Source: an uncultured Chthonomonas sp. (GTDB lineage Bacteria > Armatimonadota > Chthonomonadetes > Chthonomonadales > Chthonomonadaceae). From it: a stretch of 36,701 nucleotides of DNA. A program made the position numbers and the translations under genes. Positions 1-36,701 of the stretch are shown in pieces. The notes under the pieces were generated by a model. The model made no database searches, had not been told where the DNA came from, and saw only the letters and a list, made by a program, of their open reading frames with translations. Numbering within the stretch: position 1 is the stretch's first letter; each line of letters starts with the position of its first letter. The stretch covers positions 1 to 36,701 of the forward strand of contig CAIONQ010000097.1 in assembly GCA_903859705.1 (NCBI GenBank), in the 5' to 3' direction.

Positions 1-592
1 GCTACGCTCGCTTGCGCGACACATGCATTTCAAAATGTAGCTCTGCTTGAGCCACAGGCAGCTTGACCGATACCACCTCCTTCTCCACTGCATCTCCTTC
101 GCGTGCTTTGCATATCCTTAGCGCGACACATGCATTTCAAAATGTAGCTCTGCTTGAGCCACAGGCAGCTTGAGCCGAACCACCGTCCTCGTCACTGCAT
201 CTCTTCGCGTGCTTTGCATTTCCTTAGCGCGACACATGCATCTCTGCACACGGGCTCTTGCTGGATGGATGCGTGTGCTAACCGGGAGCTTTTCATTTAG
301 CGCGCAAAGACCGCGAAGCTCTCATCTGGTTCTGTCGAACGAAAGGCTGTGCCAATTAGCCGGCCGATATTTGCACATCCAGAACAGTGCTCACGCAGCA
401 GTCCAAAAACCTGCGTCCGAGTCCATATGCTTCGTCCGGATTTGCTGACCGGTAGCTTCATGGCAACGATTTTGATACTTGAATATCATTGAGGTTCTGA
501 ACTCCCAGAGTTGAGGAGAGGAGTTTGGGTTATTTCGTGCAGCGATCCGGCAAGAAAGTAATACGGAGCGAACGCGTAAAAGTCGATGTGGC
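1..592. other. Non-coding stretch with a tandem repeat; no gene seen
   Basis: I see no convincing gene here. The open frames lack a Shine-Dalgarno sequence and have no recognisable protein character. The first 240 bases are a tandem repeat, listed separately. The remainder (about 241-592) is unique sequence lying downstream of the minus-strand gene that ends at 593. The window edge cuts the repeat, so its left limit is unknown. Confidence 0.6.
14..240. repeat. Tandem repeat, ~107-bp unit, about 2.1 copies
   Basis: Bases 14-66 and 121-173 are identical over 53 bp, and the start of the unit (GCGCGACACATGCA) returns a third time at 227-240. The spacing is 107 and then 106 bp. The spacer between copies is also repeated with small changes (GCGTGCTTTGCAT then TCCTTAGCGCGACAC at about 100-127 and 206-233). 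Each full unit contains a small dyad, CATTT-CA-AAATG. The array probably extends to the left of the window. Confidence 0.85.
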
Positions 593-1933
593 TTACTTCT
601 TGATTGGGAACCACACTGTTGTATCGTTCGGTCGCACGGCAATGTACGGACCCAGAGGTAAATCGCAGGGTTTTTTATCATTTGGCCCAAACCTCCCCAA
701 CGTTACCTTTAGCTTATTTAAGATCCACGTACCATCCATCTTTTTCATATCGAAGCAGATTTCGCTCTGGGCAAGTGCACGAGTTGACGGATTGTGAACC
801 ACTACATAGAACCGTCGATTTGGAGCTTCACCGCTGTACTCAGGCTCACCTTCCGGGTGGATTGTCAACTTATCATATGCTTTGGCGTCGTAGGCTTCAG
901 CACTGCTATAGAGTGTCACATTGTCAGAGTATGATTTGACTTGTGCCTCAGGATCCGATGGATCCAACTCGTTCCTTTTACTTAGTTGTTTCTCAGTGTT
1001 TGTTTGAGTAGGAGATTTTCGCTTATCTACAGGTGTATCGTGTAGTCGCTGCCCCCAGTGAAGGGAGCTCTTAACCTTGAGCCCTGCGGTCACACAAATT
1101 GCGGCCACAATCAGCACACCGACCACATTGAGCCGGACGCGAGATGTCGTCGATGTCTCCGTGTTGTTTACTGCAGACACCATTCTTTCAATTGGTACTG
1201 TTTCGTACTTTCCAGCAGAAGTAACTTGCACCGCTCCGCGTTGCTCGTCAGATTTCAAGTTCAAAACCACACTTGATTGGTTCCCAGGTACTGGTTCGTC
1301 AACGTTCGCTACGTTCGTTTCTGGCCTATGCGCACTATGGCTGAGCATCGACTTGCGGCGAAGTATGTAGGCATGCAGACCAGTAAGACCTGGTCCATCA
1401 CTCGATTCTGCAAATTCTATGAGTTCACGTACACGCCTTGCCTTGGGTGCTGATGGGTCAGAAACATAGTGCTGAGCCCCTGGTACATCACCAACTACAT
1501 AGTTCACTCTTTCGGAAACAAGTTCCAAAAGCTCAGCCTCAACTTCCAATCGAGACACTGGTTCCGTTTGCACAAAGTGACCTACGGTATTTTCAGTACC
1601 TGGAATCAGTCCTGGAACTCTGCATGCAGCGGCCTCAACATTAACAATTGCAGCGGCAGTCGGGCTGCCGCCAAGGTACGCTGCTAAGTAATGAACAGCT
1701 CGCCGAGTTTCGTCGGTGACTTCTTGCAGCCCCTGTAGCTTCACAAGGATATCGCCAAGATCCGTAGAGTGCCCTTCCAGCGCCTTGTGCACCTTTGCCT
1801 TATCTGCGGCTCTGGATACATCGTCAAGAGCTCCAAATGTCATCCCTTCAATCATCTTCCCAACAAGCGGTATCTCTTTTACCAACTCGCGCGATAATCG
1901 ATCGATAATAATGTCAGTCGGTTTATCAGCCAA
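593..1933 (-). CDS. Membrane-anchored orphan with a possible effector-associated (death-fold-like) domain
   Basis: Predicted 446-residue protein that I do not recognise as a whole. The start is TTG at 1931-1933, chosen because GGAGGT lies at 1943-1948 with a 9-nt spacer. Residues 1-90 are helical and charged. Residues ~130-192 resemble the pattern of bacterial effector-associated domains: a helix ELLELVS, a loop, then RRVRELIEFAE and GLTGLHAYI. Residues 268-286 form one clear membrane helix (VVGVLIVAAICVTAGL). A linker follows, then a ~110-residue C-terminal domain with alternating beta-type sequence (FYVVVHNPS, ICFDMKK, WILNKLKV) that would lie across the membrane. The layout (cytoplasmic adaptor, helix, outer beta domain) suggests signalling or defence, but no effector partner is visible beside it. 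By eye the gene is less GC-rich than its neighbours, which may indicate transfer. The coding sequence is reliable; the function is inference. Confidence 0.75.
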   Translation of the reverse strand: MADKPTDIIIDRLSRELVKEIPLVGKMIEGMTFGALDDVSRAADKAKVHKALEGHSTDLGDILVKLQGLQEVTDETRRAVHYLAAYLGGSPTAAAIVNVEAAACRVPGLIPGTENTVGHFVQTEPVSRLEVEAELLELVSERVNYVVGDVPGAQHYVSDPSAPKARRVRELIEFAESSDGPGLTGLHAYILRRKSMLSHSAHRPETNVANVDEPVPGNQSSVVLNLKSDEQRGAVQVTSAGKYETVPIERMVSAVNNTETSTTSRVRLNVVGVLIVAAICVTAGLKVKSSLHWGQRLHDTPVDKRKSPTQTNTEKQLSKRNELDPSDPEAQVKSYSDNVTLYSSAEAYDAKAYDKLTIHPEGEPEYSGEAPNRRFYVVVHNPSTRALAQSEICFDMKKMDGTWILNKLKVTLGRFGPNDKKPCDLPLGPYIAVRPNDTTVWFPIKK

Positions 1934-2587
1934 AATTGGGCGACCTCCGTTAAAAATGATGATGTCAGCACGAGCCTGTCCATTTCAAGGAAACGTGTAT
2001 TTCTATGATTGAAGTATCTAAACCTCTTTCAACCGAAATTTGATCGGGTATGCCGTTCGCACTTTCCTCGCCCGAAGGGTGTCTCCAGCTCCGAACCTGG
2101 CTTTGCACCGATTCAATCACCCGGACTCCGGTGAGTTCTTTAACAGTTGCTATTTCAAGATCTTCCGTCTCGTCTAACTCCTCCGCCAGAGAGCACGTGG
2201 CTCGGCTCTTACTTGTCTTGCTTTCGCAGGGGGAGTTAATTACGAAGAAGTGTTAACGTCGTATTGCTACCAACCGATCGATTACTCACTCCCTTATCAG
2301 CGGCTATGTCACCGGGCTTAATCGCTGGGATTTCGCCCGGCCTTCGGCTTGATCCTTACTCCGGCCGAACTTGCACCGGTCAGCCAGGTCCAGACGTGCT
2401 GGACATACGTCCGTTGTTCCCTTATTGCCAGCGCTGCCATACACGGTTCGTGCCCCACAGTTACATCGCAGGCTGCCCTCTGCATGCTTCGCCAGCATTT
2501 TAGCGGCAGGTTGCCGCTTCCCATGTGTAACGGATCGAAGAATTGCCGTTACCCAACAGTTGTGATGACACGAGAAAGGGGAAGACG
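1934..2587. other. 654-base gap without a gene
   Basis: No frame here has both a ribosome binding site and protein-like composition. The left edge holds the Shine-Dalgarno sequence of the minus-strand gene at 593-1933 (GGAGGT at 1943-1948). A dyad CCGGGC / GCCCGG sits at 2312-2317 and 2335-2340. Two perfect hairpins at 2502-2552, listed separately, lie just before the small gene at 2588. The sequence between is unremarkable. Confidence 0.5.
2502..2552 (+). promoter_or_regulatory. Two consecutive perfect stem-loops upstream of the small gene at 2588
   Basis: Stem 1 is AGCGGCA (2502-2508) with TGCCGCT (2512-2518) and a 3-nt loop. Stem 2 is GTAACGG (2527-2533) with CCGTTAC (2546-2552) and a 12-nt loop. 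Both are perfect 7-bp stems. They end 35 bases before the ATG at 2588, so they could form in the 5' leader of that mRNA or act as an operator. There is no U-tract, which argues against a terminator. Confidence 0.45.
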
Positions 2588-2833
2588 ATGAAATTCCTGA
2601 TAGTTCCTACAAAGGCAAGCCCACAAAAGAAAGCCGCCGCCAATCCGGCCCATATCATGCTTCTGGCAGTACTGTTGGCCGCGGCGCTATCTGGCGCGCA
2701 GGGTTGTGCTGGTAGTGGCGGCGGTGGCGGAAGTTACTACGACAGTGCCCAGTATCACAACGATCGCAACAACCAGAAGATAGATCAGAAGAATTGGGAC
2801 CGCTACCAGCAGCAGGTTCATCCAAATCAGTAA
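2588..2833 (+). CDS. Small lipoprotein-like or secreted protein, 81 residues
   Basis: ATG at 2588 follows an AAAGGGGAAG Shine-Dalgarno region. The in-frame codon at 2543 was not used because it has no ribosome binding site. The protein has a basic N-terminus, a hydrophobic stretch at residues ~24-38 (IMLLAVLLAAALSG), then AQGC followed by a glycine-rich linker. That is the arrangement of a lipoprotein signal, but AQG before the cysteine is a poor lipobox. The mature part (about 40 residues) is polar and rich in Y, Q, N and D, with no membrane segment or catalytic motif. It is probably an envelope protein attached by the cysteine, or a secreted peptide. It stands alone, with its own hairpin-bearing leader, 160 bases before the next gene. 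Function unknown. Confidence 0.65.
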   Translation: MKFLIVPTKASPQKKAAANPAHIMLLAVLLAAALSGAQGCAGSGGGGGSYYDSAQYHNDRNNQKIDQKNWDRYQQQVHPNQ

Positions 2834-2996
2834 CAGACAGTGGGATTTAGATTATGTCCCCCGCTATCACTATCGAGCTTTGGAGCCTATCCATATTTCG
2901 GTTCTTGATAGAGTTGCACACCCAGCATTTTAAAACGCTCCAGCAGGGCACTCAGCTCTAAGAGCGCCAGTTTATCCCATATATTGGAGATCACAA

Positions 2997-4175
2997 ATGA
3001 ATAATCAACGAGCCGCAAACATTGCTTCTGTAGGTCGAAAGATGTGCGTTGCAATCGCTTCTCTGTTCCTGATCGCATTGCCTCAGCGAAATGCAAAGGC
3101 ACAGATGACGCTTACCCCCGGCGCGCAAGCGGCCGGTTGGACGATAAGCGATTTCGCAACAAACTTCCCGGCGGATAACTATAACGTCGGCCCCCTCGGA
3201 GTCGCCTTTAATGATGCGGGCCAGGCGCTTGTAACAGATTCGTTTGGAGATGTACGTGTTTTTCAGGCCAACGCAGACAATCAGATCGCACATGGGGCAA
3301 TGGCCTCCTTCGGTTGGATACAGGCGATCAACATCACTCGGGTCGGCTCCCACATCTACATGCTGCAGCGCGGCAATAGCCGCCTGGTGGAGCTAAATGC
3401 GGATGGTTCTATTAACCACGTTGTTGTCACTGGAATCCCCAATGCAGCCGGTATGGCAGTAAATCCAAACACGGGCCATATATACATTGGCTCCTGGACG
3501 GGTGCCCGCATTACGGAGGTGGATCCGCTGAAAGGCACCAGGGCAGTGATCCTGGTTCAGCTTGCAGACGGGCTGGCAACGGATGGCATTACGCTATGGG
3601 CTGCTTCCGATGAGCATATAAAAGCCTTCCGATTGAGCGATATGACTCAGGTTTACGATAGCGGCTATATCCTGGGTGCAGATGGAATAAGCCTTGGTGC
3701 CGCTGGCCTCTCGGGGTCCCTCATCATCAACACCAACTGTGGTCAGGTGTTTCAGATGGACACTCAAACCAAAGCCCTCACACTTATCGGCACGGGCGGG
3801 AGCCGGGGCGACTTTACTGCGGTGGCGCCCAACGGAACGGTACTCCTAACTCAAAGCCATAAGATCGTTCGGCTATCTCCGCCCACAGGTTCCAGCTTCA
3901 TCGGTCTTGGCATTTCGCTGTCGCCATCTTCCGTTAAAGGAGGCGCTAACGCAATCGGTACAGTAACCGTAAGCACAGCGGCCCCGCGTAACCTTGTAAT
4001 TCAACTGACTACCAACAACCCGGCCGTAACCGTGCCGACAAGCGTAACAATTGTTGCGGGGTCCAATACCGCCAGCTTCACTATCAAAACGAAGTCTGTC
4101 AGTCAGAACACCGCTGGCTTCATCAATGCAACGCTGAATGGCATGAGTTCAGCGCAGATCACTGTGCTGAAGTAG
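2997..4175 (+). CDS. Secreted beta-propeller (NHL/SMP-30-like) protein with a C-terminal Ig-like domain
   Basis: 392 residues; ATG at 2997 with GGAGA six bases upstream. The N-terminus is a signal peptide (CVAIASLFLIALP, cleavage after NAKA). Residues ~60-300 carry repeated blades of the type GVAFNDAGQALVTDS, GMAVNPNTGHIYIGSW and DGISLGAAGLSGSLIIN, as in NHL or SMP-30-like propellers. Residues ~308-392 form a beta-sandwich domain (LSPSSVKGGANAIGTVTVS, then VTVPTSVTIVAGSNTASFTI). That domain style is frequent as a tail on extracellular proteins of armatimonads and Acidobacteria. No catalytic residues are evident, so a binding or surface role is more likely than an enzyme. It is followed by a hairpin at 4185-4227 and belongs to a run of three secreted proteins on this strand. 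Confidence 0.85.
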   Translation: MNNQRAANIASVGRKMCVAIASLFLIALPQRNAKAQMTLTPGAQAAGWTISDFATNFPADNYNVGPLGVAFNDAGQALVTDSFGDVRVFQANADNQIAHGAMASFGWIQAINITRVGSHIYMLQRGNSRLVELNADGSINHVVVTGIPNAAGMAVNPNTGHIYIGSWTGARITEVDPLKGTRAVILVQLADGLATDGITLWAASDEHIKAFRLSDMTQVYDSGYILGADGISLGAAGLSGSLIINTNCGQVFQMDTQTKALTLIGTGGSRGDFTAVAPNGTVLLTQSHKIVRLSPPTGSSFIGLGISLSPSSVKGGANAIGTVTVSTAAPRNLVIQLTTNNPAVTVPTSVTIVAGSNTASFTIKTKSVSQNTAGFINATLNGMSSAQITVLK

Positions 4176-4184
4176 GACGCAGAT

Positions 4185-4227
4185 AGCTCTATTCGGGAAG
4201 CCCGCCGAAGTTATCCAGAATAGAGCT
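4185..4227 (+). terminator. Candidate terminator hairpin after the propeller gene
   Basis: AGCTCTATTC (4185-4194) and GAATAGAGCT (4218-4227) form a perfect 10-bp stem with a 23-nt loop, beginning 10 bases after the stop codon at 4175. Only a short T-rich stretch (TTCCTGATT) follows, so it is a weak intrinsic terminator or an mRNA-end structure. Confidence 0.5.
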
Positions 4228-4690
4228 TTCCTGATTCTAATCTCGTGCGCCAGACAACGAGAATACACCCTTGATTACTTGTAACAAAAACCTGCCTCTG
4301 GCAGACCCTTGTGGGTCACAAATCGGTCACATTTTCCGCTTGAGCATCGGTGGCCCGCACACCACGGTCACAAGGTCGTCCGGGTGCCTGTGTTATCGTA
4401 AAACCGTCCGACCGCCAATTGTTGCTCCACCATCTGGGCAATTAACTACAATCTCTCCCTTGAAAGTCATCCTGTGGAGGTAGATTGCCTGGTTTCATAT
4501 GGCGTTTGGTCTTCAGTACTGCCAGTTAAATTCTGGCCGGTATTTTCACGATGAGTTGCCAGGACGCATCCCCGGAGGTACATCCGGCCAGCATGCACAT
4601 GGGGCGTGTGTGGAGATTGAACATTCGGCATTCTCGTTTACTGGCGCCATCTAACACCACATTTGTGATGATAAGTGCAAGGAGTAATCT
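4228..4690. other. Intergenic region with repeated GGTCACA motifs; no gene seen
   Basis: No convincing gene in these 460 bases. Three direct copies of GGTCACA occur at 4314-4320, 4325-4331 and 4366-4372. The first two are 11 bp apart, one helical turn. They could be a regulator site for the downstream PEP-CTERM genes. The region ends with the AAGGAG (4679-4684) that defines the GTG start at 4691. Confidence 0.4.
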
Positions 4691-5575
4691 GTGATACAAG
4701 CTACATTTCGTTTAGTATCGTTTGCCCTATTAACGCTGATTGCGCTGCCCGAGGTCGCAACCGCTCAAGATCTCTATGTTTCAAGTGTTCTTTCCGGAAC
4801 CATCACAAAAATCTCTCCCGCGGGTTCACAGGTTGTCTTTGCTTCGGGGCTCGATCATCCCAGGGGCATTGTTGTGGATGCGTCCGGCAATGTTTATGTT
4901 GCCGAACAGGGAGCATCTCGCATAGACAAATTCACATCGGCAGGAGCAATGAGCGTATTCGCAACAACCGGTGCCAGCTATGAATACGGGCTGGCTCTGG
5001 ACAAGAGTGGAAACCTGTATGTAGCCGATAATTTTAGCAGAGTCGAGAAGATAACACCGAGCGGAGTTGCAAGTGTGTTTGCCTCAGGATTTGTTGGGCC
5101 AGTTGGGCTCACTTTCGACTCCGTTGGAAATCTGTATGTCGCAAACGATAGCGGCACCACCATTTCTAAAGTAACTCCGGCAGGATCTGTGAGTACCTAT
5201 GCATCCGGGTTAAATCAGCCAGGCGATCTTGCCTTTGATGCTGCAGGGAACCTGTACACAACCAACCAGGGCTCTTTGCAGATCATCAAGATAGCTCCCA
5301 ACGGCAGCCAAACGGTGTTTGGAAGCGGCGCAACTTACCCGCTTGGGCTTGCCTTTGACGGCAGCGGCAACCTGTTTGAAGCCGATTATGGCAGCAACCA
5401 GATACTCGAGATTTCACCATCCGGCACACAAACTTCTTTTGCAAGCGTCGCCGGCGGTCCTAACTTTCTGGCATTCAGCCAGCCAGCTGCCACACCCGAG
5501 CCTGGCACACGCGCACTCGCCGCCGGTGCGGGCGTAAGCGCATTTGCTGTAATGCGCCGCAGACGGCGGGCATAG
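4691..5575 (+). CDS. Secreted NHL-repeat beta-propeller with PEP-CTERM sorting signal
   Basis: 294 residues from GTG at 4691, with AAGGAG at 4679-4684 (6-nt spacer). There is a signal peptide (FALLTLIALPEVATAQ). The body is six or so NHL-like blades of ~40 residues with a recurring core: GIVVDASGNVYVAEQ, GLALDKSGNLYVADN, GLTFDSVGNLYVAND, DLAFDAAGNLYTTNQ, GLAFDGSGNLFEADY. The end is a classic PEP-CTERM: TPEPGTRALAAGAG, a hydrophobic stretch, then MRRRRRA. In known systems that tail is recognised by an exosortase, which is not in this window. The protein should be released to the surface or matrix after cleavage. The next gene, 49 bases downstream, is another PEP-CTERM protein, so the two may be co-transcribed. 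Confidence 0.92.
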   Translation: MIQATFRLVSFALLTLIALPEVATAQDLYVSSVLSGTITKISPAGSQVVFASGLDHPRGIVVDASGNVYVAEQGASRIDKFTSAGAMSVFATTGASYEYGLALDKSGNLYVADNFSRVEKITPSGVASVFASGFVGPVGLTFDSVGNLYVANDSGTTISKVTPAGSVSTYASGLNQPGDLAFDAAGNLYTTNQGSLQIIKIAPNGSQTVFGSGATYPLGLAFDGSGNLFEADYGSNQILEISPSGTQTSFASVAGGPNFLAFSQPAATPEPGTRALAAGAGVSAFAVMRRRRRA

Positions 5576-5624
5576 GCAACAGAAACAAAATTCATCAAAT
5601 TTTAGATGAAAGGGATATTACTCA

Positions 5625-6494
5625 ATGTACCGTTTTAGCAAGTGTGCAAAGAAGTGTTTTCAACTCGGCCTTGCAGCCATCACTGTCATGACAGCCGGTT
5701 CTGTTGCCAGAGCCCAGACGATTTATGCGATCAAATATGGCTACTACACCCATACCTACAGTTTCGGCACATTTGACGTCGCTTCTGGTGTGTTTAACCA
5801 GATGTCTGTGATGCCAGAAACAATTAATGCACTTGCATTTGGGGGGAATGGAACCCTGTACGCGGCAGGGGCTCATGATTTATATACAATCAACGGTACG
5901 GACGGTTCGTTTCACCAGTTGCCGGCGTACCTCACGACAACAACAGTTGGACTTGCTGCAGGGAGCAGCGCAAACCAGCTTTTAGGAGTTGACGTGTATG
6001 GCCAGTTGATGACGATTGATGTTACAACGGGCGGGCAGTCTCTTTATGGCGACCGAAATTCACAATTTCCATACGGTGCACGCCCAGGTTCGTTGGCATA
6101 TGGCCCAGGAGGTACTTTGTACTACATTGACCAGTACGGACTCTATTCCCGAGACCCATTTACAGGCTCATCAACAGCCATAACCGGTGAAATTGGCAGC
6201 CCATATGCTGAGTTAGATAGCCTTGTCTATGCGGGCGGACACCTCGATATCTTTCAGAACCGAGGCGGTGGACAGACAGTGAATGACTATGCCAACGGAG
6301 GAGTTATTGATGGGTATTACAGCAATGGTGCGGCAGAGATTTGGGCTGCTGCATCCTATGGCGGTTACGGGTCTGGACCGTCGCCAGTTACCCCCGAACC
6401 CGGCTCCATAGCCTTGCTTACAGCCATCGGGTTAAGTGGGGTTGGCATTGCGCGCCGCAGGCGTCATATCTCCCGCGCAACCCGAAGCAATTGA
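5625..6494 (+). CDS. Secreted PEP-CTERM protein, Gly/Tyr-rich, propeller-like
   Basis: 289 residues; ATG at 5625 with AAAGGG about 11 bases upstream. A small hairpin (TTCATC 5591-5596 with GATGAA 5605-5610) lies just before the ribosome binding site. The signal peptide ends at ARAQ, near residue 31. The body has short repeats of the kind NALAFGGNGTLYAAG and GSLAYGPGGTLYYID, suggesting beta-propeller blades, and it is unusually rich in Y and G (YGGYGSGP). The C-terminus is PEP-CTERM: TPEPGSIALLTAIGL followed by ARRRRH, with an extra ~9 residues after the arginines. It lies 49 bases after another PEP-CTERM gene. No enzymatic motif is visible. Confidence 0.88.
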   Translation: MYRFSKCAKKCFQLGLAAITVMTAGSVARAQTIYAIKYGYYTHTYSFGTFDVASGVFNQMSVMPETINALAFGGNGTLYAAGAHDLYTINGTDGSFHQLPAYLTTTTVGLAAGSSANQLLGVDVYGQLMTIDVTTGGQSLYGDRNSQFPYGARPGSLAYGPGGTLYYIDQYGLYSRDPFTGSSTAITGEIGSPYAELDSLVYAGGHLDIFQNRGGGQTVNDYANGGVIDGYYSNGAAEIWAAASYGGYGSGPSPVTPEPGSIALLTAIGLSGVGIARRRRHISRATRSN

Positions 6495-6497
6495 ACG

Positions 6498-6544
6498 GTG
6501 AAAGGCAACAGCTAACGGGCACCTTTCACGGTGCCCGTTAGCTG
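6498..6544 (+). terminator. 15-bp perfect hairpin with an overlapping alternative hairpin after the PEP-CTERM gene
   Basis: CAGCTAACGGGCACC (6509-6523) and GGTGCCCGTTAGCTG (6530-6544) are perfectly complementary with a 6-nt loop. A second stem is possible: GTGAAAGG (6498-6505) with CCTTTCAC (6522-6529). It competes with the first because it uses its loop and the top of its left arm. No T-tract follows. It may end or protect the mRNA of the gene stopping at 6494 and could also act on the convergent minus-strand gene ending at 6655. Confidence 0.55.
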
Positions 6545-6654
6545 TGATGCATCGAGAATCTGGGGTGGGTGCGGCTCTCAGGCTCAATTGGCGTAAAGCA
6601 TATTACCGGCAGGCGGCCTTGAGCCTCAACCCCCATACCCGAGTGCTGCCCTCA

Positions 6655-8628
6655 CTACCTATCCTTCGGAATCAATCCATGATGAACGCCTATCCAGTAG
6701 GCAATCAGCCAGGCGGTTCCATCCTCTTCGCGTGCGCCATCCGTGCCACCATCTGCGGCCCACGGGCTGTCGTTCCACCTGGTAAGGTTTCGTTCAGAAA
6801 CTGGCACCACGCGATCGATCTCGCCTTTGTTAGAGCCATCGTTGCCCTGGTGGGTTCGTAGGGTAACATCGTGTCGCTGGCTATTATGCACGGTCCAGGT
6901 AATGAGCTCCCACGGCCAATCCTGCAGATTGGCAACTGCACTCTCCACATCGCAAGGGTGCCCTGTAAGGGCGCCATATGCCAGGTTGTAGAAGGAGCTA
7001 TGCTCATCTTTAAGCGTTGGTTCGCCAAGAAGCGAAGGCTCCCACGTTCTTGCAATGCTCTCGGTTAAAATGCTTTTCCGGGCCGGGTCTTTCTCCAGCA
7101 TTAGCAACGGATAGTAGGCCACACACGCCATCTGGTCATCGGAGTGATTTATCGACCACCATGTGGCACCCGGCAAACGCCGCCACTCAAGGGTGTTCAG
7201 CAGGTAGTGGTGGTTGTCTATAAGATCATCATACGCAGCCTTGTACTTGGCATCGCCCGTTATGTGATAAGCAACCTTAAGGTGCGAAAGTATGAGCAGA
7301 GAGTTTTCACCGCGCTGATCGGCCGTTCTAGGATTGTTATTCAGGTTTTCCGGATCCCAGAATCCCCACTGAGTGCGTGAACCAGAGTGATCAAATAACT
7401 GGTAACCATGAGAGATAATGTGATCGGTAACCCGGCGCACTAACGCCGTTATCTCAGCCTTTTCCTTAGCATCCGCAACGTACTCGTAGTAGGTATACCA
7501 GGCCAGGTAGTGGCCATCTATCTCATCCGAGGAGGTGGTGCCTTTGCAGTAAAGGTTCGGCTCTATGGGGGATTTAAACCACAGCGGAAAGGCCGGGCTA
7601 AAGTCATCTTTTTCTTGCAGGTTAGCGCCACCAACGCCGGCATTGAGTTCGGCGGTCGTGATAGTAGATCGTGCCGGGTACCCCGAAATTCCGGTAACCC
7701 TTTCCAGATCGATCATTGCACGCATCGATTTCTGTACTTCGCTACGAACCAATGGGTCGTGCGTAGAGGCATAGTTTAAAGACATTGCCGCCACATAGTA
7801 AGCTGTCCACAGGCCATCGTTATCATCCGCGTGCAGGATAACCCCTTTTTCCGGATGGCCGGCAACCTTAAAATCGCTGGTGCTTATAAAGCCTCTGCGG
7901 TTGTGCCTCTCCTGGGTTATGGCGTCGTAGTGTGCCGCCTTCTCCTTCAGGGTCATGGCCTTCTCTTCAATACAGGCAACCCCGCCATCGGTTTGAATCC
8001 AGGCGCGGTTTTGCGCATCGGTCCATATGGCAGACACTTTGTTTCCGGGCAGCCAGCGCTTGCCCCAGAAGTATCGGTACTTTCCGTTGCGCCATCGCCA
8101 AGCGCCCTCTTTTGTGCCTGCCCAAACATCGCCGTTTTGTGCCTGATGTATGCAGTTCAGGTTATCGTAGGGCATGCCATCGCCCCTATCCACCAGGCGC
8201 CAGTACTCCGTGCCATTGCTCAACACCATGCCAAAATTGGTTGCGGCAATAATTGTATCGCCCCCATTACCGGCAACATAGGCAATCCGCAGATCGGTGT
8301 TTATCATCTGCTGAAGTGGCTTGTAATTTCTCGGCAGCTCCAGTGGAACGTATCTATCGCCCGCCGATCGAAAATTCCCCTTATCGGATACCACCCACAC
8401 TCTGCCCGCGCGTGTGCGCGCTGCCGATAGGATTTTTGCACCCTTGGGGAGCTTAGATACAGCCACAAAACTAACATCTGCAGCTGGCGCATGTACGCCC
8501 GCAGGCAGTGCATCGCCGGTTGTATAACGTGTGGATAAAAGCTGAGGATAACCCGTTGAATCGGCACAAACATGAGGCATAGCAAAGGCAACCGCAAGGC
8601 ATATTGCGATTCCGCTGAGGTATTTCAT
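6655..8628 (-). CDS. Secreted protein: two-component-regulator-type propeller fused to an alpha/alpha-toroid domain
   Basis: 657 residues from the ATG at 8626-8628, preceded by GGAGT with a 7-nt spacer. The signal peptide is YLSGIAICLAVAFAMPHVCA. An upstream in-frame start at 8685 would bury this signal. Residues ~60-230 have Reg_prop-like blades (GRVWVVSDKGNF, NGDVWAGTKEGAWRW, NRAWIQTDGGVACI). Residues ~270-657 are helical and Trp/His/Asp-rich (DNDGLWTAYYVAAMSLNYA, DEIDGHYLAWYTYYEY, YHITGDAKYKAAYDDLI), resembling six-hairpin glycosidase-like toroids. The combination suggests a periplasmic or surface protein acting on or sensing carbohydrate; I see no firm catalytic pair. Its stop lies 160 bases from the stop of the convergent PEP-CTERM gene. 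Confidence 0.82.
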   Translation of the reverse strand: MKYLSGIAICLAVAFAMPHVCADSTGYPQLLSTRYTTGDALPAGVHAPAADVSFVAVSKLPKGAKILSAARTRAGRVWVVSDKGNFRSAGDRYVPLELPRNYKPLQQMINTDLRIAYVAGNGGDTIIAATNFGMVLSNGTEYWRLVDRGDGMPYDNLNCIHQAQNGDVWAGTKEGAWRWRNGKYRYFWGKRWLPGNKVSAIWTDAQNRAWIQTDGGVACIEEKAMTLKEKAAHYDAITQERHNRRGFISTSDFKVAGHPEKGVILHADDNDGLWTAYYVAAMSLNYASTHDPLVRSEVQKSMRAMIDLERVTGISGYPARSTITTAELNAGVGGANLQEKDDFSPAFPLWFKSPIEPNLYCKGTTSSDEIDGHYLAWYTYYEYVADAKEKAEITALVRRVTDHIISHGYQLFDHSGSRTQWGFWDPENLNNNPRTADQRGENSLLILSHLKVAYHITGDAKYKAAYDDLIDNHHYLLNTLEWRRLPGATWWSINHSDDQMACVAYYPLLMLEKDPARKSILTESIARTWEPSLLGEPTLKDEHSSFYNLAYGALTGHPCDVESAVANLQDWPWELITWTVHNSQRHDVTLRTHQGNDGSNKGEIDRVVPVSERNLTRWNDSPWAADGGTDGAREEDGTAWLIAYWIGVHHGLIPKDR

Positions 8629-8761
8629 TTTACATACTCCATCAAACCGTAGCCTAATATCGCAGACCAGGGCGTGGAGCGTCATGGAAACCTGCAGTGA
8701 CTATGGCGAACTGATACAGTGTATCTTACCCGGCATGTCAGATGCAAGCTTGGAGGAGGGA

Positions 8762-8860
8762 AGAGAAAAGGGAACCCGGAAATTGCTCCCGAGTTCCCAG
8801 CGCGTTGCGTTAGCAACTACGGCGCAGGGGTTCCCTTTCTCCCTAAGTTCCCTTTTCTCT
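8762..8860. repeat. Inverted repeat element between minus-strand genes
   Basis: AGAGAAAAGGGAAC (8762-8775) and GTTCCCTTTTCTCT (8847-8860) are perfect 14-bp inverted repeats enclosing 71 bases. More GTTCCC/GGGAAC half-sites lie inside, together with a 28-bp motif (8793-8820) that recurs at the end of the window. Lying just downstream of the stop at 8867 of the minus-strand gene, it may serve as a terminator or be a small dispersed element. Confidence 0.65.
8793..8820 (+). repeat. 28-bp dispersed repeat, copy 1
   Basis: Matches 36403-36430 at 26 of 28 positions. Both copies contain a stem GTTGC/GCAAC around a 4-nt loop (GTTA here, GATA in the other copy), and both begin GTTCCC and end TAGCAACTAC. 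This resembles a REP-type palindromic element. It sits in the loop of the 8762-8860 inverted repeat. Confidence 0.7.
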
Positions 8861-8866
8861 CACTTA

Positions 8867-11074
8867 CTACTTGCTCTTATTTATCCGTTTCAGCTCGCTC
8901 AGCAGAAAGTCGATATTGGTAAACGGATCGCCACCTGTACGCTTCCACCTTACACGGCCAGCTTTATCAATGATGATGGTGGAGTGGAGCTCTATCTCCT
9001 CGAAGTCATCATAAGAAGAGAACCTGCGGGCATTTTCATGGGCGTTATCTGATAGGAACTTGATGTTTGCCTGATCGAGTGCCTTAGCCTCTTTCAGCTT
9101 GGCCGGTGTTTCGCTGCAAACGGCAAGCAGCACCGTGTTCTGCGCATCGAAATCTGAGCTTTTATCGTTAATAGACTTAAGCTGACCCACGCAGTGCACG
9201 CAGGCTTCCCCAAGGAAGAACACCAGCACAACGTTTTTGCCCCTGTAGTTCTGCAGGTCAACTTTCTTACCGTTCCTATCCAGCACCTGCAGGTTGGGTG
9301 CCTGAAACGGCTGCCAGTTCATCGGCCCAATGGGGTCGAGGTCGCGCAATCGGTAGGCACGCTCTGGCCGAATGGTTTCAGCAATGGGTTTTGCTTCAAG
9401 CCCAAGCTTAGTAACCTCATCCATCCATCGCAATTTGGGGTCTGCCGCAGCCCACACATACTGTAGCCTGCCCGCAAAGTGTGCTGCCTGCTCTCGGTTG
9501 CCGTTTGCAAAGTGTGCAAGTGCAAGGCCAGAAAGTGAAAACGCATCGTTTGGCTCGTTCTTCAGTGCCTGCTCATAGCACTGGATTGCGTCTTTGTTAT
9601 CTCCCTGTTTTCGATAATGATCACCCAGAATGCGCATTACTGGCCATGGCATCGAAGGCGGGTCATCCTCATAACCACCGCCATCCCGCAGCTTCTGCTC
9701 AAAATCCGCAGCGTTCAGCAAGTGGCGCTGGCCTTCCAGCAAATGTCCCTCACCCAGGCACACAACACCATCGGCAATCTCGCTCATCAGGTCCAGCGGG
9801 TATCCTTCGGCTTCCTTATCCTTATCTTTTGGCTTGAGTTTGGCCACAATGGTTTTCACCGTGTTAACGCGTTCTCTCGCCTCAAAAAGCTTGCCGGTAG
9901 CATTCAGTGCAATTGCTTCACAAAATGCACGGGCCATCTTCCCGGGGTCTTCCTTATCGTTCCATTCAATGCTGTTTGGCGCCAGTATCTTGTCCCAGTG
10001 CTCAAATTTTATGAGGGCGCGCACTCTGGCAGCAAGCCCTTCCAGCGCAATTCTGCCAGCCTGTTCGGAGTTGTAATCTGGATCTCGAGGGGCAGCCAGC
10101 ATGTCTGCCGAACCCTGCAGAGATACCTCCGCCATCCCCAGCTGCTCCTGAATATAACACAGGTAGTTGCGGTTATGCGGGTAGTTCCAGGTTTCAAAAG
10201 GCAGTGCAAGGCGGTCGTTCATGTACCTCAGCTCGGTACGCGTAGCCGAGTCCATCGCAATGGCGGCCTCGTTCCACATGCCAATCTTGCTGTAAATGTG
10301 GCCCGGCATATGCATGGCGTGGCCAATGCCAGGTGCCGATTTGCCATATAGCTCACAGCTGCGAATGGCCTGTTCAGAAGATATGCCATCCCAGTTATGA
10401 ATGCTTGCATGGTGTGCGCCCGGATGCATGGGGTTTTTGGCAAGTACCTGCTGAATCAGCAGCTCGTTTGCAAACGCACTGCCCTGCCCTATGTTAAACA
10501 GGGAAAGCAGGCACTTCGCCTCTATATCGTTGGGGTACTTAATTACAAGTTGCTGAAGGGCCGTGCACATTGTTTTGCCACGGGTCTTCTCCAGCGGTGC
10601 ATAGGCCTTCTCCCAGGCCTCTATGTACATGCGCTCGCGCTCCGTAACCTTGCTCTTGCGGCGCACAGCCTCGCTCAAGAATGTCTTATATCTATCAAAG
10701 TTCTTATCGTCATAATCTTTGGCGCCAACAGTAAACCAGTTAAAGCCGCACCGCGCAAGGCTCCAGTAAACCATTGCGTTTTCAGGATCGAGCTTTAAAC
10801 ACCAGCGGAAAGAGCGCTCTGCTTCTTCAAACCAGAACGAGTGGAGAAGCGCATTGCCCTGATCAAACCACATCTGCACTTCAGCATTCTTTGCGGTTAT
10901 AGGAAATGGAGCATCGCCAACACCTTTTATGACCCACGGTTTGGTTCGCATGCCAGAATCAAAGGCGGCACCATGGCTCGAGTGGCCCGGAGCATCATCG
11001 GCAAGCACAGCCGATGTTAAGATTAGCAGTAAAAGCAAGAGTAGGCTTCTCATACCGCCTGGCAGAAATCGCAT
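8867..11074 (-). CDS. Secreted TPR protein fused to a C-terminal peroxiredoxin/thioredoxin-like domain
   Basis: 735 residues. ATG at 11072-11074 has AAGGA 11 bases upstream; an ATG seven codons later is an alternative. A signal peptide (LLLLLLLILTSAVLA) exports it. Residues ~60-130 have TPR helices (ALLHSFWFEEAERSFRWCL). The middle has the His-rich motifs HPGAHHASIHNWD and GHAMHMPGHIYSKIGMWNEA, known from a widespread TPR family of unassigned function. TPR units return near residue 500 (IQCYEQALKNEPNDAFSLSG). Residues 590-735 are an AhpC/TSA-Redoxin domain with CVHC at 625-628 (FFLGEACVHCVGQL), giving a CxxC pair. The HxxH-like clusters could bind a metal. It probably acts in envelope thiol or peroxide chemistry, with the TPR part holding a partner. 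It is divergent from the regulator gene at 11292. Confidence 0.87.
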   Translation of the reverse strand: MRFLPGGMRSLLLLLLLILTSAVLADDAPGHSSHGAAFDSGMRTKPWVIKGVGDAPFPITAKNAEVQMWFDQGNALLHSFWFEEAERSFRWCLKLDPENAMVYWSLARCGFNWFTVGAKDYDDKNFDRYKTFLSEAVRRKSKVTERERMYIEAWEKAYAPLEKTRGKTMCTALQQLVIKYPNDIEAKCLLSLFNIGQGSAFANELLIQQVLAKNPMHPGAHHASIHNWDGISSEQAIRSCELYGKSAPGIGHAMHMPGHIYSKIGMWNEAAIAMDSATRTELRYMNDRLALPFETWNYPHNRNYLCYIQEQLGMAEVSLQGSADMLAAPRDPDYNSEQAGRIALEGLAARVRALIKFEHWDKILAPNSIEWNDKEDPGKMARAFCEAIALNATGKLFEARERVNTVKTIVAKLKPKDKDKEAEGYPLDLMSEIADGVVCLGEGHLLEGQRHLLNAADFEQKLRDGGGYEDDPPSMPWPVMRILGDHYRKQGDNKDAIQCYEQALKNEPNDAFSLSGLALAHFANGNREQAAHFAGRLQYVWAAADPKLRWMDEVTKLGLEAKPIAETIRPERAYRLRDLDPIGPMNWQPFQAPNLQVLDRNGKKVDLQNYRGKNVVLVFFLGEACVHCVGQLKSINDKSSDFDAQNTVLLAVCSETPAKLKEAKALDQANIKFLSDNAHENARRFSSYDDFEEIELHSTIIIDKAGRVRWKRTGGDPFTNIDFLLSELKRINKSK

Positions 11075-11160
11075 TGTATACTCGTTCCTTCATCGCAATG
11101 GCTACATTGCTTCACGCTTATCGCTTTTTGCTTACGCAGAATGGGCCGCAAATTTGTAAT

Positions 11161-11188
11161 TTGAGCCAGCATAAACTATTGTTATAAG
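11161..11188 (+). promoter_or_regulatory. Candidate promoter for the AfsR-like regulator
   Basis: TTGAGC (11161-11166), a 16-bp spacer and TATAAG (11183-11188) match sigma-70-type boxes at 4/6 and 5/6 positions. They are 104 bases before the chosen start at 11292, in the divergent spacer between a minus-strand gene starting at 11074 and the plus-strand regulator. This is a reading of the sequence only. Confidence 0.4.
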
Positions 11189-11291
11189 GCATTATACAGG
11201 AATAGCGTCGGTATAACCGTCGGCGAAATTAAAGGAATAGCATCGTCTCCTGGGGAACATGGTCACATATAAACACCGAGAGGACCTTTTT

Positions 11292-14200
11292 ATGGACAGC
11301 GCGCTCGATGTTCCTCCCACCCCGTTTGCCATTCGCCTTCTTGGCCCCTTCCAGATTATTGTGGATGGCAACATCCTGCCTGCGGGCCGAAGCCGCAAGG
11401 AGCAGTGGCTGCTTGCCCTTATGGTTCTGAGGCAAAATCGGGCTGTAGAGCGCACATGGCTGGCATCAACCCTTTGGCCAGATAGTCAGCGCGCCCGCGT
11501 GCAGCTGCGCGATACTCTATACGATCTAAGAAAATCCCTCGGGTCGCAGGCCGAACGCCTCTACTCCCCAACCGCTCAAACCCTTCAACTGAATATCTCG
11601 AATGCGGATGTAGACCTCATCAATTTTGATGCCGCCATTGCCAGTGGTGAAATGGCCTCTCTCCAACAGGCAACACGCCTCTATCGCGGCGCTCTGTTGG
11701 AAGGGTGCAATGAGGAGTGGGTGTATCCAGAACGCGTAGCGCGGGAACATGCCTTTCTTAACGCGCTGGAGAATGCCGCAGATTATTCACTGGCTGCCGG
11801 TGAAATAGGCCCCGCCATTGGGCATCTGCAGCAGCTGATAGCGGCAGATCCCCTGCGGGAAACTGCCTATTGCCGCTTGATGGAAGCCTTAGCTGCCTCG
11901 GGTAACTATGCCGAAAGTAGCCAGCTATACAGGGAGTTTCGCCTCCGCCTGCGGCAAGAGTTTCAGATAGAACCCTCGGCCGAAACCACCCAACTCTACC
12001 TTCGGCTTCGGGTTCAGGCGCGCCGGTCCAGGCTTAGTGTGCCAGCTCAAAGTCCGGGCCTCACTATTTCGCCCGGCACACAGGCTGGCACCCAACCGCT
12101 TGCCAGCAACAGCGCAAACCCCGCTGTTGCCCGTCGCTCACCAGCGCTCAACTCCGTGCCAATCCCGCTGTCGCGCCTTATTGGGCGCGGTATTGAACGC
12201 ACAGAAATCCACACAAAGCTGGGCAGCACACGCCTTTTAAGCCTCATCGGCAGCGGCGGCATTGGCAAAACGCGCCTGGCATTAGCTATTTGTGAAGAAC
12301 GCGCACAGCATTATCCCGATGGAATTTGGTTTGTAGAGTTGGCAGGCCTTTCCGATGCTTCTCTGGTAACTCAGGCGGTGGCATCGGCCCTGGGTGGCCT
12401 GGATTCTTCAGCAGTACCGCCCTTAAACGCAATTACCACCTTCCTCACCAGCAGGCACGCTCTGCTGGTGTTGGATAATTGCGAACATCTGCTGCAGGCA
12501 TGTGCCACGCTCGCTTCCCACCTGCTTAAACACTGCCCATCCCTGCAGATTATGGCCACAAGCCGCCAGGCACTGGGGCTAACCGGGGAGGCTGCCTGGC
12601 GTGTTATGCCGTTGCCGCTGCCAGCCGCACCTGAGTTGGCCAGCAACACTAACGATAGACTTGCCCGCATACTGGCATATGAAGCGGTGCAGCTATTTGT
12701 GGAACGGGCCACCGAAGCAGACTCCGGCTTTATCGTAACGCCGCATAACCTGGATACCATTGTTAAGGTTTGCAGAAGCCTGGATGGCGTTCCGCTTGCA
12801 ATCGAGCTGGCAGCCGCACGCGTAAACGCGATGCCAGTAGAGCAAATTGAAACACGGCTTAGCCAGCGTTTTCGCCTGCTGGTTGGTGGCAGCCGAACCT
12901 CACAGCCGCGCCAGCAAACTCTGTATGCGCTTATTGAATGGAGTTATGAGCTTCTCGACGATCTGCAAAAACGCCTTTTTGAGAGATTATCGGTTTTTGC
13001 TGGCGGATGGACCCTGGAGATGGCAGAGCGCATTTGCTCTGGCGATGGGATTGATGCCTGGCGTGTACTGGACCTGCTTACGTCGTTAGTAGATAAAAGC
13101 CTGGTGGTATCCGAGCAGATGCAGGGGCATGCGCGTTACCGATTTCTCGAAACAATGAGGGAGTATTCCTACCAACAGCTGCAAGCAAACAACGCACATA
13201 ACCTGTATTGGCAGCGCCATCTATCCTCATTTTTGGAGCTTGCCGAAGAGGCAGGGCCACACCTTAAAAGTGCGCAACAGGCCGAGTGGCATGCGCTAAT
13301 GGAGGCCGAGCACGACAACCTGCGAGCAGCACTCCGCTACAGCCTGCAGGGCGGCGGAACAGGGTGCGAATCCCTGCGCCTGTGCACAGCGCTGTGGCGG
13401 TTCTGGATTACGCGTGGGCACCTTTCAGAGGGCCAGGATTGGTGCAAGCGCGCACTCAACCATTCAGAGCCAGAAACAAATGAGACTGCCCGTGAACGAG
13501 GGAATGTAGCGAGTGCCGCCGGCAACCTCGCCCTCAAGCAGGGAGAGTTTGCCGCTGCCAAAACCTATTTTACCGAAAGCCTGCGCATCCGAAAAATGCT
13601 GGGAGATAGGCTGGGCATCGCCACCACCTACAACAATCTGGGGATGATTGCAGACACCCTTGGAGAAAGCGCCACCGCAATTGAGTTGATAGAAGAGAGC
13701 CTGGCAATCCACAAGCAAATAGGCAACCAGAGCGGCATCGCCTGGACACTCCGCACGCTTGGCGGAATGTCTCAAAATCAGGGCAACAATGCCATTGCAT
13801 CCGCCTACCTTAACGAGTGCCTCTTAATTTTCCAGGATATAGGGGAGCGTAACGGGATAGCGGCCGCCCTGAGTAGCCTTGGGACAATTGCTTTAACAAG
13901 TGCCGACTACGATACCGCACACGCACACTATCTAGAGTGCCTGGCCATCTACCGTGATCTGGGGGAACTGAGCGGAATAGTGCACTGCGATCTCCATCTG
14001 GCAACAATTACAGCAATACAGGGAGACTTCGCTGCGGCAGATACCTACAGTAAGGAATGCCTTACACTACTAATTGAGAGTAACAACCCGCGCTTAATGG
14101 TTTACATGCTCAAGTTCTGCGCCTCAAACGCGTATCGGCTGCAACAGCTGGAAACGGCCGCCATACTCTGGGGCGCCGAACAGGCCCTGTGGAAGGCCAT

Positions 14201-14378
14201 TACCCTGGGCGAGGCATCCCACTTGCCACAGGCACATATAAGGGCACTTGCCTCCTGTCGAACCGCCCTGGGAGATGCTGCCTTCGAAACCGCATACAGC
14301 AAAGGCACCACAATACCCCTCAAAGAAGCAGTACAACTCGGAGTACGCATCCCGGCACAAGCCAGCGCAGCGCGATAG
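11292..14378 (+). CDS. AfsR/SARP-family regulator: winged helix, BTAD, NB-ARC ATPase, TPR
   Basis: 1028 residues. ATG at 11292 was chosen because AGGA at 11281-11284 is 7 bases upstream; the ATG at 11259 has GGGGA too close. Residues ~12-100 form an OmpR-type winged-helix DNA-binding domain (IRLLGPFQIIVDG, then LRDTLYDLRKSLG). Residues ~105-245 are the bacterial transcriptional activation domain (BTAD). Residues ~295-600 are an NB-ARC/STAND ATPase with Walker A GSGGIGKT (near 320) and Walker B LLVLDNCEHL (near 391), plus GVPLAIELAAARV. The C-terminal ~350 residues contain about five TPR units (GIATTYNNLGMIADTLGE, GIAAALSSLGTIALTS). It is a large ATP-dependent activator that probably binds a ligand or partner by its TPR region. 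Such genes are often multiple in armatimonads and Chloroflexi. The target genes are unknown. Its last codons and stop lie within a dispersed repeat (14364-14392). Confidence 0.93.
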   Translation: MDSALDVPPTPFAIRLLGPFQIIVDGNILPAGRSRKEQWLLALMVLRQNRAVERTWLASTLWPDSQRARVQLRDTLYDLRKSLGSQAERLYSPTAQTLQLNISNADVDLINFDAAIASGEMASLQQATRLYRGALLEGCNEEWVYPERVAREHAFLNALENAADYSLAAGEIGPAIGHLQQLIAADPLRETAYCRLMEALAASGNYAESSQLYREFRLRLRQEFQIEPSAETTQLYLRLRVQARRSRLSVPAQSPGLTISPGTQAGTQPLASNSANPAVARRSPALNSVPIPLSRLIGRGIERTEIHTKLGSTRLLSLIGSGGIGKTRLALAICEERAQHYPDGIWFVELAGLSDASLVTQAVASALGGLDSSAVPPLNAITTFLTSRHALLVLDNCEHLLQACATLASHLLKHCPSLQIMATSRQALGLTGEAAWRVMPLPLPAAPELASNTNDRLARILAYEAVQLFVERATEADSGFIVTPHNLDTIVKVCRSLDGVPLAIELAAARVNAMPVEQIETRLSQRFRLLVGGSRTSQPRQQTLYALIEWSYELLDDLQKRLFERLSVFAGGWTLEMAERICSGDGIDAWRVLDLLTSLVDKSLVVSEQMQGHARYRFLETMREYSYQQLQANNAHNLYWQRHLSSFLELAEEAGPHLKSAQQAEWHALMEAEHDNLRAALRYSLQGGGTGCESLRLCTALWRFWITRGHLSEGQDWCKRALNHSEPETNETARERGNVASAAGNLALKQGEFAAAKTYFTESLRIRKMLGDRLGIATTYNNLGMIADTLGESATAIELIEESLAIHKQIGNQSGIAWTLRTLGGMSQNQGNNAIASAYLNECLLIFQDIGERNGIAAALSSLGTIALTSADYDTAHAHYLECLAIYRDLGELSGIVHCDLHLATITAIQGDFAAADTYSKECLTLLIESNNPRLMVYMLKFCASNAYRLQQLETAAILWGAEQALWKAITLGEASHLPQAHIRALASCRTALGDAAFETAYSKGTTIPLKEAVQLGVRIPAQASAAR

Positions 14379-14392
14379 AAATTGCTTTTCAT
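14364..14392 (+). repeat. 29-bp dispersed repeat, copy A (holds the stop codon of the regulator gene)
   Basis: Core AGCGCAGCGCG, one variable base, then TAGAAATTGCTTTTCAT. Close copies lie at 16551-16579 and 16593-16621, and a weaker one at 14411-14438. The TAG inside the unit (14376-14378) ends the 1028-residue regulator, so the repeat has either supplied or replaced that gene's last few codons. Confidence 0.8.
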
Positions 14393-14410
14393 CAAAGAGG
14401 CGAGGGAGCA

Positions 14411-14438
14411 AGCGCAGCGCGAGAGGAATTGCCTTCTC
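14411..14438 (+). repeat. Dispersed repeat, degenerate copy A2
   Basis: Shares AGCGCAGCGCGA with copy A and continues as GAGGAATTGCCTTCTC, a diverged form of the same unit. It lies 47 bases after the start of copy A and directly before the 9-bp minisatellite. Confidence 0.6.
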
Positions 14439-14440
14439 CG

Positions 14441-14494
14441 TAACCTTCCTAACCTCCCTAACCTTCCTAACTTTCCTAACCTCCCTAACTATCC
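14441..14494 (+). repeat. 9-bp minisatellite, six units
   Basis: Six tandem 9-mers of the form TAACCTTCC (variants TAACCTCCC, TAACTTTCC, TAACTATCC) fill 54 bases. The array is pyrimidine-only on this strand except for the TAA of each unit. It lies between the regulator gene and the eight-repeat gene. Reading frame through it gives an L-P-N tripeptide repeat, but that is upstream of any plausible start codon and probably not translated. Confidence 0.85.
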
Positions 14495-14525
14495 CCCGTT
14501 ATCCCAACCTGTGCTATTCTTTATT

Positions 14526-16499
14526 ATGGTGGTTGCACATAGTCCTGATGGATCCGATTTTTTGCCTGCATTAGAAAGTAACACAACCATGCCTGCAGAT
14601 GAAGTAATTGAACCCATTTTTTCTCCAACCGATGCGGAAGCGGCGGCAGTGCATGAGGCAGTGCTGGCCTCCAAGGAGCGGAGAAAGCTGCGGCTTAAGA
14701 AGCAAGCAAATAAAGTAAAACCCAAGCCACCACTGGAAATTGCTACCATACTCAAGTGGATAGAGGCGTACCGTTATCGTACAGGCAGATGGCCAACAAA
14801 CAGATCTGGCCCGATAACGGAGGCAGAGTTTCCAAATGAAGACTGGCGCGCCATCAATTACGCTCTCTCCGTCGGAAGCCGTGGTTGCCCTGGTGGCTCA
14901 TCGTTGTCTATGCTCATTGCAGAGCACTGGCTTGGCCGCACAGGCCCGCGTGTGCGTGAAAACTGGACAGAAGAGAGAATACTGCAACTGGCAGATGCCT
15001 ATTTTAAAGAACATGGCAGCTGGCCTAACCGTAAGAGTGGGAATATAGCGGGCAGCCCCCAGTCTGCCGATACGTGGCTGGGCATTAATGAGGCGCTAAT
15101 CCAGGGAAATCGGGGACTTGCGGGCGGATCTTCTCTCGCGCGGTTGCTTTTTAAGCATCGAGGAGTTCCCAACAAGGCTAACCTTGCCTCACTAATGCAG
15201 GAAACCATTCTCGAGTGGGCAGATGCGCATCATGCAAGAACAGGCAAATGGCCAAACCACCTATCGGGCGAGATTTCAGAATCTCCAGGGGAAACCTGGG
15301 CAAAGCTGGATGGCAGTTTACGGAAGGGGCAGAGAGGGGTTGGCCGTAAGTTCTCGCTGGCACAGCTTCTACACAAAGAACGTGGAGTGCGCATAAAGGG
15401 CCAGGCGCCAGCATTAACGGTAGAACAGATACAGGAGTGGGCATGCCAGCATTACGAGATTATGGGCAACTGGCCTACCATCACAAGCGGTAAGGTGCTG
15501 GCAAACCTTTCCGAATCCTGGGATCAGATCAACTCTGCTCTCACTCTGGGATTGCGCGGGCTGCCCGGCGGAAGCAGCATTGCAAAACAGGTTGCCTTGC
15601 TCGGGGGTAAACGCAAAACCGATACCGGGTCTGTACCCGCGGACATGCAGTATGTGTGCATGAAAATAGACGATTACCGCGAGGAACACGGCGCCTGGCC
15701 CACGCGGGAATCCCTGGTGACGGTGGATGCCGCCGACACACGGCTGCGCTGCGGCAAAGCGGTGGGGACCATGAGCTTTGCTACCCTGATTGCCGATGAA
15801 CTTGGGCCAAGAACCCGCATGAGCCAGCCGAGCCTGACCACTGAAATGATATTGCAGTGGGCCGATGCACACAAAAAGGTAACCGGAGAGTGGCCAACCG
15901 CTGGCAGTGGTATGATTTTGCATAGCCCCAACGAAGACTGGGGCTTGCTATCCAGAAGTATGAGAAGAGGCATGCGAGGGTTAAATGAAGCCATCTCGCT
16001 ATCAAAGCTGTTGGAGCGCGAGCGTGCCGTGCCCCACCGCTTTCGGTGCGAGCTAACCGAAGAACTGGTGTTAACCTGGGCTGATGCTTATAAAGAAGAA
16101 AAAGGGGTATACCCGGGCGGCAAAAGCCTGGAGCCTATTCCGCAATCACCAGGGGATAAATGGCGGCATATAGATCACGCGTTGAGGGAGGGGCACCGCG
16201 GGCTGCCTGGTGGCAGTTCCCTTGCGATGCTCTTCGCTGAACATCGCGGAAAACGAAAACGCATGAACGCTCCACCCCTCACTGTGGAACAGATAGAACA
16301 ATGGGTTCGGTTGCATTTTGAGCGCACGCGCACCTATCCCACCTACAGATTGGGCGGAATAGTGGAGGATGCTCCAGAGGAGACATGGCGTGAAATCAAC
16401 GGGGCCCTTGCTAACGGGCAGCGCGGCCTTGAGGGCTGCGGTTACCGCTCGCTATGCGAACTCATTAAGCGGCGTATCACTGAGTCAGACATAAGCTAA
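14526..16499 (+). CDS. Eight-repeat protein of unknown function (Trp/Gly-rich ~70-residue units)
   Basis: About 657 residues from ATG at 14526; ATG at 14589 is equally possible, as neither has a good Shine-Dalgarno sequence. After a short basic segment (ERRKLRLKKQANKVK) the protein is eight units of 65-75 residues beginning near 14732. The consensus runs LTVEQILEWADAH, then TGKWPT, SG, SPGETW, INxALRxGxRGLPGG, SSLAxLLAEHRG. Unit 5 (from about 15640) is degenerate and lacks the RGLPGG part. From memory, arrays of this kind occur in Gemmata-type planctomycetes without assigned function. The helix-Trp pattern is reminiscent of helicase-associated or homeodomain-like DNA-binding repeats, and the units are basic, so nucleic-acid binding is a fair guess. 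No signal peptide or membrane segment. Copies of a dispersed repeat flank the gene on both sides. Confidence 0.8.
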   Translation: MVVAHSPDGSDFLPALESNTTMPADEVIEPIFSPTDAEAAAVHEAVLASKERRKLRLKKQANKVKPKPPLEIATILKWIEAYRYRTGRWPTNRSGPITEAEFPNEDWRAINYALSVGSRGCPGGSSLSMLIAEHWLGRTGPRVRENWTEERILQLADAYFKEHGSWPNRKSGNIAGSPQSADTWLGINEALIQGNRGLAGGSSLARLLFKHRGVPNKANLASLMQETILEWADAHHARTGKWPNHLSGEISESPGETWAKLDGSLRKGQRGVGRKFSLAQLLHKERGVRIKGQAPALTVEQIQEWACQHYEIMGNWPTITSGKVLANLSESWDQINSALTLGLRGLPGGSSIAKQVALLGGKRKTDTGSVPADMQYVCMKIDDYREEHGAWPTRESLVTVDAADTRLRCGKAVGTMSFATLIADELGPRTRMSQPSLTTEMILQWADAHKKVTGEWPTAGSGMILHSPNEDWGLLSRSMRRGMRGLNEAISLSKLLERERAVPHRFRCELTEELVLTWADAYKEEKGVYPGGKSLEPIPQSPGDKWRHIDHALREGHRGLPGGSSLAMLFAEHRGKRKRMNAPPLTVEQIEQWVRLHFERTRTYPTYRLGGIVEDAPEETWREINGALANGQRGLEGCGYRSLCELIKRRITESDIS

Positions 16500-16550
16500 G
16501 TCATATCAGGCAAATAGAGACCAGTGGACCGTTGCATTTCCAGTCCAGCA

Positions 16551-16579
16551 AGCGAAGCGCGGTAGAAATTGCTTTTCAT
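16551..16579 (+). repeat. 29-bp dispersed repeat, copy B
   Basis: AGCGAAGCGCGG followed by TAGAAATTGCTTTTCAT, differing from copy A (14364-14392) at only two positions. It lies 52 bases after the stop of the eight-repeat gene. Confidence 0.8.
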
Positions 16580-16592
16580 GAACATCCGCTTC

Positions 16593-16621
16593 TGCGCAGC
16601 GCGGTAGAAATTGCTCTTCAT
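16593..16621 (+). repeat. 29-bp dispersed repeat, copy C
   Basis: TGCGCAGCGCGG followed by TAGAAATTGCTCTTCAT. It differs from copy A at three positions and starts 42 bases after copy B. Copies B and C downstream mirror copies A and A2 upstream of the eight-repeat gene. Confidence 0.8.
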
Positions 16622-16635
16622 AACCACCAAGCCCC

Positions 16636-16654
16636 CATCCGAACGCGCGCATCT
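16636..16654 (+). repeat. 19-bp dispersed motif, copy 1
   Basis: CATCCGAACGCGCGCATCT matches 36555-36573 at 18 of 19 bases. A more diverged form (CCGGAGGCGCGTATC) is at 33561-33575. All three are in gene-free stretches next to GC-rich hairpins. Confidence 0.6.
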
Positions 16655-16656
16655 TA

Positions 16657-16741
16657 GCCCCAACGGGGCGGCATAGGATAGCGAAGCCCGATAGGGCTGG
16701 AAAACAACCATTTCAAAGTAATTCCAGAGGCCCGTAGGGCC
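16657..16741 (+). repeat. Cluster of three short GC hairpins
   Basis: GCCCC-AAC-GGGGC (16657-16669), AGCCC-GATA-GGGCT (16685-16698) and GGCCC-GTA-GGGCC (16729-16741) follow one another. Each has a perfect 5-bp stem and a 3- or 4-nt loop. Together with the motif at 16636 they look like one composite non-coding element. Confidence 0.6.
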
Positions 16742-16904
16742 GACACAGGTTGTCTTATTGGATGCCGGGCGCGGTTGGCACGGCCTTCCATCCGCCATTA
16801 GCCTCGATTCAATAATGCAAGTGTCCCGCAAAGTCAATCCAACCCCCTCGCTTTCCAGAACTCCTACCCCTCCGCGCTAAGCAAAGCGCTCCGCCAGTTC
16901 TCTA

Positions 16905-16913
16905 TGCTATAAT
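16905..16913 (+). promoter_or_regulatory. Extended -10 promoter candidate
   Basis: TGCTATAAT is a perfect extended -10 (TGn then TATAAT at 16908-16913). No good -35 is seen, as is usual for extended -10 promoters. It is 99 bases before the TTG start of the gene at 17013. Confidence 0.5.
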
Positions 16914-17012
16914 TGCATTCGTTTATCTACTGCCATTAATCGCGGCTGCAGATTTCTTTACAGCCGATTGCATCCTTTACCCTCCTGTCCGCACCGAGAA
17001 AGGACCTCTCTA

Positions 17013-17561
17013 TTGAAAAACTATCTGCCTGGCATCGCTGCCGTGTGCCTGCTCGCTGCACCATGTTTTAGCCCGGTGCAATCTTCTGCACAAACGGAAA
17101 AGACGACCCCAAAGGAGGCCACGTCCGCGCAGCAGTGTTTTGCAAAACTCAAAAAGCTAGCCGGAGATTGGACCCACAAAGAGGGCAAGAACGAAAAGGT
17201 AATGATACGGTACCGGGTAATCTCCGGTGGCAGCGCTGTGGAAGAAGAACTGATGCCTGGCTCACCAGATGCCATGACCTCTATCTATCACCTCGATAAC
17301 GGCAGCCTGGTTATGACCCACTACTGCAGCCTCGGAAATCAACCGCACCTCAAAGCCACAAAGGCCAGCACCCCTTCCAAAATAGAATTTGAATGCATCG
17401 GCGGAGGCGGCAACATGAAATCCGAAAACGACATGCACATCCACCATCTTGTCATCTCGTTCTTATCAGATGATCACTTTATAGAGGAGTGGGCAGCAAA
17501 CGCCGGCGGGAAGCAAGCCGGCGCAGCAGACAAGTTTGAGTCGTATCGCAGGAAGCCGTAG
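17013..17561 (+). CDS. Small secreted lipocalin-like (DUF1579-like) protein
   Basis: 182 residues from TTG at 17013, chosen because AAAGGA (16999-17004) lies 8 bases upstream and a signal peptide follows at once (LPGIAAVCLLAAPCF, cleavage after SSAQ). A start at 16968 would add an unsupported polar extension. The mature part begins with a helix (QQCFAKLKKLAGDWT) and then beta-type sequence containing RYRVISGGSAVEEE, MTSIYHLDNGSLVMTHYCSLGNQPHLKA and FIEEWAA. This matches a family of small secreted proteins of Acidobacteria and Planctomycetes with a lipocalin-like barrel, usually of unknown ligand. The motif LTHYC..GNQP is its most characteristic part. It has an extended -10 promoter upstream and a hairpin after the stop, so it is probably monocistronic. 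Confidence 0.75.
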   Translation: MKNYLPGIAAVCLLAAPCFSPVQSSAQTEKTTPKEATSAQQCFAKLKKLAGDWTHKEGKNEKVMIRYRVISGGSAVEEELMPGSPDAMTSIYHLDNGSLVMTHYCSLGNQPHLKATKASTPSKIEFECIGGGGNMKSENDMHIHHLVISFLSDDHFIEEWAANAGGKQAGAADKFESYRRKP

Positions 17562-17582
17562 CAGATATCGGCTTCAAACTAT

Positions 17583-17627
17583 GCCTCTGGCAATAATGTG
17601 CAGAGCTTTCAGGCTATTGCCAGAGGC
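17583..17627 (+). terminator. 13-bp perfect hairpin after the lipocalin-like gene
   Basis: GCCTCTGGCAATA (17583-17595) pairs with TATTGCCAGAGGC (17615-17627) around a 19-nt loop, 21 bases after the stop at 17561. There is no T-tract. It is probably a mRNA-end structure or a factor-dependent terminator. Confidence 0.55.
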
Positions 17628-17925
17628 GACCAACCTCAGAGCCGACTTTCCGTTTACTTACATCCCCTCACCGTCTTGATTGAAGTTTACGAGAAGCTAA
17701 ACCAGATTTACCTCACGCAAAGCCGCCATGCCACAAAGGTTTATTGAGATGTAATCGCAATTTAACGAGGTGTGCAGATATGTTAGGATGAGTTATGGAG
17801 CCATACTAGAGGCCGCCAGGCACAGGCACACCAGCGTTGCCAAATACTGGTCCTACGGGTCGTACCTGTCGTACAAAAGGCTCACTAACTGCGCGCCGAA
17901 GGCGCCCCTCTGTTCCCGCTCTGCC
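17628..17925. other. Gene-free spacer with a short 9-bp repeat
   Basis: No gene seen between the hairpin at 17627 and the stop of the alpha-galactosidase at 17926. At 17851-17877 three tandem 9-mers (TCCTACGGG, TCGTACCTG, TCGTACAAA) form a small diverged array, the second 9-bp-period array in the window. Confidence 0.45.
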
Positions 17926-19962
17926 CTAATCTGCGCTCTTTAAAAACAACAACGCAGAACCCGGTGCCGATGGGATCTCTATGTTGAGTCCACTCTCCAT
18001 TAGCACTTTTCCGCTTACCGTTCCTGCTATATGTGTGTCTGCATTCTCGATGCTGTAGGTTTTGCGTGGGTTTAGCCCATGCAGTATTACCGTTATACTG
18101 GCCTCGGTGCACTCCTTCCGCCGAAAGGCCTGTACAGCTACCTGCCCTTTTTCGGGTTGGTTCCACTGCCAGGCTATCCACTGGTTCAAGCTGCGGCTGT
18201 AACCTGTTAACGGGTAGTAATCGGCAAGCATCAACGGCGCCAGGCGTGTGCATTCGTCATACGCCTGTTTCTGCAGTGGGGTTGTGCCAACCGTGCCAAA
18301 TGCGGCCAGGTAAAAGCTTCGCAATGAGTACAAATCCGGGAAGTAACAGCCCGTGCCCTGATACGGCAGCCACTCAGAAAGGCTCCAGGTTTGTGCCTGG
18401 TTGCCCTCTATAACTTCCGGCATATCCGGAAATTGAAAATCGCTCCTCAGCAGTGGAACAGCTCTTCGCATGGTCTCCAGATCATTGCGACGTCCGCCAG
18501 ATGCACAGCTATCTATATGTAAGCCAGGGTGCCTCTGGCGCAGCGCATCCCAAAAGGCCAGGTGCCCCTGTATGTAATGGTTCTCTACCGCTCCTTGCCT
18601 GTCCGGCGCCTCTGCCTTTCGCCACGCAGGCGCAGGGCCAACCCCATTCATATCCTCCCGGTACCAGTCCAACCCCTGCTCGGTTATCATCTTATCCACA
18701 TGGTCGGTTAGCCACTTCAACGCAACCGGATTACCAAGATCCAGAATTCCACCATGAGAGGATCCCGGCAGAAGCCACTCCGGATGGTTCTTGCCGAGGT
18801 AAGAGTTGGGATCCCCTACCCGCTCCGGCTCAAACCACAACAAAAACTGCATGCCCTTGCTGCGCACGTAGTTGCTAAACGGCCGAAATCCCTGCGGCAG
18901 GCGCACCGGGTCCACATCCCAGGTGCCCGTATTTAGCCACACATCGTTGCCTTTGTAAGGGCCTGCAGCCGAGGGATACCATGTGGCGCCCCCTCCAGCA
19001 TCCCGCCAACATACATCCGGATGTATGCCTGCCTTCAGCACCGCATCCACATCCGCAATTCCCGGCACCGATCCATCCACCTGTATCTGCGATATCGGCT
19101 GCTGTTTTTTGCCCTGTATCTCCGGCAAAACGTGCGCCATGTAATACCGGCGCCACAGGTTTTGAGAGCGGACCGTATCGGCACCCTTCCAAAAAAGCAG
19201 CGCAATGCGCGGAGATCGGATCTCTTCTCCCGGATGCAGCACCATATGCGTCTTCTGCTGCCCGGCTGCCACATGCACGGCATCCCCCGTGATTTCCCAA
19301 ACCGCTCCCCACTGGCCGGGCCAGCCGATTGCTGCCTGCACGCCACCGCCGGGAAGTTGCAGATTAAAGTAGGGCCATCCTGCAGCACCATCACAAGATT
19401 TGCCGGAGCCAGGCGGACCAAATTGCTTCTTGAAACCTGCGGTTAACGCAACATCAAATGGCTCATAACTCTCCATGGTACAGTTATCTCCCCGCATACC
19501 ATGCAGTGTTGCCGTTCCACCCTTTAATGGCAGCCGAATATCCAGCCCCTCCAGGTCCTGCAAAATGCCGGTATCTTCACTGCCGGTGTTCTTGCATGTT
19601 ACGGTCCACTCAACAGTGGGGCTGCCCGGCCAGGTTTGAAAAGTACATTTCACCTGAAGACCGGATACTGGCTCTACCCAAATGCGGCTTTGTTCCGTTC
19701 CACCGTCTTGGGCAACTGCGGGCAGAAGTTGTGATGGCCAGGATCTTAGCAATTCAAAAGACGACCTGCCCGCAAATTGAAACGAAAATGCGAGATCGGC
19801 AGGCCGCCCCAGGAGGTGGCGCGCTTTAAACGCAGTAGCAGCACTAACTTCAGCGCGCGTGGGTGTACTCAAATTGGCGGGCTGTGCAGTTGCGGTAGTT
19901 GCGATGCCCGCGAGCATCGCAAAACCAACTGCAATGCCGTAAAAACTCAAAGCAGATTTCAT
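17926..19962 (-). CDS. Secreted alpha-galactosidase, glycoside hydrolase family 36
   Basis: 678 residues; ATG at 19960-19962 with AGGGG six bases upstream. A signal peptide (IAVGFAMLAGIATTATAQ) exports it. Residues ~40-290 match the N-terminal beta-supersandwich domain of GH36 (GLQVKCTFQTWPGSPTVEWTV). The central TIM barrel carries the family hallmarks: LLWFEPERV near 375, the nucleophile Asp437 in YREDMNG, SCASGGRRND at 485-494 and the acid/base Asp508 in PLLRSD. A C-terminal beta domain (ASITVILHGLNPRKTYSIEN) ends the protein. It should release terminal alpha-linked galactose from oligo- or polysaccharides in the periplasm or outside. Many GH36 enzymes are cytoplasmic, so export is notable. 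Substrate beyond alpha-galactosides cannot be read from sequence. Confidence 0.93.
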   Translation of the reverse strand: MKSALSFYGIAVGFAMLAGIATTATAQPANLSTPTRAEVSAATAFKARHLLGRPADLAFSFQFAGRSSFELLRSWPSQLLPAVAQDGGTEQSRIWVEPVSGLQVKCTFQTWPGSPTVEWTVTCKNTGSEDTGILQDLEGLDIRLPLKGGTATLHGMRGDNCTMESYEPFDVALTAGFKKQFGPPGSGKSCDGAAGWPYFNLQLPGGGVQAAIGWPGQWGAVWEITGDAVHVAAGQQKTHMVLHPGEEIRSPRIALLFWKGADTVRSQNLWRRYYMAHVLPEIQGKKQQPISQIQVDGSVPGIADVDAVLKAGIHPDVCWRDAGGGATWYPSAAGPYKGNDVWLNTGTWDVDPVRLPQGFRPFSNYVRSKGMQFLLWFEPERVGDPNSYLGKNHPEWLLPGSSHGGILDLGNPVALKWLTDHVDKMITEQGLDWYREDMNGVGPAPAWRKAEAPDRQGAVENHYIQGHLAFWDALRQRHPGLHIDSCASGGRRNDLETMRRAVPLLRSDFQFPDMPEVIEGNQAQTWSLSEWLPYQGTGCYFPDLYSLRSFYLAAFGTVGTTPLQKQAYDECTRLAPLMLADYYPLTGYSRSLNQWIAWQWNQPEKGQVAVQAFRRKECTEASITVILHGLNPRKTYSIENADTHIAGTVSGKVLMESGLNIEIPSAPGSALLFLKSAD

Positions 19963-20158
19963 GAAAAGCCCCTGTAATAACTCGTTGTTACCCTGCAGTT
20001 ACGCTGGCTATGTACTGTTATCCTTGTGCAATAACACAAATGGTATCGAACGGCCCTCGAAGTGGCCTATTTGCTGAAACCGCCCTGGGTACCCGTCAGT
20101 AGAAGCAGTAACAGGGTTGCTTTAGAGGGTTTCGAACGCAGATAACGGAGGCATCGGT

Positions 20159-20686
20159 ATGAAGGCTCGGTATATTGGGCTGGTGGTCCTTGTGCTACTG
20201 TTTGCCATAGCGCGCAATCATCGCCGCCACACTGCGGATGCAGCTGTGCTTGTTGCTTGTTCAGGATCGGGCACCTGCAATAGCCACTACTCTCAATCTG
20301 TCGAGGGCGATAATGTGCACGTTTACCAGTGGGATCTGGATGCCACAATGCCGGAAGATGGTAGTACAGGGTCGGTGCTTAAGGTGAATAATGGCGAAGG
20401 CGGTCCATACGTTCTGCAAGTGAGAACACCCCGTGGCTCGGAGATGCATTGCAGCATCACGCTGCGCGCCACGGATAACTCGGATGGAACCGCAACGTTT
20501 GCAGAGAGCGTAGATTTTAGGGGCCAAAACGGAGTGCAGGCCACAACCCAGAGCTGGAGCCGTAATGGCAAATCCAGCCATCTTGTGCAGGTTTGCACGT
20601 CTGGCGATAGCACCATTCAAATTCCAAAGCAAGTAGTGCTGGCGATTGTGGATGGCACACCGGTAACAATAAAGCTTGGGAAGTAA
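20159..20686 (+). CDS. Small secreted or membrane-anchored orphan
   Basis: 175 residues; ATG at 20159 follows GGAGG (20147-20151) at an ideal 7-base distance. An N-terminal hydrophobic helix (YIGLVVLVLLFAIA) serves as a signal or anchor. The rest is polar and beta-rich, with two N-terminal cysteines close together (VACSGSGTCNSHY) and two later ones (HCSITLR, VQVCTSG), which could form disulfides outside the cell. I do not recognise the family. It ends 12 bases from the stop of the convergent DUF1501 gene, so the two transcripts overlap at their ends. Confidence 0.7.
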   Translation: MKARYIGLVVLVLLFAIARNHRRHTADAAVLVACSGSGTCNSHYSQSVEGDNVHVYQWDLDATMPEDGSTGSVLKVNNGEGGPYVLQVRTPRGSEMHCSITLRATDNSDGTATFAESVDFRGQNGVQATTQSWSRNGKSSHLVQVCTSGDSTIQIPKQVVLAIVDGTPVTIKLGK

Positions 20687-20698
20687 GTTTCAGCCGGA

Positions 20699-22105
20699 TC
20701 AGGCCAGGATATCCCTTATCACTTCGCCATGCACATCGGTAAGCCGCCTATCCAACCCGTTCTGCCGATAGGTTAGCCGTTTGTGATCTATACCCAGCAA
20801 GTGCAGAACCGTTGCATGGAAATCATAGCAATAGGTTCTGCCCTCAACACCCTGGTATCCCAGTTCATCACTGGCACCATGTGATACACCGGGTTTTATC
20901 CCAGCTCCCCAAACCCAGCTCACAAAAGTACCGCCGTTATGGTCTCTGCCAAGCGATCCCTGAGCAAACGGCGTGCGCCCGAACTCAGTACTCCATATCA
21001 CCAGAGTATCCTTATCGAGCCCGCGTGCCTTCAAATCCATTAACAGGGCTGCTATTGGCTTATCCACACTCAGCGCCATCGGCGGCAGCTCGGTTTGAAT
21101 ATTACCATGGTTGTCCCAGTTGCCTGTAGCTCCCTGGGGTCCGCTCCACACCTGCACAAACCGTACTCCCCGCTCGGCAAGCCTTGCGGCAAGCAGGCAG
21201 CGCTTTCCAAAATCATCTGTTGGGGCGCTGCCAATGCCATAGCTCTCTCTCAACTTCTGTGGTTCCCGCGAGATATCGAAGGCCTCCGGCGCGCTCATCT
21301 GCATTTTAGCGGCAAGTTCGTAGCTCTCGATGCGCGCATCCAGTCGAGTATCCCCGGGGTGTGCCACCGCATGTGCGCGGTTCAGCTTCCCCAGTACCTC
21401 CAGGCCAGCCCTGTCTGCCTCTGGCGTCGCAAAGCCATAGGCAGCATCCGGAGTGAGATCCGGAACCGGGTGTGGACTTGCTGCCTGAATAACCGTGCCC
21501 TGATGCACCGCAGGCAAAAACCCGGAGCTAAAACAGCCACGCTGATTGTAGGGCAACCCCTTAGGATCGGGCAGAACCACAAAGGTAGGGAGATTATCTT
21601 TAAGATGCCCCAGCGCATAGGATATCCAGGCACCCATACATGGGAATCCCGGCAGAGTAAAGCCGGAATTCATCATATAGGTGCCAGGGCCATGCACATT
21701 TGTTTTGCTGGCCATCGCCATTAAAAAGGCCATTTCATCCACATGTTTGGCCTGCTCAGGAAAAACGCTGCTTACCCATCGGCCGCTGCTGCCATGCTGC
21801 TTAAACTCGAAGGGGCTCTTCATAATGGCCCCGGCCGGTGCAGTAAACCCTTCTGGCTTCTCTTTCGGGCCGAGCATCTGCCCGTGGTACTTCACCAGGG
21901 CAGGCTTATAATCGTAGATATCCATGGGGCTGGCCCCGCCCGTCATAAAGAGCTGTATGATGCGCTTTACCTTCGGCGGAAAATGGGTACCCACTTTCGC
22001 ATCGGCAAACGCTTCATCGGCAAACATGCCGGCAAGCGCCAACGAGGCGAAGCCGCCTCCAGCATTCGTTAGCAACTCTCTTCGGTTGGGTGAATTCCCT
22101 ATCAT
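20699..22105 (-). CDS. DUF1501 (sulfatase-like fold) secreted protein
   Basis: 468 residues from ATG at 22103-22105 with GGGG 7 bases upstream; a start 22 codons earlier has no ribosome binding site. The N-terminus has a twin-arginine-type signal (NRRELLTNAGGGFASLALAG). The body has the DUF1501 hallmarks: IQLFMTGGASPMDIYDYKP, CMGAWISYALG, GFLPAVHQGTV, VRFVQVWSG, TLVIWSTEFGRTPF, GRDHNGGTF and FHATVLHLLGIDH. DUF1501 belongs to the alkaline phosphatase/sulfatase superfamily and is nearly always linked to DUF1549/DUF1553 genes in planctomycetes. The conserved Asp/His residues (GRDHN, DFHATVLH) are in place. The DUF1549/1553 gene is here too but separated by a third gene (22128-23321); the gap to that gene is 22 bases, so one transcript is likely. 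Confidence 0.93.
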   Translation of the reverse strand: MIGNSPNRRELLTNAGGGFASLALAGMFADEAFADAKVGTHFPPKVKRIIQLFMTGGASPMDIYDYKPALVKYHGQMLGPKEKPEGFTAPAGAIMKSPFEFKQHGSSGRWVSSVFPEQAKHVDEMAFLMAMASKTNVHGPGTYMMNSGFTLPGFPCMGAWISYALGHLKDNLPTFVVLPDPKGLPYNQRGCFSSGFLPAVHQGTVIQAASPHPVPDLTPDAAYGFATPEADRAGLEVLGKLNRAHAVAHPGDTRLDARIESYELAAKMQMSAPEAFDISREPQKLRESYGIGSAPTDDFGKRCLLAARLAERGVRFVQVWSGPQGATGNWDNHGNIQTELPPMALSVDKPIAALLMDLKARGLDKDTLVIWSTEFGRTPFAQGSLGRDHNGGTFVSWVWGAGIKPGVSHGASDELGYQGVEGRTYCYDFHATVLHLLGIDHKRLTYRQNGLDRRLTDVHGEVIRDILA

Positions 22106-22127
22106 ACAATAGCCCCTGTGGTGCAAA

Positions 22128-23321
22128 TCATAGTTTGATGGTTCCAATCTGGCTAACTGGCCCATCCTCACTGGTTAGTTCGTAGCGATCTTTCTGCACA
22201 GAATAACTGATCTTTCTTTCTGTAATGGCATCCGTCAGCAATTCTGGCACCTTCAGTACCTCCAACGAACCCGGCAGAGCGCCATGCTCCCACTTATACC
22301 TGTGAATAAGGCCATGAATCGCCAGCAGCCGATAGCGCGTCCGCACTGTTACGTACTTATCCAGCACCTTTTGCGGATCGGCACTTACCGCCCGAAATAT
22401 AACCGCTCCCGGGTCGTTCGATTCGTCTTTCAGCAGCGGCTTCTGTTTCTTGGCTGGCAAAGTGAGGTTTTCAATTGCCTGATCATACAGTACATTTATG
22501 CGCTTCTCGGCGCCATCCAGCGCGCCATTAAATGCCTGAGGGTCCGCAGTTATCTGACCTTTAATTGCACCCAGGCCATTATCATCCCCCGCCTCAAACG
22601 ATCCTTCCAGCATGTCGATGAGGTTTTTAGCACCATCCTTCAGGCCCCTTCGCGCCTCCAGGATCTTTAGCACATTGGTCTTCTCCATCAGCATCACATG
22701 GGCGCCAGGGTTATCTGCAGACATAAACTGCGTCATCAGCGTGGTAAGGCGCTGGCTCTGCCCTACCGAAAGCTGGTCCAGATGCTCGGAAAACTGCTTC
22801 ACTATCAGGGTATCAATCGCAATACCTACCAGCCCGGCTATCAGGCTATCGGTTTGAATTCGGTACGCAAACAGCAGCCCAAGGTGCAGCGTATCCATCG
22901 CTGAATCGATGCGGCCGTCCGCAAACATCACATACTCTCTGGCGGCAATCAAGCGCCCAAGCTTGCGGAATGCACCGAATTCTGGAAGCAGAGTATTCTC
23001 GTTTATCTCCTCCCGCGGCGATAGCACCGGCTTCTCTAGCCCCTGCTTCATCAGCTCCAGTGCCCGTATAGCCTGCGATGTGCCAAGCACCCGCCGTTTG
23101 GCCTCAAGCGTAGATACGGGCTCCAGCGCTGCATCCACGCCCGGTATCTGTGTAACCAGGTCTGCCGCACGCACCAGCTCCTCGTATCCGTTTTGATCGG
23201 TCGCTTTCTGAAACAGTTTCCCAAACAACGTTGGTGCGGGCTGTGCAGGCTGTGCGGCAACACCCGGTGCCAGACACATCACCAGCAGTAGGATTGCCGC
23301 TAACTGCTTCTGTATCTTCAA
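22128..23321 (-). CDS. Secreted orphan inserted between the DUF1549/1553 and DUF1501 genes
   Basis: 397 residues from TTG at 23319-23321, with GGGGA 7 bases upstream; the next gene upstream ends 53 bases away. The signal peptide is QLAAILLLVMCLAPGVAAQ. The mature protein is helical. It contains AREYVMFADGRIDSAMDTLHLGLLFAYRI, followed by LIAGLVGIAIDTLIVKQF, and near the C-terminus RYKWEHGALPGSLEVLKVPELL. The ehGxLPxSLexL and A.GdxdxALxxLrxgLxxA.xi patterns recall planctomycete secreted proteins of unknown function. The tight spacing to both partners suggests a shared role in envelope processing, but no catalytic motif is visible. Confidence 0.82.
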   Translation of the reverse strand: MKIQKQLAAILLLVMCLAPGVAAQPAQPAPTLFGKLFQKATDQNGYEELVRAADLVTQIPGVDAALEPVSTLEAKRRVLGTSQAIRALELMKQGLEKPVLSPREEINENTLLPEFGAFRKLGRLIAAREYVMFADGRIDSAMDTLHLGLLFAYRIQTDSLIAGLVGIAIDTLIVKQFSEHLDQLSVGQSQRLTTLMTQFMSADNPGAHVMLMEKTNVLKILEARRGLKDGAKNLIDMLEGSFEAGDDNGLGAIKGQITADPQAFNGALDGAEKRINVLYDQAIENLTLPAKKQKPLLKDESNDPGAVIFRAVSADPQKVLDKYVTVRTRYRLLAIHGLIHRYKWEHGALPGSLEVLKVPELLTDAITERKISYSVQKDRYELTSEDGPVSQIGTIKL

Positions 23322-23374
23322 AATGTGGTCCCCGAAATCTGTCACTGGGTTACGCTCCCCGCTCCCTCCAGCGG

Positions 23375-26300
23375 TTAATCCACAAACAGAAACTCGTTGG
23401 AGTTCAGCAGAACCCGGCATGTGGCTTCCAGCCCGTATTTCGCGCTGTAGCCACGCAGCGTAGTTAGCTCTGAGGGAGATGGCTGCCGCAACCACGCCCT
23501 TTCTACGGCCATACGCAGGGCGCGCTCTTCCGGGTTCACAGATTTCGTACCGGCAGCAATTTCTTTACTGATGGATGCGGCAAATTCGCGAGCGGTATGG
23601 AGCATGAACGGATTATTGTACAGCTCCAGAGCCTGAAGAGCAGAAACCGAAAAGGTGCGTGCAGGGGCAAGCAGGCCCAGATCTGGAAAGTCCAGCGCCT
23701 CCATAAATGGGTCTGCAATGCCACGCCAAACCGTTCTGTATATGCTGCGCCGAGAAGAGCCCGGAGAGCTCCAATCGTACTTGGCGTAATCCAGCGTGGG
23801 CGTTAGCTGCGGACCGGGGCTCTTGGTAAACTGGTTCACGCCCGGGCCACCCATGGTGTAATCCAGTGTGCCGGCGGTCTCCAGCGCAATATCTCGTATC
23901 GAATCGGCATCCAGTCGTAGCCTGTTAAAGCGCCAGAGAAGCCTGTTGTCACCATCTTTACGTGAGGCGTCTGCCCTGTAGGTTGAGCTCTGTCGATAAG
24001 CCTGGCTGGTAACCATCAGCCGATGAAGCTTCTTCAAAGAACCCCCGGCATCATCTCGAAACCATACGGCAAGCCAGTCTACCAACTCTGGATGGCTGGG
24101 CACTCCGCCCATATGCCCCAGATCGCCGGGTGTATCGCAGATACCGCGGCCAAAGTGGTAGTGCCACACGCGGTTTACCACAGATCGCCAGGTAAGAACG
24201 TTGCCCTTATCCGCTATCCAATTCGCCAGCCCGGCTCGCCGAGAGGCATCCGTATCTGTATCACCAGCTTTTAATGCAAATCGGGGTTGAAGTGCGGTAA
24301 TGGCACTCAGTGCCCCGGGCGGAACAACCTCTCGCGGTTTTTCCACATCCCCTCGCTCCAGCAAATGGATCTCCGCCGGCTTCATTACCTGTTGCCTGCC
24401 CACCGTTGGTACTGATACATCGGCCCCGGCCGCATACACCGTTTTCTGAAGCGGCAATGCCGAAATCGCCTTATCGGCAATAATCTTCAGTGCCATGGCG
24501 GCAACATCCAACTGTTGCTCCGAAGAAAGCTGCTCCAGTGGCTTTTGCAGCAGAGGCTCTATATCGGCAGTGAGCGGTGCCAGTGTTGCAGGCTCTGCGC
24601 CGCTCACGCTCAGCCTAAACCTGCCGATAAGATGCCCACCACCATGCAACTGCTTCAGGCGGATCGTAAGTGTAGATCCGGCCTCCACATCCACCGGGCC
24701 AGCAAACTTAAACACGGCGGCATGCGGCCTGCCAACGGCCGGATAGATGCCCCACGCTGTTTTCTCGTCGCCATCCAGCGCACGCTCCACGCCCCAGCCG
24801 TCCTGGTTGAAATCTGCTAACGCGCCCGCAAGCTTGATGGGCATGCGCACTCCGGATGGCGATTGCGTGCTCACTTCCACCTCGGATAGGTGCAGGTTCC
24901 CGTTATCCATTCGGCCCGGGCCACCGTGCGGCAGCGCCTGAGAGGTAAACAAATCCAGCTTTACCCCCGTTATGCGGCCAGCCTGTGGCTTCAGCACAAC
25001 GGTGTATGTATCGCGCGCTGGGCGGGTGCCGCCCGCTACCACAACACCACCGGCTTCTATACTCAGGTCAGAACCCTGCTCTGAGCTCACAGTGGAAATT
25101 GTGGGAACCGCCCATTCTCCCACCCGCTTCGCCGTTTCTGTTCTCCAGGCATTTACCAGGCTGCGAGCTTCGGGGGTACCCAGTGCGGCTGCGTCTTTGC
25201 GCTCTGCTCCAGCGCGCAGCGCCATCCAGCGGGCGCGGGCCGCAGATACGCCCGGTGCTGCATCATAGGTGCGGTCGCCTTTTGTTAGCCCGGAGAACAC
25301 GGCCTGCACCGCATAGTAATCCGTTTGCGGAATCGGGTCAAACTTATGATTGTGGCACCGCGCACAGTTTGCGGTGGTGCTCACAAAGGCGCTCATGGTT
25401 TGGTTTACCAGATCATCCCTATCAATAAGCGCGAAGTTCTTCGGTGCCGTGGTGTACGCGCTCAGGTCAAAGGTCCCCGCTCCAAGATATCCCAGCGCAG
25501 GCGTGAGCTCGGTATGCTCGGGATAAAAGTAATCGGCAGCCAACTGCTCTTTGATAAACCGTGTGTAAGCGATGTCGGAATTGAGAGCCGATATAACATA
25601 ATCTCGATAGGGCCAGCCGTTGTCCCGGCCTATATCGTGCTCAAAACCATGGCTATCTGCATAGTGCACCGTATCCAGCCAGTGCCTTGCCCAACGTTCG
25701 CCATAACGCGGCGAGCCGAGAAGCCTGTCTACCACTCGCTCATATGCATCCGGCCGGGTATCGGCAACAAAGGCACGCATCTCGGCCACCGTTGGGCCGA
25801 GGCCAGTAAGATCAACTGTAACGCGGCGGAGCAGCGTGCGCTTATCCGCAGGGGCAGAGGGTGCAATGCCAGCCTTACGCAGGCGTGCCAGCACAAAGCG
25901 ATCGATGGGAGAACGCGACCACGGGCCGCCATCGCCCGCAGGCACCGCAGGCTTTATAAGGGGTTTTAGCGACCAGTGCTGCTGAACAGGAGCTGTTTGC
26001 ACCTTCGCACCCGAGAAGGAAGGGCCATGCTCTATCCAATCTTTGAGCAAGTTCACTTCTGCAGGGCTAAGCGCGGCAAGCCCACTGTTTGTGGGAGGCA
26101 TTTTTAAGGAAGCATCCGAGGCACTGATGCGCGTTATAATGCCGCTCCCGGCAGGGTTATGCGGCGAAATTGCCCGAGAGCCAGATCCACCGCGTGCCGC
26201 AAGCATAGCAGCAGGGTTGTCCAGCCGAATCCCGGCCGCAGGCGTGGCACCGCTGTGGCAGCGCACACAACTGCGCTGCAATATGGGGCGGATATCCTTC

Positions 26301-26380
26301 TGGTAATCCACATCTGCGGTGGCCTGCACACCAGCGCAACCCAGAGCCAGAGTTAAAAGGTAAGGTTTGCGGAAAATCAT
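23375..26380 (-). CDS. PSCyt1 c-type cytochrome + DUF1549 + DUF1553 protein
   Basis: 1001 residues; ATG at 26378-26380 overlaps the stop of the upstream hydrolase (ATGA). Signal peptide at the N-terminus. Residues 25-120 form a planctomycete-type cytochrome domain with a heme site CVRCH (38-42) and a possible axial Met (KMPPTNSG). DUF1549 follows (~155-365), with DRFVLARL, VDLTGLGPT, RYGERWARHWLD and the second CxxCH (CARCHNHKFDPIPQ, 339-343). Residues ~455-600 look like a beta-sandwich insert (discoidin-like, TAWGIYPAVGRPHAAVFKF). DUF1553 occupies ~700-960 (LANWIADKGNVLTWRSVVNRVWHYHFGRGI, RLRLDADSIRDIAL). Such proteins are exported and thought to work with DUF1501 proteins, perhaps on sulfated polysaccharide; the role is unproven. 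One operon with its three neighbours. Confidence 0.94.
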   Translation of the reverse strand: MIFRKPYLLTLALGCAGVQATADVDYQKDIRPILQRSCVRCHSGATPAAGIRLDNPAAMLAARGGSGSRAISPHNPAGSGIITRISASDASLKMPPTNSGLAALSPAEVNLLKDWIEHGPSFSGAKVQTAPVQQHWSLKPLIKPAVPAGDGGPWSRSPIDRFVLARLRKAGIAPSAPADKRTLLRRVTVDLTGLGPTVAEMRAFVADTRPDAYERVVDRLLGSPRYGERWARHWLDTVHYADSHGFEHDIGRDNGWPYRDYVISALNSDIAYTRFIKEQLAADYFYPEHTELTPALGYLGAGTFDLSAYTTAPKNFALIDRDDLVNQTMSAFVSTTANCARCHNHKFDPIPQTDYYAVQAVFSGLTKGDRTYDAAPGVSAARARWMALRAGAERKDAAALGTPEARSLVNAWRTETAKRVGEWAVPTISTVSSEQGSDLSIEAGGVVVAGGTRPARDTYTVVLKPQAGRITGVKLDLFTSQALPHGGPGRMDNGNLHLSEVEVSTQSPSGVRMPIKLAGALADFNQDGWGVERALDGDEKTAWGIYPAVGRPHAAVFKFAGPVDVEAGSTLTIRLKQLHGGGHLIGRFRLSVSGAEPATLAPLTADIEPLLQKPLEQLSSEQQLDVAAMALKIIADKAISALPLQKTVYAAGADVSVPTVGRQQVMKPAEIHLLERGDVEKPREVVPPGALSAITALQPRFALKAGDTDTDASRRAGLANWIADKGNVLTWRSVVNRVWHYHFGRGICDTPGDLGHMGGVPSHPELVDWLAVWFRDDAGGSLKKLHRLMVTSQAYRQSSTYRADASRKDGDNRLLWRFNRLRLDADSIRDIALETAGTLDYTMGGPGVNQFTKSPGPQLTPTLDYAKYDWSSPGSSRRSIYRTVWRGIADPFMEALDFPDLGLLAPARTFSVSALQALELYNNPFMLHTAREFAASISKEIAAGTKSVNPEERALRMAVERAWLRQPSPSELTTLRGYSAKYGLEATCRVLLNSNEFLFVD

Positions 26381-26850
26381 TGTTTGGATATTCGTGGTGC
26401 ACAGGCATTCAGCAGCGCCTGCAGGGATTCGGCATCGGCGAGGCGGTGGTCGCTGCCAACGGTAATAAGGGCAGAAGCGGGCAGCCCGCTATTCGCCACT
26501 AACTCCAGCGAGTGGGCGTACGGCACCACTTCATCCTGCTGGCTATGCAGAATAACCGTACCGGCCTTAACGGTTTGTGGCCCGGGGTAAAACTTCCATG
26601 CCGGGCACACCAGCACAAGCCGAGCATTGGGCGCAACCAGATGCACGGCCACCGCCCCACCCCTGCTGGATCCCACTATAATCTCTGGATCTTCCACATC
26701 TACAAGCTGCTGCGATATCCGCACAGACTCCTCAAAGCTCTCATCCGGCAACTGCGGGTTTAACACCTCATGCCCATTCTCCAGCAGCCAGGATGGTTTT
26801 TGCCCACCTGGCCGCGAGCCAGAACCGTGCAGAAATAGTATCTTACTCAT
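26377..26850 (-). CDS. Small alpha/beta hydrolase
   Basis: 157 residues from ATG at 26848-26850 with GGTGG 7 bases upstream; a start 30 codons earlier is unsupported. No signal peptide, so cytoplasmic. The fold signatures are an N-terminal LFLHGSGSRPGGQ (oxyanion-hole HG), the nucleophile Ser62 in GSSRGG, Asp106 in SQQDEVVP and His135 in GSDHRL, which make up a complete catalytic triad. The short length places it near the dienelactone hydrolase/RBBP9-like or YdeN/UPF0227-like small hydrolases. Substrate unknown. The last four bases overlap the ATG of the DUF1549/1553 gene, so the two are translationally coupled, and it is the first gene of the operon that ends at 20699. Confidence 0.87.
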   Translation of the reverse strand: MSKILFLHGSGSRPGGQKPSWLLENGHEVLNPQLPDESFEESVRISQQLVDVEDPEIIVGSSRGGAVAVHLVAPNARLVLVCPAWKFYPGPQTVKAGTVILHSQQDEVVPYAHSLELVANSGLPASALITVGSDHRLADAESLQALLNACAPRISKQ

Positions 26851-27095
26851 GCTTGTGCCACCACGCGTACTCACTCTCTTATCAATCAATAGATAATCCC
26901 ACGATTTATGCGCACATGCCTGTATCTCCTGCACATCCATACACGTAACGAGAGATGGAAGCCGTATATTCGAAATCTATGGATCACGTTAAGGTAATAT
27001 CAACGTTATACATAGTAAGCCACCGAACCAATTATGGCGATGGGGCGTTCGGCCGGAGGTCGGTGTGGACCGACAGCTTGAATGGAGGAGTTAAA

Positions 27096-27716
27096 TTGAG
27101 AACTGGAATAGCAGTGCTTGCCCTGGGCCTTGTGTTTACGCAAATGGTTGGTGTCGTAAATGCCCAGGATAAGCCCAAGAACGAAATTACGAAAATTGAG
27201 AAGGCACGCAAAGAGGATCATACCACCAAGCAGGTAACAGTAGACCCAAAGAAGAGCCCGGGCAAACACGCCGATAACCTATCCAAGAATGTTAACCGCG
27301 ATGCAAACCGTAACTCTAAAAACGTTAACAACGGAATTAAGAAGGGCGCTAACGATCTGCACAAGGCTCGTAAGGACGACCATACCACAAAGCAGGTAAC
27401 GGTAGACCCAAAAAAGAGCCCCGGCAAACACGCAGATAACCTCTCCAAGAATGTTAACCGCGATGCAAACCGCAACTCTAAAAACGTTAACAACGGAATT
27501 AAGAAGGGCACCAACGATCTGCACCAGGCTCGTAAAGACGACCATACCACCAAACAGGTAACGGTAGACCCAAAGAAGAGCCCGGGCAAACACGCCGATA
27601 ACCTTTCCAAAAATGTGAACCACGAAGCCAACCGAATTTCGAAGGATGTGAACCACATTTTTAGCGGCCATAAGAAGAAAGATACCGAGAAGAAGCCAGA
27701 AGAGAAGAAGAACTGA
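27096..27716 (+). CDS. Secreted basic protein with three 54-residue tandem repeats
   Basis: 206 residues from TTG at 27096, with GGAGG (27084-27088) 7 bases before it; a start at 26955 would bury the signal peptide. Signal peptide: GIAVLALGLVFTQMVGVVNAQ. The rest is almost entirely a 54-residue unit, repeated nearly three times with a 162-bp period (27201, 27363, 27525). Each unit has HTTKQVTVDPKKSPGKHAD, NLSKNVN, ANRNSKNVNNGIKKG. The tail is Lys/Glu-rich (KKKDTEKKPEEKKN). The sequence is very polar, K/N/D-rich and probably disordered. It would be strongly basic and sit in the periplasm or outside. No enzyme motif. Such a composition suits binding of an acidic polymer (nucleic acid or acidic polysaccharide), but this is a guess. 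Repeats are highly similar at DNA level, implying recent duplication. A hairpin follows the stop. Confidence 0.85.
   Translation: MRTGIAVLALGLVFTQMVGVVNAQDKPKNEITKIEKARKEDHTTKQVTVDPKKSPGKHADNLSKNVNRDANRNSKNVNNGIKKGANDLHKARKDDHTTKQVTVDPKKSPGKHADNLSKNVNRDANRNSKNVNNGIKKGTNDLHQARKDDHTTKQVTVDPKKSPGKHADNLSKNVNHEANRISKDVNHIFSGHKKKDTEKKPEEKKN
27201..27640 (+). repeat. 162-bp tandem repeat inside the secreted basic protein gene
   Basis: Units begin at 27201, 27363 and 27525, exactly 162 bases (54 codons) apart. Most differences are third-position changes. The third unit diverges after about 100 bases. The in-frame period means copy number can change without breaking the gene. Confidence 0.9.
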
Positions 27717-27743
27717 CGCTCCTTTTATAATGGCGCGCCCGTT

Positions 27744-27769
27744 TGTGGCCGGCTGAAATGCCGGCCACA
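27744..27769 (+). terminator. Hairpin after the repeat-protein gene
   Basis: TGTGGCCGGC (27744-27753) and GCCGGCCACA (27760-27769) form a perfect 10-bp stem with a 6-nt loop, 27 bases after the stop at 27716. Only a short GCTGTTT follows. It separates this gene from the dioxygenase at 27790, whose Shine-Dalgarno sequence starts 10 bases later. Confidence 0.6.
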
Positions 27770-27789
27770 GCTGTTTATGGGAGGATTTG

Positions 27790-28683
27790 ATGCTGGGATT
27801 TGATGTTTCTAATGAGCTACTGCACTCACCAGAGCAACTGAGGGCGCGCGCCGCACAGGATGGTTATCTGTTTTTCAAGGGGCTGGTGGATGCTGCACAG
27901 CTGATGCAGCTGCGAAGTGAAGTTACTGGCCTCATGGCCGATGCGGGCTGGTTGGCCGCAGCCACGCAGCCAATAGATGCCATTGCGGCGCCAGATACAG
28001 CCCAGATAGAGGGCCAGGCCGAGTATATGCGGGTATACAACCAGTTGCAGCGCCTGGAGAACTTCCACACGTTTGCCCACCAGCCAGCTATTCTCAGCAT
28101 GCTGGAAGCGCTTTTTGGCGAAACTCCGCTGGTTCACGCCCGTAACATTGCCAGAATGGTGTACCCACAGGCAGTGGAGCACACAACGCCAGCACACCAG
28201 GATTACCTCTACATTGAGGGCACCGAAAACACCTGGACCGCATGGATTCCCCTGGGAGATTGCCCCATAGAGCAGGGCAACCTCGCAATCCTGCCCGGCA
28301 CACACAAACAGGGCATGTACCCTGTGCACAAATCGCTTGGAGCGGGCGGCCACAGAATAGATACCGAGGCCCTTGAAAATCAGTTTGAATGGCGCGCCTC
28401 GGATTTCGAAGCCGGAGATGTAGTGCTGTTCCACAGCCTCACCATCCACCGCGCCCTGCCAAACCTTACTCAGGATCGCATCCGCTTATCGTTGGATTAT
28501 CGCTACCAACCACTATCAGAGCCTGTTGTAGAAGGATCCCTTTTGCCACACTATGGCCAGCAAACCTGGGAGCAGATATATGCCAACTGGAAGAGCGAAG
28601 AGTTTCAGTACTACTGGCAGAAACATGCGCTGAACATTGTTAACAATAGGGCAGAACTGCGCGAAAAGCTGGTGGTTAAGTAA
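27790..28683 (+). CDS. Phytanoyl-CoA dioxygenase (PhyH) family protein
   Basis: 297 residues; ATG at 27790 with GGGAGG at 27779-27784. No signal peptide, so cytoplasmic. It has the Fe(II)/2-oxoglutarate dioxygenase facial triad: His136 and Asp138 in AHQDYLYIEG, and the distal His220 in VVLFHSLTIHRALPN, with Arg232 nearby for 2-oxoglutarate binding. Also typical are the N-terminal LRARAAQDGYLFFKGLVD and GNLAILPGTHKQG. Family members hydroxylate varied small molecules or act as halogenases; the substrate cannot be read here. It precedes a pectate-lyase-like gene on the same strand with a 120-base gap that holds a palindrome (28713-28724), so separate regulation is possible. Confidence 0.9.
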   Translation: MLGFDVSNELLHSPEQLRARAAQDGYLFFKGLVDAAQLMQLRSEVTGLMADAGWLAAATQPIDAIAAPDTAQIEGQAEYMRVYNQLQRLENFHTFAHQPAILSMLEALFGETPLVHARNIARMVYPQAVEHTTPAHQDYLYIEGTENTWTAWIPLGDCPIEQGNLAILPGTHKQGMYPVHKSLGAGGHRIDTEALENQFEWRASDFEAGDVVLFHSLTIHRALPNLTQDRIRLSLDYRYQPLSEPVVEGSLLPHYGQQTWEQIYANWKSEEFQYYWQKHALNIVNNRAELREKLVVK

Positions 28684-28712
28684 GCAACTTAAGGGGGCCG
28701 CAACAGGAATCG

Positions 28713-28724
28713 TCACAATTGTGA
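28713..28724. promoter_or_regulatory. Perfect 12-bp palindrome, candidate operator
   Basis: TCACAATTGTGA is perfectly self-complementary and sits 80 bases upstream of the ATG at 28804, in the gap after the dioxygenase. It looks like an operator for a dimeric regulator. The AATTGTGAGCG part resembles a lac operator half-site by chance or by LacI-family use; no LacI-type gene is in the window. Confidence 0.35.
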
Positions 28725-28803
28725 GCGCATACTCTCTTTGAAGGTGCCATCGCTGGTACCCAACTATTTGTTAGAGATACCACTCGCAAAGGAGCGTTCA
28801 GCC

Positions 28804-30102
28804 ATGGCCCTGTTCTCTATCCTCTGTGCCGCCGCGGCAATTGCGGCAGCGCCCCCACCCCCACTGGCGGCGGCGCCACCCGCCAGTAATGAAACCGTTA
28901 ATGTACTGAAGTTTGGTGCCAGGCCAGATGGCAAAACCGATGCAACCCCTGCATTTACCGCGGCTATGGCCGCGTTAAAGGGCCGGGGCGGCACGGTAGT
29001 TGTGCCACGGGGCGCGTTTTTGTTTAAAGGGCACCTCAATGTGCCAAATGGCGTTACCATTGCAGGCAGCTATGCCTCGGTGCCCGCTCACAATGGCGTA
29101 AGAGACAAAGGCATGCCGCTGCCGGGAGATGATGGCACCGCCCTGCTGGCTACCGAAAGTGCTGGCAATGAGGATGGCGCCCCGTTTATTACCCTCAATA
29201 CGAACAGCACCATCAAAGGACTGGTGATCTACTACCCCAACCAGCAGCCAGATGATATCCCGCAGGCATACCCCTGGAGCATTGCCATGCGAGGTAAAAA
29301 CCCTGCTGTGCTGGATGTGGAGCTGTTGAACGCATACAACGGCATTGATGCATCCCAGAATGAACGCCACTTAATCCGAAATGTATCTGGCCAGCCAATT
29401 CGCCGTGGCGTGTGGATAGACTCCATTTATGACATTGGCAGGCTGGAGAATGTGCATTTTAACCCGTGGTGGTCTATGCAGCCCAGGCTCTATAACTGGC
29501 AGATGGCCAACGGCGAAGCCTTTATCTTTGGTAGAACCGACTGGCAGTATGTTTTCAACACCTTTTGCTTCGGTTACAAAGTGGGATACCGGTTTATGGA
29601 AACAAAAACCGGGGCAACAAACGGCAATTTCCTGGGCATTGGCGCCGACGATTGCTGGAATGCAGTGCTGGTTGAGCAGAGCGCCCCAATGGGAATTCTT
29701 ATCACTAACGGCGAGTTTACTTCCTTCCATGGCCCGGACCCAATTGAAGTAAAAGTAGAAAGCAAACACAGCGGCTCTGTCCGGTTTGTCAACTGTGCCT
29801 TCTGGGGGCCCTGCAATCAAATTGCGAAAATAGAAGGGCGCGGCACCGTTGGTTTTAGCGATTGCACCTTTGTACAATGGGATTTGCAGGTAAAGGATGG
29901 CCGCCCGGCCATCACGGCGCTGGGTGGCACGGTGATCATCCGTGGATGCGAATTTCAGGACAACAAGGCGCAAATTACTCTTGGAGAAGGCGTAAAGCGT
30001 GCGGTTATTACCAGTAACACCTTTAAGGGCGTGCAGCGCATAACAAATGGCAGCACAGGCACGGTAATTATCTCTGAAAATGCTGGCGACCCGCCACACT
30101 AA
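28804..30102 (+). CDS. Secreted right-handed beta-helix protein, pectate-lyase superfamily
   Basis: 432 residues from ATG at 28804, with AAGGAG (28789-28794) 9 bases before it. Starting at the upstream TTG (28738) would bury the signal peptide (ALFSILCAAAAIAAA, followed by a Pro/Ala-rich stretch). Residues ~30-110 carry the pectate_lyase_3 signature: VNVLKFGARPDGKTDATPAFTAAM, RGGTVVVPRGAFLFKGHLNV. The rest is parallel beta-helix with stacked coils (TNSTIKGLVIYYPNQQP, GRGTVGFSDCTFVQWD, GTVIIRGCEFQDN). I cannot identify the catalytic Asp pair of GH28 or the lyase residues, so it could be an enzyme or a binding protein for pectin- or uronate-like polysaccharide. It faces the AGE-epimerase operon and is separated from it by a bidirectional terminator. 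Confidence 0.88.
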   Translation: MALFSILCAAAAIAAAPPPPLAAAPPASNETVNVLKFGARPDGKTDATPAFTAAMAALKGRGGTVVVPRGAFLFKGHLNVPNGVTIAGSYASVPAHNGVRDKGMPLPGDDGTALLATESAGNEDGAPFITLNTNSTIKGLVIYYPNQQPDDIPQAYPWSIAMRGKNPAVLDVELLNAYNGIDASQNERHLIRNVSGQPIRRGVWIDSIYDIGRLENVHFNPWWSMQPRLYNWQMANGEAFIFGRTDWQYVFNTFCFGYKVGYRFMETKTGATNGNFLGIGADDCWNAVLVEQSAPMGILITNGEFTSFHGPDPIEVKVESKHSGSVRFVNCAFWGPCNQIAKIEGRGTVGFSDCTFVQWDLQVKDGRPAITALGGTVIIRGCEFQDNKAQITLGEGVKRAVITSNTFKGVQRITNGSTGTVIISENAGDPPH

Positions 30103-30117
30103 AACAACATTGAAAAA

Positions 30118-30179
30118 GGCATCGGAAGAGATCAGCAGGTCCGGTTAAATTGCCGGATTTGCCTCCATCTTCCGATGCC
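30118..30179. terminator. Bidirectional terminator between convergent genes
   Basis: GGCATCGGAAGA (30118-30129) and TCTTCCGATGCC (30168-30179) form a perfect 12-bp stem. AAAAA lies just before it and TTTT shortly after it, so it can terminate on either strand. The loop contains a smaller CCGG/CCGG stem (30141-30156). The genes end at 30102 (plus) and 30196 (minus). Confidence 0.8.
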
Positions 30180-30195
30180 ATTTTCTAATACACCC

Positions 30196-31527
30196 TTACC
30201 TACCGGCCAGTTGCTTGAGTGCCCTGGATACATTCAGCAGGGCACGCCCCTGATGATACGCTTCTGTCCACCGGTCACTCTTTACCCGGCCAGCAAGCGG
30301 CGCGCCATCCACGGCTACGGCTGCATACCAGCCACCAGAGCGCGCATCTACCTGGAAATGCTGTATAAAATCCCATTCCTTATTGAATGCATTCCAGTAA
30401 ATCGATGTCTCGCTCCCAAAGTGGCTATGCATTAGCAGCAGTGCATTCAGGCCCTCTGCCTGGGTCCACCAAATCTTATCGGTTGCAGTAACTGCTCCCG
30501 AGGGCTCACCGGCATCGTAAAACCCGCCGTGCGCCTCATCCCACCCATATTTAAGCGCATGGTCTACAATTGCTCTCGCCACCTCCCAGGTCTTTGCGTC
30601 ATCCTTCATTCCCAGAACCTCCGCCGCATCGGCAAGCAGATACGCTGTTTCGATATCATGCCCGTACGAATCATGATCTGGCACAGCCTGCCAATCTGGT
30701 TTGAAGTATAACTGCAGATACCCCGGCGCGGTGTAAACCCTGTTTCGCACAATCTCAAACAGCTCCCGAAGCCGAGCCTTTAACTCTTTCGCAGGGTGTA
30801 CTTTATACAGTTCGCTAAACGCCTCCAGAAGGTGGATATGGGTGTTCATCGACTTCAGGCCATATTTTGTTCCGATAAAATCAGAGGCAGCACCATCAGA
30901 TTGTGGAGCCATTATCGGTGTGCCATCCCGCGTTAATGCTTCAAAGTACCCACCGTTCTTGCCATCATGCGCGTGGTCATCCAGCCACCTGTAAGCGCGC
31001 AGGGCAAGATCCAGAGCAGCTCTATCATGCGTAACCGCATAGCAGTTTGCACAGGCATAAATCCCAAAAGAGATGCCGTAGGCATGCTTTTCGCCCCGGC
31101 GATCGGGCTGGCCATCATCGCCTATCGCCCAGAAGAAGCCTCCAGATTGGCGGTCCCACATCTTTTCCGCAAGGAACCGCTCACCATGCCGGCAGTAAGT
31201 AATCAGCTGCTTTGAGGGGAGCAACCGGCTGCGCGCGGCCTCAGCTGCAATCCAGGTGAGGCGCGATTGATACACAATGGCCCTGTCTTCTGAGGGCAGC
31301 TTGTCCCAATTCTCCGCATAGTTTTGATGAAAGCCACCATGCGCAACATCCACTGCCGCTGGAAACCACTTCGCGATCACCTGTTTCTCAAGGTTTGAAT
31401 CTACCTCCCGTGCAATGCGGGTGTATTCCACCTTTGTAGGCAATGGCGCCGGGCTGCCCTGTGCAACAGCCGAGGCAGCCGGAGCCAGTAGCAGGCTAAA
31501 ACAGGCAAAGAGTGTGGATATTCGCAT
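30196..31527 (-). CDS. Secreted AGE-family (N-acylglucosamine 2-epimerase-like) epimerase/isomerase
   Basis: 443 residues from ATG at 31525-31527. AGGAGC is 13 bases upstream, a long spacing, but the signal peptide starts right there (ISTLFACFSLLLAPAASAVAQ). Family features: WFPAAVDVAHGGFHQNY, SRLTWIAAEAARS, HAYGISFGIYA, MNTHIHLLEAFSELY and GHDIETAYLLADAAEVL, giving the conserved His residues of the (alpha/alpha)6 barrel of AGE and cellobiose 2-epimerases. It would epimerise or isomerise a free sugar. AGE-family enzymes are usually cytoplasmic, so the signal peptide is unusual and implies action on extracellular sugar. It is the last gene of a minus-strand sugar operon, 43 bases after the TIM-barrel gene. 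Confidence 0.9.
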   Translation of the reverse strand: MRISTLFACFSLLLAPAASAVAQGSPAPLPTKVEYTRIAREVDSNLEKQVIAKWFPAAVDVAHGGFHQNYAENWDKLPSEDRAIVYQSRLTWIAAEAARSRLLPSKQLITYCRHGERFLAEKMWDRQSGGFFWAIGDDGQPDRRGEKHAYGISFGIYACANCYAVTHDRAALDLALRAYRWLDDHAHDGKNGGYFEALTRDGTPIMAPQSDGAASDFIGTKYGLKSMNTHIHLLEAFSELYKVHPAKELKARLRELFEIVRNRVYTAPGYLQLYFKPDWQAVPDHDSYGHDIETAYLLADAAEVLGMKDDAKTWEVARAIVDHALKYGWDEAHGGFYDAGEPSGAVTATDKIWWTQAEGLNALLLMHSHFGSETSIYWNAFNKEWDFIQHFQVDARSGGWYAAVAVDGAPLAGRVKSDRWTEAYHQGRALLNVSRALKQLAGR

Positions 31528-31570
31528 AAACTTGAAAGCGGCTCCTATAGTAAAGTACTGGCTTAGCGGC

Positions 31571-32419
31571 TTAACCTCTGAGTTTGTGATAGCTGGCAAG
31601 GCAGCGCTCTGCCGTTTCAAACTGTGAATATCGGCTGCCTTCCTGTTCTATCAAGAAGCACTCGGCGCCCCCGATGGTTGCTGCCGCCTGCAGTAGCTCC
31701 TTCCAGGGAGTATCGCCCTCTCCAAACAGAACGCTGAAACCTCTGTCCGGGCCCTTGCCCCAGTCCTTCAAATGCAGAGATCGTATTCTGCCAGGGTTCT
31801 GCTTTACCCATGCAATAGGATCGTTACCCATCTCCATACAGGTGCCCACATCAAACTGAAGCGTTACATTGCGCGGGGTATTGGCGGCCAAAAATGGCAT
31901 AGGCAAGAAACCATCTTTGTTCGTAAATTCCAGCTGATGGTTGTGGTACCCCGTGCGCATTTTCAGTGGCTGCAAAATCTGCGCGGTGGAGGTCAGCAGA
32001 TCGGCAACGCCTTTCCAGTCGTCCTTCGTTTCGGTGCGTCCCGCACTGGACATCACCATGGTCTTAGAGCCAACGATCTGGTTCAGCTCAATAACATGCT
32101 TCAGGCGGTCTCCTTCAAAATCTTGCCGCCCCGTATGCAGCGAGAGGCACTTGATGCCGAGGTCATCCATCAATTTACGAACCTGCCTGGCATAGTCGGG
32201 GGTCCATGCAGAGTAGGGCGAAAAGAACTCCACCACCTCATAGCCCATTTTCGCAACCCGCGTAACAGTGCCAAATAGATCCTTTGATAACTCATCACGC
32301 ACAGAATAGAGCTCGATGCCAATGGGCACCTTCCTGGGCTTTGCCTCGGCCGTCGTAGCCAAAACGGCCCCACAGGCAGCTCCCAGAAGAGTTCGGCGAG
32401 TAAAATGGTTGGATTTCAT
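31571..32419 (-). CDS. Sugar phosphate isomerase/epimerase-like TIM barrel (AP endonuclease 2 fold), Tat-type signal
   Basis: 282 residues; ATG at 32417-32419 with AGGA 7 bases upstream. A twin-arginine signal is likely (TRRTLLGAACGAVLATTAEA). The body is the xylose-isomerase-like TIM barrel: IGIELYSVRDEL, GYEVVEFFSP, LSLHTGRQ, YHNHQLEF, LQFDVGT, LHLKDWGKG and FLIEQEGS. The likely metal ligands are His95, His159/161, Asp190, His216 and Glu258/260, all present. Exported members are common in planctomycetes and acidobacteria and usually act on sugars or inositols, but the substrate is unknown. It lies between an aldo/keto reductase and the AGE epimerase in one operon, consistent with a sugar-modifying pathway. 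Confidence 0.9.
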   Translation of the reverse strand: MKSNHFTRRTLLGAACGAVLATTAEAKPRKVPIGIELYSVRDELSKDLFGTVTRVAKMGYEVVEFFSPYSAWTPDYARQVRKLMDDLGIKCLSLHTGRQDFEGDRLKHVIELNQIVGSKTMVMSSAGRTETKDDWKGVADLLTSTAQILQPLKMRTGYHNHQLEFTNKDGFLPMPFLAANTPRNVTLQFDVGTCMEMGNDPIAWVKQNPGRIRSLHLKDWGKGPDRGFSVLFGEGDTPWKELLQAAATIGGAECFLIEQEGSRYSQFETAERCLASYHKLRG

Positions 32420-32517
32420 GGGTGTATCCTGAACACAAACAGAGTGTTTATGAATTGTAAGAGAGCCTACCTGTTAAAGGCGGCATAGATAACCGGAGTA
32501 CAGGGCATGGGCGGTGA

Positions 32518-33402
32518 TCAGGCTGGAACATCTGCCGGGTAGTTAAGCGCAATCGCCTCAGATACCTGCCTTTGATCCGGGTACTCTGCGCGGATGCGTT
32601 CGATATCTTCGGCCTCCATCTGCCACGTAGTTGCGCCGAGGTTCTCTTGCAGATGCGCAAGCGAACTGGTTTTTGCGATGGTAACCACATTAGGCTGGGA
32701 TATGAGCCAGTTAAGCATAATTTGAACGGATGATTTGCCGTACTTAGCCGCCAGTTCCGATATTATGGGCGCATCTGCGAGGGCACCCTTTTGCAGCGGC
32801 CGCCAGGCCACCAGCAATACGTCCTGCTGTTGGCACTGGGCAAGTACACCGCTTGTTTCCACCTCGCGAACCTGCGCATTGTAATGCAACTGATTGCACA
32901 CCAGAGGATGCTGTGAGAGATTTTGCAGATAACTAAACCGGGCAGCGCTGCAGTTGCTAACCCCGATGTGGCGCACCCGCCCATCTTCCACAAATCGGTT
33001 AAGCTGCTCCATGGCGGCGGGCAGCGGAGTGCCAGCATCTGGAAAGCGGTGCAGAATGTACAGATCCACATAATCCATCTGCAGGCGTTTCAGGCTCGCA
33101 TCGAGGGCGGTCTCCATGGCCTCAGGGTGATGGTTCCATGGCGACACCTTGGTAGCAATGGTGAATCGCGCCCTGTCTGCACCCTTTAGGGCCTGGCCAA
33201 GCAACTCCTCCGAGTGCCCCGCAGCATACTGCTCAGCAGTATCAAAATGGGCAATGCCCAGCTCGGCAGCGCCAACCAGAGCGCCAATCTCCCTGGCATC
33301 GTTGGTGGTATCCGCCTCAGCGCGCCCACCCATCTGCCACAGCCCCAGCCCATAAACAGGAAGCGAAAAGCCATTATTCAGAGTTTTAATAGGGATAATC
33401 AT
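32518..33402 (-). CDS. Aldo/keto reductase
   Basis: 294 residues; ATG at 33400-33402 with AAGGA about 8 bases upstream. The AKR catalytic tetrad is complete: Asp54 and Tyr59 (HFDTAEQYAAG), Lys85 (TKVSPWN) and His118 (LYILHRFPD). The NADPH-binding C-terminal part also fits (IGVSNCSAARF, VVTIAKTSS). No signal peptide; cytoplasmic. It would reduce an aldehyde or sugar carbonyl using NAD(P)H. It is the first gene of the minus-strand sugar operon, 98 bases before the TIM-barrel gene, and is the only cytoplasmic product of the three. Exact substrate not readable. Confidence 0.93.
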   Translation of the reverse strand: MIIPIKTLNNGFSLPVYGLGLWQMGGRAEADTTNDAREIGALVGAAELGIAHFDTAEQYAAGHSEELLGQALKGADRARFTIATKVSPWNHHPEAMETALDASLKRLQMDYVDLYILHRFPDAGTPLPAAMEQLNRFVEDGRVRHIGVSNCSAARFSYLQNLSQHPLVCNQLHYNAQVREVETSGVLAQCQQQDVLLVAWRPLQKGALADAPIISELAAKYGKSSVQIMLNWLISQPNVVTIAKTSSLAHLQENLGATTWQMEAEDIERIRAEYPDQRQVSEAIALNYPADVPA

Positions 33403-33767
33403 CCACGTAATCCTTAGAACCAGCGATGCTATACATAGTTTCTATGCAACCGGGATCGTGCCCTGCTGTTAGAATGCAAATGGGAATCGGGAGTCGTTAA
33501 CACAGGGAGGCCCCGGGTGCCGTATAGGCTCCCGGGTCGCCCGGATGATAAACCATACTTCCGGAGGCGCGTATCCATCTCCTCTCCAGGTTCCGTGTAC
33601 TCTCCGCGTTGCAGGGTTCCCTTGGCCGCCCGCGCTTGTGCGGGGTTCAAGGCCGTACGGTAGGAGGCAAGCGGTAAAAGGGGCATCATATAAACCAAAC
33701 TCCACCAACAAAACAAAAGTACAGACCACTCAACACAAAAAACAAAAAATCTAATAATAAAAATAAC
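33403..33767. other. Non-coding stretch between the sugar operon and the leader region
   Basis: No real gene; a minus-strand open frame from 33812 to 33429 has no ribosome binding site and overlaps a hairpin and an A-rich tract. It contains the hairpin CCCGGG-T-GCC-GTATA-GGC-T-CCCGGG (33512-33536), a diverged copy of the 19-bp motif at 33561-33575, and from ~33690 an A-rich stretch leading into the promoter at 33768. Confidence 0.55.
33512..33536. repeat. GC-rich stem-loop
   Basis: CCCGGG (33512-33517) pairs with CCCGGG (33531-33536), a T-T mismatch, then GCC (33519-33521) with GGC (33527-33529) around loop GTATA. It lies 110 bases upstream of the start of the aldo/keto reductase, whose gene runs on the minus strand. 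Function unclear. Confidence 0.55.
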
Positions 33768-33796
33768 TTGACATCTTTTATAGCCTGTGGTAGCAT
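33700..33796 (+). promoter_or_regulatory. Strong sigma-70-type promoter with A-rich upstream tract
   Basis: TTGACA (33768-33773) is a perfect -35. A 17-bp spacer leads to TAGCAT (33791-33796, 4/6), preceded by TGG, an extended -10. Upstream, 33700-33767 is extremely A-rich, like an UP element. The expected start site (~33803) coincides with the first base of a stem-loop. This is the best promoter in the window. Confidence 0.7.
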
Positions 33797-33802
33797 TCGC
33801 CA

Positions 33803-34149
33803 TCTTTTGCACTAACAGCGCAAAAGAAATGCGCTAACGGCGCGCTCTGGATAGCAGTGCCATGTTGTAAGCACTTATTCTGGATGGCGCTGCTGGTTCT
33901 CCTGCCCATGTCGGCACAAAGAACCGTAACCGGAAATCGAACAGGCCTGCTGTAAAGTAAGTCACAACAGGGAGTAATTCTGTTCATTGCCGTGGGATAA
34001 AAACGCATCACATCGATGCACTGGCTTCCGTTCCCGACGACGGCAGCTTGCGAGGGATTAAGCAGTACCCTTTTGTTTAGTGTCGGTATTACCCGGAGCC
34101 CCGATGGCTCAAATGCTCGCCATCGGCACAGTAAGGAAAGGTTGCCACT
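33803..34149 (+). promoter_or_regulatory. Long structured leader RNA (~347 nt) or small RNA before a Cys-rich peptide gene
   Basis: Between the promoter and the GTG at 34150 are at least six perfect or near-perfect stems. TCTTTTGC/GCAAAAGA (33803-33810, 33820-33827). AGCAGTGCCAT/ATGGCGCTGCT (33853-33863, 33884-33894; one G-U). GGTTCT/AGAACC (33895-33900, 33920-33925) enclosing TGCC/GGCA. TGCCGT/ACGGCA (33988-33993, 34040-34045) enclosing GCATC/GATGC (34005-34009, 34015-34019). CCGATGGC/GCCATCGG (34101-34108, 34119-34126). I do not recognise a known riboswitch, tmRNA, RNase P or 6S RNA. It could be a regulatory leader or a separate ncRNA. Confidence 0.55.
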
Positions 34150-34152
34150 GTG
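34127..34152 (+). promoter_or_regulatory. Hairpin enclosing the ribosome binding site and containing the GTG start codon
   Basis: CACAGT (34127-34132) and ACTGTG (34147-34152) form a 6-bp stem. The loop holds AAGGAAAGG (34133-34141), the Shine-Dalgarno sequence, and the last three bases of the stem are the GTG start codon. Formation would hinder translation of the Cys-rich gene. It directly adjoins the stem at 34101-34126. Confidence 0.5.
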
Positions 34153-34392
34153 AAAGACTGCCTCAAGTACTTCGTGATTGGAATGTGCCTTGCAATGCCG
34201 ATCATCGGAATCGCGCAAACTCCCGTTGCTCCGTTAGTTGCCGCCCCCGCCTGCTGCATGCAGTGTGGAAACAGCGCAAGCGTATCGCAGTGCACCCGGT
34301 TCTGCAGCACAGAAGCAGAATCATGTTGCAGTATCTCCACAACCAACTGCAATAACTGCCAGAACTACTGCCAGACAAAACCCAACCCCTGA
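34150..34392 (+). CDS. Small secreted cysteine-rich peptide
   Basis: 80 residues from GTG at 34150, with AAGGAAAGG at 34133-34141 (8-9 base spacing). Residues 1-23 are a signal peptide (CLKYFVIGMCLAMPIIGIAQ). The mature part (about 57 residues) is Ala/Pro-rich at first and then has ten cysteines: CC and C in ACCMQC, then QC, FC, SCC, NC, NNC and NYC. The remaining residues are mostly S, T, N and Q. The spacing suggests a disulfide-rich, compact secreted peptide or metal-binding protein. I recognise no family. It has its own strong promoter, a long structured leader and an intrinsic terminator that overlaps its stop codon, so it is a single-gene transcript of about 630 nt. A DsbA-like oxidoreductase gene lies 1.3 kb downstream. 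Confidence 0.7.
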   Translation: MKDCLKYFVIGMCLAMPIIGIAQTPVAPLVAAPACCMQCGNSASVSQCTRFCSTEAESCCSISTTNCNNCQNYCQTKPNP

Positions 34393-34434
34393 TACAACAG
34401 CCCCGGCGACAGCACAGATCGCAAGGGGTTTTTT
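34384..34434 (+). terminator. Intrinsic terminator of the Cys-rich peptide gene
   Basis: AACCCCT (34384-34390) pairs with AGGGGTT (34424-34430), with an inner GCGA/TCGC stem (34406-34409, 34419-34422). Six T residues (34429-34434) follow. The left arm includes the last codons and overlaps the stop TGA (34390-34392). This is the clearest intrinsic terminator of the window. Confidence 0.7.
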
Positions 34435-34556
34435 GCTGGCAACAAGGCTTTCATTCATAAATGTCAGCTGAATGGCCACAAATCTCTGCGCCTTCTGGGC
34501 TGTTGCCGGCGCCCTGGCTCTGTTTGCCCGTAAAATATGGATCAGGAGTTATTGGC

Positions 34557-35087
34557 ATGCCTGAAAACAATAAAAGAATAGCGGTGTCTCTGGTGGCTGG
34601 GCTCTCACTTACGTTAACCGGCTACTTCACCTGGAGACACTACTTCAAGATTGATGAAAACACGGTGCGGGTTTCAAAGGTTCTAAAAGTAGAACCACGA
34701 GAACTGAAAACCGTCTTCGACATCCAGGATAAAATCATCCGTGGAGAAGCATTTACAGATGCCGACTGGCAGCGCTTGCTCCCGCTGATTAAAGGCAGCA
34801 ATGCCGAGATGTCCGGCAATGCACTGGTAGTTTTGGGAAGCCTGGAAAACACAAAATTCAGACAACAGTCGGTGGATGTTGCACGAGGCTACCTCGCAGG
34901 CCCTAACGACCTGCAACGCAGCACCTCTCTCTCCATTCTATGGCGCATGGGCGCGCCAGATTGGAAGCAGGCGGCTACACAGTTAAAATCAGACCCAAGC
35001 GTAGAAGTACGAAAACACGCCGAGAATTTGCTCGCCATGGGCGAACATGTTAGAAAGCAGAACCCAACCAATGGCAAAAACCTGTAG
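34557..35087 (+). CDS. Membrane-anchored orphan with HEAT-like helices
   Basis: 176 residues from ATG at 34557, with AGGAG eight bases upstream; a start at 34461 lacks a ribosome binding site. A single N-terminal membrane helix (IAVSLVAGLSLTLTGYFTW, residues ~8-26) anchors it. The rest is helical and outside: DWQRLLPLIKGSNAEMSGNALVVLGSL, then SVDVARGYLAG, and near the end LKSDPSVEVRKHAENLLAM. This looks like short HEAT-type repeats, a protein-binding scaffold. Its 3' end overlaps the start of the prepilin gene by 17 bases (35071-35087), so the two are translationally coupled. It begins the operon that ends with the DsbA-like gene. Exact function unknown. Confidence 0.75.
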   Translation: MPENNKRIAVSLVAGLSLTLTGYFTWRHYFKIDENTVRVSKVLKVEPRELKTVFDIQDKIIRGEAFTDADWQRLLPLIKGSNAEMSGNALVVLGSLENTKFRQQSVDVARGYLAGPNDLQRSTSLSILWRMGAPDWKQAATQLKSDPSVEVRKHAENLLAMGEHVRKQNPTNGKNL

Positions 35088-35703
35088 AAGCGGCTTCACA
35101 CTGGTCGAGATGCTGGTGGTGCTGGCCGTTCTCGGGATACTTTGCGCAGTGCTTATCCCTGTATTTGCTCAGGCACGTGCCAAATCCCGACAGAGTGTTT
35201 GCATCTCGAACCTTAAACAACTGGGCGCAGCGGTAACAATGTACGCAGCAGATTATGACGATAGGCTACCGTATGCTGAAGACATGAGCGATAAACTTGC
35301 CGTGGCGAAGGGCGCCCAGGCTGCACCGCCTTCCTGGCCCAACCTTGCAGATATCCGCACAGTGCTCTTGCCTTACAAGGCGGCGCCGGAGTTGTATCGC
35401 TGTCCGCAGGATCATGTAACTTCACAGGTGTCGGCGGTTTTGGGCGGCAAGGCATCCTGGTACGAGTACTGCGGCAGCAGTTACTACTACGAACAGGATA
35501 TTGCGCTGGAAGGGCAAACCCTCTCCGGCTTCGCTCGGCCATCCGAATCCATGTTGTTCTTCGATTATCAGGCATTCCACTCCGGCATGGTAAGCGCAAG
35601 CTTTGCAGATGGCCACGCAAAGGCCCATACCTATGCAGATTGGAACCACCTGGTTTGCATAACCGATCCCGATGCAGGAGGATGCGAAAATGCGCAGAAT
35701 TAA
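35071..35703 (+). CDS. Type IV prepilin-like protein (armatimonad DUF1559-type)
   Basis: 210 residues from ATG at 35071 (leader MAKTCRSG); ATG at 35047 is the alternative, with a 16-residue leader. Neither has a good ribosome binding site, and both overlap the upstream gene. The prepilin signature is unmistakable: cleavage after G in SGFTLVEMLVVLAVLG with the Glu at +5. This is followed by CAVLIPVFAQARAKSRQSVC and SNLKQLGAAVTMYAADYDD, a form typical of Armatimonadota. Four cysteines are in the C-terminal half (for example YRCPQD, YEYCGSS, CENAQN). The ADGHAKAHTYADW motif near the end is the H-x9-DG-like tail. It would be exported, cleaved by a prepilin peptidase (not seen here) and built into a pseudopilus or surface fibre. 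Its stop overlaps the start of the DsbA-like gene. Confidence 0.9.
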   Translation: MAKTCRSGFTLVEMLVVLAVLGILCAVLIPVFAQARAKSRQSVCISNLKQLGAAVTMYAADYDDRLPYAEDMSDKLAVAKGAQAAPPSWPNLADIRTVLLPYKAAPELYRCPQDHVTSQVSAVLGGKASWYEYCGSSYYYEQDIALEGQTLSGFARPSESMLFFDYQAFHSGMVSASFADGHAKAHTYADWNHLVCITDPDAGGCENAQN

Positions 35704-36304
35704 CGCCATTATCGCAGCCCTGGTGCTGCTCGAAACAGCGGCTTACGGCGGGTATCGAGTGTATGCATCCCACAATGGGCCAGAGGTGCCAGAGGTGCAT
35801 GTGCCAACAACCATGGCAATTGGCGAGGCACCGGTGTTTCTTGGCAAAGCAGAAGCAAGATACACCCTCGTAGAGTTTGGGGATTACCAGTGCCCGCCGT
35901 GCGCGGCGGCGGCACCGGCAGTCGAAAAACTGATAGACCAGAGCCAGGGAAAACTCAAATTTGTGTTTCGGCAATACCCACTGCCATTTCATGAAAAAGC
36001 ACACGAAGCGGCGGTGGCGGCCCTCAGTGCAAAAGAGGCAGGCAAATACTACCCGGTACACAGGGCACTATATGCACTGAACACAAAAGTTGATACCGGC
36101 AAGATAGCGCAGATCCTGAAAGAAGCAGGGGTAACGTCAGTTACGGCAAAAGCCACAGCCACAGCAGAAGAACAGCTGCTTGCCACGAAAAGAGATGGCG
36201 ACGCCATGAGTTTAGTCGGCACCCCATCCTTCTTCCTGTGCACACCCGCTGGCATCATCTACCGGCTCACCGGCCCCGAGCAAGCAACGGCATTGATGCG
36301 ATAA
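35690..36304 (+). CDS. DsbA-like periplasmic thiol oxidoreductase
   Basis: 204 residues; ATG at 35690 with GGAGG (35677-35681) 8 bases before it. The start lies inside the end of the prepilin gene (stop at 35703). An N-terminal hydrophobic segment (INAIIAALVLLETAAYGGY) works as an anchor or signal. The thioredoxin-fold part starts near residue 60: TLVEFGDYQCPPCAAAAP has the active site CPPC. Next come KLKFVFRQYPLPFHEKA and, near the C-terminus, the cis-proline loop GTPSFFL. This layout is that of DsbA/BdbD-like or DsbG-like exported thioredoxins (thioredoxin_4 family). Role: make or repair disulfides in exported proteins. Candidate clients nearby are the prepilin-like protein (four cysteines) and the Cys-rich peptide at 34150. 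Confidence 0.9.
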   Translation: MRRINAIIAALVLLETAAYGGYRVYASHNGPEVPEVHVPTTMAIGEAPVFLGKAEARYTLVEFGDYQCPPCAAAAPAVEKLIDQSQGKLKFVFRQYPLPFHEKAHEAAVAALSAKEAGKYYPVHRALYALNTKVDTGKIAQILKEAGVTSVTAKATATAEEQLLATKRDGDAMSLVGTPSFFLCTPAGIIYRLTGPEQATALMR

Positions 36305-36402
36305 CACGCGATGCATTGGAGGAAGTTGGGGTTGGCTTGTCCAGCCCCCCACACCAGACCTCTACCCAACGGTACCGTGAGCACCACAACTTCCTCTCTC
36401 AG

Positions 36403-36430
36403 GTTCCCTGCGCGTTGCGATAGCAACTAC
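36403..36430 (+). repeat. 28-bp dispersed repeat, copy 2
   Basis: Matches 8793-8820 at 26 of 28 bases. The hairpin GTTGC-GATA-GCAAC is intact; the loop is GATA instead of GTTA. Confidence 0.7.
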
Positions 36431-36462
36431 ATCGTAGGGGCGGGAGGATTGCACCGCATCAA

Positions 36463-36497
36463 GTCCTCCCCTGGCGGGAGGATTTAGGAGGGGGATG
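36463..36497 (+). repeat. Hairpin element, copy 1 (loop CTGGC) with GGAGGGGGATGG tail
   Basis: CCTCCC (36465-36470) and GGGAGG (36476-36481) enclose CTGGC, with flanks that extend the stem by a G-T pair and more. It is followed by a short AT run and GGAGGGGGATGG. Compare 36578-36614, which has the same loop and tail with compensating changes in the stem. Confidence 0.65.
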
Positions 36498-36554
36498 GTT
36501 GCGATACATTCAAAGCTCTACAATGCGCGGTTGGTTTGGTTGTGGCCCAGTATC

Positions 36555-36573
36555 CATCCGAAGGCGCGCATCT
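36555..36573 (+). repeat. 19-bp dispersed motif, copy 2
   Basis: Matches 16636-16654 at 18 of 19 bases (CATCCGAAGGCGCGCATCT). It lies just before the second hairpin element, as the first copy lies just before a hairpin cluster. Confidence 0.6.
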
Positions 36574-36577
36574 GGCT

Positions 36578-36612
36578 CCCGCCCCTGGCGGGCGGGTTGG
36601 GAGGGGGATGGT
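36578..36612 (+). repeat. Hairpin element, copy 2 (loop CTGGC) with GGAGGGGGATGG tail
   Basis: CCCGCCC (36578-36584) and GGGCGGG (36590-36596) enclose CTGGC. Compared with copy 1 (CCTCCC/GGGAGG), the T-A pair has become a G-C pair on both arms. The tail GGAGGGGGATGG is identical. Paired changes with a conserved loop indicate that the hairpin itself is kept. Confidence 0.65.
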
Positions 36613-36701
36613 AGTTAGCAGTATAACCCGGCAAAACTACCAACAAGCAAGCCTCTCATCTAACTCTTTGCGGCTCCGAGTCTTTGCGTGTGGCTCAAAA
36701 A

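Follow-up and report, generated by a model that had tools for sequence, protein, structure and literature searches.

A Conserved Gene Cassette in Armatimonadota Encoding a Putative Secreted Cysteine-Rich Peptide with a DsbA-Like Protein and Envelope Partners

Organization of the Locus

Armatimonadota is a little-studied bacterial phylum. We analyzed a stretch of 36,701 nt from an uncultured Chthonomonas sp. (contig CAIONQ010000097.1 of assembly GCA_903859705.1, forward strand), hereafter called the window. A first-pass annotation had described a strong promoter, a long structured leader, a small secreted peptide, and a terminator near its 3' end as one isolated transcript. The features considered here are as follows.

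33712–33767, + strand: A-rich tract in the sequence, possibly acting like an UP element
33768–33796, + strand: sigma-70-type promoter motif, TTGACA-N17-TAGCAT, with an extended -10 TG and the A-rich tract directly 5'
33803–33827, + strand: near-perfect 25-nt inverted repeat, TCTTTTGCACTAACAGCGCAAAAGA, at the probable transcript start
33803–34149, + strand: putative 5' leader, 347 nt, without conservation in other cassettes and without a strong structural signal
34133–34141, + strand: Shine-Dalgarno-like sequence, AAGGAAAGG, 8 nt before the GTG
34150–34392, + strand: gene 1, predicted secreted Cys-rich peptide of 80 aa, GTG start, hydrophobic N-terminus, ten mature cysteines
34399–34434, + strand: hairpin plus T6 after gene 1, predicted from the sequence fold to be an intrinsic terminator, probably partial
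34557–35087, + strand: gene 2, HEAT-like protein of 176 aa, one N-terminal transmembrane helix, helical model
35071–35703, + strand: gene 3, pilin-like protein of 210 aa with N_methyl and DUF1559 profile matches, overlapping gene 2
35672–36304, + strand: gene 4, membrane-anchored DsbA-like/Thioredoxin_4 protein with CPPC and cis-Pro, overlapping gene 3

The near-consensus extended promoter behind an A-rich tract, the stem-loop on its 3' side, the 80-residue open reading frame whose hydrophobic N-terminus precedes ten cysteines, and the intrinsic terminator had all been reported before, and each of them was found again. The description of the transcript as isolated proved wrong, since three co-directional genes (34557–36304), which overlap one another and are conserved together with the peptide gene, follow immediately downstream.

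As a motif alone the promoter is unremarkable, and its position is what counts: over both strands of the 36.7 kb, chance predicts 0.8 TG-bearing matches of this quality, and one was found. In the 6.2-Mb genome the extended motif is present three times, and because one of these copies lies upstream of tRNA-Phe, a housekeeping type of promoter is plausible. The inverted repeat at 33803–33827 (fold z -5.7) is the one notable element of the leader and may be a 5' stabilizing hairpin or an operator; a role as the operator of a regulon was rejected, as the palindrome occurs only once in the genome. The segment 33480–33680, which lies between the A-rich tract and the divergent aldo/keto reductase gene, is G+C-rich and contains several short palindromes; an Rfam scan of the upstream region including this segment gave no match.

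A Family of Cysteine-Rich Peptides

None of the Pfam or NCBIfam families covers the peptide, and the peptide used by itself as the query had no match in viral contigs, in phages, or in the genome collection. The sole direct homolog found at first was that of genome G016 (E 2.8e-5), and an alignment search of the genome collection with a close subset of peptides detected three loci. Conservation of the peptide's cysteines among homologs, on which the first-pass annotation had staked its reading, was borne out: five cysteines are invariant in an alignment of 13 peptides. Their spacing also recurs far beyond expectation. CX3C-X4-20-CX3C is present in 18 of 19 peptides (the window peptide and 17 of its 18 relatives) against 1.3 expected when mature residues are shuffled, CX3CX3C likewise in 18 (2.8 expected), and CX2CCX3C in 12 (0.4 expected), the 19 peptides being relatives and hence not independent cases.

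The mature peptides have 6–10 cysteines, often with CC pairs (13–20% cysteine), and few His. Their net charge, calculated for twelve peptides, ranges from +2 to -6 and is mostly neutral to acidic. The AlphaFold model of the window peptide, which is weak (pLDDT 67), contains helices at 45–54, 56–62, and 64–74, and Foldseek found no match to this model in the PDB. Considering that the cysteines are conserved and that the cassettes also encode disulfide oxidoreductases, the peptide is, judging from its sequence, a real and conserved secreted peptide of the disulfide type.

In two sister genomes, G193 and G192 (L099 and L100), the peptide genes are interrupted close to the last CX3C by premature stops that differ between the two; one is a TGA exactly at the first cysteine codon of this motif. 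These stops may represent decay or assembly error, or conceivably recoding.

Partner Genes

The first partner, the HEAT-like protein, matches the HEAT family PF13646 at an E value of 0.046, which is below the cut-off. Its model is helical with a pLDDT of 91, and Foldseek comparison with the PDB yielded helical-repeat neighbors, the best of which are artificial HEAT-like alphaRep proteins (E ~0.02). By its predicted structure, the protein resembles a binding scaffold.

The second partner contains the N-terminal methylation motif and DUF1559, with 32.9 and 33.6 bits (cut-offs 21.2 and 23.3, respectively). Some phyla have very large numbers of DUF1559 pilin-like proteins, whose function is not settled.

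The product of gene 4 matches PF13462 (5.6e-16) and PF01323 (8.8e-11) and has the features expected of a DsbA-like thioredoxin, namely the fold profile, CxxC, cis-Pro, and an N-terminal membrane anchor. Because CxPC and the cis-proline are kept in all ten DsbA-like proteins of the cassettes, these proteins should be active oxidoreductases.

Distribution of the Cassette in Armatimonadota

We searched 291 Armatimonadota genomes with a profile of the HEAT-like protein and, separately, with one of the peptide. The search for the peptide in other members of the phylum, which had been suggested earlier, was successful: 22 matches below 1e-4 were obtained in 21 genomes (three families). The HEAT-like gene adjoins the peptide gene in all 22 matches, although it is decayed by in-frame stops in G086, and the pilin-like gene lies behind the HEAT-like gene in all of them except G053 and G147. 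Twelve of the 22 peptides had seeded the profile, and the independent new cases are those of G086, G054, G140, G173, and G077; these peptide-first matches also carry partner genes. The two search routes are thus concordant.

The order peptide, HEAT-like, pilin-like, and DsbA-like is found in the window, in contig C119 of the same genome, and in seven other genomes (G016, G013, G005, G003, G140, G086, and G143). G016 has the same three partner genes in the same order as the window, and the genes upstream differ (aldo/keto reductase in the window, fucosidase in G016), which argues that the cassette is a conserved unit. Tandem cassettes are present in G143 (L139), each with peptide, HEAT-like, and pilin-like genes, the second copy being devoid of a DsbA-like gene. 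ECF-type sigma factors flank the cassette of G003 (L138) on both sides; the one behind the DsbA-like gene matches PF08281, and the divergent one was judged by appearance only. A published description of the four-gene cassette was not found in the libraries searched.

In G147 (L125:4565-5629), a gene for VKOR, a further type of disulfide-forming enzyme (PF07884, 5.4e-15), follows the peptide and HEAT-like genes and replaces both the pilin-like and the DsbA-like genes. A DsbA-like gene was not recognized next door in G002, G175, G186, G054, G173, and G077, and oxidation in such cassettes must have another source. Two further loci of the window's own genome have no detectable peptide gene: C28 (L129) contains HEAT-like, pilin-like, and DsbA-like genes, and C120 (L130) contains the HEAT-like and pilin-like genes only, beside tRNA-Phe. 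These are perhaps decayed or peptide-free versions of the cassette, and they imply that the partner proteins may have some function independent of the peptide.

Hairpins were also observed in the gap between the peptide and HEAT-like genes elsewhere. The gap of G016 (L131:5905-6050) contains a very stable double hairpin (z -5.6); here, as in the paralogous cassette on C119, the T-run seen in the window is absent. The hairpins of these three gaps fit a peptide mRNA that exceeds the mRNA of the remaining genes.

Possible Function of the Cassette and Alternative Explanations

With somewhat better than even confidence, we propose that the four genes form an operon for the production of an exported mini-protein rich in disulfides, which is oxidized by its own DsbA-like enzyme and served by envelope partners. 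What the sequences themselves show is the gene order and its recurrence, the cysteine pattern, the oxidoreductase's catalytic motif, and the gap hairpins. The housekeeping-type promoter would drive a transcript with the peptide as its first gene, and the hairpin-terminator behind that gene would stop most transcripts, so that the peptide would outnumber its partner proteins. After export, presumably by Sec, the peptide may adopt a small helical-hairpin fold, held together by disulfides between the two CX3C motifs. The membrane-anchored DsbA-like enzyme of the cassette would insert these disulfides and be reoxidized by a VKOR-type partner; considering that the DsbA-like motifs are kept and that VKOR is encoded in one cassette, oxidative folding of the peptide is the simplest reading of the gene context. 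The HEAT-like and pilin-like proteins might form an envelope complex which holds, assembles, or displays the peptide.

The presence of an N_methyl/DUF1559 protein in nearly every cassette, together with a HEAT-like scaffold bearing a transmembrane helix, may also suggest that the cassette belongs to a machine of the type IV pilus or type II secretion kind. It would then supply a minor pseudopilin, a scaffold, and an oxidase, and the peptide would be a small structural or adaptor subunit. However, no pilus ATPase, platform protein, or secretin was recognized in the list of open reading frames from the extended loci, and DUF1559 pilin-like genes, being numerous elsewhere, may act alone. We consider membership in such a machine fairly unlikely.

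Another explanation is that the peptide is secreted for antimicrobial or competitive purposes, as a bacteriocin-, alpha-hairpinin-, or defensin-like molecule with its own folding enzyme. A small, secreted, disulfide-rich, fast-evolving peptide that is patchy in distribution and present in multiple copies would suit such a role, and a PDB profile search that weakly linked the peptide to BWI-2c, a plant alpha-hairpinin (E 0.76), points in the same direction. On the other hand, the mature peptides are mostly neutral to acidic (+2 to -6), their constant partners are pilin-like and HEAT-like proteins, and no immunity gene, dedicated ABC exporter, or peptidase was recognized in the nearby open reading frames, unlike the situation in actifensin operons (PMC6989792). 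Because the charge and the absence of recognized export and immunity genes fit poorly, an antimicrobial role appears unlikely, and we favor a function in structure or display alongside the pilin-like protein.

The first-pass annotation had placed the main interest in the leader, which it took to be a regulatory RNA. If so, the 347 nt would form a structured cis-regulatory RNA (a riboswitch or similar) controlling an independent peptide gene, and the strong promoter at its 5' edge, its moderate fold (z -2.7 against its own shuffles), and the striking 5' hairpin (z -5.7) are all compatible with that idea. Several observations argue against it. The Rfam search that had been recommended, carried out with covariance models on the window, the leader, and the upstream region, gave nothing at gathering score; the only matches had E values of 1.5–9, and even at an E value of 10 none rose above noise. 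The fold is neither exceptional nor strand-specific: approximately 11 of 104 equal-length control stretches of the window fold as low as z -2.7 (18 of 104 reach the leader's value from that same run, which used fewer shuffles), and a fold just as stable is obtained for the reverse complement (z -3.2).

Conservation of the leader in homologs, which the same reading implied, was likewise not observed among the cassettes compared. BLASTN and nhmmer detected no similarity to the leader upstream of 18 other cassettes, and a DNA search for its relatives in 61 genomes returned chance matches only. Promoter-like sites lie just 24–82 nt before the peptide start codon in G186, G147, G005, and G012, and 256 nt before the peptide gene in G013. 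Other open reading frames in the leader, on both strands, matched no Pfam family; one of them (34016–34153), whose end takes in the GTG start, was a candidate for a coupling peptide and was dropped for want of a Shine-Dalgarno sequence and a homolog. A regulatory RNA at this position is thus very unlikely. We take the leader to be an ordinary, non-conserved long 5' untranslated region, whose 5' hairpin perhaps stabilizes the mRNA; a lineage-specific element is conceivable. The comparison with homologs, which the cysteines passed and the leader failed, speaks for the peptide and counts against the leader. What makes the finding worthwhile is the conserved cassette, the sequence features having been right, the isolation wrong, and the regulatory RNA unsupported.

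Finally, of the two properties originally offered for the peptide, the disulfide-rich one is supported by the conserved cysteines and the cassette oxidoreductases, whereas an extracellular metal-binding, metallothionein-like peptide without disulfides, as 13–20% cysteine with CXXC and CC pairs might suggest, is highly improbable given the predicted export to an oxidizing compartment, the DsbA-like or VKOR oxidants of the cassettes, a conserved CX3C spacing suited to helix-pairing disulfides, and the scarcity of His.

Comparison with Known Systems

The cysteine spacing is reminiscent of the alpha-hairpinins, plant antimicrobial and protease-inhibitor peptides that are defined by CX3C-X4-20-CX3C and include a 6C form, CX3CX3C-X4-20-CX3CX3C (PMC11591084). 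The twin CX3C spacing is shared by 18 of the 19 cassette peptides, that of G016 exactly fits the 6C form, and the weak model of the window peptide (pLDDT 67) is helical. Unlike the plant peptides, those of the cassettes are bacterial, have 6–10 mature cysteines, often with CC pairs, and are mostly neutral or acidic. Matches of the peptide to BWI-2c and vicilin hairpinins in PDB sequence-profile searches had E values of 0.5–0.8, which do not establish a profile relationship. The likeness, assessed at the level of sequence, is therefore one of motif, and homology is not established.

Defensin-like bacteriocins such as actifensin and laterosporulin (PMC6989792) are likewise small, secreted, disulfide-rich bacterial peptides encoded in operons. 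They differ in having another cysteine spacing, ABC exporters in the operon, and a beta-sheet fold, whereas a helical fold is predicted for the cassette peptide. The Cxxx spacing also recalls NCBIfam TIGR04117 (Syntroph_Cxxx), a Cys-Xaa-Xaa-Xaa repeat target of radical-SAM enzymes, which weakly matched 2 of 13 relatives (best 0.0021); however, the cassette peptides appear to be secreted and are accompanied by disulfide enzymes. A radical-SAM target was dropped as an explanation, as the window peptide itself has no match to TIGR04117 and no radical-SAM gene was recognized in the open reading frames of the extended loci.

Gene 4 resembles DsbA/Thioredoxin_4 proteins in its matches to PF13462 and PF01323 and in keeping CxPC and cis-Pro, and the VKOR gene of one cassette extends the parallel with DsbA/VKOR systems. 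The difference is that the cassette enzyme is encoded beside one small substrate-like peptide and pilin-like and HEAT-like genes.

Gene 3 matches both DUF1559 (PF07596, SBP_bac_10) and N_methyl. DUF1559 proteins mainly form large stand-alone families, with 74 genes in Rhodopirellula baltica (PMC2754498), whereas gene 3 is fixed in a cassette. It is possible, and we suggest it tentatively, that the peptides are a new bacterial family of alpha-hairpinin-like disulfide mini-proteins, that a dedicated envelope cassette found across Armatimonadota produces and positions them by means of a DsbA- or VKOR-type oxidant, a HEAT-like scaffold, and a DUF1559 pilin-like carrier, and that this is the first specific role for a DUF1559 pilin-like protein. 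A cassette in which such a protein accompanies a defined, substrate-like peptide gives a starting point for work on DUF1559 function, and what had been an orphan small open reading frame can now be tested as a set of genes, in which the peptide is joined by its probable oxidant and by two constant envelope partners.
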